Shown one piece after another: positions 1 through 64,000 of a stretch of 64,000 nt of DNA. The position numbers were made by a program, and so were the translations under genes. Within the stretch, counting starts at the first letter, position 1. Each line of letters opens with the position of its first letter. The stretch covers positions 62,001-126,000 of the forward strand of contig JACCGJ010000305.1 in NCBI GenBank assembly GCA_013407085.1. Direction: 5' to 3'. The DNA comes from Atriophallophorus winterbourni (Eukaryota > Platyhelminthes > Trematoda > Plagiorchiida > Microphallidae). The notes beneath the pieces were generated by a model. It worked only from the letters and a program-made list of their open reading frames with translations, had not been told where the DNA came from and did not search any database.

Positions 1-615
1 ATACTCAGGCGCTCGAACGGTTGTGTAGCTTTTATCAGGGGAACGTGTGAAGGCTTGAAAAATTTACCTTCAGCACAAACACGACATGAGCTGATCATTC
101 GTTTTATATCGTCAACGGATTAAGGTAAATTCCGTGAACGGGCGAAGTGAATCATATGTGTGACACCGGGATGGCAGAGGGAGTCATGAAATTTCTTCAG
201 ATTCGAGACGTTATTGACTAATGCGCAAAATACGCGGGAAAGCGCATCTGCAACATGGTTTTGTTTTCCCAGTCTGTAGACAACGTCGTAGCTGAAAGAG
301 GCAAGTTCAACTCGCCAGCGTTCGATTTTCTCACTTTTTATTTTGCTTTTGTTCGTATTTCCGAACATAAAAGCGACAGACCTCTGATCAGTTACGAGTT
401 TAAAATGATTCCCAATAAGATAGTGTCTCCATTTTCTCAGAGCGTCTACGATTGCGTACGCCTGTTTTTTAACAAAGGAATGGTGTCGTTCTGATGTGGT
501 TAGTGTTCGTGAATAGAAAACAACTGGGCTTCCTCTCTGATTGAGCGTGGCGGCTATGGCTATATCAGAAGCATCAGTTTCAACTACAAGTGTTTCGCCA
601 ACTTTATAATATAAA
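1..615 (-). pseudogene. Ty3/gypsy pol remnant (RNase H to integrase zinc finger)
   Basis: Read on the minus strand this begins near 615 with an RNase H segment (VVETDASD, then VTDQRSV and VADALSR) and runs into the integrase HHCC zinc region (CHPGVTH, then CRVC) and the start of the integrase core (IKATQPFERL) at the window edge. A stop codon at about 118-120 breaks an otherwise continuous frame. The protein closely resembles the RNase H/integrase of gypsy-1 (4885-13326), so it is the same family. Upstream (above about 620) the RT domain is missing and RTE-type sequence begins directly, so the copy is truncated. An open frame at 120-902 runs through this junction by chance. The element continues past position 1. 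Confidence 0.85.
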
Positions 616-639
616 AAGAGAGTATAAGACAAACAGACA

Positions 640-1352
640 GCGATATACGACACATACGTAGAAACTTCATGTATCAGGCAGATAAGAGCTTGTTGCATTA
701 TATGAAAGTCATCTCCCAGAAGTGCGATGTCATCCGCATACTCTAGTTCTGTGGCTCTCTTACCCGTCTGAAGTTCAACACCTACGTCCACTAGACCATT
801 TAAAGCTTTTCTTAGGACATGGTCGATCGCGAAGTTAAAAAGGAACGGCGAGATAGGGCAGCCCTGATGCACCTCGCTGGAGATATTGAACGAGAACGAC
901 AATTGTCAGTACACTCAAACCCTGCCTCAGGTTTTAAACATCCTAACATACTTCTCGACACTTCATTTATTAGCAGACAGTTCCTAAGACTTTCGCGATC
1001 GATTGATTCGAATGCCGCTCGGATGTCAAGGAATATCACGATAGTTGGCCTACAAAATGCGTGGCGTTGCTCCAGTAATTGACGGAGATTTGATCTATAC
1101 ACTATCGACGGGCACGAAACCCAGTTTTCTCCTGGCGGATTAGCTCTTCCCGTTTGGTGCTCAACCGGTGAAGCAAAATGGAGGCCAGTATTTTAGGCGC
1201 TACTGAAATGAGACTGATATTCCGATGATTTTTACAATAATCGCGCTGTCCATCTTTGAAAATAGTAGCAATTTCTGATTCTCTCCAAGAGATTGGGACG
1301 CGCTCCTCAGCCCATATGTTGAAGTTCGAAAAATAGAGCGAAACCGTCATCC
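640..1352 (-). pseudogene. RTE-type non-LTR reverse transcriptase fragment (RTE-0)
   Basis: Minus-strand translation gives consecutive RT blocks: WAEERVPISW and IFKDGQRD near 1300, FLDIRAAFESIDR near 1050, QGCPISPFLFNFAID near 860 and the catalytic YADDIALLGDD near 730. Frames shift at about 1100 and about 900. The blocks match in order those of RTE-1 (9410-10140). The thumb and the C-terminal region after YADD are absent because gypsy sequence begins near 620. It belongs to one scattered minus-strand RTE copy whose endonuclease lies at 2690-3122. Confidence 0.85.
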
Positions 1353-1392
1353 ATTAACAATGACGGTACCAAAGCATTAACACCTGATGCCC

Positions 1393-1500
1393 TATTATTA
1401 TATTTGCACAATCTGATACAGATATAGTGCCGTTCAACATAAACAATGAGATGTACAAAGCGAGAAGGGGGGTACAAAGCGTTGTCATCGGCATCGTTGA
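1393..1500 (-). repeat. Short repeat with TAA-rich tail, same as the insert at 12624-12743
   Basis: About 105 bp almost identical to 12624-12743: the same 'ctgatacagatatagtgccg' and 'gtacaaagcgagaagg' segments in the same orientation. On the minus strand it ends in a TAATA-type run, the form of a 5'-truncated non-LTR 3' end. It interrupts the RTE-0 remnant. I could not define a target duplication here. Confidence 0.75.
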
Positions 1501-1720
1501 ACGCAGGCATGATACTACCCGGTTGCCTACACCGAAGTAGGGGAGATTTCGTTTAGGGGGTCCCACCCCGAGCCTTTACCCACAAGGCAGTGGAGCGAGA
1601 GAGGTTCGCACCTATCGGTGGCCGGTGACCGACGAAGCGGTTCATACGCCCTTTTCTGGGAATTTCCAGTTCGGAGCCCGATAACCCCGTTGATAGGTTG
1701 GTGACTTCAGTTTTTGCCTG
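1500..1720 (-). repeat. RTE 5' UTR fragment
   Basis: On the minus strand this matches the 5' UTR of RTE-1 (7540-7690): 'ccgataggtgcga', the 'ctgccttg.gggt' block and the terminal 'aaccgggtagtatca'. No ORF is expected. It lies inside the RTE-0 region but between its RT and pre-RT parts, which is the wrong place for that copy's own 5' end, so it is probably the leader of a second RTE copy inserted or rearranged here. Confidence 0.7.
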
Positions 1721-1744
1721 TGCACCATACAATGTCCTTGGATA

Positions 1745-1885
1745 GGACAAGGGGCAGTGACTTTTGGAGCGGCGAGTCACATCCGCCGCGTCGTGATGTC
1801 ATCATTGGATTTTTGTGGCTTTTTATAGGGAGAACGCTTGCCAGGCGAAAACCCACCACACCCTCAGACACCACCGCCGAACCTT
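1745..1885 (-). repeat. Dispersed module S (CR1 3' UTR-like block), copy 1
   Basis: On the minus strand it holds 'gtgtggtggg', then 'ccctataaaaagccac' and 'tccaatgatg'. The same ordered blocks occur at 14415-14545 (minus), 24571-24695 (plus) and 36755-36895 (plus). In two of those places it is the 3' UTR of CR1 elements. Confidence 0.65.
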
Positions 1886-1964
1886 TCGCTGAGCTCGGAG
1901 AACCGAGCCCACCCAGCTGGCACCACGTGGAGGTATTTCGGCAAGCCAGCCCTGATGCCCTATA

Positions 1965-2191
1965 GCCCTTAAGACTTGGGAGTACATTGTAAATCTCTGA
2001 TTGAGTCGGAGTCTAGAGATAAATCTACCCCGTGGTACAGTGCTCTGTATCCTCGAAATTAATGGAGGCCAGTTAAACGGTGCCTTAAAATGTTCTACCC
2101 ATCGCTCTATGTGCCTGTGCATGTTAATAACTGGCGAACCATCTGCTTCACGTATCAGCTAAATGATGCCTACAACTGCCGCAGATTCCGT
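1965..2191 (-). pseudogene. RTE-0 pre-RT segment
   Basis: The minus frame contains DGSPVINMHRHIERWVEHF-like sequence, equivalent to NGSPITNLSRRLERWAEHF of RTE-1 (about 9126-9180), the linker just before the RT domain. It fits in order between the endonuclease part (2690-3122) and the RT part (640-1352). It is short and separated from both by insertions. Confidence 0.7.
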
Positions 2192-2303
2192 TTCCAATAT
2201 CTGCCAGGCCTGGGCAACCTGACAGAATCTTAGCCCACGTGCAGTCTATGACTCTGTGGCACTTTGCCTGGATCCGGCTTGTGTTTTCATACATATAATA
2301 AGC
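2192..2303 (+). mobile_element. SINE-like family A, 5'-truncated copy
   Basis: This is the only clear copy with its sense strand on plus. It starts within the family near 'aggcctgggcaacctgac', continues through 'gcccacgtgcagtct' and ends 'cttgtgttttcatac' followed by a short ATA-type tail. It matches the 3' part of the copies at 5768-6035, 6326-6549 and 61605-61849, which read on the minus strand. Confidence 0.7.
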
Positions 2304-2384
2304 CGTCATAACGCATCATATATGCTATCTTCTTTTCTTTTTCTTTTGTGCGACTATCTCCTCCTGGAGGATGAGTAGGATTCA

Positions 2385-3127
2385 ATGAAGATTCTTGGGA
2401 ATTTGGGTACAAAGCGGCGTTCCCAGCACCACTCAGCGTTTGTTCAAGTCAGCTTCTCTAGCCTTAGCACAACCAAGTGCGGCCTGCAAGGCAGCAGAAA
2501 GTTAGAGACAATTAGCAGAAACCCAGTGTTCAGCTACACGGGAAGTCAGCCCACAACTACTCAAGGCGGCTGTTTCCACGGCGGTTTGCATCCCACTCTA
2601 TTGTTCATCGACACTATCTTTGGGAACTCCGGAAAGATGCAAACTCAAATTAGCCTGAAACTCACTGAGAACCGGGAGACCAATAAGCCTGGCAAGATTC
2701 AGCAGCCATGGGACGTTTCTACGTTTCTCGCCAAAACGCATCGAGACCTAAGCAAAGAATAACGCATGATCGGACTCTAGACAGGTGCCCCAGTAGAACT
2801 CTTGCACACGAGTAGCTTATAGCAATATGGTCAATTTGCGTGAACAAGGCCGCCGAAGCAGTGACGCTTCGATTGGCGGAAGTTAGTGCTAGCAAGGTAG
2901 AGTCTGTGCTCTGTGGACAAGCTGAACAATGTTTCGATGAAAATCGAGACCAAACCGTCCACCCACGAAACGCTCGTTTAAAGATAGACGGTATACACGT
3001 GCGTTCATGACTCCAGCCAAGACAACTATATCACTCATCAATGCAAGTCTAATGAGTTCTTGTAATTTTCCGTAGAACTCATCCTTGGCTAGTTCAGAGC
3101 TACAATCAGTCGAAGCACAGTCACGTC
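2385..3127 (-). pseudogene. RTE-0 APE endonuclease and linker, degraded
   Basis: Minus-strand translation from 3122 gives TDCSSELAKDEFYGKLQELI, then DIVVLAGVMNARV and a QIDHIAIS block near 2830. These match the AP-endonuclease of RTE-1 (TDCSADLSKDNFYENLHSLF; IMAGDLNARV; QIDHIAIS). The conserved GDLN aspartate position reads GVMN here, so catalysis would be lost. A degraded endonuclease-RT linker extends down to about 2385. A 125-codon plus-strand frame across 2385-2762 is the shadow of this region. The copy stops abruptly at 3127 where CR1-0 begins. Confidence 0.75.
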
Positions 3128-4884
3128 TTGTTGATGCGAGATTTCAATCCACCTAGTTTGACCGTTGAACCCTCCCGCGATACTTTTGCTTGGGAGCTGA
3201 ATGAACTGATAGGAAGTCACCCTTTGTACAATCACGTGACTGAACCGACACGTTTTTGTGGAAATGACACGCCTTCTCTATTTGACCTCTTACTAACGAA
3301 TGAGGAGTTGATGATTGAGGAAATCTCGAGTGAAACTCCGTTAGGCAAAAGCGACTATATAGTTTTGACTTTGTGAGCTATGTTAACTACCTCAACCATG
3401 AGGTCGCTAAGTTACGGACGGTCACTGACTACGGCATTTTCTATCACGTTGTAGCCGCCAATAGCTTCGATTTCATGTTAGAGGACGGTTCGGATTCAAC
3501 TTGGCTAAATTTTGTTACCAAGTGGCACCAGATGCTAGAGCTTTTTTCAGTCTCAGTCATGTGAAAAACCACCGGCAGGTTCATTCGGAGCAAAACTCGT
3601 AAATGGATGTGCCGCAGAAATGCCGCGTGGACTGAGCTCAAACTGACACAACTGCCAAATGATTGTGAGTGTTATAGAAAATTAGGAAATCATTGCACGG
3701 GACTGGTGCGCCAGGACAAATTTGATTATCAAAGTAAACTCACCGGTCAATTCCTGGAAAACAACAAGCTCTTGTACAAATTTATCAACAATAAACGGAA
3801 GGTTCAGACTGGTATCCTTTCACTTACCACCAGTATAGGTTCCACGACGACATCAAAGGATGCGGCAAATGTTTTAAGATTACATTACATGCCAATTTTC
3901 CAAAACCCCTCTCTAATTTTCCATATGCGTTTGACCCCATCACCCCAAACTTCTTGTATTATGTTTTCTGCGAACAAAGTTCGAGAAAAAATCATGCAAC
4001 TTTGACTCAACTCATCACCGGGTATCGACCGTATCACACCGAAATCATTGTGCGCAGTTGCCGATCAACTTTGCGAACCGCTCGCGGCATATTTCCAAAA
4101 ATTGATGGATAACTCTGAAGTCCCTAGTGGTTGGAAGGAAGGTATCATCACTCCAATTTTTAAGGGTGGAAGCCTTAGTGATCCTGCCAATTATCGTCCA
4201 GTCACCCTTCTCCCAGTGTTATCCAAGGTGATGGAAGCGATCGTTGCCGACGAAATTATGGCTTTTGTGAATAGTTCCTATTTCATCGCTGCAGAACAAC
4301 ATGGATTTTGTAAATGGCATTCTTGTACCACTAATTTGCTTTTAGCCAGAGACTACTGGCCTAAAGCTGCTGATGAAGGTCAGGGTATGGACGTCATTTA
4401 TTTGGATTTCTCTAAGGCATTTGACCGAGTTGACCATGCGATATTGCTTAACAAGTTGCAAGCACTAGGTATTCCACCCGCGTTGCTGTCATGGGTAGGT
4501 GCATTCCTACGTTCGCGAAACCTTCGGGTGCGTGTTAGACAGACCCTTTCAGAACCATTCTCAATTCAGTTTGGAATACCGGAGGGGTCCGTTCTTGGCC
4601 CGCGTCTATTTTTGATATTTATCAACGACATTGGTGGGTACGTCGAATCATCATTTCTCCTGTTCGCGGATGATATCAAGATTTGATGGTTCATCAACTC
4701 ACCCAGCGATACAAGGAAACTTCAATTCGACCTGGATTCATTACACGCATGGTCTACGATTAATCGCTTACTATTCAAAACTGACAAATGCCACGCAGTA
4801 CGCATTCGTCTTCCTGGCGACCCTGGCTATAATCTGGGTGGCAAGATGCTCGCTGTCACGATGCAAGAAAAAGATCTTGGGGTG
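3128..4884 (+). pseudogene. CR1-0 endonuclease end plus reverse transcriptase, 5' half
   Basis: CR1-type ORF2 read on plus: end of the APE endonuclease (RDFNPPSL; TRFCGNDTPSLFDLLLTNEE; KSDYIVL where SDH is usual), then RT blocks GIITPIFKGGSLSDPANYRP, YLDFSKAFDRVDHAILLNKL, GIPEGSVLGPRLF and the active site LFADDIKI near 4670. In-frame stops occur at 3374, 3562, 4003 and 4684. The frame is cut at 4884 by gypsy-1 and resumes at 13332 with QNDLDCSAQCS. The 5-bp GGGTG at 880-884 of the 4 kb block (4880-4884) is repeated at 13327-13331. The N-terminal endonuclease and ORF1 are missing. Confidence 0.9.
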
Positions 4885-5048
4885 TGTTTTGATTGATCGA
4901 TCAAACAAACCAGTGCGAAGAATGATTGCCTGTAATCTAGGCTTTATTCAAATCACAATTGGAGTATAGTGGCTGCAAAGAGAAAGAGTACTACAATAAG
5001 ACTAGAATATGGTGATAAAGCATATAGCAGCAAAATTCAATCATAGCA
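4885..5048 (-). repeat. gypsy-1 3' LTR
   Basis: 164 bp, 'tgttttgattgatcgatc' to 'attcaatcatagca' on plus, nearly identical to 13163-13326. On the minus strand a purine tract (ggtgggggagaa, 5049-5060) sits immediately upstream and would serve as polypurine tract. Confidence 0.92.
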
Positions 5049-5080
5049 TTCTCCCCCACCGAATATGAATGAGTATGGTG

Positions 5081-5760
5081 TTAAACAAAAATGTGCAATA
5101 TCATGCTTGTCTGTTGCGTAAATTGTAAGAATGAACTCTGTTGTTTTTGTATATGATCCTCGAGTTTCGATTCAGTTGCATCAGGTTGAGTTAAACGAGG
5201 AGCGAGGGACTTTGCGAAATCATCACCACCGAATTCAGGAGTTTCAGAATGTTCGTCAGAATTAACAGGAATGTGTTGCTCAAGATTGGTAGGGCGAGTG
5301 GCCTGCAGATAATCGTTACCTTTTGGAGCTAGATGACGGACTGTATCTTCTCGAACATCAGGTAAACGGACGTGGGCATACTGCGGGTTGCATTCTAACA
5401 ATTCAACTTCGTCAACACAAGTATCGTATTTGGAATCACGGGAATGTTTCTTGAGCAACACAATACCGGGTGTAGTTAGCCACGTAGGAAGGGTAGTACC
5501 AGTCGCTGACCGACGATTGTATGCGAATAGGCGTTCATGTGGTGTGGTGTTTGTAGTGGTGCACAGTAGCGACCGAATTGACTGAAGTGCATCTAAAAGG
5601 ACCGTCTCCCATTGGCTAGTAAGTAGGCCACGGGATTTCAGAGTGAGTAGAATCGACTTCCATAAAGTGCCATTGAGCCGTTCCACTTGACCGTTGCACT
5701 GTGGATTATATGGCGTTGTACCGCTAGTAGCGATGCCATTGTTGTGGAGGAATTGTCTTA
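5081..5760 (-). pseudogene. gypsy-1 integrase C-terminal half
   Basis: The minus frame starts in the integrase core and carries the conserved TTPYNPQCNGQVERLNGTLW segment with the catalytic glutamate of DDE, followed by the C-terminal domain (PTWLTTPGIVLLKK; HVRLPDVREDTVRHLAP) and an acidic tail, ending 20-30 bp before the polypurine tract. The upstream core with the two aspartates lies at 6043-6319, separated by a SINE-like insertion. The two halves would be in register if that insertion and one target-duplication copy were absent. Confidence 0.88.
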
Positions 5761-5767
5761 GTTCATT

Positions 5768-6035
5768 GTATGTATGTATGTATGTATGAAAGCACAAGCC
5801 TGATTCAGGCAGTGCCGCACAGTCAGAGACTGCACGTGGGCGATATTACTGTCAGTTTGCCCAGGCCTAGACAGATATGAGAAGGAAAGTACAAGTGGAA
5901 ATGGTAGTGAGACTCCAGCGTGTTTCAGCATGCAGCTCACTACCATTGGCCAATCAATTTAGCACGATGTTAGCCGCACAGCACAAAGTACTGCACGATT
6001 GCACATCCGTGCATATTGCACATCCGTGCATCTTC
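5768..6035 (-). mobile_element. SINE-like family A, copy in integrase (with TATG tail)
   Basis: 268 bp flanked by GTTCATT (5761-5767 and 6036-6042). On the minus strand it starts in tandem 'gcacggatgtgca' motifs and ends in a (CATA)n run, visible on plus as TATG repeats at 5768-5786. An inverted repeat TGGTAGTGAG/CTCACTACCA (5902-5911, 5936-5945) lies inside. There is no ORF and I see no clear tRNA A and B boxes. The tetranucleotide tail and target duplication indicate LINE-style retrotransposition in trans. Confidence 0.85.
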
Positions 6036-6042
6036 GTTCATT

Positions 6043-6319
6043 AGACATGAAAGAGGGACCGCGATCAGAGTGTATAAAACCCGGCGTGTCAAATGTTGTG
6101 AAAACTACCAGAAGGCAATTGATGATAGTTTGTGATGTCATGTCAGGGCAAGGGAAAGCGAACGGGAAGCGGGAATATTCATCTATGATTGTTAGCAGGT
6201 AGCGGTTCCGGCTTGTTGATGGTAGTGGTCCTTTAAAATCGAGACTGAGTCTTTCGAAAGGCTGGGTAGCCTTTATCAAGTGGGCGCCTGTATGTTTGAA
6301 GTATTGTGGCTTTATTTCA
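6043..6319 (-). pseudogene. gypsy-1 integrase core, N-terminal half
   Basis: Minus translation contains PFERLSLDFKGPLP and TIIDEYSRFPFAFP (first catalytic aspartate region) and DTPGFIHSDRGPSFMS (second aspartate, SDRG). It is bounded by SINE-like insertions on both sides. The frame is otherwise open. Confidence 0.88.
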
Positions 6320-6325
6320 CAACAG

Positions 6326-6549
6326 TATGAAAGCACAAGCCTGATCCAGGCAAAGTGCCGTACAGTCAGAGACTGCACGTGGGCTAAGATACTGTCAGGT
6401 TGCCCAGGCCTAGACAGATATGGGAAAGAAAATAGAAATGGTAGTGAGACTCCAGCCTGTTTCAGCATGCAGCTTACCACCGATGGCCAATCAATTTAGC
6501 ACGGTGTTAGCCGCACAGCACATAAATACTGTACGATTGCACATCCGTG
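6326..6549 (-). mobile_element. SINE-like family A, second copy in gypsy-1
   Basis: 224 bp flanked by CAACAG (6320-6325, 6550-6555). It is very similar to 5768-6035, with the same inverted repeat and the same 3' end 'ctttcata' on minus, but with almost no tetranucleotide tail. It splits the integrase zinc-finger region of gypsy-1. Confidence 0.82.
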
Positions 6550-6552
6550 CAA

Positions 6553-7261
6553 CAGACAGACAGAACAACCAGCAGTCATTTTACGGACCTCATCCAAGGA
6601 GTAAGGCAAGTTTCGCGCTCGAATGAAGTGCATGAAGCGGGTGACGCCAGGGTGGCATAAGTTCTCATGTATCTGACGCAGTTTTATTAATGGTTCCACA
6701 AAACCACAAAGTGCATCCGCTGCTTGATTCTGTCGGCCTGGTCGGTAAACCACATCATATTGGTATTGTGGCAGCTCTGAACGCCAACGTTGAATCTTGT
6801 CGCTTTTAATTTTACCACGTTGTCTATTGTCATACATAAAAGAGACGGAACGCTGGTCTGTCACTAGTCTGAATGGGTTGTTTATAAGATAATGCCTCCA
6901 TTTCCTGACAGCTTCAACGATTGCACACGCCTTTTTCGATAGCCGAGTGGTGTTGCTCCCTGTGATTCAACGTTCGTGAGAAGAAAGCTACTGGTCCACC
7001 ACTCTGATTAAGCGTTGCGGCGATCACGACGTCAGATGCATCAGTTTCTACTGTTAATGGAACCGCATGATCGATTGTGATTAGTAAGGCTTTTTAACTG
7101 ATTGAAAGCAGTAAGCGCAGATTCAGGAAGAGGAAAAACTTGGTTATGGATAAGTGAATATATGGTGTCTGAAAAGCGGGGTATCCAATGGGAGTAATAG
7201 GCAAACATGCAAACTGCTCGTTGTTGAGAGTTATGATCGACTGGTGGTGGTAATTCTCTTA
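6553..7261 (-). pseudogene. gypsy-1 RT end, RNase H and integrase zinc finger
   Basis: On minus from 7261: the RT connection (HWIPRFSD, FPLPESALTAFNQLK), the RNase H start near 7060 (TVETDASD), then VTDQRSVSFM near 6860, VADAL-equivalent AADAL, and the zinc motif ENLCHPGVTRFMH with CSVC near 6580. Small frameshifts near 6930 and 6990 and a stop interrupt it. It abuts RTE-1 at 7266. Confidence 0.82.
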
Positions 7262-7265
7262 GAGG

Positions 7266-7691
7266 CCGAGACTGGACCTTGACGTGGTGCAGCGGCTTGC
7301 GTGCCTCGATGATCCATTGAGCTATACTGGGTGATGTCTTCGTGGCATCTTCAGAGTTACTCATACCAGGTTGGTCAATGGTGAGAAGCCAGACAAACAC
7401 AGTCTCCTTGTTTCCTCGTGGACATTGTATACCAGGAGAGGCGTATGAATCCGCAAGGATCACCGGCTCGACTGGTTGGGATGATGTCGGGAGTCCCTGC
7501 TTGGTCTCTACCTCGCGAATGGCTTGTGAACTGTACCTACAGTATCCGGCCCCGATAGGTGCGATCCTTAATCTCGCTCCGCTGCCTTGCGGGTTAGGCT
7601 TTCGGGCCAAAGGCTTGAGGTGGGAGTCCTCAAGATCAACTCCTCTACTTCGGCCTGGGCAACCGGGTAGTATCACGCCCACACCCAAACA
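7266..7691 (+). promoter_or_regulatory. RTE-1 5' UTR / internal promoter region
   Basis: Non-coding leader before the ATG at 7692. The blocks 'ccattgagctatactgggtg' and 'aaccgggtagtatcacgcc' recur at 25081-25312 (minus), and the second recurs at 1500-1720 (minus), so it is a conserved leader. RTE elements transcribe from internal promoters; no specific promoter box can be assigned from sequence alone. Confidence 0.65.
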
Positions 7692-9512
7692 ATGACAATA
7701 ACAGTACTAGAAATTCCTAACTCTATCTCTTCTATTGCTTCTACCGCCTCTTCTCCACATGTTACCATCCCCGATTCGCTCTCTCTACCTGATGTACGAC
7801 TCATGCCGTCTAGACAGCCGTCGATTGCTGCAACTCTTCTACGCCCGCGGGTTTCATTTAGGTTAGCTTCGTTTAACGTTCGGACCTTGCTACAACCGGG
7901 ACAACAGGCCGGCCTTGCACGAACGCTCGAGACGTTAGGCATTGATATCTGCTGCTTGTCGGAAACCCGTTTCCGTGACACAAGCGAAGTCTGTCAGTTG
8001 GTCTCACCAGCTGAACCAGACAGCAGATTCCACCTGCGCCTCTCTAGTGACCCATGTGCTTCCTCTGCCGGATTGGCTGGCGTCGGTATCGCGCTCAGCT
8101 CCCTTTCTGAGCAATCACTCTTAGAGTGGATTCCCGTTGACAGCAGACTGTGTGGTGCACGGTTTCGTGGCCACTGTCGGGTGAACAGGCGGTGCGAAAC
8201 GCGGAGGGATTTGTTTGTGATATCTGCCTACGCTCCAACGGACTGTAGTGCGGATCTCAGTAAGGACAACTTCTATGAGAATTTGCATAGTTTGTTTCGT
8301 AAGGCACGCAGGACAGATGTCGTAATCATGGCAGGAGATCTCAACGCTCGCGTTCGTCGCCTGTCTGAATACGAGCGCCACCTTGGAGGTCAGTATGGGC
8401 TGGATGGCGGGCGTTCAGATAACGGAGAGCGATTGCTCATATTCTGTGGCGATCACCGCCTCTGTCTCTCCAGTACGACATTTCGGCGTTCTCAGCGTCG
8501 AATGGCCACATGGCGCTCACCATCACAGCACGTCTGGTCTCAAATTGACCACATTGCTATTAGCTACAGGTGGCGTGGTAGCATCAAGGATTGCCGTTCA
8601 TACTGGACCACCAGTGTGGACTCGGACCACGCGCTAGTCTGTGCGACAGTCAACTTCCAATTTGGGGGTAAGGCACGCGCACGACGAACTCATGTAGACA
8701 CCGCCTCTTTGATGCTCCCCGCTGTCAGAACCGAGTTCCATCATGCATTGACCAGGGAGCTCGCAGAAGCACCCCCGTCTGATGTTGAGCAGCACTGGAA
8801 CTTCGTTCGGACAGCACTGTCCTACGCTACTTCTGAAAGCTGTCAACCCACCCGCGCTTTGCCACGCTCTTGGATCTCGGCCCAGTCACTTGCTTTAATC
8901 GATCACCGTCGAACTTTACCCACCGGCACTGAACACAACCGTGCCCGGAGAGAATTCAATACCCGCTTAAAGGCCAGCTTAAGGAATGACCGCAAGTTCT
9001 GGTGGACGCAACGTGCTTGTGAGATGGAGGTTGCAGCCGCTTCGGGCAATACTCGCAAATTGTTTCAGTTAATTAGAGCTACTGGTTCGAAACTGAATAC
9101 AGTGAGCGAGACTATTTGCGAAACCAACGGCTCGCCGATCACCAATCTTAGTAGACGCTTGGAACGATGGGCTGAGCACTTTAGTGCTCAGTTCAGCCAG
9201 CCACCTCCTCCGACCTCGCCGCCTGAGACACCGATTTGCACGCCTTGGCCCGTTTCCTTAGCCGCTCCTGATCTCCAGGAGGTGAGAGAGGTAATTCGAG
9301 CACTGAAGCGCTACAAGTCACCTGGTCCTGACGACCTCCACCCGATTTTGTTTAAGGAGGGAGGTGATCTTGTGGCAGCGGAGTTACGTGATTTGTTTAC
9401 CAAAGTATGGGCTGAGGAGCGGGTCCCGGCGTCATGGGGTGAATCGACGGTTATCCCAATCTTTAAGAAGGGCGCACGGAATCTGTATTCCATCATCGTG
9501 GGATATCCCTGA
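7692..9512 (+). CDS. RTE-1 endonuclease and N-terminal RT (frame broken at C-end)
   Basis: 606 codons from ATG 7692. Residues about 55-320 are an APE-type endonuclease: FNVRTLLQPG, LSETRFRD (catalytic Glu), SAYAPTDCS, IMAGDLNARV (Asp-Asn), QIDHIAIS and SDHALVC (SDH). It should nick target DNA to prime reverse transcription. Residues about 340-600 are the linker and RT fingers (KSPGPDDLHPILFKEG; WAEERVPASWGESTVIPIFK). Near 9485 the frame shifts by one base and ends in a false tail to a TGA at 9510-9512. The same protein resumes in another frame and continues to 10849. Apart from this lesion I see no stop codons. Confidence 0.9.
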   Translation: MTITVLEIPNSISSIASTASSPHVTIPDSLSLPDVRLMPSRQPSIAATLLRPRVSFRLASFNVRTLLQPGQQAGLARTLETLGIDICCLSETRFRDTSEVCQLVSPAEPDSRFHLRLSSDPCASSAGLAGVGIALSSLSEQSLLEWIPVDSRLCGARFRGHCRVNRRCETRRDLFVISAYAPTDCSADLSKDNFYENLHSLFRKARRTDVVIMAGDLNARVRRLSEYERHLGGQYGLDGGRSDNGERLLIFCGDHRLCLSSTTFRRSQRRMATWRSPSQHVWSQIDHIAISYRWRGSIKDCRSYWTTSVDSDHALVCATVNFQFGGKARARRTHVDTASLMLPAVRTEFHHALTRELAEAPPSDVEQHWNFVRTALSYATSESCQPTRALPRSWISAQSLALIDHRRTLPTGTEHNRARREFNTRLKASLRNDRKFWWTQRACEMEVAAASGNTRKLFQLIRATGSKLNTVSETICETNGSPITNLSRRLERWAEHFSAQFSQPPPPTSPPETPICTPWPVSLAAPDLQEVREVIRALKRYKSPGPDDLHPILFKEGGDLVAAELRDLFTKVWAEERVPASWGESTVIPIFKKGARNLYSIIVGYP

Positions 9513-10849
9513 CTCCTGTCGCGTCTAAACTCCTGGTTTCCATCCTCCTTCTTTGGCTATCGCCCATTCGGGGGTTACTTTGCCGTGAGGAACAGGCTGG
9601 AATCCGCCCGGGGCGAGGATGCGTGGATCAGGTTTTTGTCCTGCGACAGTTATTAGAGCACAGACACCTGTACCGGCGACCAACCATCGTAGCTTTTCTG
9701 GACATCCGGGCAGCGTTCGACTCGGTGGACAGAACTACTCTTTGGAACTGCTTGCTTAGGAGTGGCATCCCTCCTAAGTATGTCGCCATCTTGAAGGAGC
9801 TCTATTCTCATTCTTCAGGGAGGGTCAGGGTCTACGGCAGCCTATCGCCGGCGTTCCCCACAACCAGTGGCGTGCGCCAGGGCTGTCCGCTGTCCCCATT
9901 CTTGTTCAACTTTGCGATCGAGGATGTCCTCCAGAATGCTCTCCGTAGCTTCACTGAGGGTGGGATCGAGCTACTTCCAGGTAACCGTGTCACTGACCTT
10001 GGTTATGCCGATGACATTGCTTTGCTTGGTGATGATCCGGTGTTCCTACAGAATGCCCTGAACCAGCTAGCATTGGAGGCGTCTAGGTACGGATTGCACT
10101 TAGCTCCAACTAAGTGTAAGGTTCTTCTTCAAGATTGGGAGGGGTTGCAGCCCACTCTGACGGTCGATGACCTCAGTCTGGACTGTGTGGAACAGTTCAC
10201 CTATCTTGGTAGCTGCATCACGGCGGGAGGAGGGCTGGAAAGTGAGATCGGCTCTCGCATTGCGAGAGCTCGCTTCGCGTTCACTAGTCTAGGTCATCTC
10301 TGGAAGCGGTCTGACGTGAGTTTGAGACTCAAGGGGAGAGTTTACCTGGCCTCAGTCAGGTCGGTCTTGCTTTACGGGTGCGAGAGCTGGGCAGTACGCG
10401 CAGAGGAGCTCCGGCGCTTGGAGGTGTTTGAACATCGATGTTTACGGAGGCTTGCACGAGTGTGGTGGCAACACCGCACTAGCAACGTTGAAGTGAGGCA
10501 CCGTGTTCTAGGTGTGGACAGCCTGATGCTACGAGACCTAATCGACCGTTCCCGTCTCCGCTGGCTAGGGCATGTCTTGAGAATGAAGCCTGAGCGCCTA
10601 CCCTTCCGCGCGCTGCGTGTGTCGGTTGGCCCAGGCTGGCGGCGGTGTTCAGGTGGACAACCGCTGACCTGGAAGAAGGCCTTAAAACGCTTGACGTCGG
10701 GTTTAGCTCGGGTCGGACGAACGCGGCTTCCTGGGTGGGGTCCAAGGGATAGTGAGTGTCTGTGGCTTGACACGCTGTCGACGATGGCTGAGAACCGGCA
10801 ACAGTGGAGAGAGTGCATTCTATTTTGTGTTCCCCCCTCAAATTTGTGA
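9500..10849 (+). CDS. RTE-1 reverse transcriptase and C-terminal domain
   Basis: Continuation of the endonuclease-RT polyprotein in a new frame. The first ATG in frame is 9623, but homology starts upstream (GISLTPVASKLL; REEQAGIRPGRG), so it is not an independent gene. RT motifs: FLDIRAAFDSVDR, SGVRQGCPLSPFLFNFAIE, and the catalytic GYADDIALLGDD near 10005. It is followed by the thumb (TYLGSCITAGGG), SVLLYGCESW, and the C-terminal HRCLRRLARVWW and RLRWLGHVLRM blocks typical of RTE-like elements, ending TGA at 10847-10849. Confidence 0.92.
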   Translation, partial: GISLTPVASKLLVSILLLWLSPIRGLLCREEQAGIRPGRGCVDQVFVLRQLLEHRHLYRRPTIVAFLDIRAAFDSVDRTTLWNCLLRSGIPPKYVAILKELYSHSSGRVRVYGSLSPAFPTTSGVRQGCPLSPFLFNFAIEDVLQNALRSFTEGGIELLPGNRVTDLGYADDIALLGDDPVFLQNALNQLALEASRYGLHLAPTKCKVLLQDWEGLQPTLTVDDLSLDCVEQFTYLGSCITAGGGLESEIGSRIARARFAFTSLGHLWKRSDVSLRLKGRVYLASVRSVLLYGCESWAVRAEELRRLEVFEHRCLRRLARVWWQHRTSNVEVRHRVLGVDSLMLRDLIDRSRLRWLGHVLRMKPERLPFRALRVSVGPGWRRCSGGQPLTWKKALKRLTSGLARVGRTRLPGWGPRDSECLWLDTLSTMAENRQQWRECILFCVPPSNL

Positions 10850-10973
10850 AAAAAATCAAAAAATCGACATGTGGAACAATGGACAAAAAAATTCCCCCTC
10901 ATATTGTACCTTTTTTTCTTTCTTTTTCTCGTGCATTGCCGGGTGGCACTTTTTCATTTTTAAATGATTGTGT

Positions 10974-11017
<44 letters not shown>

Positions 11018-11040
11018 ATATATAATATAAGAATATATAT
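10974..11040. repeat. AT microsatellite, 3' tail of RTE-1
   Basis: Almost pure TA dinucleotides after a 125-bp A/T-rich 3' UTR, ending just before the GAGG target duplication at 11045. It is therefore the element's 3' tail, not an unrelated satellite. Confidence 0.85.
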
Positions 11041-11048
11041 ATTCGAGG

Positions 11049-11935
11049 AGCCAGGCGGTCTTGGTCGGGTTTGATGATACCTTTGGACACCTCGTAACCG
11101 AGTATTTTTGATAGAACTCACGGCAATTATACTCTTCGTATCATTTAACGTAAGTCCGTACATTTCTGCAGTTTTTTTTAAAAAAGTTGGATAGGTTTCT
11201 GTCGAGTATTTTGATAGAACTCACGGCAATTATACTCTTCGTATCATTGAACGTTAGTCCGTACATTTCTGCATTTTTTAAAAAGTTGGATAGGTTTCTG
11301 TCGTGATCGGCTTTATCTCGCCCACAGATGACGACATTGTCAATGTACGCGAACGTGCTAGATAGTTTTTCTTTGATTATTAGTTCATCGATGATCCGCT
11401 GGAAACACGCGACTCCGTTGGTCACACCAAATGGAATTCGACGGAATTAGTAGAGTTTGCCGGCAGCTCCGAATGCGGTGAATGGTTTATCCCCGTCACG
11501 TAGGGGTATTTGGTGATATGCGCTCCGCAGATCTAGAGTACTGAAAACATTGTAAGCAGCGACATTTTCAACTAGTTGATCGATCTTTGGCAAGGGGTAA
11601 GCATTAAGTTGCGTGAACCTGTTAATTGTCTGGCTATAGTCAATAACTAACCGCTTTTTGTGACGTTCGCTGGTAGTAATTAAAACCTGAGCCCGCCAGG
11701 GTGAAGATGATGGCTGAATTATACCTTTTTTCAACAATTGTTCAATCTCCGATCTGATGAAATGCTCATCGACAAAGGAGTGGCGTCTGGATTCAGTGGT
11801 TATAGGCTTGCAGTCAACAGATAAGTTTTTGAAGAGAGACGGAAGTGTGACTTTGGCTGCCATAAGTCCACATATAGAGAGCGAAGGTTTGGGGCCTCCG
11901 AACGGGATCTCGACCTTTTCGTGCATTTTCAAAAA
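11049..11935 (-). pseudogene. gypsy-1 reverse transcriptase
   Basis: Minus frames from 11932: EQLLKKGIIQPSSSPWRA, RLVIDYSQTINRFT, AYPLPKIDQLV, VFSTLDLRSAYHQIPL and FTAFGAAGKLY; then FGVTNGVACFQRIIDE and the active-site region FAYIDNVVICG. The catalytic YIDD reads YIDN. There is a stop/frame change near 11440 between the halves. About 100 bp is tandemly duplicated (11100-11210 and 11211-11303), repeating the MYGLTFNDTKSIIAV segment. The frame is then cut by RTE-1 at 11044. Confidence 0.9.
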
Positions 11936-11941
11936 GTCATG

Positions 11942-12370
11942 TCAAAACAGTACATTTGCACACAGATTAGGCGTGACTGAAAATTTGAATTGTGGATAAA
12001 CTGATTTCTTGTAGCGAATGTGTAGGTAAACCATGCCTTCGGCTTGACTCGTATGTTCGGTATTAGCAAGAGTTATTTTGTTTATACACGGAACCAGTTC
12101 CCAAGAGTTCTTACGAACAACCGAGGAATTTATGTAGCTCTCAGAGCTCCCAGTATCTAGGAGAGCCTGCAGTCGGATACCTTTGACGTAAACAATAATG
12201 ATTGCATTAGACTGGGATACAGGGGCAGCGGGACAGAACAAAGCGGAAGCAACTGAACTTGTCGATGGACAGTTATTTCTCGTGTCGGATGATGACAAAC
12301 AAACTCGTTGAAAATGACCTTTTTTCCACATCCTTTGCAAACAACTTCTCTGGCAGGACATTTTAGTCTT
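11942..12370 (-). pseudogene. gypsy-1 zinc knuckle and aspartic protease
   Basis: On minus, CKGCGKKGHFQRVC near 12310 is a CCHC-type nucleocapsid knuckle. It is followed by the retropepsin motif LLDTGSSESYI near 12150 and a C-terminal protease segment. The frame ends just before the RT frame at 11935. The protease active site (DTGS) is intact. Confidence 0.88.
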
Positions 12371-12376
12371 GGATGC

Positions 12377-13140
12377 CTAGATAACCCATAAAAAACATTT
12401 TGCAGTATGCGCGGCGGCAGTCACCTCTACGGGCGTATCTGTATGTATTTGTGTTTGATTAAGAGGGATATCATTGTTTGTGCATGGCAGCTTGTTATCA
12501 TATGATTCAGATTGTTTGAGAGCTAGTTCGAGTGATCTTGCTGTATCGAATGCTTTCTGGAAGTTGAGTGTTGAATGTCGGGTTGCAGTGGACTGAATAC
12601 CGCTGATGAAGGCATCTCGGAGTATATTATTATTATATTTGAACAATCTGATACAGATATAGTGCCGTTCAACATAAACAATGCGATGTACAAAGCGAGA
12701 AGGGGGGTACAAAGCGTTGTCATCGGCATCGTTGGTTGTCATCGGCATCTCGGAGTGCATCATCTTTATACTGCTCCATACTGACAGCACTGAAATTACA
12801 ATCCCTGGCAAGGTTTCGTAATTTATGAGTGAATAGGTCGAGTGATTGACCGTCTTCTTGCTTGCATGTCGCCAATAAATGTCGAGCGAAAATTTCATTT
12901 TTCGGTTTAACATATAAGGCCTCCAAGGTGGAAATGGCTTCGGCGTAGTACAATCCGCAAGTAAATCATATACATCAGAGGAAACGAAGTTGAATAATAC
13001 TTTCAGCTTATCTGGTTCGAGCTCGTTCAGCTCATCGAGAAAATTAGAAAATGTATTGAACCAGTGTTTCCAACGTTTAGCGGCGTCTGAGGCGTTTGGG
13101 TCAGCATTGAATTTCTCAGGTCGCAGGAACCGTTCCATTT
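12377..13140 (-). pseudogene. gypsy-1 Gag
   Basis: The likely start is the methionine of MERFLRPEKFNADP at about 13138, just inside the 5' LTR end; an earlier in-frame ATG lies within the LTR. The Gag core includes KRWKHWFNTFSNFLDEL and the IFARHLLATCKQ / DLFTHKLRNLARDC helices typical of this gypsy group. A frameshift lies near 12950, and a 120-bp insert plus target duplication interrupts it at 12611-12756. Because the insert length is a multiple of three, a chance open frame reads through it. Confidence 0.82.
12624..12743 (-). mobile_element. Very short non-LTR 3'-end insertion with 13-bp target duplication
   Basis: 120 bp flanked by perfect GGCATCTCGGAGT copies (12611-12623, 12744-12756). 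On minus it contains 'ctttgtacc' and 'gctttgtacatc' blocks like CR1 3' UTR ends and finishes in an ATAATAATAATAT tail. This suggests a heavily 5'-truncated CR1-type (or SINE) copy. A near-identical copy is at 1393-1500. Confidence 0.8.
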
Positions 13141-13162
13141 GCAAATAGTGATTTGAATAAAT

Positions 13163-13326
13163 TGTTCTGATTGATCGATCAAACAAACAAGTGAGAAGAA
13201 TGATTGCCTGTAAGCTAGGCTTTATTCAAATCACAATTGGAGTATAGTGGCTGCAAAGAGAAAGATTATTACAATGAGACTAGAATATGGTGATAAAGCA
13301 TATAGCAGCAAAATTCAATCACAGCA
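13163..13326 (-). repeat. gypsy-1 5' LTR
   Basis: 164 bp, matching 4885-5048 with few differences, starting TG and ending CA. The sequence just inside it on the minus strand (from 13162 down, 'atttattcaaatcac') is where the tRNA primer would bind. I could not match it to a tRNA. Confidence 0.92.
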
Positions 13327-13331
13327 GGGTG

Positions 13332-14118
13332 ATTATACAAAATGACTTGGACTGCTCTGCTCAGTGTAGCAGAGCTTCAACCGTGGCAAAATGAAAACGT
13401 TGGGCTTTTAAAACGTGCGTTCGGAACAATCGATTCACGTCTCATTCCGTTTCTTCTTCAGGCGTACATCAGGCCACACTTGGAGTATGCTGTCTCCGTC
13501 TGGAACCCATGGTTGAAACGTGACCAGCACGCCCTAGAACATCCGCAGAGACGTCCTACAAAGCTTGTCAAGGGGCTTAGCTTCGTCAGCTACGAGGAAC
13601 GTCTTACAACTTTACAAATATTCTCTACAAACTATCGTCGTATCCGAGGCGATCTGATCCTTGCGAATCGGATATTGACGTAAGAAACTCACCCATGTAG
13701 GGGTATGCTTAAAATGGCCCCATGCTCAGCAAATCGTGGTCATCACTTGAAGTTGACACATCTACACAGTAGATTAGACTGTCGCAGACACTGCTTTGCC
13801 GTCGGGATTCCTCGTGCTTGGAACGCACCACCCCTTTCGGTTATTACTGCCTCGTCCAATTATTTTTAAAAAACGCCTTGACCTACATTTTTATCACACG
13901 ATACACAATTCTTGTTTATGCTTTTTTCACGCTTAAGATACTGCACCATATCTTTCCCGCTTTCCACAGCGTTTCCCGTCCCAACAAATATGGATCACAT
14001 TTCCCTTCGACCACTTTGCTGAACGGCGGAAACTTCTTCAGACCCAATGTGCTAACTATCCTGCGGTTATTCCATTAAGCTTGTAGTTTTTTTCCACAAT
14101 ACACTATTGACTATTAAC
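13332..14118 (+). pseudogene. CR1-0 RT C-terminal part and 3' UTR
   Basis: Continues the element cut at 4884: QNDLDCSAQCS, then LLKRAFGTIDSRLIPFLLQA, YIRPHLEYAVSVWNPWLKRD, RRPTKLVKGLSFVSYEERL and RGDLILANRIL, the conserved C-terminal domain of flatworm CR1 ORF2. A stop at 13681 precedes a degraded end (SRLDCRRHCFAV; PRAWNA). The 3' end is an 'actattgactatta' type tail near 14118. Confidence 0.88.
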
Positions 14119-14294
14119 CACAAACAGGTTGTGGGATTGATTGCGAAATCGGCCTTTCTTGCAGGAACCCTGTAGTCTAACTGCACAAAGGCGACTGTCG
14201 ACTGGGATCCAGTCTAAAAGTGCGACCTCAGTTGGCTCACTCAAAACGATTCCGACACCAGCTTGACCAGATATCATGGCGTGTAATAGTCAAT
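14119..14294. other. No recognisable feature
   Basis: 176 bp between two CR1 copies whose 3' tails face each other. No ORF, repeat match or RNA gene was seen. Confidence 0.5.
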
Positions 14295-15237
14295 AGTTAA
14301 TAGTTTCATTGTGGTAATAAAAGCTGATAGCTTGTAAGAAACCACTGGGTGGTGTGTACAAAGGGTCGCACAAAGCGTGCTAAAAAGCATACATGATGAG
14401 AGAAAAACGGAGGCAAATAGGCCTTATAGCGGGCCACGTTCGCGTATAGCATACACCTTGATTGGACATTTGTGGTTTTTTGTAGGGAGAAGTGTCAGCC
14501 CAAGACACATTCCCACCACGTCCTCCAGTGCATGACGGATTTGCGGACGATTGCTTTGGCGTGAGCAACGTTGATGCTTGTAAGCTGGGGAGAAAAGGCT
14601 GGAAAAAGTGTTAATCGTTTATGGATATGTGAGTGGTATGTATTATAATGGGGTAGATCGGAATGGCGAAAGATAAACAAAAGTCACTTGAAAGTTGACT
14701 GCCATAGTTGTTTGTCTAGGCGTTGATTAGACGAAGACAGTGACTCAGCACATACCAGCTCTGGCGGGAGAGCGTTCCAGACATGGCATATGCGAAGGGG
14801 TAGGAAATACCTTCGACTGTTCAATCGGCTGTTCTGATGAGCAATCTTGAGATTGTGCCCACGATGATTACGTCGATTGGGTAGAGGCATCAGGGACTTG
14901 CAAGGGTGCTGATTCTTTGTGAGAATGCGAAAGGTCAAAAGCAAATCTCCGCGGAGGAGTCGGTAGAGGATTGAGAAGAGGCCGCTATACTGCAGCCGTT
15001 CTTCGTAGGACAGGTTTTGAAGGCCGTTGATTAGCATTGTTGCTCGCCGTTGTGGCTGTTCGAGTGCGTTCATGTTTTGTTAGAGCGACGGATGCCACGC
15101 ACTGACTGGATATTCGAGCGGGGGCGGATGTAAGCGGTCAGTAGCTGTGGGAAGAAACGTCGGTCAAAGTGTAAGTTCGAAGGATTAGACAATCGCGTAA
15201 CCGAGTTAGAGTTCTGCATGCGTTTCCGACATACAGC
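14295..15237 (-). pseudogene. CR1 3' part (RT C-terminus and 3' UTR), 5'-truncated
   Basis: Minus strand: RRFFPQLLTAYIRP near 15130, then frameshifts, LEQPQRRATMLINGL, SYEERL, RGDLLLTFRIL, RGHNLKIAHQNSRLNSRR and VWNALPPELV ending at 14684, and a 3' UTR. The UTR contains module S (14415-14545), a 'gtttcttacaagctatcagctttt' block and a CTATTAA-type tail near 14295. It is related to CR1-2 by its 3' UTR. The RT core is missing. Confidence 0.88.
14415..14545 (-). repeat. Module S, copy 2 (in CR1 3' UTR)
   Basis: Minus strand: 'ggaggacgtggtggg', 'ctccctacaaaaaaccac', 'tgtccaat' and 'cgtggcccgctataaggcc'. The last block is shared with CR1-2 (24571-24695), placing the module in the 3' UTR of this CR1 lineage. 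Confidence 0.75.
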
Positions 15238-15336
15238 AAACATCGAGGTTATCAAGTGTGCGAGCCAAGCCTGCTTATTGTCCAATGTTAGTTAAATTTC
15301 ATAAATTAAACGCCGCTAATTTGAATGGTACGTGCT
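15238..15336 (+). repeat. Tandem repeat X: end of unit a and start of unit b
   Basis: 15238-15289 matches 20464-20515 ('atcaagtgtgcga.ccaag', 'ttgtcc.atgt'). 15290-15336 matches 24806-24850 ('cataaattaa.cgccgc.aatttgaatgg'). The end of one unit therefore touches the start of the next, so the repeat is head-to-tail with a period of about 0.22 kb. Unit b is interrupted here by CR1-1. Confidence 0.75.
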
Positions 15337-15420
15337 CTTGCGTTTTTGGATCTACTTCATTCCCATCTCGTCCTATCTGGATAATTTTTACCTTTTTGGA
15401 CTCCTCTTAACACAAGCATT

Positions 15421-15786
15421 GTGTTCATACCATTTTTGGAGGCAGAACAAGCAATCTTAGAAAAATCAGTTTTCTACATTTTGAACCAAACTAGACCTAC
15501 TCGGGCAAGTTTGTGTGCAACACTGAATATTGGATTGAGTTTGCCACCATTCGAAAGAGCTCGCTTTCCCACTTCGCTTGACACATTGGACCGGAAAATC
15601 GGATCCAATCTGAAGGAGCTACGACGAATTTCGTTACCCACCTTTCCTGTGGCGAGATTATTCACTCACCCACTTCCAACAACCCTAAATCCGCTTCGGA
15701 CCCGACTTCGTTTCATACGTGCCAACGCGCGCACACCCATTTACCACACAGATCGATCGATAAATCTTTTCACCCCGGCGTCATGA
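15421..15786 (+). other. Open frame upstream of CR1-1 ORF1, no ATG
   Basis: 121 codons open from a GTG at 15421, with no in-frame ATG. The stop overlaps the ORF1 start codon as ATGA (15783-15786). It is rich in Arg, Leu, Pro and Thr with no recognised domain. It could be chance, an ORF1 extension reached by frameshifting, or a leader that influences ORF1 translation. Confidence 0.35.
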
Positions 15787-17294
15787 CCTTACGAGCGAAG
15801 CCCAGTGAAGGCGGTCACATGTGCAAAATTTGTCGAAAGGCGGTAAGTCACAATGCCCGACACGCTAGTTGTTTTATTTGTCACGATAAAGTTCATATGA
15901 AGTGTGATGTTACCCTGACTGCTGATGCTATTGCAATTATCAATAAAAATGAAATGCCAGGAGTATGCTATATCTGTCATGTATGCATAATTGAACCTAG
16001 AAACTGCACAAAGACGACTGCGAGCTCACAGACTGAAACTAATATGGGGGTGTTGAATTTACAGGACTGCATACAGAGAATTGTAGGTTTGATGAATGAC
16101 TTATTAATTAGCAAACTGAAGCCTAGACCTGAGTGTGGAGATCGTGTTTCATCTCCGTTTCTAAGGAAGCAGGAAGGCAAAAAATGCGATGATGAACATA
16201 CAGACATTCGACCTAGCAATTCAGAACAACTAAGCCGTTCCCGTGATCCGCATGCGTTGGAAAGGTCTGAAACAAATTCAACAAAATCCGAGAATGAAAA
16301 GCGAGCCGTTAAACAACAAACTGATCCCAAAACAGATAATGCTTTGGTGAAACGAAATAACATCTCCACCAATCGTAAGGCACACTTTCTGAGTGTCATT
16401 TGTACTGACGTTCCTGAGCCAGAATGCACTCTCTTCAAAGACCGTCAAAGGCATGATGAAGAAAAATGGAAGGAACTGTGTGAACTTATGAAAATTGGAA
16501 CTGTAGTGCCGTTAGCATTGACTCGTTTAACTAGACGGCGTGATTCACCTCATCAGGATAAACCCAGACTTTTGAGGGTTAACATAGAAAATGAGCGTGA
16601 CCTGGAAAACGTACTACTAAATTCTTACCTACTTGGGTCTAACAATTCACTGAATATTCGTATTCATGTTGATATTCCATGGTCCGAAAGGAGGAACAAT
16701 ACATACGACAAAAGAAAGACATCTAATCGCAATCTCATCATCCTCGGAGTTCCAGAACTGGCAGACAATCCTGAGGCTAACGAGCGAGCTGAGCATGACT
16801 ACAGGCAATGGAGTTTTCTGGCTGATACCATTTTCGTCGAAAAGGCCGTTGTCGTGGATACTTTTAGACTGCCTTCCTCAGCAAAATACAAAGGTAATGG
16901 GCCACGTCCATTAAAAATAAACTTCCTAATGAGTACTATGGTTGATACTGTACGTTCCAACTGGAAAAGCTGGAAACACAAAATCCCAAAAGGTGTAATC
17001 CTTAGCGATCACATAAACACTGATATAAATGCAGCCCATTCTGCATTAAATACTGTCAGGATTGATGAAGCCCTATCAACTGAACCAAGAAATGAATCTT
17101 CAGCTGGGACACAAAATCAGCAATCGAACGCAAAGCCACCCCAACTGACTCCCAAGAGTGGACTGAAGCCAGATAAAGAAATCTTTTTCGGCCAAAAAGA
17201 GGACTCGATTTGCGCCTCTCAACCTGAAACGACCGATATGCTACTTAACTTGTCAAAAAACAGAACAGTGCCGACTCTTCCAGAGTCGGCGTGA
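15783..17294 (+). CDS. CR1-1 ORF1 protein (PHD-like zinc finger, RNA-binding)
   Basis: 503 codons from ATG 15783. Residues about 13-68 form a Cys/His cluster (CKICRKAV, CFICHDKVHMKC, CYICHVC) resembling a PHD-type finger, known in some CR1 ORF1 proteins. Residues about 205-300 and 320-420 are two alpha/beta segments (LSVICTDVPEPE to RIHVDIPWSERR; LIILGVPELADNP to the KGNGPRPLKINFL block) conserved with CR1-2 ORF1 and plausibly RRM-like nucleic-acid chaperone domains. The tail is low-complexity. It probably coats element RNA in the ribonucleoprotein. The stop TGA (17292-17294) lies 2 bp before the ORF2 ATG, suggesting reinitiation. Fully open. Confidence 0.88.
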   Translation: MTLRAKPSEGGHMCKICRKAVSHNARHASCFICHDKVHMKCDVTLTADAIAIINKNEMPGVCYICHVCIIEPRNCTKTTASSQTETNMGVLNLQDCIQRIVGLMNDLLISKLKPRPECGDRVSSPFLRKQEGKKCDDEHTDIRPSNSEQLSRSRDPHALERSETNSTKSENEKRAVKQQTDPKTDNALVKRNNISTNRKAHFLSVICTDVPEPECTLFKDRQRHDEEKWKELCELMKIGTVVPLALTRLTRRRDSPHQDKPRLLRVNIENERDLENVLLNSYLLGSNNSLNIRIHVDIPWSERRNNTYDKRKTSNRNLIILGVPELADNPEANERAEHDYRQWSFLADTIFVEKAVVVDTFRLPSSAKYKGNGPRPLKINFLMSTMVDTVRSNWKSWKHKIPKGVILSDHINTDINAAHSALNTVRIDEALSTEPRNESSAGTQNQQSNAKPPQLTPKSGLKPDKEIFFGQKEDSICASQPETTDMLLNLSKNRTVPTLPESA

Positions 17295-17296
17295 CA

Positions 17297-20059
17297 ATGA
17301 CGGTTGTCTCAGATTATGACATCACACGACACCATCCATCTTTGCTTACCAAAACTGTTCTTGGATGCCTCTATACTAATGCCCAATGCTTGATTAACAA
17401 ATTTGCCGAACTTGTCACTCGGTTTGAGACTAAACGACCTCAGCTAATTGCCATTACCGAAACTTCGCTGAGCCCGGAAACCCACGATTGTGAGTTAGAG
17501 ATTGCTGGCATGTCACTGCTCCGCCGAGACCGTGCATCACGTGGAGGTGTGGCACTCTATTATGATCAGAGACTCAAGTGCAAAGAAATGACGGATTCCG
17601 ACTTGGTACTTCAGGATACGCTATGGTGTTTGTTGACAACGGCTACAGGCGATGATTGCACAATCGGCGTAATTTATCGCCCACCAGCAGCCCCGGAAGT
17701 GTATAATACGAATCTACTCGACAAGCTACGCTTGATTGCCTCGAGATATCATACCAGAATCTTGATCATGGGAGACTTTAATCTGCCTAACTTGCTGAAG
17801 ACGAACAAAATTTCTCACACCTCCACTGCTGCCATCTTTCAGCAGCTGTTTGACGAAATTCCTTTGTATAATCACGTTGAAAGCAATACAAGATACAGAG
17901 GGAGAGATATGCCTTCAATGCTCGATCTTATCTTGACAACTGAAGAGGACTCCGTCGAAAGCATTACATACGATTGTCCGCTAGGTTCGAGCGACCATTT
18001 GGTCTTGAATTTTGACTACCTATGTCGAGCAGAGCGAACAAACGATAGAACAAAATTCATCAGAAAGGTATGCCTATCAAAATTATCAAACGCCCTAAGT
18101 TTGATTAACGATTGGCAAATTGAAGGCATAGGAGTAAAAGAGCAGTGGTGTAGCATTTTGACCAATCTACACCGGGAAATCAACTCACACTCGGCATTCG
18201 TACCAAAACAGTGTGGAAAGGCATTCGAATTTAAAATCCGCAGTCGCACTCGGAAATGGATTAAACTGCGAAATAAGGCTTGGATAAACCATCGCCAGTT
18301 AACCACCGATGCCACATGGGAGACCTTTAGAAAACTAAGAAACCAGGTCATCAAACTTATTGCTGAAGACAAAATACAGTATCAAGCTGTCATAATGTCT
18401 AAAATGGAACGGAATCCCAAGCTTCTTTACCAGATTGTGAACAAGCAGTGTTCAGTGAAACCAGGAGTTGCGGCCTTGCGGACGCCCACTGGAATGACCA
18501 CAAATGCAGCTGACACCGCGGATGCTTTGGTAAATTATTATGCTACAGTATTTTGTCCAAAGGAAAGCGTGGATATACAAATGGATCCAGAAATAACGCA
18601 TCCTCTACCATTGGACACAATAACCATCAACAAAGAAGAGGTGCTGGGAACTCTACTATCGTTGAATCCCAGAAAATCCCCTGGTTGTGATAAAATTACC
18701 CCGAATATACTCAAGCATTGTGCACAATCTCTATGCGGACCTCTAACTCAGTTATTCTGCGAATCGTTGTCGCAAAGTGTCATACCGACTGAATGGAAAT
18801 CTGGTATAATCTCCCCGATTTTCAAAGGCGGGGTGCGTTCGGAGCCCGCAAATTACAGACCTGTTACTTTGTTGTCCGCCGTATCCAAGGTACTCGAAAG
18901 GATCGTGGCAAAAAAACTGAGCAAATACCTTGAGGAAAATAAGCTATTTTCGGGAGCCCAACACGGTTTTAGAAGGGGATACTCCTGCCTTACTAACCTT
19001 CTCCTCACCCTTGACGACTGGACTCGAGCAGTGGATGCTGGGGATACTATCCATGTATGTTACCTCGATATGTCGAAAGCATTTGACCGTGTAAACCACA
19101 GTATTCTCTTGCAGAAGCTGGAACGTTGTGGTATCACTGGCAGTCTGTTAGCATGGTTAGAAAATTACCTGACTGATCGGTTTGTTCAAGTCTCTGTGGA
19201 CGGTGCTCTATCGAAGTCGGTAGCCGTGACAAGTGGAGTGCCTCAGGGATCCGTCCTCGGACCAATCCTCTTCGCGCTTTATGCTAATGACATACCAGCT
19301 CTCATCAAATGCAAGATCGTACTGTTCGCGGACGATATAAAAGTTTGGTCTAAGATAAGTAAGTCGGAGGACTGCGAACTGCTCCAGAAGGATCTGGACA
19401 ACCTCCAGGCTTGGTCCCTAAAAAATCGCATATTTTTCAATTTCCAAAAGTGTCACATGTTAAACATTGGCAAATATGTGGAGTACCAGTATTTTCTTGG
19501 AACACACAGCCTCTCGTGGACCATGGAACAAAGGGACTTGGGTGTGTTAATAAGCAACACCCTAGGGATGTCGAGCCACTGCAACTACGTCTATCGCAAA
19601 ACATCACAGAAATTGTCACTCCTAAAGAGAATTTTCGGTAGGTTCTCAAAACAGACAATTCCCTGTATTATAAATACGTATATCAGGCCCACGATGGAAT
19701 ATGCGGTTCAAGCATGGTCGCCATGGCTTAAAAAAGATGTTGCGACTTTGCAACGAATATATCATCGAGCTACCAAACTTGTCACTGGACTCAGCCGGAA
19801 ACCCTACAATGAGCGAATCGAAACGCTGAATTTATTTGATTATCCACGTCGTCGTCACCGAGGGGATTTGATTTTGGTTTACAATATTTTGAATACTGAA
19901 AATCACCCTCTACAATGCCTATTGAATCTACGGAGCTCGCATAATACAAGAGCTCACACATTTACTCTAACTGTCCCTCACTCGAGACTAAACTGCAGAC
20001 GACATTTTTTGCCGTGCGAGTTTGTTTTACTTGGAACAATCTGCCAGATAATGTTGTGA
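17297..20059 (+). CDS. CR1-1 ORF2: AP endonuclease and reverse transcriptase
   Basis: About 920 codons. The frame is open from 17291, but the first ATG is 17297, two bases after the ORF1 stop. Endonuclease, residues about 15-240: YTNAQCLINKF, AITETSLSP (Glu), IGVIYRPPAAP, IMGDFNLPN and GSSDHLVLNF. RT, about 430-720: NPRKSPGCDKITPNILKHC, GIISPIFKGGVRSEPANYRP, YLDMSKAFDRVNHSIL, SGVPQGSVLGPILFALYAND and the active site LFADDIKVW. C-terminal domain: YIRPTMEYAVQAWSPWLKKD, RRHRGDLILVYNIL, SRLNCRRHF. One T is missing from the T run at 20005-20010, so the last 25 or so residues are replaced by a short tail. The expected WNNLPDNVV continuation is readable in the next frame. Confidence 0.93.
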   Translation: MTVVSDYDITRHHPSLLTKTVLGCLYTNAQCLINKFAELVTRFETKRPQLIAITETSLSPETHDCELEIAGMSLLRRDRASRGGVALYYDQRLKCKEMTDSDLVLQDTLWCLLTTATGDDCTIGVIYRPPAAPEVYNTNLLDKLRLIASRYHTRILIMGDFNLPNLLKTNKISHTSTAAIFQQLFDEIPLYNHVESNTRYRGRDMPSMLDLILTTEEDSVESITYDCPLGSSDHLVLNFDYLCRAERTNDRTKFIRKVCLSKLSNALSLINDWQIEGIGVKEQWCSILTNLHREINSHSAFVPKQCGKAFEFKIRSRTRKWIKLRNKAWINHRQLTTDATWETFRKLRNQVIKLIAEDKIQYQAVIMSKMERNPKLLYQIVNKQCSVKPGVAALRTPTGMTTNAADTADALVNYYATVFCPKESVDIQMDPEITHPLPLDTITINKEEVLGTLLSLNPRKSPGCDKITPNILKHCAQSLCGPLTQLFCESLSQSVIPTEWKSGIISPIFKGGVRSEPANYRPVTLLSAVSKVLERIVAKKLSKYLEENKLFSGAQHGFRRGYSCLTNLLLTLDDWTRAVDAGDTIHVCYLDMSKAFDRVNHSILLQKLERCGITGSLLAWLENYLTDRFVQVSVDGALSKSVAVTSGVPQGSVLGPILFALYANDIPALIKCKIVLFADDIKVWSKISKSEDCELLQKDLDNLQAWSLKNRIFFNFQKCHMLNIGKYVEYQYFLGTHSLSWTMEQRDLGVLISNTLGMSSHCNYVYRKTSQKLSLLKRIFGRFSKQTIPCIINTYIRPTMEYAVQAWSPWLKKDVATLQRIYHRATKLVTGLSRKPYNERIETLNLFDYPRRRHRGDLILVYNILNTENHPLQCLLNLRSSHNTRAHTFTLTVPHSRLNCRRHFLPCEFVLLGTICQIML

Positions 20060-20346
20060 ACTCACCAAACCAGCAAACTTTCAAGAGAAGCCTTGATGCC
20101 TATTTGACCCTAAACCCGTGCATTGAAGAAAACTATACATCTTAACACCATACACCTACATTTGTTATCCCACCAATCGAAAACAATTTCTGCCCTTGGA
20201 TATTTACTTGATTTTTGAACTGCCCAGTAAGCAATCTAATCCCATTTTTGCTTGTTATATTATTCGTTGTTGTCATATTATTCTGTGGTTTTTTGTAAAG
20301 CTATATGCTTTTTAGACCATTAAAATTGAATTGAATTGAATTGAAT
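20060..20346 (+). repeat. CR1-1 3' UTR and (AATTG)n tail
   Basis: It contains 'ttttttgtaaagctatatgc' and 'ttttagaccatt' blocks, then AATTG repeats (20324-20346). The first 70 bases still encode the out-of-frame end of ORF2. Similar 3' UTR blocks occur on minus at 61262-61412. Confidence 0.85.
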
Positions 20347-20518
20347 AGAATAACGCTCTGGAGGCATTCGAAGCAGGCAAAATATTCGAAGTAGCTAAAT
20401 TTGGAAACCTCGATGAAGAAGCTGTACTTCTTTCGGGGCAACCCATCGGACTACAAAATGGAAAACATCCAGGCTATCAAGTGTGCGATCCAAGGCTGCC
20501 TGTTGTCCGATGTACGCA
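20347..20518 (+). repeat. Tandem repeat X: rest of unit b
   Basis: Matches 24851-24976 with about 10% differences ('gaataacgctctggaggcat', 'cctcgatgaa.aagctgtact') and then the unit end also seen at 15238-15289. It breaks off at 'tgtccgatgt' where CR1-2 begins. An open frame runs through the unit with no known domain. Confidence 0.75.
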
Positions 20519-21615
20519 GTAGTAAAGCGCCTAAATCCGCTATCATCGACACGCCAAACAATTTGCGACCAACCGAAGACACACATCAGAACACTACTTA
20601 CGCGGAGATAGCAACCAATGCGTCCTCACCAGCCGCGGAGCCATACTGCGCGATTGTCACCAGACTTCAACGCCTGGAATCCCTACTAGATGTGAGAACC
20701 CAGCCTGCGTGCAGAAATCCTCAAGGTGATCAGATAACGCCAACTGCATCTCGATCATCGAAACCTCATACTGCTTCTCAACGACAAACCATTAAGCCGA
20801 AACCGACTAACACCGATAAACTGCCTGTAGTTCAAAAGGCCACTCAACGCAGCTCGCAATGCCAGACCATTGTATGCACGAATGTGTCTGAAAGCTCCTC
20901 GCCGTGCTTCCAAACACGCAGGAAAAACGATGTGCAACAGTGGAATGCCATCTGCGAAAAATTGCAACTTGAAGTGACGGCGATTTCCTTGGTACGTCTT
21001 TCCAGACGCCCGAACTCGCTTCACGCGGATGCACCACGTCTACTACGAATCACCCTTGAGTCTACTGCGAAGGTAGAAGAAGTCTTGCTCTCGGCCCACC
21101 TTCTCCGGAATGCGAATTCGCCTATCCGCATTTTTCCTGACGTTCCATGGTCTCAAAGACAGATGCAAAAGCAGGCTGGTTACGATTGGAAATCGGAGAA
21201 TGATAAACGCAGTATCTTTATCCACGGTGTTCCTGAACTGAACAATGAGGATTTAGCTAAGAACACTCTACACGACTGCTCTCAATGGCGCTATATCCAA
21301 GAGCTTAGCAAAATCAAAGGAACTATGACGACTGCCGTGAAACGCCTTCCCAAGTCCTCCAGTTACAAGGGCAATGCTCCGCGCATTCTGAAAATTACAT
21401 TCCACTCAGAGGATATGGTAAGTACTGCTTTGAGGTTGTGGTATGATAACAAGCGCTTTGCACCCACGGAGGTTCGACTTCGCTCCGCAGTCGACAAACC
21501 ACAGCCTCGTCTACAATCACCAGTCGCGTCGAATCGAGACCAATCTGCTAGCGAATTACACACGACTGTTTCAAAAAACTCCCAGGAACCGGCTTCATCG
21601 GGGCCGGTGGAATAA
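20413..21615 (+). CDS. CR1-2 ORF1 (5'-truncated, fused to repeat X)
   Basis: About 400 codons. The first in-frame ATGs (20413, 20458) lie in repeat X; homology to CR1-1 ORF1 starts well inside. Two conserved segments are present: TIVCTNVSESSSPCF to IRIFPDVPWSQRQ, and SIFIHGVPELNNEDLAKN to SYKGNAPRILKITF. The N-terminal zinc finger of CR1-1 ORF1 is absent, consistent with 5' truncation on insertion at about 20519. The frame is open to TAA at 21613. Any expressed product would carry about 35 foreign N-terminal residues from repeat X. Confidence 0.78.
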   Translation: MKKLYFFRGNPSDYKMENIQAIKCAIQGCLLSDVRSSKAPKSAIIDTPNNLRPTEDTHQNTTYAEIATNASSPAAEPYCAIVTRLQRLESLLDVRTQPACRNPQGDQITPTASRSSKPHTASQRQTIKPKPTNTDKLPVVQKATQRSSQCQTIVCTNVSESSSPCFQTRRKNDVQQWNAICEKLQLEVTAISLVRLSRRPNSLHADAPRLLRITLESTAKVEEVLLSAHLLRNANSPIRIFPDVPWSQRQMQKQAGYDWKSENDKRSIFIHGVPELNNEDLAKNTLHDCSQWRYIQELSKIKGTMTTAVKRLPKSSSYKGNAPRILKITFHSEDMVSTALRLWYDNKRFAPTEVRLRSAVDKPQPRLQSPVASNRDQSASELHTTVSKNSQEPASSGPVE

Positions 21616-21692
21616 GTGCACCTTCAAATCGCACACTGTACACACTGCAATCGCGCAGCCTTTCATGCTGTTACACAAATGCTGCTGGTTTT

Positions 21693-24455
21693 ATGAGCAA
21701 ACTCCCGGAGCTCCGTTACCGCCACTCCCTTTGTGCATGGGACCTAATAGCCGTCACTGAGACTTGGTTATCGAGCGCAGTTCTTAATGCGGAACTCACC
21801 CTCCCCAATATGTCTTTACTTCGACGGGATCGTGCAACAAGGGGAGGTGGTGTCCTGCTCTATTATCATGAATCACTTCGTTGCGAACCATTAAGCGACC
21901 CTGCGTTATGTGACTCTGATGTTCTATGGTGCCAAATATCACTCAAACAAGACAGTCTTCTCCTGATTGCGGTTGTTTATAGACCACCCAGTAGCCATGC
22001 ACAGCTTGATTCCTTCCTTATCTCTTCACTTCGGCACGCTCTAAACAAACGATTTTCCCACATCCTAATAATGGGAGACTTCAATTGTCCTAGATTTTGT
22101 GGAGACCTTGTTTCTCAACCGTTTGCCGCTGAACTGTCTGACTTACTGGCAGACTATCCATTGTACAACCACGTTCGTGAAGCAACTCGGTTTCGGGACA
22201 TGAATGCACCATCCATTCTGGACTTCATCATCACAAATGAAGAGTTAATGATTGAGAATCTTTCCTTTACCCCTCCTCTCGGCCATAGTGACCATGTTGT
22301 TTTGACATTCACTTTCGTTACATTCATGGACCACTTTAATGAAACCCGCCCACAAACTCGTTGGATTACCGACATTGGATTGTTCCACGAACTTGTTGCT
22401 GCCAATTCATGGGACTTCTTAATGTCTGACAAGATCGATGTTGCTTGGACCACGTTTCTCACTCACTGGCACGCTTTGCTGCGCGCTGCCAGCCACGAGA
22501 AGCCTTTTCATCATAAGAAACCGGGCTCATTCCTTCGCAGCCGAACGAAGAAAGCCATAGCACAGCGAAACCTGGCATGGCGATGTTATCGGACAGGAAG
22601 AAACAAAAATGACTGGGAAAACTACAGGTCATTGCGAAACTATTGTACATACCTCAGCCGCCAAGACAAGACCCAATATGAATTGCATATATCCAACAAG
22701 TTTATGGAGAACCCAAAAAGCTTGTTCCACCTTGTGAACCAAACGCGTGGTCAAATAGGAATTCCATCCCTAGTCAGCGCACACGGCCTCACATCGACCG
22801 CCTTGGAAGCTGCAACTGTGCTGTCGCAACAATACGCTCCTATTTTTAACCCTACATATCCCGCGAAACTTACCCACTTTTCTTTTCCCTCGCGCGACGT
22901 GCAAGAGATGCCGGAAATAAAGTTCACCCCTGAGGCAGTTCATCGGAAGATTCTGTGTCTGCGACAGTACTCCTCGTCAGGACTTGACGGCATCCATCCC
23001 AAAATCCTGAAAGTAGCCGCAGCACATATATCTCCTTTACTGGCGACTTACTTTCACCGTTGTTTGGACTCGGCTACCATTCCACAAGCCTGGAAGGAAG
23101 GTGTTGTAAGCCTTATATTTAAAGACGGCAGCCGGTCCGATCCTGCAAATTATCGCCCCATCGTGCTGTCATCAGTGATTTCTAAAGTCATGGAGAGCAT
23201 TGTCTCTGACCGCATTGTCTCACATTTTGAAACGAATCGGATTTTAATCAAACAGCAACACGGTTTTCAGGCCAAACGTTCGTGCACCTCTAATTTGCTT
23301 CTCGCACGAGATGAATGGACGAAATCCGTCGACGAAGGCACTGGTGTCGATGCTATATTTTTAGATTTCTCCAAGGCATTCGACCGTGTGCATCACGACA
23401 TCCTTCTCCTTAAACTCGCTTCCTACGCGTTGGATCATCCCTGGTATCATGGATGAAATACTTCCTATGCGATCGCTCTCTCTGTGTTCGTGTGCGCGAC
23501 TGCTACTCAGCCCCCTTTCCAATCAAGTGTGGTTTGCCGCAAGGTTCGGTTCTTGGTCCAAGACTCTTCATTATCTTCATCAACGATATCGGACAAGACA
23601 TTGAATCCCCGTTCCTCCTCTTTGCTGATGATGTCAAACTTTGGCGCTCTCTTAAATCGTCTGATGATTCCCGTGTCTTACAAGACGACTTAGATCGCCT
23701 ACATTGTTGGTCTTCACGAAACTATCTTCCATTCAACGCATCCAAGTGCAGCGTTCTCCCCATCCGTCACTCAGCTTGTTTTACCTACCGTTTGGGGCAA
23801 ACAACACTTCAACGCGTTCGGCAAGAAAAGGATCTTGGACTTATCATTCAGCAAGACCTTGGTTGCACAGAACAATGCGAACGCGCAGCAGCTGCAGCCA
23901 ACCGCAACACCGGCCTACTTCGCCGCGCCCTCGGCAAGTTCGACCGGTTTCTCTTCCCGACTCTGTTGAACATTTACATTCCGGCCACACTTGGAATACG
24001 CAGTGCAGGCTTGGCGGCCGTGGCTATGCAAGGACATGTCACTCCTCGAAAACGCCCAACGGCGTGCGACAAAGCTCGTCCGCGGTATGCGCCACTTGCC
24101 ATACGAGGAGAGATTACGCCGTTTAAACACATACTCCGTTACGTACCGTCTTCTCCGTGGAGACATGATACTTACATACCGGATACTGAGCGACCCCTCC
24201 CATCCATGCAGCTCCCTACTCGTCCCATCCATCAGCACAAATCTCCGAGGACATGGACTTAAATTGCTACATCAGCAAAGTCGACTTGAATGTCGCCGCA
24301 GGTTTTTCTCGGTGCGAGTCTGCAGTCCATGGAATGCTCTTCCATGCAAGCTTTTTGAATCCGCTTCTTTCGGTTCTTTCAAAGGTCTCCTCGATTCCCA
24401 CCTCCATGAAATCTCCCACTCCCAAGACACTAATACCCCCTCGTGGCAACGGTAA
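21693..24455 (+). pseudogene. CR1-2 ORF2: endonuclease-RT with two frameshifts
   Basis: Three joined frames: 21693-23456, about 23453-23985 and about 23985-24455. Endonuclease: AVTETWLSS, LLIAVVYRPPSS, IMGDFNCPR and LGHSDHVVLTF. RT: LRQYSSSGLDGIHPKILK, SLIFKDGSRSDPANYRP, FLDFSKAFDRVHHDILL, CGLPQGSVLGPRLFIIFIND and the active site LFADDVKLW. C-terminal: HLEYAVQAWRPWLCKD, RRATKLVRGMRHLPYEERL, RGDMILTYRIL. The first lesion is a one-base change near 23430-23445. The second is an extra C at about 23981. All catalytic motifs are intact. Confidence 0.9.
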
Positions 24456-24570
24456 GTTCTCTTTCTGTACCATTTGCATTTTCGTCACTACCCCTCTAAC
24501 ACTTCTCCAGTTTCATTGCTCTTCCAGATCCCAGTATCGGAAGTCCAAGCGCACGCAGTCTCAGCTGACC

Positions 24571-24695
24571 CTGTTCCGGAGGATGTGGTGGGTAGCGGTG
24601 TCCGGGTTGACGCCCTACCTGTCCAAATGCCACAAAAATCCACTGATGGTGCAGGCTAACGCGAATGTGGCCCGCTATAAGGCCTTGAAAACTCG
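24571..24695 (+). repeat. Module S, copy 3 (CR1-2 3' UTR)
   Basis: 'ggaggatgtggtggg', 'tccaaatgccacaaaaatcc' and 'tgtggcccgctataaggcc'. A short frame across it reads VPEDVVG, also readable in the copy at 36755-36895. It lies just after the ORF2 stop. Confidence 0.75.
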
Positions 24696-24805
24696 AACAT
24701 TTTACTATTCTTTTCTTTTCGATCCACCGCACAATTTATTTTGCGGTTTTGTACAAGCTCCCCGCTTTTTATACCGTAATAAACTATTGAACTATTGATC
24801 TATTG

Positions 24806-24980
24806 ATGTTATTTAAAGTCCATAAATTAACCGCCGCAAATTTGAATGGTGCGCGCTGGCAGAATAACGCTCTGGAGGCATTCGAAGCAGGAAAATGTTC
24901 GAACTGGCTACATTTGAAAACCTCGATGAACAAGCTGTACTTCTGTTAGGGCAACCCAAAGAACCACAAAATGTAAAACG
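24806..24980 (+). repeat. Tandem repeat X: unit c
   Basis: Starts directly at the CR1-2 tail and matches unit b (15290-15336 plus 20347-20460). It diverges after 'caaaatgtaaaac'. Sequence from 24981 to 25080 shows nothing recognisable. Confidence 0.75.
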
Positions 24981-25080
24981 GTTATTAAAAAGTTTGCATA
25001 CACTATGAAATCATTGAAAGCATTGTGAGCAGAGAGCATGAGATCTGTCATTTTTACCTGTATTGTAATAGTTGCGTGTG

Positions 25081-25312
25081 GGCCTGATACTACCCGGCTG
25101 CCCAGGCCAAACTAGGGAATTGGCTTATGGGTTCCCATCCGGAGCGTTTGGTTAAAAATCCTGAACCACAAGGCAGCGGGTTGAGACTGAGTTTGTCTGA
25201 CCTTCCTGGGATGAGTAGCTCTGCTAGGGCCAAAAGACACCACCCAGTATAGCTCAATGGGTCATGGAGGTACGCAAACCATCGCATCACGTTAAGGTCT
25301 GGTCTTAGCGCG
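25081..25312 (-). repeat. RTE 5' UTR fragment
   Basis: Minus strand: 'ccattgagctatactgggtg', 'ctgccttgtggttcagg' and 'gcctgggcagccgggtagta', in the same order as in RTE-1 (7266-7691). Only the leader is present; no endonuclease follows. Confidence 0.8.
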
Positions 25313-25339
25313 GTGGGACATAAGCATTAGTGCCGCAGA

Positions 25340-25880
25340 TGTAGAACGTGGTATTTCGATGCAATAAATGGTAGATTATTTTCTAGAGACCTTTTGAATA
25401 ACGCATCTATGCCCGTCTGTAAGATATGCTGATCATCATGTGATGATTGTGATCTCCAAATTTTGATATCATCCACAAATAAAAGAAATACAGATGATAT
25501 TACTTGGCTGGTATCATTTATGAAAATAAGAAAGGCCCAAGAACAGAGCCGTTCGGAAGGTCACAATTCACAGAAAACTTCACAGTACTAGCCTCTGGCT
25601 GTTACATGGAGTTTGTTGAGAGGAAATTTTCTATCCAGAATAACAAAGGATGACCGACACGATATAGCTTGATGTTGGATAACAAAAGTCGAAAGCCTCA
25701 GAAAAAATTAGTCAAACGATACCAGACATTTTCAACACCTGTTCTATCTCGGTTATCTCCCCGCTGAGTGAAAATGTGGTTCCATCATTCCGATCATAAA
25801 GGTGGTTCTCGATCCAAGCATCCAAATACCATTTCATCACCTTAAATACAGTCGCGTTTAAAGTAACAGAATCGGTAATT
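25340..25880 (-). pseudogene. Degraded CR1 reverse transcriptase fragment
   Basis: Minus strand: an LGPFLFS-like block, LIFINDTSQVISSVFLLF and VDDIKIWRSQ near 25440, plus an SEAFDF block near 25700. Several deletions and stops are present. The active-site FADD reads FVDD. Confidence 0.7.
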
Positions 25881-26445
25881 GCAGACACATCGCATCATAT
25901 TACATCGAAAGCACTATCATTCAACAAGTAGCTGACGAGAAAGATCTTGGAGTTATAGTGTCCGACTGAATGAAAACGCAAGTTCATTCTGCGATGAAGA
26001 TTGGCAAACCACACCTCTTTCTGATGGCAATTCGTAGATCGTTTTCAGCTGTAATAGCTGATTCTTTCAAGTTGTCATATGGTGCGCACAACAGACCCGT
26101 CCTTCAGTATGGACTTCCAGCTATCTATTCACGAACTACGGTAGAATGTAATACGCTGGAGCGATTACAACGCCGTGCAATAAACTTGGTTCTGCGCATT
26201 AAATCGTTGAGCTATGAAGAGCGTTGAACAAAAATGGAATAGCTCCCGTTCGCGTATCGCCGAATCGGGTATGATTTGCTGACGACGAGGCGGATTTTAC
26301 TAGGAGAGAATGGTAACGAGCTGTCAAAGTATTTCACGTTTATGACGAATGCCAAAACGAGAGTTCATGTTACGAAGATTTAGAAGCGGAGAACTCAACG
26401 TGCACCTGATCCACCAGGATTGTGAACACACGGAATGCCCATCCG
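25881..26445 (+). pseudogene. Degraded non-LTR RT C-terminal fragment
   Basis: Plus strand: VADEKDLGVIVSD, then AAMKIGKPHL-like helices, ADSFKLSYGAHNRPVLQYGL, LERLQRRAINLVLRIKSLSY and, after a stop at 26225, RRILLGENGNELSKYF. It is a CR1/Jockey-type C-terminal domain from a different lineage than CR1-0 to CR1-2. Four or more lesions. Confidence 0.7.
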
Positions 26446-26489
26446 AAAACAGTCTTTGCTGTAACCACAGAATAAAGTTCAAACATACA

Positions 26490-27000
26490 TGCATGCTTTG
26501 TAGAACGTCTCTGTGGCTGTTCTAAGGCATGCTGGTCACGTTTCAACCATGGTTTCAAGACGGAGACTTTATACTCCAAATGTGGCCTGATGTACGCCTA
26601 AAGAAGAAACGGAAGGAGACGTGCATCGTACGCACGCTTTATGAGTCCAATGTTTCATATTTGCCACGGTTAAATCTCTACTACACTGAGCACAACAGCT
26701 AAAGTCATTTTGTACCATCACATCGATATCTTTTTCTTGCTTTGTGACAGCAAGCATCTTGCCACAGAGAATATAGCTATGGTAGCTAGGAAGACGAATA
26801 AGTATTGCATTGCATTTATCAGTGTTAAATGGTAAGCGGGTGATCGCAGACCATACGTGTAATGAATCCAGGTCGGATTGAATGTTCCTTGTATGACTTG
26901 GGGAGTTGACGACCCGCCAAATCTTGATATCATCCACGAAAAGGCGAAATGGTGATTCGGCGTACCCTAAAATGTCGTTGACAAAACTCCAAAATAGACG
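26490..27000 (-). pseudogene. CR1-0-like RT fragment
   Basis: Minus strand from about 26990: SFVNDILG, LFVDDIKIWRVVNSPSHTRN, SDLDSLHVWSAITRL, GKMLAVTKQEKD, VMVQNDFSCCAQCS and VLKPWLKRDQHALEQPQRRS. The closest relative in this window is CR1-0 (4620-4884 and 13332-13560). The segment between the AQCS and PWLKRD blocks is rearranged. Confidence 0.75.
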
Positions 27001-27426
27001 TGTGCCAAGTATTGACTGTGTTGACTATGTACAAAAGGTGTTTCAGAGAAGAATATTTTTGACTTAGTTAACGTAAAGAAAATCAATGAAATGTGAGTGA
27101 TAATGTAACAACATTGTTTTACTCCACCTAATAAGAATTGACTCTGACACAATTTCCTTTTGATTCGTGTTCCGTGATTGCTTCCGATGTACCTTCGTGT
27201 ACGTTTGGGCTACCGCGATAAACCTTTATTCTTTTGTGCTTGTTCTCCTACATTCTTGAGGACATTATTGTAGCTGTCAGTTTACTACGAATTAGCGAGC
27301 CCGGAATACACGCATCTTTCGTTATCTCATCCGGTACTTCATTTTCCCGCTATACATCGGATTTTTCAGGTAATATGTTTGCCTCGTTTAATCGTGAATT
27401 TTCGCATCATTTGCTCCTGTTCATCA
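27001..27426. other. Intergenic, possible LTR/leader of the following gypsy gag
   Basis: T-rich, no coding match. It lies directly upstream of a gypsy Gag start codon, so an LTR or leader is plausible, but I found no second copy to define one. Confidence 0.3.
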
Positions 27427-27984
27427 TGAGTGATTCTAGACGCGTTATTTTGGCATCGACGGTCATTACAATACCCAGTTTTATTCCACAGGACCATGAG
27501 TTTTGATTTCATTTTTTAGAAACTGAATTTAGTTCTAAAAATATAATTGATGACTCGGCCATATTTTCACATTTAACGCAGAAACTCCCCGAGAAAGTGT
27601 TGTTACAGGTACGCGACGCAGTCCTAACTCCACCCATAGGTGACCGATACCGTATCGTCAAACAGGCCGTTATTTCCCGCACGGTTGTGTCTGAACGATC
27701 CAGGCTACAGCAGCTGTTGGGCAACTTAGAAATTGCCAACAAAAAGCCATCTACCATATTAATGGAAATGCGCCGCCTGCTATGGTCATTGCAGCTCTAC
27801 ACAATGAGGTTCAAAACCCCACACTCAACAGTAAGTCACGATCACGTACCACATCGTGCCAACGCTACAGTAGTCACACTTGGTCACCCGTCTGCTGGAA
27901 CCTTCGGAAATACAGCGATAATGCGCGGCAGTGCATAAAACCTCGCGCCTATTGCAGATCGCTAGCGAAAAACTCGGTCCAGCA
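27427..27984 (+). pseudogene. Ty3/gypsy Gag fragment
   Basis: From ATG 27427: MSDSRRVILAS, a stop at about 27504, then EFSSKNIIDDSAIFSHLTQK, VLLQVRDAVLTPP, AVISRTVVSERSRLQQLLGN and KKPSTILMEMRRLLWS. A zinc-knuckle-like end follows with a changed residue (CWNLRKYSDNARQCI, Asn where His is expected). It resembles the Gag of gypsy-A (37500-38270) in layout. The element stops where CR1-3 begins at 27985. Confidence 0.78.
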
Positions 27985-30425
27985 CCTCAAATTCAAATTC
28001 AAAGATTTATGGTTAAAAAAGTTAATACTTTACAACACCACAGGATAACGGTATTAATAAAACATGAAAAAATACAAAAGTATAAAAGCAATAGAGAATA
28101 TCAAATGTAAGGCTCACGAATGTTATTCTTTTGCATATGTAAGTCCAATTTCACTTCAAACGCCGCCAGGCAAGGAGAGTCCACCACATGTTGGGGTAGG
28201 GAATTCCAAAGAAATATAGCACGTATGGCGAAAAATGGCGCCGACAGTCAATACGGGAACTTGGGACGTAAAGGGATAAGGTATGTCCGCGTGTCACTTT
28301 CCCATCACACACATCAAGCAAGTGTTTTAGTGGATGTCCTTCGGTAGACACAATTCTATAAGTCAGAATAATATCGCGTCGTATCCTCCTTTGGGTAAAG
28401 TCGCATAGACCCAGACGTCGCAATCTTTCGGTGTACGGAACATTGCGAAGACCCATCACTAACTTTGTTGCTCTATGATAGATTTTATCGAAGAGAGCAA
28501 TATCCTTTCGCAGCCAAGGAGCCCAGACCTCTACCGCATACTCTATCGTAGGGCGAAGGTAGACATTTATTATCCTTGGTAACGTTACCAGAGAGAATCT
28601 TCCCAATATTCTTCGAAAGATACCCAACAATCTGTTTGCCCGTCGATATGTGTTTTGGCAGTGCGCTGTGCTCGTCAGGTTCCCGCTAATCCACACTCCA
28701 AGATCTTTTTCTAACGAGCTCCATGCTAGGTTTTCAGTTCCCAATCGATATGACCAAGGAACATTCTTGCCAAGATGGAGCATCTTACATTTCTGTATGT
28801 TGAATGACATGTCATTCATGGCCGCCCAATTCGACACGCTGTCCAAATCCGTTTGCAGTTTCTCACAATCCTATGCAGAACTTATTGTCGTCCGAATTTT
28901 CATATCATCCGCGAACAGGACCATTTTGGACGATATGAGGGGGGTAAATCCTTTATGTACAACAGAAAGAGGAGCGGGCGTAGCACAGACCCTTGTGGGA
29001 CTCCACTGGTGGTTTTGAACGTTTGGGATAGCGCTCCGTTAACTTTAACTCGGGCGTCGCGATCTGACAGATAGTCGCACAACCATGAGATGAGTGGATC
29101 ACATATTCCTAAACGCATCAGTTTTTGAAGAAGCAAATGATGATTGACTCTGTCAAAAGCTTTCGAAATTTCTAGGTAACAGACGTGAATGCAAGAACTT
29201 TTATCCATCTCCTTTGTCCAGTCGTCTAACGTGAGGAGAAGATTTGTGAGACAAGATCGGTGTGATCGGAATCCATGCTGCGCTGGCGAAAACAAATTAT
29301 GCGATTCGAAGTGTGCAACTATTCTTTCCGAGACTATACGTTCCATGAGCTTAGCAATAACAGGTAAAAGTGTGACGGGACGATAATTTGCAGCGTCAGA
29401 TCGGCAACCGCCTTTGAAGATAGGTGTTATCACGCCGGACTTCCAATCTTTCGGTACAACTCCCTTAAACAACGAATAGTTAAACAGGCTGGAGAGCGGT
29501 TCACAAAGCTGACGGTGACAGAACCTGAGCACATCCGGTGTGATGCCATCCGCTCCTGGGGATTTTCTTACCTCTAGTTTGAGCAAATGACTTGCAACAA
29601 TCATTGGATTTATCGAAATATCGCACAACGTTTCGATTCCTGTTTCAATTGAATACGCAGAACTTTCCACTAAAACCTTTGGCACGAACACCTTAGAATA
29701 GTAAATTGCCAGAACATTAGCGGTTTCTAACGCTATTTCAGTTATTTTTTCGCCATTCTGGATGGGAAAAATTCCTGGTTTGACTTTTGCTTTCGCGTTC
29801 ATGATTTTGTATAATAACTTAGGGTTGCGTTCCATTTTCGACAGGAGCATCAATTGGTGCGCTTCTTTATCCTCTCGAATGAGCGCAGTCACTTTGTTGC
29901 GTAACATACGGAAATGTTGCCAAGAAGTAGAAGTAGTGTTGGCTTTATGCTGCACCCACGCTGCTCGCTTCAGTGCTATCCACTTTTTTGTTCTGCTGCG
30001 GACAACAAAACGAAGTTCATCGACGCACCTTTTCTGAACGATCTGCGAGTTCTCGTCTATCTTCATTTTCAGAAAACCTACAAGCTCGTTCTATTGCGAG
30101 TCAGCGGTTATATTGTCCGTCTGAAAGTGCGGAATCTGCACGAGCGATTTACTCAGGGCCAATTTATCTACCCGTCGAACCACCCCATTCGGAGTAAGCG
30201 ATTGCTGAGTACTGCAAACATAGTCGAACACAAGCACTGAATGGTCGCTAAGACCCAGTGGAGCATGGAATTCGATCGCTTCGATAGATTGTTCCTCCGA
30301 TGTTAACACCAAATCCAAGACAGAGGGGCGGTCAGAACCTCTCCTCCGGGTGCATTCGTTGATGGTTGTATAACGGGATTGAATCTAGTACCTCACGACG
30401 ACTACTGTCGTCGGCCCGGAGAGAT
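27985..30425 (-). pseudogene. CR1-3: endonuclease end, full RT and 3' UTR
   Basis: Minus-strand CR1 ORF2 in three pieces. 30425-30091 is the end of the endonuclease (VLDLVLTSEEQSIEAIEF, GLSDHSVLVF). 30066-28900 is the RT core (LEVRKSPGADGITPDVLRFC, GVITPIFKGGCRSDAANYRP, YLEISKAFDRVNHHLLLQKL, SGVPQGSVLRPLLFLLYIKD, SCSRMI before the active site). 28846-28151 is the C-terminal domain (APWLRKDIALFDKIYHRATK, RRIRRDIILTYRIV). The active site FADD is destroyed by a frameshift near 28900. The 3' UTR ends in a TTTGAA-type tail at about 27985. 5'-truncated. Confidence 0.88.
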
Positions 30426-30540
30426 TAAGACGTCTCTTTTTTATCAAATATAATTCCACAGGTGTGCTTTTTCTGGTGGACACCCCCATGCAGAAATAAG
30501 TGTACTACTGGTTAACACCTGCGCAACGTCCAATCCCATG
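30426..30540. other. Short unassigned stretch between two CR1 copies
   Basis: About 115 bp with no ORF or repeat match. Confidence 0.4.
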
Positions 30541-31385
30541 AGATTCAAGACTCAAGATTCAAGGATTTATGGTACAAAAAGCTCTTGCTGTACAACACCA
30601 CAGGATATTCGTATAAGGACAATAAATATATATATAAAATAAAATTAAGTCATTCGGAAAAAATGTCATGTAATGTCTCGGTATGATGGGGAAAATTATA
30701 TTCGTTTGGATAAAGATCATGTTATATAAACGGGTTGTAGGGTGGCACTAGTTAGCAAAAATATATCCAATATATCCAATCGTTTTACTAGATGATAGAA
30801 AACAAACGCGCACCGAATAGAAGAACCGACGGCAGTTCCGGTGAGAATGTGGAATGTCAAATTCTAGTGGGTGAGTACGTGTGGCATGTCTTGACCGGAG
30901 GCGAAATAGATGCACAGAGGGTGCATCTTTGAGTTCATTATGCTATAAGTTAGGATTAGATCAACTCGAACCCTGCTGCGAGGCAGTGTATCCAATTTAA
31001 GTTGAACCAGTCGATCCTTATATGGTAGGTTGCGGAGACACTCAACCATTTTAGTTGCTCTGTGATAAATCCACTTGAGTAGCGTGATGTTCTTTTGTAT
31101 CCATGGTGCCCAAGCTTGCGCTGGGCATGGGGAATGTTTCACGGGAAAATGTCCGAAAATAAGCCGAAGCATACCTAGCATGCGGCTAGCTCGGTTGTAG
31201 ACTGCTTCGCATTGCATGCTATTCTTAAGTCTTTCACTAATCCATAATCCGAGATCCTTTTCTTTTTTTGTCCTTCCAGTTGTTTCAACACGAAGTTGTA
31301 TGAGAATAGGAAATCATTACCTATTCGCAAAATTTTACACTTTCTAAAGTTGAATGGAAGTTTGTTTCGCTCTGACCAGTTTTAA
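30541..31385 (-). pseudogene. CR1-4: RT C-terminal part and 3' UTR
   Basis: Minus strand: WISERLKNSMQCE, AVYNRASRMLGMLRLIFGHF, QAWAPWIQKNITLL, YHRATKMVECLRNLPYKDRL and RVRVDLILTYSIM. A 3' UTR follows, with 'ttgtacagcaagagcttttt' and a CTTGAAT-type tail at 30541-30570. Its UTR matches the fragments at 56016-56235 (minus) and 60870-60975 (plus). 5'-truncated with frameshifts. Confidence 0.82.
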
Positions 31386-32974
31386 CATGTCGCGAACATG
31401 TAATAATTTAGGATATTTCGCGATACTACACCAGTAGAACACCACATCGCCACCAGTGGTCCTCCGATTTACGGAAGACCGAGGCGATTACCGTCAGAGA
31501 AGTTGCAGATCGCGCGCAAAGAGTTCCAGCACATGCTACAATTAGGCATTATACGGCCATCTAGTAGCCTCTGAACCTCTCCGTTACTTATGGTGTGCTT
31601 CTTTCTGTTCCGTCAATATCGCCTTCCACACTGTTTTTCTGACCTGTCATTATCCTATTGCTTTACGGACCCTTGTGCTTATTTTGACCTTGATTTACTG
31701 CGCACAATTTGTCGTAATCTCCATTGCGTGGGACGGTCGGACATTTGAACTTGATTTGATTTTTGACTCGTGTACGTAACATGGTACGTACTCTATATTG
31801 TTTTGACATTGACCCGGATTTTACCCGGTTGACCCCAATATTTGAGGTATGTTTTTAATATATTTTGATGGCCTCAATACACTACCGCTTTTATAGACAA
31901 ACCCGCTTTGGGTTCTGATATACCTCTGGGATTTTGCTCGTCACACAACTTGGGACGTTTCATTGATTGTGAAATACAATCAAAATATGGCCCCGAAAAA
32001 GACCCTAAATGATTGGCACCCTGTGGTGATTATTGTAAACTGAACAAGGCGACGGTATCTGATAGGTACCCCATTCCGAATATTTAGGACCTAACGGCCA
32101 ATATTCACGGTTGTAGCATTGTCAGCACAAGAGACCTGGTTAGGGCATACAACCAAATCCCAGTAGCTGTAGTGGATATACCAAAGACGACCGTTACTAC
32201 GCCATTTGGCCTCTAGGAGTTTGTGCGGATGCCGTTAGGTCTACGCAATGCGGCTCAAACCTTCCAGCGTTTTATGAACCAGGTTTGCCGAAGCCATGAT
32301 TTCGCGTACGTTTAGCTCGACCATGTACTGATCAGTAGCTCCACTAAGGACGACTATGTTCGTCACCTTGCGACACTATTTGATCGTTTGTCCAGTCATG
32401 GGGTTACGATCAACGCGATTAAGTGCAGTTTTCGTCAGACAACAGTCGATTTCCTAGGTCATAGGCTCTCGGCTTCTGGTATTCAACCACAGGAAGAAAT
32501 CAGGGGAACAACCCTAAACTTCTCAGAGCCCACCACCTTTGAGGAGCTTAGACGGTTTCTTGGGCTAGTAAACTTTTATCGCCGTGTTATCCTACAATGA
32601 TCGCGCGTCTCCCAGTCATTAAGCGATGTACTCCGTGTCAACGTTAGGACGTTATGTTTAACGAACGAAGTCAAATCGGCATTCACGTCGCTCAAAATGC
32701 ATATCGCCGATATCACATCCCTCAACCACTATCGGCCACATGTACCTCTGTCGTTATTCACGGACGCATCTGCTGAAGCAGTGGAAGCAGTGCTCCAACG
32801 GTATGTTGACGGCTCATGGTTCCCGATGTCGTTTTTCTAGAGGCGACTCCAACCGGCAGCGACTCGGTATAGCACATTCGGTCGGGAACTATTAGCAATA
32901 AACCTGAGGATCGAACACACACGCCACCTTCTGGAGGGCAGGCAGTTCACCGTATTAACTGATCATAGGCCCTT
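31386..32974 (+). pseudogene. gypsy-D: Ty3/gypsy RT-RNase H remnant
   Basis: Plus strand: VEHHIATSGPP, ARKEFQHMLQLGIIRPSSS, then a 392-bp insertion (31594-31985), and MAPKKTLNDWHPCGDYCKLN, TVTTPFGL (stop) EFVRMPLGLRNAAQTFQRFM. The active-site region is degenerate (AYV-stop-LDH). It continues with FLGHRLSASGIQPQEE, LRRFLGLVNFYRR and RNase H (LFTDASAEAV; RYSTFGRELLAI; VLTDHRP). At least five stops. It is the same broad lineage as gypsy-A. The element is cut at 32974 by the LTR of element C. Confidence 0.85.
31594..31985. mobile_element. 392-bp insertion in gypsy-D with TATGG target duplication
   Basis: Flanked by TATGG (31589-31593, 31986-31990); removing it rejoins the RT frame cleanly. It starts TGTGCTTC and is T-rich with no ORF, so it may be a solo LTR, though it ends ATCAAAA rather than CA. 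No second copy in the window. Confidence 0.55.
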
Positions 32975-33273
32975 TGTTGAGGAAATATTATTATTTTCCT
33001 CAAAAACTCATTATAACCTATAATTTATGATTCTCGATTCTGATTGGTCCATTTTGTCGGCCATAATGATTCAGTGTATAAATACACATGAGCCGCAGCC
33101 TAATGGCTTTTCGGTCAGAGACTGTGAAGCTCTTTGTCTAAACGGCCTGCCTTTGTTCTTGCTACGCGTAGTGTTGTGTTAGTTAGTCAATTGTGACTAA
33201 TAGCATAAAACTTTTACAGTGTTAAACATTTTGGGTAATTATTACTTGGGTTCTACTCGCGTAATATATAACA
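32975..33273 (+). repeat. Element C (CsRn1-like gypsy) 5' LTR
   Basis: 299 bp, TGTTGAGGAA to ATATAACA, between the gypsy-D coding end and the element C Gag. It is followed within 5 bp by 'tggcgacggttat', a likely tRNA primer-binding site of the TGGCGAC type used by CsRn1-like elements. The 3' LTR is not in the window, so the boundaries rest on the TG/CA ends and context. Confidence 0.65.
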
Positions 33274-33299
33274 TTATTGGCGACGGTTATTTTTTTTAA

Positions 33300-33472
33300 A
33301 TGGATCGGAGTAAATTGAAAATATTGCTCGAACAGCAAATAAAGTTGATGGAATTGTTAGTTCAAAGTGAAATTCCAGCGAGCAACAATGCTTCAGCTTC
33401 GATGGTATTTCTAATAGTATCCATGAATTTAATTTCGACGCTGAGGCTAATGTCACGCTCGAGACGTGGTTC
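33300..33472 (+). pseudogene. Element C Gag, N-terminal part
   Basis: From ATG 33300: MDRSKLKILLEQQIKLMELL, typical of CsRn1-group Gag N-termini. A frameshift near 33400 is followed by a region reading DAEANVTLETWF just before gypsy-A. Gag continues at 41773. Confidence 0.75.
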
Positions 33473-33877
33473 TGTAGTGAACTGCTTCCACTTTGTAACT
33501 TCGTATTTTGTACATACAATTTTTGGCCCTGTATAGTGATTCGTTTTCTTGGCCATGTATACTATGTCTGTATCAATGCTTGTACAACATACTTTGAGGC
33601 GGTCAATACAATTTCGAACTGGAATTTGTCTTCTCCCGTGGTTGCGAAGTCTGTGTGCGTCACTCTGTGTTGGAACTGTGATTAACGGATTCTCCAACAT
33701 TTTAGCGCTTTCTGTACCTTGGATTCCATTTCTTGGATTTTCTTGTGTGGATTACTTCGCTATCGTTGGACGTTACGGATCTTTATTTAGACATTTGCTC
33801 CTTTGGTATTTTAGTGAGTTCTTTCCATTTTTGCCATTTTGTGTGTAGTGCTAGACTTATATTTTTGGTCCACTACA
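33473..33877 (+). repeat. gypsy-A 5' LTR
   Basis: 405 bp, TGTAGTGAACTGC to GGTCCACTACA, matching 41369-41772 with only scattered differences. The two LTRs are still highly alike, so this insertion is fairly young relative to its neighbours. Confidence 0.93.
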
Positions 33878-33976
33878 TAATTGTCGAGCCCTTTGAACCG
33901 CAATTTTTTTCATTTACGATGAATTCGTATTTGTAAATTTTTGGCCCATTTTTGGAATACTCACTTTACCCCCACC

Positions 33977-33992
33977 ATGAGCGATTCCTCTT
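33977..33992 (+). pseudogene. gypsy-A gag start, cut by element B
   Basis: ATG at 33977 followed by MSDSS; the frame resumes at 37500 (LSKDPQTLQLQ) after element B. The CTCTT target duplication of B lies at 33988-33992 and 37495-37499. The MSDS start is shared with the gag fragment at 27427. Confidence 0.8.
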
Positions 33993-34557
33993 TGTAAGGT
34001 TCAAAGTAGTTTGAAATTCTTCTTTCCCCTTCGACATTCCTTTTATTTTGAACTTAGTTACAAAACTTGAATTTTGTGAAATAGATTTTGCTTGTGTTTT
34101 ATTTGCCTACAGTATTTTGATATAAAACATTTCTTTTTGTAATTATTTTATTGGAAATCTTCTGTTCACATATTTGGTGAAGCTTTTGTTTTAATTCATT
34201 GTTGAGGCCATTGTCGGTCATTGTTGCGGAATTTGGTTGCCATTTTGGGCACTTGTATTTTGACACCACTTTTGGGTGTCTTGTCTTTGATAGACATTTT
34301 GGACGGCAATTTTGGTAACTCCTTTCATTTTATTTATATCTCAGGTCGTCATTGAACTTGTTTGCATTGATATAATTGATTCTGGAGTATTTTGGCTCCA
34401 CTGTTTGCTGTACGTTCCTATACAGTTGAGGTTTGTCTAATTATTGTTGTTGTAATTGTTGCTAATTACAGTACCGTATAACATCCGAATTGTGGTTTTG
34501 AATTTGTCGAACTAAGAAACGGGTGGAATACGCGTTACTCACGTCACAGACGTTACA
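33993..34557 (+). repeat. Element B 5' LTR
   Basis: 565 bp, TGTAAGGTTCAAAG to GACGTTACA. It differs from the 3' copy by small indels, including about 16 extra bases near 34320. The following sequence 'gtactcaactcggtgcattg' is the likely primer-binding region. Confidence 0.92.
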
Positions 34558-35161
34558 GTACTCAACTCGGTGCATTGAAGCATTACCGTTTTTGAAACAA
34601 TACTGAACTTGGAATTGCAACAATTCGACTTTTGATTTGTACCGTATTTTCTCAACTGGAGAAATTACTGTGGTCAATTTGGATCGTTTCAATTGGATTT
34701 GCGTCACAACTTGATTTGACTGTTGCAGTATTTGTCTCAACCGGAGAAAATACTCGTTTTGTTTCATTGCAACTGAAGCAGTATTGAACTTGGTCGACGC
34801 TCAGCTACGTCGTCAGTATCGGTTAACGTACCTGATCTATCATCAGGGTGAATCTGTGCGGATTGGAACGTTGAAGTCAACTTGGAATTGCAACAATTCG
34901 ACTTTTGATTTGTACCGTATTTTCTCAACTGGAGAAATTACTGTGGTCAATTTGGTTCGTTGAAGCAGTACTCATCTTGGAATTCGATTTGTATCGTATT
35001 TGTCTTAATTGGAGAAAATACAGTACTGAACTTGGAATTTGATTCTTCTCGAACTTGGCGAGAAGTGCAGTTGAAGATTCGCGAATCAATTCAGTTTACA
35101 ATATCGGTGACGTCCCTTTTTATTTGTTTCCTTTTTTCCCTTTGAATCCTTTAGTATAAAA
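34558..35161 (+). other. Element B leader, non-coding
   Basis: Leader between LTR and ORF. It contains an imperfect internal repeat of the block 'tttgatttgtaccgtatttt' (34635-34655, 34900-34920 and related copies near 34720 and 34990, in either orientation), spaced by 'ggagaaa.tac' blocks. No ORF of note. It may hold packaging or primer functions. Confidence 0.5.
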
Positions 35162-36055
35162 ATGCCTGAACATTTAGCAAGTTTAGTGCGTGGTTCGGTT
35201 AGGTCCCTAAAAGATAGTCACAATGGTGCGGACGATTTTGAATCACCATCTGTTGGTAGACATGATCTTGACTGTAGCTGTGCACCTTCTAAACGGGCAC
35301 TTGAATTGGAGCAAGATTTAGCGATTGCTAATGCTACAATCTTGAAATTAACTTATGGTACCTGTCATAAACGAGCTTCAGACCTAGCTTGTACTGTGGC
35401 CCACTCAGTGTTAGATGAGTTATTTGGAGAGGCCCGACGATTGATTGGCCAGTCAGAAGGCTTCGCTGTTCTTGCTTCGTCAATGCATAAATGTCAGGTT
35501 GCCCTCACTCTATTGGACTGCCAGGCGGTTTTGAATGCAAGTGACACTTTAGAGTATATTGTGCATATATTACCGGCTGTGTTCCAGCAACAGTGGACTG
35601 ATCTGAAGAATGCTGTATACTGCGAGGGATTAGAAATTACTTTTCAGCAACTCACAGACTTTGTGACACGTCGAGATCTTATTGATTGGAGTCGATTTGG
35701 TCAGTTGTGTAAATGTTGCCAAAAGGATTCCATAGCAAGGCATGTTAGCATCGTTGAGTGCCAAGAAACGGTTTCTATTGATGTAAATTTGATGGGTCTT
35801 GACGTTTGTGCTGTCGGTTGTTCTCGGGAAGCTGAGTTAACTGACACTAAATTAGCTCAGTCGGATTTTGTGACTGATTGTCAAGAAAGGGTTGTTATTG
35901 ATGTAAAGTTGAAGGATCTTGATGTTTGTGTTGTCGGTTGTGCTCACGAAGCTGAGTTACCTGACACTGAATTAGCTCAGTCGGATTTTGTGACTGAATT
36001 TCCCGACACTAATTCAGATACGAGTGAGAGCAAGCCTGGTACACTTATAAAGTAG
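35162..36055 (+). CDS. Element B ORF: BEL Gag-derived protein with C-terminal repeats
   Basis: 297 codons from ATG 35162, fully open. Residues about 75-170 resemble the Gag helical domain of BEL/Pao elements (KCQVALTLLDCQAVLNASDT, LEYIVHILPAVFQQQWTDL), as does 44558-44928 of element E (MQNCETALSQMNCDADLDS, LELVVYELPHELQD). The C-terminus holds two 40-residue repeats (35762-35881 and 35882-36001; IDVNLMGLDVCAVGC and IDVKLKDLDVCVVGC). There is no protease or RT. It ends SKPGTLIK-stop where the hammerhead repeat begins, so the natural C-terminus may have continued into 36526-36755. A nucleic-acid-coating role is inferred from the Gag similarity only. Confidence 0.7.
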   Translation: MPEHLASLVRGSVRSLKDSHNGADDFESPSVGRHDLDCSCAPSKRALELEQDLAIANATILKLTYGTCHKRASDLACTVAHSVLDELFGEARRLIGQSEGFAVLASSMHKCQVALTLLDCQAVLNASDTLEYIVHILPAVFQQQWTDLKNAVYCEGLEITFQQLTDFVTRRDLIDWSRFGQLCKCCQKDSIARHVSIVECQETVSIDVNLMGLDVCAVGCSREAELTDTKLAQSDFVTDCQERVVIDVKLKDLDVCVVGCAHEAELPDTELAQSDFVTEFPDTNSDTSESKPGTLIK

Positions 36056-36127
36056 CGAGTAGACGCGAACTTCAATTCAAATTGCGCCATCCGTCTACAC
36101 AAATACTAGTTCGAAACGCGTAGAGTC

Positions 36128-36188
36128 CAGCGGATACGCATAGCTGATGAGAGGCAAAAACCTCGAAACCGGTCCTGTGCTCCCGGTG
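36128..36188 (+). ncRNA. Hammerhead ribozyme, type I, copy 1
   Basis: Core CTGATGA (36144-36150), stem II GAGG/CCTC with a CAAAAA loop (36151-36164), GAAA (36165-36168), stem III ACC/GGT (palindromic, 36168-36173) and cleavage triplet GTC (36172-36174), cut expected between 36174 and 36175. Stem I pairs GCATAG (36138-36143) with CTGTGC (36175-36180), then an internal loop (ATAC/TC) and an outer helix CAGCGG (36128-36133) with CCGGTG (36183-36188), five of six pairs. The stem III palindrome without a loop suggests activity as a dimer, as in short-stem-III animal hammerheads. All invariant core bases are present. Confidence 0.85.
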
Positions 36189-36384
36189 AGATTTTAGCGT
36201 TTCGGAATGGTATTCTACTTCTAACTAGCCTGGAGTTGTAATAACCATCGCAGCAACAGGCCGTTCGATCAGTTGGGACTTAGTTTAATCCCTTCAGCTA
36301 CTTAGGAAAGTAGCGAGTAGACGAGAATTCAGTTATTAATTACGCCACCGTCTACACAAAATACTAGTCGAAACGCGAAGAAGT

Positions 36385-36447
36385 CAGCGGATACGCATAG
36401 CTGATGAGAGGCAAAAAACCTCGAAAACCGGTCCTGTGATTCCGGTG
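36385..36447 (+). ncRNA. Hammerhead ribozyme, type I, copy 2 (probably impaired)
   Basis: Core CTGATGA (36401-36407), stem II GAGG/CCTC with a CAAAAAA loop, then GAAAA instead of GAAA (one extra A at 36424-36427), ACCGGTC, expected cut 36433/36434. The inner stem I has one mismatch (GCATAG against CTGTGA); the outer helix is as in copy 1. Expected cut sites are 259 nt apart, the size of a released monomer. Confidence 0.78.
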
Positions 36448-36503
36448 AGATTTTAGCGTTTCGGAATGGTATTCTACTCTCACCTGAAACCTATTCAGCT
36501 CCA

Positions 36504-36755
36504 ATGAATAGTAAGCCTGGTTCACATGACACTGAGTCAGCCGAAAGGGGGGCGACAGATGGTAGCCATGACAATCCATATGATTGGAGTAAAGTGTTCC
36601 GTTGTGTACCTGATGTGTTATTTGTGTTTCGATCTCATGATACACTAATAATAATTTGCAAATTAGATTTGTTTGATTGGCGCGAGATGTCGCTGTTTGA
36701 GGATGAAATACACAAGGCTCGTTTGGGCGGGGTTGCATGCATAAGCTACTTGTAG
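36504..36755 (+). pseudogene. Element B downstream frame (BEL-like)
   Basis: 83 codons, MNSKPGSHDTESAERG then DWSKVFRCVPDVLFVF and LFDWREMSLFEDEIHKAR. The SKPG start repeats the end of the 35162 ORF (SKPGTL), suggesting one protein interrupted by the hammerhead repeat. No recognised domain. A stop at 36753 is followed by module S. Confidence 0.5.
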
Positions 36756-36895
36756 GGGACGGTGGCAGAACCGGAGGACGTGGTGGGTCTTATTCTGGCA
36801 AACTATTTCCCTATAAAAAAGCCACATGTGTCCAATGATGGCAATGCGACGTGGCGTGTGTGACTCGCCACTAAATAAAGTCATTTGCTGCACGG
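36755..36895 (+). repeat. Module S, copy 4 (near the 3' LTR of element B)
   Basis: 'ggaggacgtggtggg', 'ccctataaaaaagccac' and 'tgtccaatgatgg', then a 'gactcgcca' block shared with copy 1 (1745-1885, minus). The short frame PEDVVGLILANYFPIKKPH is readable here and resembles VPEDVVG of the CR1-2 copy. Confidence 0.7.
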
Positions 36896-36949
36896 AATTC
36901 GTTATGGTATTCGTTGTACAGTTAGGCCTAGAAAGAATTTGGTCGGAGG

Positions 36950-37494
36950 TGTAAGGTTCAAAGTAGTTTGAAATTCTTCTTTCCCCTTCGACATTCCTTT
37001 GATTTTGAACTTAGTTACAAAACTTGAATTTTGTGAAATAGATTTTGCTTGTGTTTTATTTTCCTACAGTATTTTGATATAAACATTTCTTTTTGTAATT
37101 ATTTTATTGGAAATCTTCTGTTCACATATTTGGTGAAGCTTTTGTTTTAATTCATTGTTGAGTCCATTGTCGGTCATTGTCGCGGAATTTGGTTGCCATT
37201 TTGGGCACTTGTATTTGGCTTGTATTTTGACACCACTTTTGGGTATCTTGTCTTTGATAGACATTTTGGACGGCAATTTTGGTCGTCATTGAACTTGTTT
37301 GCATTGATATAATTGATTCTGGAGTATTTCGGCTCCACTGTTTGCTGTACGTTCCTATACAGTTGAGGTTTGTATAATTATTGTTGTTGTAATTGTTGCT
37401 AATTACAGTACCGTATAACATCCGAATTGTGGTTTTGAATTTGTCGAACTAAGAAACGGGTGGAATACGCGTTACTCACGTCACAGACGTTACA
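36950..37494 (+). repeat. Element B 3' LTR
   Basis: 545 bp matching 33993-34557. It is preceded by 'aatttggtcggagg', a short purine-rich stretch. It is followed by CTCTT, the target duplication, and then by gypsy-A gag. Confidence 0.92.
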
Positions 37495-37499
37495 CTCTT

Positions 37500-38270
37500 T
37501 AAGTAAAGATCCTCAAACCCTACAATTACAGCATATTTCATGCTCATTACCAGTTTTTGGTACATCTAACCCACGTTTATGGTTTGGTCAAGTCGAAGCC
37601 ACTTTTCGTATTTATGACATCACTGATTAGGCTATTATGTTTTCTCACTTGGTGCGTCTACTCAAACTCGAGGTAGCCGAAGAAGTCAGTGACTTAATTC
37701 ATTCCATGCCCGAGGATGACCCCAACGAAAAGTTGAAATCCGCACTGATAGAACGAGTTGGTATCTCCGAGCAACGAAAACTCGACACCCTATTCTCGCA
37801 GATGCAGCTTGGCGATAGAAAGCCCTCTCAATTACTTCGTCATGTGAAAGAGCTACTCGTGGGTGGAAAAATGGACTAAAGTATTTTTAAACAGTTGTGG
37901 TTAAAAAATCTCCCATCTGATACACGCCAAGTTCTAGCGGGTTTGAACACCTACGTGCCACTAGACGAGCTTGCGCAAGCAGCGGATAAGATGATTGAAG
38001 CTAAGAATACCGACCAAATTACGGAGGATTCTGCACACAGAACCCCTCAATGTTCTTGTACATAGTTGAAAAAGCAAGTAGCCCAATTGACGCTCGTGGT
38101 AAAGTCACTTTTATCGAAACCTCGCAACCGACATCGCTCAAGATCTAACTCTAAATCCCCGAGTCATCCGCCCATGTGTTGGTATCACAGACGATGTGGG
38201 GATAAAGCCTCTAAGTGCGCTCCCTCATGCAATTTTGCTCAAAAAACCTCAAACTTTCGGGCCAGACAGT
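37500..38270 (+). pseudogene. gypsy-A Gag with zinc knuckle
   Basis: Continues the frame from 33977: PVFGTSNPRLWFGQVEATFR, IMFSHLVRLLKLEVAEEVSD, ERVGISEQRKLDTLFSQMQL and DRKPSQLLRHVKELLVGGKM, then LWLKNLPSDTRQVLAGL, and a zinc knuckle CWYHRRCGDKASKCAPSC near 38180. Stops at about 37628, 37877 and 38063 are single-base changes in an otherwise continuous frame. Confidence 0.88.
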
Positions 38271-39052
38271 AACGGCGACGACTGTAGCCGGCCCATCAAA
38301 CCCGAGTCGCCTATTCTATGTTACAAACAAATCGAGTGGTCTGCGTTTTCTAGTCGATACTGGCGCTGAAATCAGCGTCATACCTCCAACATCCAGCACC
38401 TCCAAACCGTCGTCCTACACTCTTCAGGCGGCAAATGCCACTCGTATTAACACTTACGGCCAACGCCTGCTAACCTTCAACTTTTTTTCCCTGGGTGTTT
38501 CTTATCGCGGAGGTTAATTGCCCAATAATCGGCATGGACTTTTTGTCTCACTTCGGTCTAACTGTCGAAGTGAAACAGCGGAGATTAGTAGATACGACAA
38601 CCTCTTTACAGGTGTCAGGTATCACCACTAAAGCCATTTCCTCCGGCATCAAAGCTGTCACTCTAGAAACTTCGACATTTAGTACTATACTGCATGAATT
38701 CCCATCCGTCATGCAGCCTCCACGACCGACAGACAAAGTGACCCACTCCGTGAAACACTACATTGTCACCAGCGGACCACCAGTCTCCTTCAGACCTAGG
38801 CGACTTCACCCGTCGAAACTCAAGATCGCAAGAACCGAATTTGAGCACATGCTAGAGCTTGGGATCATCCGTCCCTCTTTCAGCTCCTGGTCGTCACCAC
38901 TTCATGTGGTTCCCAAGAAGACCTCAGATGACTGGAGGCCATGTGGCGACTATCGTGCTCTCAACAATCGAACGGTCCCCAACAGATATCCGTTGCCACG
39001 ACGATACTTAATAAGCTTGATCTCGTCCGTACTTATTATCACATCCCGGTAG
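38215..39052 (+). pseudogene. gypsy-A protease and RT fingers
   Basis: Protease motif FLVDTGAEISVIPP near 38350. A frameshift near 38505 is followed by [17 protein letters not shown] (flap/C-terminal protease). RT begins with [60 protein letters not shown] and [11 protein letters not shown] second frameshift near 38995 breaks the link to the palm. DTGA is intact. Confidence 0.9.
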
Positions 39053-39059
39053 CCGGGTA

Positions 39060-40275
39060 AGACATACCCAAAACGGCAGTCAAAACTCCTTTCGGCTTAT
39101 ACGAATTCACTCGGATGCCCTTTCGCCTGAGAAACGCTGCACAAACCTTCCAAAGTTTCATCGACGAAGTCTTGCGAAGCTTGTTGTTTGCCTACGCATA
39201 CATCGACGACGTCTCGATTGCCAGCAACTCTCCAGAGGAGCATGTCGAGCACATCCGTCTCATTTTAGAGCGTTTCGTTAACTACAACCCAAGCAAATGC
39301 ATTTTCGGCACAGATTCACTGGACTTCCTCGGTCATCGCCTTACTCGATCTGGTATCACACCTCTTCCTGAGAAATGCCAGGCGATTTCCGACTTTCCTG
39401 TCCCAACAACGGTAACCCAGTTGCACCGCTTTATCGGCATGATCAACTTTTACCGTCGCTTTATTCCAAACTGCGCAAAGATCATTGCACCGCTGACCGA
39501 TTTGCTCGACTCCAAATCAAAATCTCTTCAGCTTTCGCCTGAGGCCCTTGAAGCTTTTGCCGCATCCAAAAAAGCTCTTTGCAGTGCCACAGAACTCTCA
39601 TTCATTGATCCGGAACCGACCTTTCCTTTGTCATTGACGACCGATGCCTTCAATTCGGCTGTGGGAGCTGTTTTACAACAACACCACAAGAACACAGTCC
39701 ATCCACTGGCATTTTTCTCACAAAAGCTTAGTCCGGCAAAAACTCGCTATAGCACATTTGGCCGTGAATTACGTGCGATATATTTGGCCATACGGCATTT
39801 CCGTCATTTACTGGAAGGTCGTGACTTCATTATTTTTACGGATCACAAACCATTGACTTTTGCTCTGCAGTCTAAACTTGATCGTCATTCGCCACGCGAG
39901 ATTCGACACTTAGTTTACATCTCTCTTTTCTCTACCGATATACGTTACATCAAAGGAGATGCGAACTTGGTTGCCGATGCTTTATCAAGACCTGACATTT
40001 CTGTTTTGTCTACAGGCACACCATTTAAACTCTCCCTTTCGACTAACCATCAAGCCGAGATTGATAAAACCGAACTCGCGAAGTGTCGATCCCTGGATTT
40101 GCAGCAAATTCAGTTACCAAACGCCGATGACTCGTTAACGTGCGATATCTCGACAGGGAAACCTAGACCTCTTGTTCCTCTTTCTCTGCGACGTGCCATT
40201 TTCGATCATGTTCATTCGATGTCTCATCCTGGAAAGCGTGCCACCGTGAGGCTAATCGCAGATTGTTTTGTTTGA
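39060..40275 (+). pseudogene. gypsy-A RT palm, RNase H and integrase zinc finger
   Basis: Palm: DIPKTAVKTPFGLYEFTRMP, FRLRNAAQTFQSFIDE and the active site FAYAYIDDVSIAS near 39195 (YIDD intact). Then FLGHRLTRSGITPLPEKC and FIGMINFYRRFIP. RNase H: LTTDAFNSAVGAVLQQ, RYSTFGRELRAIYLA, IFTDHKPLTFAL and NLVADALSRPD. Integrase zinc region: HVHSMSHPGKRATVRL. The ATG at 39115 is internal, not a true start. Stops at about 39058 and 40273 (a Trp-position TGA). Confidence 0.92.
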
Positions 40276-41308
40276 CCATCCATGAATAAGGATATACGAA
40301 ATTGGGTCCAGCATTGCATTCCTTGTCAAAAGAACAAGATATCTCGGCACACCTTCACACCTTACGTTCCATTTAGGCATCCCAACTGTCGATCCTCTCA
40401 TGTGCATCTCGATCTCGTCGGTCCTATGCCATCATCGAACGGATACTCATTCATCCTAACGGCGATTGATCGCTTTACTCGATGGCCGATTGCTGTTCCG
40501 ATCAAAGACACATGTTCAGAGACTGTAGCACGCGCCTTCGTCGAACATTAGATTGCCAATTTTAGCACACCATCTGTCATCACAACCGACCGTGGCACTC
40601 AGTTTCAATCGACTTTGTTCCGAGATTTGACGCGACACCTTGGCTGTCAGCACATACGAACCACCGCCTACCACCCTAACTCAAACGGATTGGTTGAACG
40701 CTTCCATCGGCAGCTTAAAGCCTCTTTAGCTTACCAGCCTGATCCTAATAAATAGACTGAGAATTTGCCACTTGTTCTTCTTGAAATACGTTGCGCTATC
40801 AAAGAAGACATGCAGCGCTCAGCCGCAGAGTTAGTTTTTGGTACCGCCTTGTGTCTTCCCGGTGAACTCGTTGTGCCATGCCAGCCATTACCTCCGTCGT
40901 CAGATTACATTTCTCGCTTGCGATCGTTCATGTTCAAGTTGGACTTTACGCCTCCTCGTCAGCGCATTATCCGCCAACAGAAATCACCTCATCTTGATAC
41001 GTGTGATTTTGTTTTTGTGCGACGCGACTCTGTTTGTAAACCTCTTCAGCCATCCTATCATGGACCTCACAGAGTTATCGAGCGTAAACCCAAGTTCTAT
41101 TGACCGCTTAAAACCCGCTTTTGTCGAGCCTAAGCCGCAATCTCCACCAAGCGTCACAACCCATCACGCACAACCGCCTGATAATCCTCATGTGCCAACC
41201 TCCACCCATGTTCATCCCAATCCCACGGTCCATCCTACCCCCGTTCAAACCCGAACCGGTAGACATGTGCATTGGCCCAAACGCCTTGCTGACTACGTGA
41301 CCTTATGA
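40276..41308 (+). pseudogene. gypsy-A integrase
   Basis: Zinc-finger end NWVQHCIPCQKNK, core HVHLDLVGPMPSSNGYSFIL and IDRFTRWPIAVPI, ITTDRGTQFQSTLF, and TAYHPNSNGLVERFHRQLKA; all three DDE residues are present. Stops at about 40549 and 40754 both sit at Trp positions. C-terminal domain VFVRRDSVCKPLQPSYHGPH, followed by a frameshift and a proline/histidine-rich tail to 41308. The polypurine tract 'tgctgggggagtat' (41355-41368) precedes the 3' LTR. Confidence 0.9.
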
Positions 41309-41368
41309 ACATTTCGAGCGTATGTTACCCTTCAGTCAAGCCTAAATAACGCTCTGCTGGGGGAGTAT

Positions 41369-41772
41369 TGTAGTGAACTGCTTCCACTTTGTAACTTCGT
41401 ATTATGTACATAAAATGTTCGGCCTTGTAGAGTTATTCGTTTTTTGGCCATGTATACTATGTCTGTATCAATGCTTGTACAACATACTTTAAGGCGGTCA
41501 ATACAATTTCGAACTAAGATTTGTCTTCTCCCGTGGTTGCGAAGTCTGTGTGCGTCACTCTGTGTTGGAACTGTGATTAACGGATTCTCCAACATTTTAG
41601 CGATTTCTGTACCTTGGATTTTATTTCTTGGATTTTCTTGTGTGGATTACTTCGCTATCGTTGGACGTTACGGATCTTTATTTGGACATTTGCTCCTTTG
41701 GTATTTTAGTGAGTTCTTTTCATTTTTGCCATTTTGTGTGTAGTGCTAGACTTATATTTTTGGTCCACTACA
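41369..41772 (+). repeat. gypsy-A 3' LTR
   Basis: 404 bp matching 33473-33877. It is followed by GTTC (41773-41776), then element C Gag. Confidence 0.93.
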
Positions 41773-42530
41773 GTTCCGTATTTATGTATGGAGAGTTATT
41801 CCGCGTAGATTTTGCCGCACAGGACGATGCGTGGAAAGTTAGACACCTACTACGCAAACCACGCCCTAGTGAACTCGATAAATATTGTAACTTTATCTTG
41901 CCACAAAACCCATGCGACCGTTCATTCAAAAAGACAGTCGACACACTGAAACAACTATTTAGAGACAGGTTATCACTCTTCAACACGTTATCTTTGCCTA
42001 AAACTGGTTATACAGGAATCCGACGATTTCTTAACACACATGGGCATTGCTAACAGAGAGTGCGAGCGGTTTAAGCTTCGTTCACCAACGGATGATCAAT
42101 TTAAATCGCTAATATTTATATGCACTCTCCCGTCTTCCAGTTTCACATATATCAGGACCCCTCACTCACGCTTCAAGCCATCGGTGACGAGTATCTTCGA
42201 TTGGTAAATCTTCAACGGGATTCGGCTATGGTCCAATATGGGGGTCATGGTAAAGTTGCTGTCAATCTCCATCGGGATTTATCTATGGTCCACCTTGGGG
42301 ACCATGGCAAACATGCGGTACATTCAATCCAAAAGAAGATACGCATTTTTCGCTTGAATGAACCTGGTACCCAGAATCCAACTCCATCTTCGCCAGGATC
42401 CAAGAAGCCTCGTTCTGCGTGTTGGTTATGCGGCGCATGGCATTTCGTCAAATTCTGCCCGTTCAAGCAACATTGATGTCAACGGTGTAACATCGTTGGT
42501 CACAAGGATGGTTTCTGTCAACAGAGTATT
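41773..42530 (+). pseudogene. Element C Gag (CsRn1-like), C-terminal part
   Basis: After a frame change: MYGELFRVDFAAQDDAWKVR, HLLRKPRPSELDKYCNFILP, FKKTVDTLKQLFRDRLSLFN, then ECERFKLRSPTDDQFKSLIF in another frame, and the zinc region PRSACWLCGAWHFVKFCPFK followed by CQRCNIVGHKDGFC near 42500. The CHCC-style double knuckle is characteristic of CsRn1-group gypsy elements of flatworms. At least three frameshifts. Confidence 0.85.
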
Positions 42531-42599
42531 GGTCGCTCGAATCATTCACACAAGCATTCAAAGTGGTCTCTCAGTCTTTTGGCTACGTTCCAAGTCTAC

Positions 42600-43603
42600 G
42601 CAGCCGATCGGAGAAAATTCGTAATGGTCCAGATCAACGGTCAATCTGTTCGATTGCAGTTGGACACTGTATCAGGCATCAAGATCATTTCCCGAAAACT
42701 CTGGTGGAACCTTGTTTATCCATAACTCAATCCCACAACACAGACCACCACCAGTGCCTGTGGAGGTTCCGTACAGCTGACTAGACAGCTACAATGCCAA
42801 ATCACATTCGGAAGGTCAACAGTCGTAGGCACGTGTTACGTGTCAAATTCACAACTAAAACTGTTTGGCCTCGATTTGTTTGATCTTCCCGATTTGGCTC
42901 GCCTTCCATTCAGTGCGATTTGCAATCAAATACAAGCAACCGAAACACTTCAGAAAAAGCGAGACGCGATAATGCTGGAACATGCAACCGTGTTTACAAA
43001 CGAACTTGGAACATGTAACAAGGCGCAAGGTAGTCTCTATCTCGAAAATGACGCCAAGCCTGTATTCCAACCGAAACGACCTGTGCCATACCCATCCTTG
43101 CCACAAGTCGAAACTGAACTTCAAAGGTCACAAGATCAAGGTGTTCCAGTAACATACTTTGCCTGGGCAGCACCTATCGTTGTCGTTAAAAAGCCGAATG
43201 AAGCCATCAGAAGTTGCGCCGATTTTTCAACTAGATTGAATGCCGTTTCCGAAACCACTATCCATTACCTGTCGCAGATGATTTGTTCACAATGCTCAAT
43301 GGTGGTTTGTACTTCGCAAAGCTCGACCTAGCTGATTCCTATCTGCAGATCGGAATTGCACCTGATTCGCAAGAACTGCTAAAAATTAATACCCATAAGG
43401 GATTGTTCCAGTATGAGCGTCATCCTTTTCGTGTGAAGACTGCTCCAGACGTTTTCCAGCAACTGATGGACAGCATTATGTCTGGCATCCCAGGTCTGGC
43501 CGCATACCTGGACGATCTACTCATTCTCGGTTCCTCCGAAGAAGAACTCGATGGTCGCATCAACCAGACGTTGAGACGGATCACTGAAAGTGGTTTAGGC
43601 CTT
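42600..43603 (+). pseudogene. Element C protease and reverse transcriptase
   Basis: Protease remnant: QINGQSVRLQLDTVSGIKII (DTVS where DTGS/DTGA is usual). Then a linker LKLFGLDLFDLPDLARLPFS and RT: AKPVFQPKRPVPYPSLPQVE, YFAWAAPIVVVKKPNEAIRS, GLYFAKLDLADSYLQIGIAP, GLFQYERHPFRVKTAPDVFQ and the active site LAAYLDDLLILGSSEEEL near 43510. Frameshifts near 42660-42840 and at 43280. The sequence is cut at 43603 by the LTR of element E; RNase H and integrase are not found. Confidence 0.88.
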
Positions 43604-44027
43604 TGTAAGATAAACATTGAATTTATTTTATTGACAACTAATCGTTCAAATCTGCTGGTATTTTTGTATATTTCTACCATTTTGGTTTACCGAACTACTT
43701 GACTTTATTCGTTATCGAGCTTATTGTTGGGTATTTTTATTTGGCCGTTCCTGCGCTATTTGAAGTTGTGATCACTCGTGTTCATTGTTATTGTTGAATA
43801 TTCTTGATTTTGGATTCAACACGAAGCGGAATAATTGAGGCTTGCTATTTTTATTGTATAATTATTTCGCTTCAATAGTACCGTACTCATCTCACGTATT
43901 GCCTTGTCAATATCTTGGTGGGTTTGGACGCATAACTCAACCGTTAAATAGACACATTGATGTTTATAACGTGACTGAATTCTTTGACGTTGAACTCGAA
44001 TTTCCCTGGACCGTTTTGTTGGTTACA
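43604..44027 (+). repeat. Element E 5' LTR (putative)
   Basis: 424 bp from TGTAAGATAAAC to GGTTACA, bounded by element C RT on the left and by the primer-site-like 'gcactcaattggcttcg' on the right. Its termini resemble the element B LTR. No second copy is available for confirmation. Confidence 0.6.
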
Positions 44028-44060
44028 GCACTCAATTGGCTTCGTTCGAGCATTTGGGGA

Positions 44061-44928
44061 CATGAATAAAAAATCGTCAAAGAAAACGACTGAACACGAC
44101 CAAAAGGATCGTTTGGACGGACACGTCGGTAATTTTTTCATTGTTTGATAACATATCATGCTCTGGTTCGGTAGTTAGTTTTAACGCTGATAATCGTAGG
44201 GCGCAGTTTCTGTTAGCAAAATTAGCGGAGGAACAGAGGCGTCAAGAGATTGAGTTAGAACTGTTAAAGGCTACGAATGCTACTCGATTTACACGAGTTA
44301 AACTAAAACTCTCTGATGCAGGAGATTCTGGTCAGATTGCTGGAGACGGTAAGGCTCAGAAGACCATCAAACAATATCTTAGCCTAGTCAAACTTCAAGA
44401 AGAACGCAAAGTGTCTAGTCATTCCTTTGACCGTGTAACACCGGTGATGCCAAGAATAGAATTACAGTATTTCGATGGCATTCCATGCCACTATTGAAAA
44501 TTTATACGGCAATTTGAAAACTTTATTGAAAGTATTGTCTTTGACGACGGACAACGTATGCTGTATTTGCTGCACCATTGTAAAGGTCAAGCGCGAGATG
44601 CTATCGATGGATGTAGTATGTTGTTGCCTGAAACTGCCTACAAAAGGGCGCGAGAGACATCAACTGATCTCTACGGACAGATTCACGTTATCGCGCGGTC
44701 AATGATTGACCGATTAATTTCGTCCATGGAACAAGTAAAGTCAAACGGGGTTTTGGTGACTCAAATCTCGATAGAGATGCAGAACTGTGAGACTGCTCTA
44801 TCTCAAATGAATTGCGATGCGGACCTAGATTCGTTGACGATACTTGAATTAGTCGTCTATGAGCTGCCACACGAATTGCAGGATCGGAAAGCGAGATTGG
44901 TTGATGTGATTCACCAGGACAATCCCTA
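44061..44928 (+). pseudogene. Element E Gag (BEL/Pao)
   Basis: Possible start ATG 44064 (MNKKSSKKTTEHD), stop near 44147. Then a coiled-coil-like stretch LLAKLAEEQRRQEIELELLK, the conserved PRIELQYFDGIPCHYWKF with a frame change, FENFIESIVFDDGQRMLYLL, HHCKGQARDAIDGC and MQNCETALSQMNCDADLDSL. These match DUF1759-type BEL Gag. A stop at 44927 precedes a short degraded linker. Confidence 0.85.
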
Positions 44929-45868
44929 GCCAAAGTTTCACGATTTGCCACTTTTCATAGCAGACGAAGCGCGAATAAGTCGTAGGCGTTTCGATGAAAT
45001 CGCAACGAAAGCAAATGTTAAGGTAACTGACAAGACAGGAAGAGAATTAGCGCGTATTCCTAATACGGTGAATTAAATGGACTAGTTTCACTCGAAGATA
45101 GCCGTTAATTGCTATGTTTGTGGTGATGAACACCATTTGGAAAAGCGTGACAAGTTCACATCTTACGATGTTAGCGGTCGGTGGAACACTGTCAAGAAAC
45201 GTCAGGGTTGATTCTTGTGTCTTTTCAGAGGTCATCGTGCTACGCATTGTCGAAAGAAAGGCTTGTGTTCTGTTTCTGGCTGTAACGGAAGACACAGTAA
45301 CCTCCTTCATATATGCCAGAAGGAAGAAACTTTTGATAATTCAGTAAAATGTAACAGTCTAAATACTAGTTACGAACGTGTTCGTCGAGGCACATTTCCT
45401 GTTACCATACTGGGACCACATGGCGCAGTAGATACTTACGCTATGCTAGATAATGGTTCTGATGTATCTTTGGTGGAAAGCATTCTTCTACAAAAGTTAA
45501 GAATCCAACCCGAGGAAGAAGACTTGCATGTTGGAACACTAAATTCGGTATCTCATCTATACTCAGGCACGACGGAATTCTCTCTGGGGCCATATGGTTG
45601 CCAAGAGCCTGTTGTGCTCATAAATCGTGTATTATGTGTACTGGAGTTACCGAGAAACAATTGTTGTTCAGCTGCTGTGGACGCCAGGGCGTGGGAACAT
45701 TTGAAAAACCTCCACTTACCTGACAATCTTGATAAAACAGTTGGCCTGCTTATTAGAGCAGACGTACCGGATGCACACTGGGTGATGAAGCAGAGATTAG
45801 GCCGCCGTTACGAACCCTTTGCTTATGAAACCAAACTTGGCTGGGTGGTTCTTGGACCAGTTATCTAA
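44929..45868 (+). pseudogene. Element E zinc knuckles and aspartic protease
   Basis: CYVCGDEHHLEKRDKF near 45115 and, in another frame, a GHRATHCRKKGLCSVSGCNG knuckle near 45240. The protease region from 45390 has TFPVTILGPHGAVDTYAMLD, LDNGSDVSLV (active-site Asp; DNGS is usual in BEL), and ends with ETKLGWVVLGPVI. Two frameshifts precede it. The protease block itself is open for about 200 codons. Confidence 0.88.
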
Positions 45869-46904
45869 GACTCGACACGCAGCAAGTTTGTGCTCAGTGT
45901 ACAACGGGAGGACATGGATGTGGCTGAGCAATTGAAGTTGATGCAGAATAATAAATTCGACGATAGTGCCTCATGTGATCAACAGCTGACGAGGAAAGAA
46001 ATAAAGATCGTTCAACTCGTCGGAAGGTCTTGTCGTTTGAAAGATGGCCGTTTTAAAGTGTGTTTACCTTGGAAAAGAGATTTCCATGGACTGTGCAACA
46101 ACCTTGGACAAGCAAAGTCGCGTTTACAGTGTGTGTTCTAGGTCTTTGCGAAATCCTGAGTTACTTCAAAGGTATGCAAACGTAATGGAACGCAATTTTA
46201 TCTGCAGATATGCAACTCCTGTTCCGGATACTTAATTGTCGACAAACGTTCGACCTTGGTGGTTTCTTCCCCATCACGCAGTTATTAACCCTAAAACACC
46301 TGGTAAGTTAAGGGTTGTATATGATTGTGCCGACAAGTTCGGATGTGTATCACTAAATGATTGTTCATAATAAGGTCCAGATAGACCGCGGAGCTTGATT
46401 GGTATATTTCTGAAATTCCGTAAAGAGGTGATCGCACTCTCTGTCGATATTGAAGAAATGTTCATGCAATTATCTGTTCCTGTTATTGACCGAGGTGCAC
46501 TGGGGTTTTTGTGGTGGCCGAACAATGACATATCTCAAACTCATACTGAATATCAGATAGCGGTTCATCCCTTTGGAGCTGTTTCATCGCCATTTGTCGC
46601 GATTTTTGCACTCAAGCAAACGCTTGTGCATTGCGATCAAAACGCTTTTCTGCTGGTTGCCGAAGCTATTCAAAATTATTTTTCTGTTGACGATTTGATT
46701 ATTTCTGTATCAAGGGAGAGTGATGCAATGATCTTTATCAACGAAGTTTGTCGGACGCTTTCGAAATGCGGTTTTACTTTACGGAAAAGGTTGTCGAATT
46801 GTAAGAGTGCTTTGAAAGATGTTTCAGATAAAAAATTAGCTCACCTGGATGGTAAATGTTATCTGAATCCCGTCCCTTTTGATAGAACATTGGATCTTGA
46901 ATGA
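45869..46904 (+). pseudogene. Element E reverse transcriptase
   Basis: [20 protein letters not shown] near 46280 (BEL RT fingers, here split by stops), then VDIEEMFMQLSVPVIDRGAL, FLWWPNN, HPFGAVSSPFVAIFALKQTL and the active site NYFSVDDLIISV near 46685 (VDD). The upstream connection (45890-46140) has frameshifts. Confidence 0.85.
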
Positions 46905-47462
46905 GATTCGGTTGCTGATAAGTTTCCTTTCTTGTTTTGGCAGAAAGATGTTCCCTTACAAGACGCTCGCTGCTGTTAGCGGTTTCTTCCTTGTTTAATC
47001 CTTTGGGGTTGGTCGCTCCAATTATGTTGCCTGCCAAGTTGCTATTACAAAAACTTTATCGCAAAACCTCGTATTAGAATGCTGAACTATGTTCGACAGA
47101 CGTGCAAGTTTGGAAGATCTGGGTGTCCAATTTTCGGGAACTGCAATCATTAGGAATTCCTCAATGTATGAAACTCGAAGGTGCTCACGTAGTTCGACCT
47201 TAGTTACATGCATCCTGTGATGCGTTGGAAGTTGGGTATGGAGCCGCGATTAACATTCGATTTAGCCCTAAGTCTGATCTCTCATATTGTTCCCTATTCC
47301 ACTCGAAATCGCGCGTTGCTCTAGTAAAGCCCGGTACTATTCCGCATCTGGAATTAGTAGCCGCTAAGCTGGCAGTATTACTTACTACCGTACTAAAGGA
47401 AGAAATTCATTTGGAATTAGATCAAACATGCTTCTGGACTGATTTGACTGTTGTTATCGGCC
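46905..47462 (+). pseudogene. Element E RNase H-like (Pao) region, truncated
   Basis: After several frame changes: ALEVGYGAAINIRFSPKSDL, VALVKPGTIPHLELVAAKLA and the TCFWTDLTVVIG block, typical of the Pao peptidase A17/RNase H-like segment. It is cut at 47462 by the RTE-2 3' end. Confidence 0.8.
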
Positions 47463-47509
47463 TCCGTCGGTCGATGTCGACCATGGATGTATATCACATC
47501 GCATGAGTT

Positions 47510-49261
47510 TCATGTTTCGCAACTTTTTGAATGACTAAACAGTCCGATTCGGGAGGAACAATCTCTCCCGCAGCGCTTGCAACGATCGTCAGAACTCTGT
47601 TGTATTGCATCAGATGCACGCCGGCGGCGTGATCTGCGTTCAGCAGCCAGGAGCTGTATTTGCTCCTCCCCGGCTTGCAGTCGACGCTTCACACAATGCC
47701 TCCAAAGTGAGCGGTCAAGAGCAAGTTCTTCCCAGCTTGCGGGGTCAATGTCAAGAGCTTTCATATCTCTTTTGCAAACCTCTTTGTACCGCAAGTGCGG
47801 TCTGCCCAATGGTCGACTTCCTAATTGCAACTCACCGTAGAGTAGATCTTTTGGAATACGACCATTTTCAATTCTATAGACATGACCAAGCCACCGCAGG
47901 CGGCGCTGACGTAATAGGGTGAACATGCTCTGTAGACCAGCTTTTGAAAGCACTTCAGCGTTAGTCACACTGTCCATCCACGATATGTTCAAGATACGAC
48001 GGATGCTTCGTAGATGAAAAGCATTCAGCTTCCGTTCGTGTCTTGCGTGGGTGGCCCAGGTTTCACTGCCGTATAGTAAAGCATTTAGTACGCACGCGCT
48101 GTATACCATCATCTTTGTCTTTACAGTCAGCTTGCGGTTACACCAAACACGAGAGTTCAATCGGGACAAAATGACAGCTGCTCTGCCAATCCGCTTATCA
48201 ATCTCCGTGTCTAGCGATAGGTTATCCGCAATGGTTGAACCAAGATATGTGAAATGATGTACTGGTTCGAGCTGACAGTTTCCAACAGTGATGATTGGTG
48301 GCGATACAGTCCCTTGACCAAGGACTTTGGTCTTGCTCATGCTGATTGTTAGACCAAAGTCTTTGCATGTCGACGAAAAACAGTCCATTAGCGACTGTAG
48401 GTTCTCTTGGGAGTGAGCAATAAAGGCTGCATCGTCGGCAAACAACAGTTCACGGATTATCACATCCCGTACTTTGGTTTGTGCTCTCAACCGGTTCAGG
48501 TTGAAAAGCTTGCCATCACTTCGCGTGCGTATGTAAATGCCTTCTGTTCTCGTCTTAAAAGCGTGCTTCAGAAGCAGAGCAAAGAAAATACCGAACAGCG
48601 TGGGAGCAAGAACACACCCTTGTTTGACGCCTCGACGGATTTCAAATGCTTCTGAACTGCAACCGTTAAAATGGACTGAGCCTTTCATGCCTGAGTGGAA
48701 CGAAATAACGAGTCTCAGCAGCCTTGGGGGGCAGCCTATCAGATCGAGCATTTTGAAGAGACCCTCCCTGCTGACGTAGTCGAATGCCTTAGTTAAATCA
48801 ATAAAAACAGTGTATAATGGCATACGCTGTTCCCGACACTTTTCTTGAAGTTGTCTCAGGGAGAGGATTATGTCAACGGTTGATCTTCCCTTGCGGAAGC
48901 CACATTGAGATTCGGAGTAAATTCTATCAGCTAAGACTTGCAGCCGGATCTGTAAGACTTCAGCAAACAATTTTCCTACAACATTCAGAAGGGAGATTCC
49001 TCTGTAAATGTTGCAGTCGCCTCTGTAACCCTTATTCTTAAATAGCGTGATGAACTTTGTGTCTCGCATCTCTTGTGGGACACCCCCCTCCTGCCAGCAC
49101 TGAAGAAGCAAATGGTGAAGAGGCTGTAATAATGCTGCTCTACCGCATTTGATGAGCTCAGGTGGAATTCCGTCGTCACCAGGGGCCTCCCCATTCGCTA
49201 AGCGTTCGATTGCCTTATTGAGCTCATCAAGAGTAGGAGGCTGGGGTATCTCGCTATTCAA
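47510..49261 (-). CDS. RTE-2 reverse transcriptase with C-terminal zinc finger
   Basis: 583 codons open on minus from ATG 49261. RT: LANGEAPGDDGIPPELIKCG, FITLFKNKGYRGDCNIYRGI, TVFIDLTKAFDYVSREGLF, GVKQGCVLAPTLFGIFFALL and the active site LLFADDAAFIAHS. C-terminal: FTYLGSTIADNLSLDTEID, ALLYGSETWATHARHERKLN, RRLRWLGHVYRIENGRIPKD, and a final CKRCGRDCSSRIGLFSHSKS C2H2-like finger. No internal stops. The upstream half of the polyprotein is in 49749-50750, separated by about 490 bp with stops and a frameshift. Confidence 0.92.
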   Translation of the reverse strand: MNSEIPQPPTLDELNKAIERLANGEAPGDDGIPPELIKCGRAALLQPLHHLLLQCWQEGGVPQEMRDTKFITLFKNKGYRGDCNIYRGISLLNVVGKLFAEVLQIRLQVLADRIYSESQCGFRKGRSTVDIILSLRQLQEKCREQRMPLYTVFIDLTKAFDYVSREGLFKMLDLIGCPPRLLRLVISFHSGMKGSVHFNGCSSEAFEIRRGVKQGCVLAPTLFGIFFALLLKHAFKTRTEGIYIRTRSDGKLFNLNRLRAQTKVRDVIIRELLFADDAAFIAHSQENLQSLMDCFSSTCKDFGLTISMSKTKVLGQGTVSPPIITVGNCQLEPVHHFTYLGSTIADNLSLDTEIDKRIGRAAVILSRLNSRVWCNRKLTVKTKMMVYSACVLNALLYGSETWATHARHERKLNAFHLRSIRRILNISWMDSVTNAEVLSKAGLQSMFTLLRQRRLRWLGHVYRIENGRIPKDLLYGELQLGSRPLGRPHLRYKEVCKRDMKALDIDPASWEELALDRSLWRHCVKRRLQAGEEQIQLLAAERRSRRRRASDAIQQSSDDRCKRCGRDCSSRIGLFSHSKSCET

Positions 49262-49748
49262 TTGGTCGGCAACCGTTCGACATTTTCAAGGTGGCATGCG
49301 GTTAGAAACGTACTGTCCCTAGAGTAGAGGGAGGAGAAGTGCTTACAAATCTTCATCTGTGAGTTTTGTCGACAATCGGCTCTTACCAGATAAAGACTTA
49401 TGGGCGCCGTTTTTTAGTTTGTTTGGGCACTGGCTCTCTTGATCCATCATACATACCTGTGAAATTGCCGGTATCCGAGCTTTTTGGATATTGACGGCAT
49501 AAAACTCAGTCACTAGTCGTTTGCAAAGATTGCAGTCTGTGGACTTATTTTAGCTGATCTTAGAAGGACGCTAAGTTTTCATCTGTTTGCATTACCTTTG
49601 AACCTCAAGAATGCTGAGCGTTCTATCAAAGCAAAAGCATTCATTCAGACCGCGTTGCTCCGAACCAGTCGCTCGTTCGAACATTTTTTGGACCGAAAGT
49701 GGAAAGTGCGACTCGGCCTATGCAGCTTTTTATCAATTCCCAGTTTTC
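49262..49748 (-). pseudogene. RTE-2 endonuclease-RT linker, degraded
   Basis: Minus strand: a stop right after FNKTTPLESA is followed in frame by ENWELIKSCIGRVALSTFGP, then a frameshift (NAFALIERSAF-like) and further stops. It should connect the two open frames of one polyprotein. Confidence 0.75.
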
Positions 49749-50750
49749 TTATGCAGATTCAAGTGGGGTTGTTTTGTTGAACTCGTCCGTGAAGGCTTTT
49801 GCGAATCTCGCATTTAGATTAGGTTCGCACATTCGAGTGACGTCTATCCTAGGCTTAGCAGACAATTTGGTGCGGTGAAATCTCGTGTGGGGGAGCTTCA
49901 GTTTTGCACAGACCAGTGAATGATCAGTGTCGCAGTCTGCGCTTTGATATGATCTAGTGAGGAGCACTCTTCCTATATTAGTACGCTTAACAAGAATAAG
50001 ATCAAGCTGATGCCAATGCTTAGCGCGAGGATGCTTCCAAGAGACTTTATGCTGTGGTTTTGTTTGAAAGAAGGTGTTACTGACACAAAGATTGAACTGT
50101 GTGCACAATTCTAAAAGGCGTTGCCCATTTTCATTGGTTTTACCTACGCCGAACCTTCCGAGACAGTTTTGCCAAGACTCGTAATCTGCACTAACTCTGG
50201 CATTAAAATCACCCAATACCACTACACAGTTTTTCTGTGGCACGTTTTCCAGGACGGCTGTGAGGTTATGATAAAAAGCGTCTTTTTCAGCAGGCGTTGC
50301 AGAGAGTGTCGGTGCATAAACGTTGACCAACGTAATGGTACCAGTAATGCACCTCAGATTTAGAGTCCAAATCCGTTCGCTCCCGCTGCTGCTGGGTTCT
50401 GTTGCTTTTAATATGTCGTTTCGCACGGCAAACCCAACTCCATGCAGTCGAGGCTCATCGGAACCTCTTCCTTTCCAAAAGAATGTGTAATCACTTTCTT
50501 TTAGCTTACCAGTGTCTGGTAAACGCGTCTCTTGTATGGCAGCCACGTCGACATTCAGCCTCTTTAGCTCGTTGTTAATCACGGCGGACTTTCTAACGCC
50601 TCTGATATTCGAGACGTCGTCATGAAATCCTGGAAGCATGGACCGTACGTTCCAGGTTCCAAGTTTCAGAACTGACATTTGTTGTTTGGTATTTCGATTC
50701 GCTGGTGCGGAAAAATACAGTCTGCTTGTCGGTTGATTCCTAATCCCCAT
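49749..50750 (-). CDS. RTE-2 AP endonuclease
   Basis: 333 codons on minus from ATG 50750 (MGIRNQPTSRLYFS). APE-type motifs: LGTWNVRSMLPGF, VAAIQETRLPDTG (Glu), LVNVYAPTLSATP, VVVLGDFNARVS, HQLDLILVK and CDTDHSLVCAKL. It would nick target DNA for target-primed reverse transcription. It ends in a stop inside the linker, so the copy is inactive. Confidence 0.92.
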   Translation of the reverse strand: MGIRNQPTSRLYFSAPANRNTKQQMSVLKLGTWNVRSMLPGFHDDVSNIRGVRKSAVINNELKRLNVDVAAIQETRLPDTGKLKESDYTFFWKGRGSDEPRLHGVGFAVRNDILKATEPSSSGSERIWTLNLRCITGTITLVNVYAPTLSATPAEKDAFYHNLTAVLENVPQKNCVVVLGDFNARVSADYESWQNCLGRFGVGKTNENGQRLLELCTQFNLCVSNTFFQTKPQHKVSWKHPRAKHWHQLDLILVKRTNIGRVLLTRSYQSADCDTDHSLVCAKLKLPHTRFHRTKLSAKPRIDVTRMCEPNLNARFAKAFTDEFNKTTPLESA

Positions 50751-51500
50751 GCACCCAATGAGGATAGCAGACCGTGGCGAGACGGCACCTTATTGACTGG
50801 GGGCTGCCCAGCTTGAGGCGGGCTGTAGCCGTCCAATGAGACCTGGAAGTCTCTCCCACCGTCGAAAGCAGCCCCAGGCGCTTAGCTCTACGCCAGTCGA
50901 GCCATAGCTTTTAACCGGTATCTGCTGCTTCCCGTGTTATTTTCCGTAGAAGCGGCATGGAGTGTCCTCTCCATTTGTGCGTTGTGATGTACGCCAGGGC
51001 AGTTCAATATGGAGAACTAGCTGTTGCCCATGCAGCAAGTGCTCCCGCTCCACGGCACCACTGGAACCAAAGGAACAGCTAGGCTGATACGTTTGGACAA
51101 CGATGCCGTCGCAGGAGCTGGCAGGACGAAGTTGAATAAACTTCGGACTGCCTAACGGGACTCCGGCTCCGGATTTTTCCTCGAGGTTGACTCCTGAATC
51201 CTTTTCCATGAATGGATGTAGCCACAAGGCAGTGGAGGTTTGATATAAGGGTTTTCCTTCCCCTAGGTGGGCCGCCTTCATGGACTAACGAGCTCCACCT
51301 GCCCGAAGCCTGCTGGTTTTGAGGCGCCAGTCAGCCGCCTTCGCCCTCTCTCCTGTCAGTAGAAGCAGTTCCGCCGGGTCACACAGGACCACGCGTGCAG
51401 GCCAGGAGCTGGACTTGGTTGTCAGAGGCTATATGAGACGCAGGCCATTGGAGCATTTTTGGAATTGGGAGCTTATCCCCAAAACCACCCCGGCCGTGAC
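50751..51500 (-). promoter_or_regulatory. RTE-2 5' leader
   Basis: GC-rich non-coding leader upstream of ATG 50750 on minus. It includes 'aataaggtgccgtctcgcc' and 'ctccactgccttgtgg', the latter similar to the RTE-1 leader. Its end near 51500 is judged only from the change in composition. Confidence 0.55.
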
Positions 51501-51510
51501 AACCTTGGAA

Positions 51511-51922
51511 CATACCCTATACTTTAACATCAAATCAAAGCAAATGAACCGTATGACGTTTTTGATAATGTAAGCAAGGACTCACCGTTAAATGTTTCAA
51601 GCTGAAACGCGCGAGTTTGAAGATGCAGCAGACTGGCACAAAGCAACTATAAACGTTGAAACGATTCATGTCTGATCAATTTCCCCATTCTTGAATTCTC
51701 ATGCAATTCTGAAGTAATCTTGGTTAGTGTTACGAACAAGTAATCTGATAATTATCAAACGAATCTTCGTATTTTAACGAGCACCATGAATGCTAAAAGT
51801 ATATCAAATACTAAGAAAAATATAAAGTCTTCATGTTAACTGAATGGGCGAAAAGACATCAGGAACACCCTATACTTTAACATTAAATCAAAGCAAATAA
51901 ACCGTATGACGTTTTTGATAAC
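51511..51922 (+). repeat. Pair of 56-bp direct repeats around 300 bp
   Basis: 51515-51570 and 51867-51922 share 'ccctatactttaacat.aaatcaaagcaaat' and 'accgtatgacgtttttgata' with about 3 differences. No ORF between. They could be short LTR-like ends or a duplicated flank. Confidence 0.6.
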
Positions 51923-51928
51923 TCACCA

Positions 51929-52065
51929 GCCCAGGCCTAGACAGATACGAGAAAGGAAATATAAATGGTAGCGTGACTCCAGCGTGATTCAGCATGCAGC
52001 TCACTACCGATGGCCAATCCATTTCTCGGCTGTAAGCTATCCGCAGTTTGCACAATGTACATAAT
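51929..52065 (-). mobile_element. SINE-like family A, 3'-truncated copy
   Basis: Matches 6400-6530 ('gcccaggcctagacagata', 'cagcatgcagctcactacc', 'gatggccaatc') but lacks the tail side. Only the body is present. Confidence 0.7.
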
Positions 52066-52420
52066 GAGAGCAGAGTGGCTACGGTAGAGGTGTGAGAGGA
52101 TCAACGAATGTTTTCCATGGAAATGTAGATCGTGAAGCCAAACCAAAGCCAATACAGAGGGTAACAAATAGCTTTCAACCGTTTTAAAGCAACAGGTTCT
52201 TGGTCACACAGTTCATGTCAGCTATCCGCTAAGCGTTTCACTGTCTTCGAATAGCGCTTGTCGGATGAAATGTGTGAAGATCTACTGTCCTCGGGGACAC
52301 AGCGGAACAGGTAAAAGCATAATAAGTTTACAAAATGATATGGTTAAAACTAAACAAAATATTGTAGATTCGATAAATCACGAGGGTATTTATTCATAGA
52401 TTTAATTCATAGATTATATA
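52066..52420. other. No recognisable gene
   Basis: A/T-rich, only short frames and no repeat match found. Confidence 0.4.
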
Positions 52421-52840
52421 AGTAAAAAGCTATGCTTTACAAGAACCACAAAAATGTACATCCGGTCGGATGGTAAAAATATCAAAATATTGTTAGATTA
52501 TTGTCAAACGTGAAAAACATACTTGTCCATGTATATCTAGTGATTTCTTGAAAACATCAACGGTTCCAGATTTTACCACTTGAGTAGGTTAGCTATTCCA
52601 CAATTGCACACTGCGAACGGAAAATGATCTTTGCGGCAGTTCAACCTGCTATGCTGTTGGTAAACGTTTTCGATTGGTGACCTCGCAGACGTGTGTTATG
52701 GGAAATATGAAACAAACGACCGCAGGGATTATTTGTTTGATTAAGCACTGTCCAAATGAATATTAGTGCTCCTCGTTTCCGTCTGTATTGAGCCGAATGC
52801 AAATTCAATAACTTAAGTCTCATTTCGTATGGATAATTAC
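52421..52840 (-). pseudogene. CR1 C-terminal fragment and 3' end
   Basis: Minus strand: LKLLNLHSAQYRRKRGALIF, then LFHISHNTRLRGHQSK and IIFRSQCAIVE-like blocks, equivalent to YRR.RGDLIL and RGH..KL of CR1 ORF2. A 3' UTR with 'ggttcttgtaaagcatagct' and an AATTCATAGATT-type tail follows near 52421. Confidence 0.75.
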
Positions 52841-53335
52841 ATAATTAGTGAAAGTCCCAACAAAGCTGTCATGCCGATATCGCGCTACTCATTCACAACG
52901 CATGCTTTGAGCTGTAGGCACCTCATCCCAGTGTGTTTGTGCTGAATCCTTAATAGGTTCATTCGCTTTGTAGGTCCCGATCTTCACCATCTTTCTAGAT
53001 GTTTCTAACAATTATTCGTTGTATGGCAGTTACCGATGATGGTGAATCCGCCAACGAGTGTATACGTTCTTGCGTAGACACTTCATCCAAACAAGTCTGT
53101 GCTGCAATTCCTACCCATTTCGTAGCTACAGAGCACGTGTATTCAACCTACACATTAAACCCCATCTTTAATTGCAGAAAATAGATGGCCGGTTCGAAAT
53201 ACAAGTAACCGTAAAAACTTTGTCTGGAAATGGTCGTATTCCAAAAGTTATACACTATGATGAGTTGAGATCAGGAAACCGCCCAAAGACTTCTGCAATA
53301 ATTATAAGAATGCTCTTTACTTAGGAGGTACTGTA
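52841..53335. other. No recognisable gene
   Basis: About 500 bp; a 61-codon plus frame (52999-53184) has no similarity I recognise. Confidence 0.35.
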
Positions 53336-53590
53336 TAAAAGTGTCGTTTTGTTCTTTTGCAGGCTGGTGAGAAGAGCAGAGATTCCGTCGGGTGCAGATC
53401 GTATATCACATCTACATCGTGGCCAAATGACGCCGATCGATAGAGCTACAACCCATCGCTGTGAGTACCTGAATCGGATGTTTAATGGGACTAGAAAATC
53501 TGTGGAGCACGGAAACCATCGTGTGTTTGTGATTGTCGACATCCATGGGCGACATTGGCTGAAAGAGGCCAACCAACAACGTTTTAACGG
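53336..53590 (+). repeat. RTE-2-like 3' end fragment
   Basis: The start 'caggctggtgagaagagcag' corresponds to the LQAGEEQ end of RTE-2 RT, and 'gtcgacatccatgggcgaca' with 'aaagaggccaac' to its 3' terminus. The zinc-finger coding part is degraded. Confidence 0.6.
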
Positions 53591-54684
53591 GAAAATGTAC
53601 TCATCTAGTTTCAATACAAAACAAATATTGCAAAGTTCAAATGGGTTCGAAGTAAAATAAACAGTTGACAGAAAAACGTCCTGGCAGCATTGCAGCCGAG
53701 ATTGGTAAGGTGCGTGAGAGGACGGATGTTTCGCACGCCAATTCATTCCATGGTATAACAATGCTGATAGTTGGCTCTATTAGAACACATATTTTCTTTC
53801 TATAGGGTACTGGTTATATTATATTGAACGTTCTTTCCGCGTGTTAGCTTCCTGGATGTTAAATTTTATTGAAAACGTTGATTAAATCCGACAGCATGCT
53901 TGTAATGATCGTTATATCCTCGTTGGCTTTTGGCTGAGCCTTAGGGACAATCTTTCATGTCTGAATAAGATGGAAACAATTCGATCAGACCGTGGCTACC
54001 ACAAGCTCAGTTTACTAAAGATAATGTTTTCGGTTTCAAAGATACTTGAGAGTTTTGGGTACCGCAGCGCAACAAGAAATCACACTCGTGACAACGGTTG
54101 ACTGGACACGAGCATTAAACAAAACTAAATACACACAAAAACCAAGACTTGGAGCTCACAGCCCAACATTTGGCTACAATGATTACACACCAATAACGTC
54201 TAAATATTGATTTGAAGCGCCGATTGGGTAACATTTTATGCCTATACCCTGCGATATTTAACAGACCTTTGCACTTTCGACTTCAAATCATAACACACTT
54301 GGCGTGCCAGCTCCTAACATCGACGATGAAGCCTTCGGAGTGATTTGATACCTACGTAGAAATATTACATACCGCACATCATCCTTCATTCGAATTCCGT
54401 GAATCACAACACGCACGCAGGCACTCAGCGACGGTAAATTCCCGACAAATTCCCCACTCCCGTATTAACTGTCGTCGATATTTTTATTCTGTGCGTGTCT
54501 GCTGTTTCCTTTTGAGTGCCCTCCTCGAAACTATTGTCATCGTTCCCAGTGTCGAGACCTTCATTCGAAATTTGAAGACGTATTTGACTGGTAAGTATTC
54601 AACTGGTTTGTACGTGGCATTACATGATTATTCGTTATTTCTTGTTCGTTAACAAATACTTTCTAGGCTATGATAATTGTGAAG
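53591..54684. other. No recognisable gene
   Basis: About 1.1 kb without a convincing ORF, RNA gene or repeat. It may contain unique (non-TE) sequence. Confidence 0.35.
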
Positions 54685-55490
54685 CTATGTACTTCTTGTG
54701 ACCATGAATTGTTCTTGAATATTGAATGACGAAAAATTTATGTATCATGTCAACCTTCGTCAACTTTATGATGACCATGGGAAGAATGTTCCTTGGGAAC
54801 TGAAAACCTGGCATGGACCTTGGTGGATAAAAGACAATGGAATTTTGGTTCATCAAAACCTAAAGAACGCGGTTGACTGACATAATATTCGACAGGCCGG
54901 CAGAGTGTTAGGTATCTTTCGAAAAATATTTGAAAGATTCTCACTGATAATATCACCAAAGATAATTAACATCTACCATCGTCCTTGGCTGATAAAAGAT
55001 ATTGCTCTCTTTGATAAAACATATCACAGAGAAACAAAATTAGTGATGGGTCTTCGCAATGTTCCGTACACCGAAAGATTGCGACGTCTGGGTCTTTGTA
55101 ACCTAACTCAAAGGAGGATACGACGCGATATTATTCCGACTTAAAGAATTGGGTCTACCGAAGGACATCCACTAAAACGCTTGCTGTGACGTGTGTGATG
55201 GGAAAGTGACACGCGGACATGCCTTATCCCTTTACGTCCCAAGTTCCCGTATTGATTGTCGGCGCCATTTTTTCGCCGTACGTGCTATATTTCGTGGGAA
55301 TTCCCTAACCCAATATGTGGTGGACTCTCCTTGCCTGGCGGCGTTTAAAGCGAAATTGGACTTACGTATGTAAAAGAACATCGTTCGTTAGCCTTGCATT
55401 TGATATTTCTATTCCTTTATACGATATATTGCACTGTTCATTGTACCGAAAAGTATTAAGGTTTAGCCATAAATCCTTCGCCAATTGCTT
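54685..55490 (+). pseudogene. CR1-5: RT C-terminal part and 3' UTR
   Basis: A CR1 3'-end-like tail ('ttcttgaatattgaatg', 54710-54728) is followed by RT pieces: a GKNVPW block near 54780, GRVLGIFRKIFERFSLIISP, RPWLIKDIALFDKTYHRETK, GLRNVPYTERLRRLGLCNLT and GKVTRGHALSLYVPSSRIDC. It is closest to CR1-3 (28151-28846) including the 3' UTR to about 55490. Stops at 55142 and about 55187; the central RT is missing. Confidence 0.8.
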
Positions 55491-56015
55491 TGCAGGTGTA
55501 AGTTGAATGACAATATGACAGAATTGACAGCAGATTAATCTATTTTTGGAGAGCTACTGCGGATCTTCGGATCAAAAGTTGAATAGATTTGCAGTAATTA
55601 TTTTCCTTTGCAATACTTCCTTAATAATTCCAAGGATAAGTTTATATACATAAATGTCTTCATTGGAATGCATTCACTGAAATACGTAAGTCTGTATTCC
55701 CTTACAGATTTTAATTACGCGTATTTTCCACACATTCTAATATACTTTTTAGTATATTCCCGTTACCACTATGACTGTTTATTTTGCATTTTGATCGTAA
55801 ACCGTCATTCCTTGATTACACTCAATGCCCATTACCCAATATGATAGCAATTGGGAAAAGGCGACTGAATTTCAAGTTATGGAAAGTTCTTCGCGCACGA
55901 AAGCTGCTCAAAATCGGCATACATTCAACCCTATCGGAAGAAACGCTACAGTTGAACAAACTACATCACAAGTGTTGGTTGCAAAAATTGATTTTATGCT
56001 GAGCGAACCAATCGT
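55491..56015. other. No recognisable gene
   Basis: A/T-rich; the 60-80 codon frames at 55608-56002 show no known motif. Confidence 0.35.
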
Positions 56016-56235
56016 GAAAATTGAACATTCAAGAATTTATGGTTTGAAAAACTTATAGCTGTACAAAACCATAGGATATTGGTATAAGGACAAGAATCTA
56101 AAAATAAGACTAGTAATATCGACCGGTTTGGGTGTTCAAAAAATATCATGTGTTGTCTCGGTATGATGGAAATATATTCGTTAGGATAATTATATCGTGT
56201 GAAGTTGCTTGCTAAAGTTACATAAATGGATTCTG
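56016..56235 (-). repeat. CR1 3' UTR fragment
   Basis: Minus strand, matches the CR1-4 3' UTR (30541-30730): 'tattcttgaatgttc' tail side, 'taccaatatcctatggt' and 'catcataccgagacaacaca' blocks. No coding sequence. Confidence 0.7.
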
Positions 56236-56617
56236 GTCATGGCTTTAACTCAATCCAGATGAGTGCGGGCACATTGGATTAAACATGTTGCTCGTACTAG
56301 ACTTACCCAGCAGTGGCATACAAGCGCAACTTGTTTGCATAAAAATCATTTCACGTGCAGGTTTTTTCCTATTGAAACAATTTTAAATCGCTTCGAACGA
56401 CTAATTTATATTATTTCTACGTACTTTCTCTTTTCACAGCACCAGGATTCCCAAATGTTAATCTGTACGCAACACGTGGTCAAAACACCTTATAATATCC
56501 ACCTTATCGACTTCTATTGTATCCCTTTGCAATTGATGTTATTTGCCAAAAGCAGGCTGTTATTATTCGTATGATGTTGAAAATTGTCTCGTTAACATGA
56601 TTTGTAAAATGCTATGT
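56236..56617. other. No recognisable gene
   Basis: The 103-codon frame 56263-56574 has no known domain and A/T-rich composition. Confidence 0.35.
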
Positions 56618-56860
56618 TTCCTGTGTGCAAGCGGGGGAGGAGCAGATACAGCTCTTGGCTGCTGAACGCAGATCACGCCGCCGGCGTGCAACTGACGCAA
56701 TACAACCGAGTTCTGACTTTCTTTGCCAGCGCTGCGGGAGAGATTGTTCCTCCCGAATCGAACTGTTTAGTCATTCCAAAAGCTGCAAAACTTGAACATT
56801 CACGCGATTGTGATTTACATTCATGGTCGACATCGACCGAAGGAGGCCAACAATATGTTT
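56618..56860 (+). pseudogene. RTE-2-like C-terminal end
   Basis: Plus strand: QAGEEQIQLLAAERRSRRRR, then a CQRCGRDCSSRIELFSHSKS finger and the 3' UTR 'catggtcgacatcgaccga', 'aggaggcc'. It is nearly identical to the end of RTE-2 (47463-47720, minus). Only the last 70 codons are present: a strongly 5'-truncated copy. Confidence 0.85.
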
Positions 56861-56934
56861 CCTGTCATACTCATGTACGAATTATTAAGCATTAGCCCAG
56901 CCCCCGATTTTCTAATATGGCCGATTAAATATCT

Positions 56935-56957
56935 TTGTTGTTGTTGTTGTTGTTATT
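56935..56957. repeat. TTG microsatellite
   Basis: Seven or so TTG units just upstream of the piggyBac-type MITE; possibly the tail region of the RTE-2-like copy. Confidence 0.8.
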
Positions 56958-56982
56958 TTTCGCTATCATTCTCTTCTTTTAA

Positions 56983-57203
56983 CCCTTTGTCTACTGACGG
57001 TAACTTTAGTTACCACCTCAAACAAGCAGTTGATTGCTCAGTAGCTCCCGTCGGTACCATCAGTCAACATCGGAGTGCACTTGTCAGGCGGCGTCTAGAA
57101 TCTGATCCATAAAAATTAATCATGTGTTTTATTTATGCCATAATTGATCAGAATAACATAAAAATATCATAAAATACGTAAATCAATTACCGTAGACAAA
57201 GGG
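56983..57203. mobile_element. piggyBac-type MITE
   Basis: 221 bp with terminal inverted repeats CCCTTTGTCTAC...CGGTAA (56983-57002) and TTACCG.TAGACAAAGGG (57187-57203), flanked on both sides by TTAA (56979-56982, 57204-57207). TTAA targets and CCC-starting ends are hallmarks of piggyBac transposons. No transposase is present, so it is non-autonomous. Confidence 0.85.
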
Positions 57204-57465
57204 TTAAACTATTCTACAATCAGAGCCACTTGCATTTGGCCGGAACAACACAAATTATGCTTCCCAGCGCTTCCACTACGAATACCTCGAAGTTGTAATA
57301 AGGCGTTTTCACCACACAATATTTCCACCACCATACGAGAAAAAGCCTTGGTTAAACGCGAATAAAAGATGTGTAAATACATGAACTTCAAATGTTCCGA
57401 TTGATGAATTTCGAGATGGTCAACGATGATGTTTGATGATGGTATTCTCCGCATCCTGAATTCTG

Positions 57466-57600
57466 TCAGATGAGACAACGGATCAACACAATTACAACTA
57501 TCCCTACTCCAACGAGGACGGCACCGAAGAACAGAAGAAGCTTGGCGTTACGTCTGAAAGGTCTGGATGCAAGCTGGTTGGTCTTGGCGAATTGTTTTGC
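57466..57600 (-). CDS. Putative terminal exon of a host gene, tail-anchored membrane protein
   Basis: On minus a good splice acceptor ('tttcattcaatttcag' ending at 57601) is followed by 44 codons open to TGA: AKQFAKTNQLASRPFRRNAK, then a hydrophobic segment LLLFFGAVLVGVGIVVIVLI and RCLI. A basic stretch followed by a single C-terminal membrane helix resembles tail-anchored proteins such as VAMP-type SNAREs, but the SNARE motif itself would be in upstream exons outside what I can recognise, so the family is a guess. It is the only stretch in the window that looks like host coding sequence and not a transposon. Confidence 0.4.
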   Translation of the reverse strand, partial: AKQFAKTNQLASRPFRRNAKLLLFFGAVLVGVGIVVIVLIRCLI

Positions 57601-57892
57601 CTGAAATTGAATGAAACAAATTGTAATGGATTACGAATAATTATGGACTCGGTCTCGAATATTTTCAAATACCTTGTAATGGATTACATTAAGAGACAAC
57701 CTGGAATTAATCTTTCTGGAGAACTATGTGAGCAGCACGAAAAAATCGATTAAACGTAAAAGCTTGCAGCTGAGAAATTGGAATACGTTGTTGCAAACAA
57801 TTGGAGTTCAGAAACGGAGCATCTGGATTCGGAACCTCTTTATCAATTAAATAGTTTGACAACAGTGGTGCGAACAGCGATAAATGGGTGGC
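57601..57892 (-). other. Possible intron, no feature seen
   Basis: A/T-rich, upstream (on minus) of the putative exon; ends at the Mutator-like element. Confidence 0.3.
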
Positions 57893-58043
57893 CGGTCACT
57901 TAATAGCCAGACATTTAATCAACCGACATTTAATCACCAAGTCACTTCATCCCCGTCAAATAATCTTCAGCCACTTAATCCTCAGGGAAGGCATTTAAGA
58001 AAAGATTTAATATAAGAAGTTATTTACATGTGTGCAATGACTC

Positions 58044-58190
58044 TTGAATATGGTACGGGTAGCAAAGGTCGAAGGACATTAATTTACATTGGAAACGAGT
58101 TTCGGCTCGAAAAGCAATCAAATAATGGCAATATTAATTGAAGATGTAGTAAGTTTGTCACACACAAGTGCAGAGCGATGATTTACGCCT
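58044..58190 (+). pseudogene. FLYWCH-type zinc finger remnant
   Basis: Plus frame EYGTGSKGRRTLIYIGNEFR, NNGNIN-stop-RCSKFVTHKC and RAMIYAS. The F, Y, (W lost to TGA), C and C pattern fits a FLYWCH finger, which occurs at the N-terminus of many MULE transposases. Confidence 0.7.
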
Positions 58191-58284
58191 CATGATTAGA
58201 TGCCTACCAGCGTTGGCTGCCGTTGAATAATGTAGTCGACACATTTGAGATCTATGCCTCAAAGTGAGAGATGAATGAACTGTT

Positions 58285-58516
58285 ATCTTATTTTGGACAT
58301 ACCTTGTTAGAGGTCAACGAATTAGAGGTAGAAGAGAAAACTTTGCACCAGCTATATTTCCACCTGAAACCTGGAATAAGTATGAAGACGCAAATAGTGG
58401 TGTTGCCCGAATGAATAATGCTGTAGATCGCTGGCATCATGCATTACAGTCAATCTTTTCTTGCCAACATCCCACCATATGGACATTTCTTAACGGTTTG
58501 CAAAAGGATTGCCGAT
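58285..58516 (+). pseudogene. MULE transposase C-terminal remnant
   Basis: VRGQRIRGRRENFAPAIFPP, ETWNKYEDANSGVARMNNAV and DRWHHALQSIFSCQHPTIWT, ending in a TAG. The TNAVEGWHH-like motif with a following F.C.HPT.W is typical of MULE-family transposases in invertebrates. A one-base lesion lies near 58303. Confidence 0.82.
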
Positions 58517-58796
58517 AGCAAGTGCTGGGGTTCATATCAAACAGAAGAAGTATGCTGAGATATGCGCCAGGACATCTCGAGCAATTCAGCGATACTCAAC
58601 TACGGAAAGATTGATGTTTTTAAAATCAATTGAATATCTCTCCTGCTAAATAAATTCATTTGAACGTATTCTGCATTTATCAGAAGTTATCAAACTGGGG
58701 ATTAAATAACTGAAGATCAATTGACTGGGAATGAAGTGACTTGGTGATTAAATGTCGGGTGATTAAATGTCTGGGGATTAAGTGTCAGTAAACCAA

Positions 58797-59159
58797 GGAA
58801 TGACACTGCTGGCCAAAGTTTGCTTGGACTAATACACAAACATAGTTGTAGACTGATTTGAAAGAAATACAGCCGCAGTGTTACGCTGATAACTGAAAAT
58901 CCATCACGTAGAACCGCTCATTTTGAAAGAATATAAAAAACCTTTTCCTGGTGTCTGTATGTTGGTAGTACAAATCTCTGGCGAGCTCCTGTGGGTCGCA
59001 TCAGAGTGAGCTGTGAGGAATTGTCGGTAGGTGGTAAGTTCCAAGAAGAGGACTGTCACGATTTATTCAGTAACATAAAGCGCATGCTGTCTGCGAAATA
59101 TCTCTTTTTCTCTCTTGCTACATGTCAGAAAACATTTTCCTGCAATTGTTGTATCAATG
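58797..59159. other. No recognisable gene
   Basis: Only short frames and no repeat match. Confidence 0.35.
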
Positions 59160-59806
59160 TTTGAGTGTCAGTAAGGAAGATAAGAGTGTGTTCTCTTAGA
59201 AAAGTCCGCAATGACAGTAAAGATGCGATAAACTTTCAGAAGGATAAGACAGCGACAAATTTGTTTGAATTGTCTACAGACCCACAATCGACAATGGCTT
59301 GGCGTGAACAGTCAACATTTCATTGTGGCGATGGACCTTTGAAATGTTATGTATTTATATCCGAGCTTCGGAAGCATACTGCAAAAATGGTATACACTAC
59401 TAAATGTTTTACTACATGGCAGTGAAATCTGGAATATGCACTGGAGATAGAAGCTGAATGGTTTACATTTACGTCGCAGCTTGGATATATCGTGAACTCC
59501 GCCAAGGACGGTCCCAAGCCCGTCTGAGAAAGGAGGAGGGTTGGGCTTAGGGCTAGCAACCCTATCCCGTAAAACCTACATTGCTACGGAAACGATGACA
59601 ACAGATCCGTGGTTCGGTCATGTCTGCAGGATGGATCCCAGTTCGCATACGAAGGTAGCCATGCACTGGCATCCGCAAGGTAAACGAAAAAGGGGACGGC
59701 CCAAGGAAACTTGGCGCAGAACTTTGGAACGCGAAATACATGCACAAGGATTCACGGTGCAGACGGCAACGGAAGCAGAGCAGCGAAGACCGGAAAACCA
59801 CTAGCG
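59160..59806 (+). pseudogene. RTE-like C-terminal fragment
   Basis: Plus strand in several frames: a VLLHGSEIWNMHWR block near 59400 (RT C-terminus), a conserved non-coding-looking stretch with 'ggaggagggttgggcttagg', and WFGHVCRMDPSSHTKVAMHW, KRKRGRPKETWRRTLEREIH and QTATEAEQRRP to 59800. It is a third RTE-like lineage, distinct from RTE-1 and RTE-2. It runs into the assembly gap. Confidence 0.8.
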
Positions 59807-60806
59807 NNNNNNNNNNNNNNNNNNNNNNNNNNNNNNNNNNNNNNNNNNNNNNNNNNNNNNNNNNNNNNNNNNNNNNNNNNNNNNNNNNNNNNNNNNNNNN
59901 NNNNNNNNNNNNNNNNNNNNNNNNNNNNNNNNNNNNNNNNNNNNNNNNNNNNNNNNNNNNNNNNNNNNNNNNNNNNNNNNNNNNNNNNNNNNNNNNNNNN
60001 NNNNNNNNNNNNNNNNNNNNNNNNNNNNNNNNNNNNNNNNNNNNNNNNNNNNNNNNNNNNNNNNNNNNNNNNNNNNNNNNNNNNNNNNNNNNNNNNNNNN
60101 NNNNNNNNNNNNNNNNNNNNNNNNNNNNNNNNNNNNNNNNNNNNNNNNNNNNNNNNNNNNNNNNNNNNNNNNNNNNNNNNNNNNNNNNNNNNNNNNNNNN
60201 NNNNNNNNNNNNNNNNNNNNNNNNNNNNNNNNNNNNNNNNNNNNNNNNNNNNNNNNNNNNNNNNNNNNNNNNNNNNNNNNNNNNNNNNNNNNNNNNNNNN
60301 NNNNNNNNNNNNNNNNNNNNNNNNNNNNNNNNNNNNNNNNNNNNNNNNNNNNNNNNNNNNNNNNNNNNNNNNNNNNNNNNNNNNNNNNNNNNNNNNNNNN
60401 NNNNNNNNNNNNNNNNNNNNNNNNNNNNNNNNNNNNNNNNNNNNNNNNNNNNNNNNNNNNNNNNNNNNNNNNNNNNNNNNNNNNNNNNNNNNNNNNNNNN
60501 NNNNNNNNNNNNNNNNNNNNNNNNNNNNNNNNNNNNNNNNNNNNNNNNNNNNNNNNNNNNNNNNNNNNNNNNNNNNNNNNNNNNNNNNNNNNNNNNNNNN
60601 NNNNNNNNNNNNNNNNNNNNNNNNNNNNNNNNNNNNNNNNNNNNNNNNNNNNNNNNNNNNNNNNNNNNNNNNNNNNNNNNNNNNNNNNNNNNNNNNNNNN
60701 NNNNNNNNNNNNNNNNNNNNNNNNNNNNNNNNNNNNNNNNNNNNNNNNNNNNNNNNNNNNNNNNNNNNNNNNNNNNNNNNNNNNNNNNNNNNNNNNNNNN
60801 NNNNNN
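59807..60806. other. Assembly gap (1000 N)
   Basis: Exactly 1000 unknown bases, so a placeholder of arbitrary length. Features on either side should not be assumed to be at true distance. Confidence 1.
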
Positions 60807-60869
60807 CTACCATGACATTTTTTCAACTACACAACTGTCGAGCGTCCTAGTGCCTCCAAATTATTTTGA

Positions 60870-60975
60870 ATATATATATATATATATTGATTATCCTTAT
60901 ACGAATATCCTGTCGTGTTGTACAGCTACGAGCTTTTTATACCATAAATTCTTGAATATTGAAAGGAAAAAGGCT
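60870..60975 (+). repeat. CR1 3' end fragment
   Basis: 'ttatccttatacgaatatcc', 'gtgttgtacagctacgagct' and 'ataaattcttgaatattg', the 3' UTR and tail of the CR1-4 family (compare 30541-30620 minus). A TA microsatellite (60872-60890) precedes it. Confidence 0.7.
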
Positions 60976-61261
60976 ACAGATTTGGACAAGTGAGAATCAC
61001 GTGTTCAACAATCCAGCAGGGCTACGAGCCCATCATAGTGTGCATTGGCGATGAGAGATGCAGAACCCCACTCTCCGGCACTACACAAGAGCTGGAAGTG
61101 TCAAATCGATTAATGACGAGAATCACAAACCAGCAATAATTCTTGTTTCGGAAGCAGAGCACGAGAACGGCTCGAAAACACGACAAATGGATCATGTGAG
61201 CCGCTATTGAACCATTTGCAATTCGTCAAGGCAAATCAAGCGAGACCAACGTAATTGAAGG
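60976..61261. other. No recognisable gene
   Basis: No ORF or repeat match. Confidence 0.35.
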
Positions 61262-61412
61262 TTTTTAATGGTCTAAAAAGCAACAAGCTGAACAACAACC
61301 ATAGGATGGTATGATATGTTGGATAAGGAACGTGGTGAGGGCTTGAGTCGGATTGTTTGACGTGAAATCTATTGACAAGTCGAACCAAAGTGCTGAAGAG
61401 AGTGTTGGGGTA
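61262..61412 (-). repeat. CR1-1-like 3' UTR fragment
   Basis: On minus, 'gctttttagaccattaaaaa' and nearby blocks correspond to the CR1-1 3' UTR (20291-20325). Weak and short. Confidence 0.5.
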
Positions 61413-61604
61413 ACGGGATCCGCCAATATATACAGGAGAAGTGTGTGTGCTTTGTTCTTAATAATCTACTAAACACATTGACCAATTCTGCTGATTTATC
61501 AGATTCGTGTGAAAGCTACACAATCGAGAAGTGAGGTGATGTGGTTAACTCTGGATCCAATGTCCTCGAAGACTATGTGACTGAAGTAATAGACGTTAGA
61601 ATGA

Positions 61605-61849
61605 ATGAATGAATGAAAGCACAAGTCTGATCCAGGCAAAATCCCGCACAGTCACAGGCTGCACGTGGTCGATATTACTGTCAGGTTGCCCAGGCCTAGA
61701 CAGATATGCGGAAGAAAAAAGTACAGAAAATGGTAGTGAGACTCCAGCCAGTTTCAGCATGCAGCTCACTACCCGTGGCCAATCAATACAGCACGGTGTT
61801 AGACGCACAATACAAAGTACTGCACGACTGCACATCCGTGCATATAGAG
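61605..61849 (-). mobile_element. SINE-like family A, full copy with 10-bp target duplication
   Basis: 245 bp between GTTAGAATGA copies (61595-61604, 61850-61859). On minus it ends in a (CATT)n tail, seen as GAATGAATGAATG at 61600-61615. The inverted repeat TGGTAGTGAG/CTCACTACC is present. It is the best-delimited member of the family. Confidence 0.85.
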
Positions 61850-62086
61850 GTTAGAATGAGAAATGCGATTTGGCCTTTCGTAATCCTTGTTCCTGAAACA
61901 CGTTCCCTCATAAACCGTTCAAACCTACGACGAATTTGTGTGAGGATTTATGTCAAAACAAGAGGCACACCCAGTTCTGATTCAACAGTTACATAACCTC
62001 GTTACGTAACGTGAAAAGTTGCCAATGCAAAATGATGACGAAATCTGGTGACGAAATATACTTAAGCCACGAATCGATTGGAATAC

Positions 62087-62136
62087 GTTTGGTCTGACGA
62101 AGCTTCTGTGTCAGAAGTGAAACGTTACCCAAAACC
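62087..62136 (+). ncRNA. Hammerhead ribozyme, Penelope-associated, plus copy
   Basis: CTGACGA (62094-62100), stem II CTTCTG/CAGAAG with a TGT loop (62103-62117) plus a bulged G, GAAAC (62119-62123), stem III AC/GT and cleavage triplet GTT (62124-62126), cut expected after 62126. Stem I TTTGGT (62088-62093) pairs with ACC and AAA (62127-62133) around a bulged C. Very short stem III is usual for hammerheads reported in Penelope-like elements. Confidence 0.78.
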
Positions 62137-62413
62137 TGCTCTAACCGATTGCACTCAAATTCCTCTGCTATACTTAAGCCACGTTATTTGGCGCCAACTA
62201 TTCACAATAACACATCAACCAACCCCGGCTGTATCGATTTTCTTAACGCTTTGGCTGTACTTTTGGTTGACCCTGCTAAAATGAAACAATCTAATCGATT
62301 GGAATATGTTTGGGACCGATCGTGTATTCATAATGCAAAGGAATTTGTGTGCAATCGGTTAGAGTAGTTTTTGGGTAACGTTTCACTTCTGACACAGAAG
62401 CTTCGTCAGACCA
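62091..62413. repeat. Inverted repeat carrying the two hammerheads
   Basis: Arms 62091-62163 and 62340-62413 are about 90% reverse-complementary ('taaccgattgcac.caaatt' beyond the hammerhead). The segment 'aatcgattggaata.gtttgg' occurs directly at 62072-62092 and 62293-62312. This looks like two opposed Penelope-like termini with a 175-bp spacer. Confidence 0.75.
62369..62413 (-). ncRNA. Hammerhead ribozyme, Penelope-associated, minus copy
   Basis: Reverse complement of the plus copy: CTGACGA (62409-62403), the same stem II, GAAAC (62384-62380), ACGTT then ACCCAAAAA. It lies about 300 bp downstream of the Penelope-like stop codon on the same strand, so it belongs to the 3' region of that element. 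The core is intact. Confidence 0.78.
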
Positions 62414-62717
62414 AGGGTGATAGTCAGGACAGGGAACATGATTAAGTAGCAGTCAACCACCACTTATTTGACCTTACCGCTAAACAGCCTATAGTACGAC
62501 TACAGTGTGTCACGTCTCGTGGGAATGACCAGGATCAGTGGCCGATTTTCCACACAGTGTGTATCCACGTCTATCTGATACAAGTGAACACGGTCAAGGT
62601 CAGTTGACACAGCGGCCCACATACGTAAAAGTACATAACTAACGGGGCTAAGGTTAGGCTGTTTGAAGAAAAACAAAAATCTAATTAACTAGTAGGTATA
62701 AGGTGAATAAAAATTAT
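62414..62717 (-). other. Penelope-like element 3' UTR
   Basis: Non-coding stretch between the stop codon (62718) and the minus-strand hammerhead; no other repeat recognised. Confidence 0.5.
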
Positions 62718-63999
62718 TTACTTTCGCATCAGTGCTGAGCGCCAGATTGTGGAGATTTCTGCCCCATCCACCTTATTGACCGCCAGTCGACCTGCCTTGG
62801 CAATTTCGACCGCCTCCGCATGTAGGCGTTCGCTATACGGTTTAATACCGCGTCTCAATATTGCCACATTGTCTAGATCGACGCTGTGGCCCGTATCTAA
62901 AACGTGCTCCGCCAAGGCGGAATCACGAATAAGGGATTGATATTCCCTCGCATCCCGGGGCTGTCTCCGGACACGCTTTCGGTGTTCTTCGATTCTAGTG
63001 TGAATTTCCCTGGAAGTCTGCCCTATGTAAACACCCGAACAGTCCTTACAGTTGATTCTGTAGATGCTGTTCGTAACGCTAGATAAAGGCGTCTTATCCT
63101 TGAGGTGCATCAGAACCGAACGGATAGTTTTCCCTTTCTTATAAGTTACGCGTATGGCCGCCTGGTTCAAGATTCTACGTATCGCTTCAGAAGTGCATTT
63201 TACATAAGGTATACAGACTGTATCTCGCCAATTTTTCTCCGATTTTTCGGATGGGTATTTTACCTTCATCAATTGGCGTTTTACAAAACTTTTTGGGTAA
63301 CCGTGGTCTATGAGCCTTTGGCTAGCTTCACGGTGCGCCTGTTTTCGCTCCCTTTCGTCGCTGCACAAGTGTTCTATCTTGTGGAAAATGGAACAAGCTA
63401 TGGAACTGAAGACCTGTCTTGGATGAGCGGAAGTGTATCGTAGTACAGCATCTGTATCGATAGGTTTCCGATAGACAGAAGTTTTTATTTTTCCGTCTAC
63501 TTTTTGTGCTAAACAGTCTAAAAATGGAAGAGTGCCTGTGCAGGATTCCACTTCCTTTGTGACAGTAATACATGGGTCTATTTCATTTAAATATTTAAAG
63601 AAGGCCTCTAACTGATCTCGCTTGATGATAACAAATGTGTCATCAACATAGCGCCACCATAATTTTGGCTTGAACCCTTCATTGTTAAGGGCTTTGTTCT
63701 CGAAATGCTCCATATACATGTTCGCAAGTACTGGAGATATCGGTGAACCCATTGCCAACCCTTCTTTTTGTCTATATAATTGCTCATTAAATACGAAGTG
63801 GTTCATGCTTAGGCAGATCGATACACCGTTGATAATTTGCTGGACGCTCAAGTTTGTGCGATCTGACAAACTGGCATCAGATTCCAAGGCCCGTCTAGCT
63901 AGTTGTAACGCACTTGTTGTATCGACGTTGGTGAACAAAGCGCTCACATCAAAACTAACCATTATTTCATCGTTATCTATTGTTACCGACTTTAAGCGT
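62718..63999 (-). CDS. Penelope-like element RT and GIY-YIG endonuclease (5' end outside window)
   Basis: The minus frame is open from the window edge (63999) to TAG at 62718; the ATG at 63962 is internal, because homology continues upstream (DNDEIMVSFDVSALFTNV). RT: LYRQKEGLAMGSPISPVLAN, YMEHFENKAL and the active site WWRYVDDTFVII, then LPFLDCLAQKVDGKIKTSVY with YRKP, typical of Penelope RT. C-terminal GIY-YIG endonuclease: SIYRINCKDCSGVYIGQTSR, IHTRIEEHRKRV, DSALAEHVLDTGHSVD and the closing glutamate region RLHAEAVEIAKAG. No stops, so this copy may be young. Telomerase-like RT with GIY-YIG defines Penelope-like elements. Confidence 0.95.
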   Translation of the reverse strand, partial: RLKSVTIDNDEIMVSFDVSALFTNVDTTSALQLARRALESDASLSDRTNLSVQQIINGVSICLSMNHFVFNEQLYRQKEGLAMGSPISPVLANMYMEHFENKALNNEGFKPKLWWRYVDDTFVIIKRDQLEAFFKYLNEIDPCITVTKEVESCTGTLPFLDCLAQKVDGKIKTSVYRKPIDTDAVLRYTSAHPRQVFSSIACSIFHKIEHLCSDERERKQAHREASQRLIDHGYPKSFVKRQLMKVKYPSEKSEKNWRDTVCIPYVKCTSEAIRRILNQAAIRVTYKKGKTIRSVLMHLKDKTPLSSVTNSIYRINCKDCSGVYIGQTSREIHTRIEEHRKRVRRQPRDAREYQSLIRDSALAEHVLDTGHSVDLDNVAILRRGIKPYSERLHAEAVEIAKAGRLAVNKVDGAEISTIWRSALMRK

Positions 64000-64000
64000 G

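Follow-up and report, generated by a model that had tools for sequence, protein, structure and literature searches.

The hammerhead ribozyme block of the window (the whole stretch of Atriophallophorus winterbourni DNA analysed here, 64,000 nucleotides of contig JACCGJ010000305.1) is probably a 5'-truncated retrozyme insertion into a BEL-like LTR element, and the arrays of the same repeat elsewhere in the genome would have been spread by a Penelope-like reverse transcriptase/endonuclease. The evidence comprises two hammerhead motifs, a genome-wide repeat family, an empty site in a relative of the host element, clustered insertion ends, inverted arrays, target duplications and arrays of mosaic composition. 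We infer the enzyme from the anatomy of the insertions; transcription, self-cleavage and the nature of the template are inferences too. Comparisons with known systems refer to excerpts of PMC7229834, PMC7761336, PMC11167929 and PMC8490949.

The insert and its host element have the following parts:
36040-36479, forward strand: 5'-truncated insert of retrozyme type with about 1.7 copies of a 257-bp unit, in sense orientation to the host open reading frame (ORF), without target duplication
36470-36479, forward strand: 3' end of the insert, a class 1 site, common to 20 of 33 visible ends
35162-36055, forward strand: host gag-like ORF, interrupted by the insert
36480-36889, forward strand: the host element resumes, with 84% identity to locus L016
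about 33993-34557, forward strand: host 5' LTR
about 36950-37494, forward strand: host 3' LTR

The limits of the insert were set by L016, a relative of the host element in which the sequence passes directly from the equivalent of position 36039 to that of 36480. Identity to the host element is 89 and 84% on the two sides of this empty site. Because L016 runs through uninterrupted, the insert was placed at 36040-36479 without a duplication, which replaces the bounds of the original prediction (36045-36509). The 16-bp target duplication proposed at the same time was set aside, as both copies have counterparts in L016, where there is no insert, and are parts of an older, diverged repeat. The more general proposal, that a retrozyme-like hammerhead repeat was inserted in an LTR element, was borne out by the two LTRs and the empty site. 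Counted from the predicted cleavage site, the insert begins at phase 126 and ends at phase 47.

The host looks like a BEL-like LTR element with a gag-like ORF only, and the block like an ordinary insertion into it. Its derivation from BEL, part of the earlier proposal, is plausible rather than proven. The gag-like ORF resembles a DUF1759-bearing ORF of the window (27% over 112 amino acids, E 1e-7 in a single comparison) and an ORF in L016 (46% over 46 amino acids), but it has no Pfam match, and no homologue was found at E 0.001 among 788 candidates in the proteins searched. The sole Pfam match of the L016 ORF is a sub-threshold aspartyl protease (E 0.016). The host LTRs differ by 7 substitutions at 534 aligned sites, with 43 gap columns, and those of the outer element at 16 of 372 sites. 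A 120-bp tandem duplication lies within the gag-like ORF (window 35755-35997). Among the papers listed for hammerheads together with BEL or Pao (12 of 87), none contains the term 'hammerhead ribozyme'.

The ribozyme features of the block are:
36126-36197, forward strand: type I hammerhead motif 1, predicted to cleave after 36174, with an Rfam match and a fold z of -4.57
36383-36456, forward strand: hammerhead motif 2, with one additional A ahead of ACCGGTC and another in loop II; if active, it is predicted to cleave after 36433
36168-36173, forward strand: stem III ACCGGT, self-complementary and without room for a loop

Two hammerhead cores in tandem were confirmed. CTGATGA, a GAGG/CCTC stem II, GAAA, ACCGGTC and a two-part stem I are all present, as had been described for tandem type I units; the block holds about 1.7 units of 257 bp rather than two full ones. 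Stem I is the open stem of these hammerheads, which makes them type I, whereas plant LTR retrozymes have type III. Both motifs were matched best by the Rfam covariance model Hammerhead_HH9, motif 1 at 42.1 bits (E 3.7e-9 in a 1-kb search and 2.4e-7 in the whole window) and motif 2 at 26.6 bits (E 0.022 in the whole-window search), in each case under the curated cut-off of 52 bits. Scans at gathering level returned no hammerhead in the window and none in eight array loci, so the repeat family falls under the Rfam cut-off there too. Motif 1 has what we take to be the complete set of core letters required of a hammerhead. Motif 2 may be impaired, because an additional A separates GAAA from ACCGGTC and a further one lies in loop II.

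The 100-nt stretch holding motif 1 folds with a z of -4.57. Covariation was tested on a hand-written structure with nine sequences from four hammerhead families of the genome, namely the repeat family and three others found near the arrays. In this alignment 91.4% of cells were paired, and stems I-III had two-sided changes at 8 of 12 pairs, compared with 3.1 in shuffles, none of which (0 of 500) was as high; stem III itself had two-sided changes at one of three pairs. A chance origin of the hammerheads was ruled out by the fold z, the covariation relative to shuffles and the whole-window Rfam E values. In a monomer, the stem III sequence ACCGGT is predicted to form one base pair closed by a CCGG tetraloop, and in two motifs together a 6-bp helix. 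Since ACCGGU in the RNA is palindromic and loopless, two motifs probably act together; dimeric constructs cleaved better in the work described in PMC7229834.

The block belongs to a large repeat family, with copies in other genomic contexts. A nucleotide search of the contigs (537 Mb, 15,840 contigs) with the block as query gave at least 407 matches, many overlapping within arrays; this number is a lower bound, and about 150 matches were listed. Twenty array regions were retrieved, then seven more. Reading of the first 20 array regions, of three earlier loci and of the window gave 297 cores, of which 237 had CTGATGA..GAAACCGGTC. The unit is 257 bp long in 168 of 264 units and 255-260 bp in 247 of 264, its GC content is 0.475-0.490, and about ten linked differing sites define two subfamilies. 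The arrays reach 25 units or more and are made up of units only, without LTRs. The longest open stretch in a unit is 68 codons, and an ORF with reverse transcriptase and GIY-YIG is absent from the unit, which is not a member of the Penelope-like elements. An exact degenerate hammerhead pattern had no match in viral contigs. The repeat is classed as a metazoan non-LTR retrozyme-type element, non-autonomous and non-coding, which is a known kind.

In excerpts of PMC7229834, the metazoan non-LTR retrozymes share with the repeat a type I hammerhead, tandem units of a few hundred bp, variable multimer length, target duplications of more than 4 bp when present (8-14 bp here) and Penelope-like elements in the same genome. 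The unit length lies within their range of about 150-450 bp; the GC content is under the 50% limit given in the text of that article and above the 45% limit of its figure legend. The repeat differs from these elements, as there described, in that its 3' ends lie at two preferred internal sites, some of its arrays are head-to-head and the units within arrays are mosaic. Axolotl Amex1, a newt/axolotl satellite hammerhead (PMC7229834), has the same single-pair helix III and palindromic tetraloop, a likeness by description, with a unit of about 330 bp compared with 257 bp here. The schistosome Smalpha/Sjalpha repeats and W-elements (PMC8490949) are likewise comparable by description as trematode repeats with hammerheads, and a possible target duplication is reported for one W-element. 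Plant LTR retrozymes (PMC7229834, PMC7761336) also carry hammerheads in a non-autonomous retroelement, but have type III hammerheads, LTRs, a primer site and 4-bp duplications.

Other ribozyme-like sequences were seen in the window and in array loci. The window may hold a second kind of self-cleaving ribozyme, a type-P1 twister match at 59490-59544 on the forward strand (43.3 bits, cut-off 67.2; E 3.2e-6 in the window and 2.8e-8 locally). L020 carries a different hammerhead satellite (1263-1762 and 8727-8878, reverse strand), whose unit is about 200 bp long; two copies have ACCGGTC and a diverged third has ACCAGTC. A third hammerhead family, dispersed and partly decayed, has CTGATGA with a GTGC/GCAC stem II; copies were found on the reverse strand of L015 (about 829), L020 (about 8562) and L029 (3145-3186), with weaker ones near other arrays, and the array of L035 seems by eye to adjoin one. 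L029 also has a hammerhead-like HH9 match of 31 bits (4463-4516, forward strand) with a different stem II and stem III.

Twenty-eight arrays were re-measured against two subfamily units with phase zero at the predicted cleavage site. They represent 26 distinct insertions including the window, since the flanks of L033 and L036, compared by eye, mark these two as repeats of the L010 and L028 sites, and they were left out. Loci L001-L008 are outside the end table, and ends cut by a locus or contig end were excluded. The 3' ends fall into two classes: 20 of 33 lie at phases 44-55 of the 257-nt unit and 11 of 33 at phases 161-173, and the remaining two both come from L018. None of the 12 5' ends of single-orientation arrays fell within the test windows used for the 3' ends; these windows were chosen after the data were seen, and the P of 1e-24 is nominal. 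The window copy, with its 3' end at phase 47, belongs to the larger class. The 12 5' ends themselves form loose groups at phases 119-129 (four) and 230-241 (four), perhaps at stable hairpins, in numbers too small for a test.

Inverted arrays were always head-to-head (9 of 26 distinct insertions) and never tail-to-tail (0 of 26). Both outer ends were visible in seven inverted arrays; six of these had one end in each class, and L018 had neither, with a 3' end at phase 253 and an inner 5' end at phase 1. Apart from L018, no counted end was within 5 nt of the cleavage site, and therefore the end of a cut monomer is not the usual starting point of synthesis. Of the 18 testable insertions outside the window, eight have exact 8-14 bp duplications within a few bases of their ends (7 of 15 in the first set, plus 1 of 3 in the second after L036 was dropped), compared with 1 of 240 mismatched control pairs. 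The other ten testable insertions and the window copy had no target duplication of 8 bp or more. GC content was 31% for the eight cases with duplications and 44% for the window.

The preferred 3' ends, taken with the scattered 5' ends and the target duplications, indicate target-primed reverse transcription. That inverted copies have two preferred outer ends indicates internal priming on both strands of the target. Tandem copies of the repeat would be transcribed, and the type I hammerheads would cut the RNA, probably with two motifs acting jointly. A Penelope-like reverse transcriptase/endonuclease would bind this RNA and nick the target, and cDNA synthesis would begin inside the unit, at one or other of the two preferred sites, and in many cases on both strands of the target. 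Such a process would yield arrays that are truncated at the 5' end, arrays joined head to head, and short target duplications.

Internal starts and priming of both strands, as read from the end anatomy, match the behaviour of a Penelope-like protein described in PMC11167929. There, the protein, from a lizard (anole), extends both strands of the target and begins synthesis at two sites inside the RNA, genomic copies have a 'tail' that is the stretch between the two start sites, and hammerhead mutants left in vitro insertion unchanged. The two start sites of the lizard element are adjacent and the same for both strands, whereas the preferred sites of the repeat are about 115 nt apart, usually with one at each array end. 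The Penelope-like elements with minimal hammerheads in that article share internal start sites, priming of both strands and tandem organisation with the repeat, which differs from them in having no long protein ORF and a hammerhead with full stems I and II. Penelope-like elements are also named as strong or likely candidates for moving animal retrozymes in two articles of 2020, PMC7229834 and PMC7761336, on the basis of co-occurrence and shared hammerheads.

A candidate helper is present in the window itself:
62274-64000, reverse strand, continuing beyond the window to about 64571: Penelope-like element with a reverse transcriptase match and a GIY-YIG part read by hand
62369-62416, reverse strand: minimal hammerhead-like motif of the Penelope-like element, read by hand
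62089-62134, forward strand: second copy of the Penelope hammerhead-like motif, in opposite orientation

The reverse transcriptase match scored 29.5 bits, just under the Pfam cut-off of 29.6. The best-scoring named matches of the protein are from Dicrocoelium dendriticum and Clonorchis sinensis, and PF01541 (GIY-YIG) is recorded for some of its relatives. The Rfam search of the window had no match at the hammerhead-like motif at 62369-62416. The Penelope-like copies of the window and L024 stop at the same point (about 62274-62294). In L037, a second element on the contig of L024, this point is near the 5' end, close to the start of the open frame and some 116 nt away from where a hammerhead-like core begins (a hand count on two copies). 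The shared stop point near the L037 core therefore suggests an internal start downstream of the hammerhead for the retrozyme and the Penelope-like element alike. The retrozyme unit and the Penelope region have no clear common sequence, motifs included. The two Penelope motif copies of the window (62089, forward, and 62416, reverse) face each other at the 3' end of the element, unlike the head-to-head arrays, which argues against the parallel. The lack of clear common sequence, the different spacing and strand use of the start sites, the unchanged in vitro insertion with hammerhead mutants, the absence of a duplication at the window insert and at 10 of the 18 testable insertions, the departure of L018 from the end rule and a LINE-type ORF that also lies within the window argue against the Penelope reading as well. 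Taken as a whole, the anatomy suggests, and does not prove, that a Penelope-like element spreads the repeats.

The movement of the RNA by LINE machinery with ordinary twin priming is an unlikely account. Target duplications and 5'-inverted insertions are LINE-like, and the window has a LINE-type ORF. Twin priming by a LINE typically leaves one fixed and one arbitrary outer end, but six of the seven inverted arrays have their two ends in the two preferred classes. The 3' junctions examined were also without a consistent poly(A) or simple-repeat tail, the nearest approach being a TTTG run after the duplication in the L012 flank.

The composition of the arrays bears on the template. The mean distance between units was 0.058 within arrays compared with 0.066 between arrays, and both subfamilies occurred together in 9 of 20 arrays with at least four units. 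(L002, L003 and L005 were kept in the unit-length, distance, nearest-relative and linkage tables and dropped from the subfamily-mixture count; L003 shares a contig with L036.) The nearest relative of a unit was in its own array for 17 of 254 units, about four times the level with shuffled labels (4.3 +/- 2.6), and for 19 of 226 units when three loci were dropped. Thus, there is some affinity within arrays, but little. L012 and L022 are fairly homogeneous, and 15 of the 23 identical within-array pairs come from L012. Weak colinearity was detected between arrays, in that the unit following a best match was near-identical in 8.7% of cases compared with 1.7% in controls. By these comparisons the arrays appear to be mosaic for the most part, which is not what copying of a single RNA circle would give.

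That difference matters for the published model of animal retrozymes, in which one monomeric RNA circle is copied repeatedly into an array of identical units that is then integrated (the circle copied into a multimer is given in a figure legend of PMC7761336). The 257-nt period of the arrays, the circles reported for related elements (PMC7229834), the identical pairs of L012 and the excess of own-array relatives over the shuffled level all agree with it. Units of one array should, however, then be nearly identical at birth, and the small number of own-array nearest relatives, the closeness of the within- and between-array distances and the mixture of subfamilies in the larger arrays make this model improbable here. 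Exchange between loci after insertion, or assembly error, could have mixed units that were alike at birth, which leaves circles some probability.

Linkage between subfamily sites changes at the cleavage site. Sites 93 and 204 were linked with r of 0.83 inside the monomer (111 nt) and 0.57 across the cleavage site (146 nt), after which linkage was 0.53 at 403 nt and fell slowly to 0.34 at 1945 nt. Other subfamily site pairs behaved similarly; in an earlier test with more sites, the contrast was less marked at sites 195 and 213. The drop would fit the joining of cut monomers; homologous exchange would also concentrate in the interval that crosses the cleavage site, which has about 130 nt without common subfamily differences. 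Since the arrays are mosaic and linkage drops across the cleavage site, an extension of the Penelope reading was considered, in which the reverse transcriptase primes both target strands at two internal sites and jumps end to end between ribozyme-cut monomers. Self-cleavage would then make the templates, and each array would be a draw from a pool of RNAs. We offer this extension tentatively and regard it as rather unlikely, because array ends and starts are not at the cleavage site (except in L018) and recombination in the crossing interval is an alternative.

The original prediction also allowed that a BEL-like element had captured the hammerhead block, which may ride on its transcripts. Capture as a working part that spread with the element is very unlikely. 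The block is in sense orientation to the host, and 27 of its 437 positions carry letters that are rare in other units (22 of them in the middle unit), compared with a median fraction of 1.2% in other units. The full unit of the block differs by 7.1% from the closest of the other units (rank 254 of 264). Under a stricter definition, by which a letter is private if no more than two other units have it, the count is 7 in 257 (rank 229 of 264), within the range of other units. Together with the few differences between the host LTRs, the rare letters would fit a block that travelled with its host. They may mean either that the block was in the host lineage before the present copy or that it came from an unsampled divergent subfamily, and the latter is favored for part of them because their spread is uneven. 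Against capture, the one available relative of the host, L016, has an empty site, and among the matches listed (about 150 of at least 407) only the window itself reaches the end of the query, with 30 bases of 3' flank. The junction is a usual retrozyme 3' end, motif 2 is altered, and cutting of the full-length RNA should harm an LTR element.

A second array does abut a fragment of a like element in L016, which speaks for capture. This array, of 3.3 units, begins at most about 16 bases from the point where the host sequence stops (the equivalent of 36889). The segments concerned are L016 3880-4735 and 4750-5285 on the reverse strand, and the array starts where the BEL-like fragment ends, directly after an AATAAA-like signal. 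Array and fragment are possibly a joint cDNA of two RNAs (a copy-choice join) or the result of an insertion; the best duplication around the two is 9 bases, which is about chance level.

Classical satellite DNA grown by unequal crossing-over, with the window copy as a stray fragment, would account for arrays that reach 25 units or more, their mosaic composition and the slow fall of linkage beyond one unit, but is highly improbable given the clustered 3' ends, scattered 5' ends, exclusively head-to-head inversions and target duplications.

The end pattern of the window copy's relatives is the part of the finding worth following, and the BEL link looks like an ordinary insertion. No description of such an end pattern, of head-to-head arrays or of unit mosaicism in animal retrozymes was found in the literature searched, which includes few subscription papers. 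The mosaic arrays speak against a simple rolling-circle picture of these elements. The insertion ends bear the signature of a mechanism and lend themselves to comparison with in vitro data on Penelope-like proteins, which makes the question of what moves animal retrozymes testable in public assemblies.
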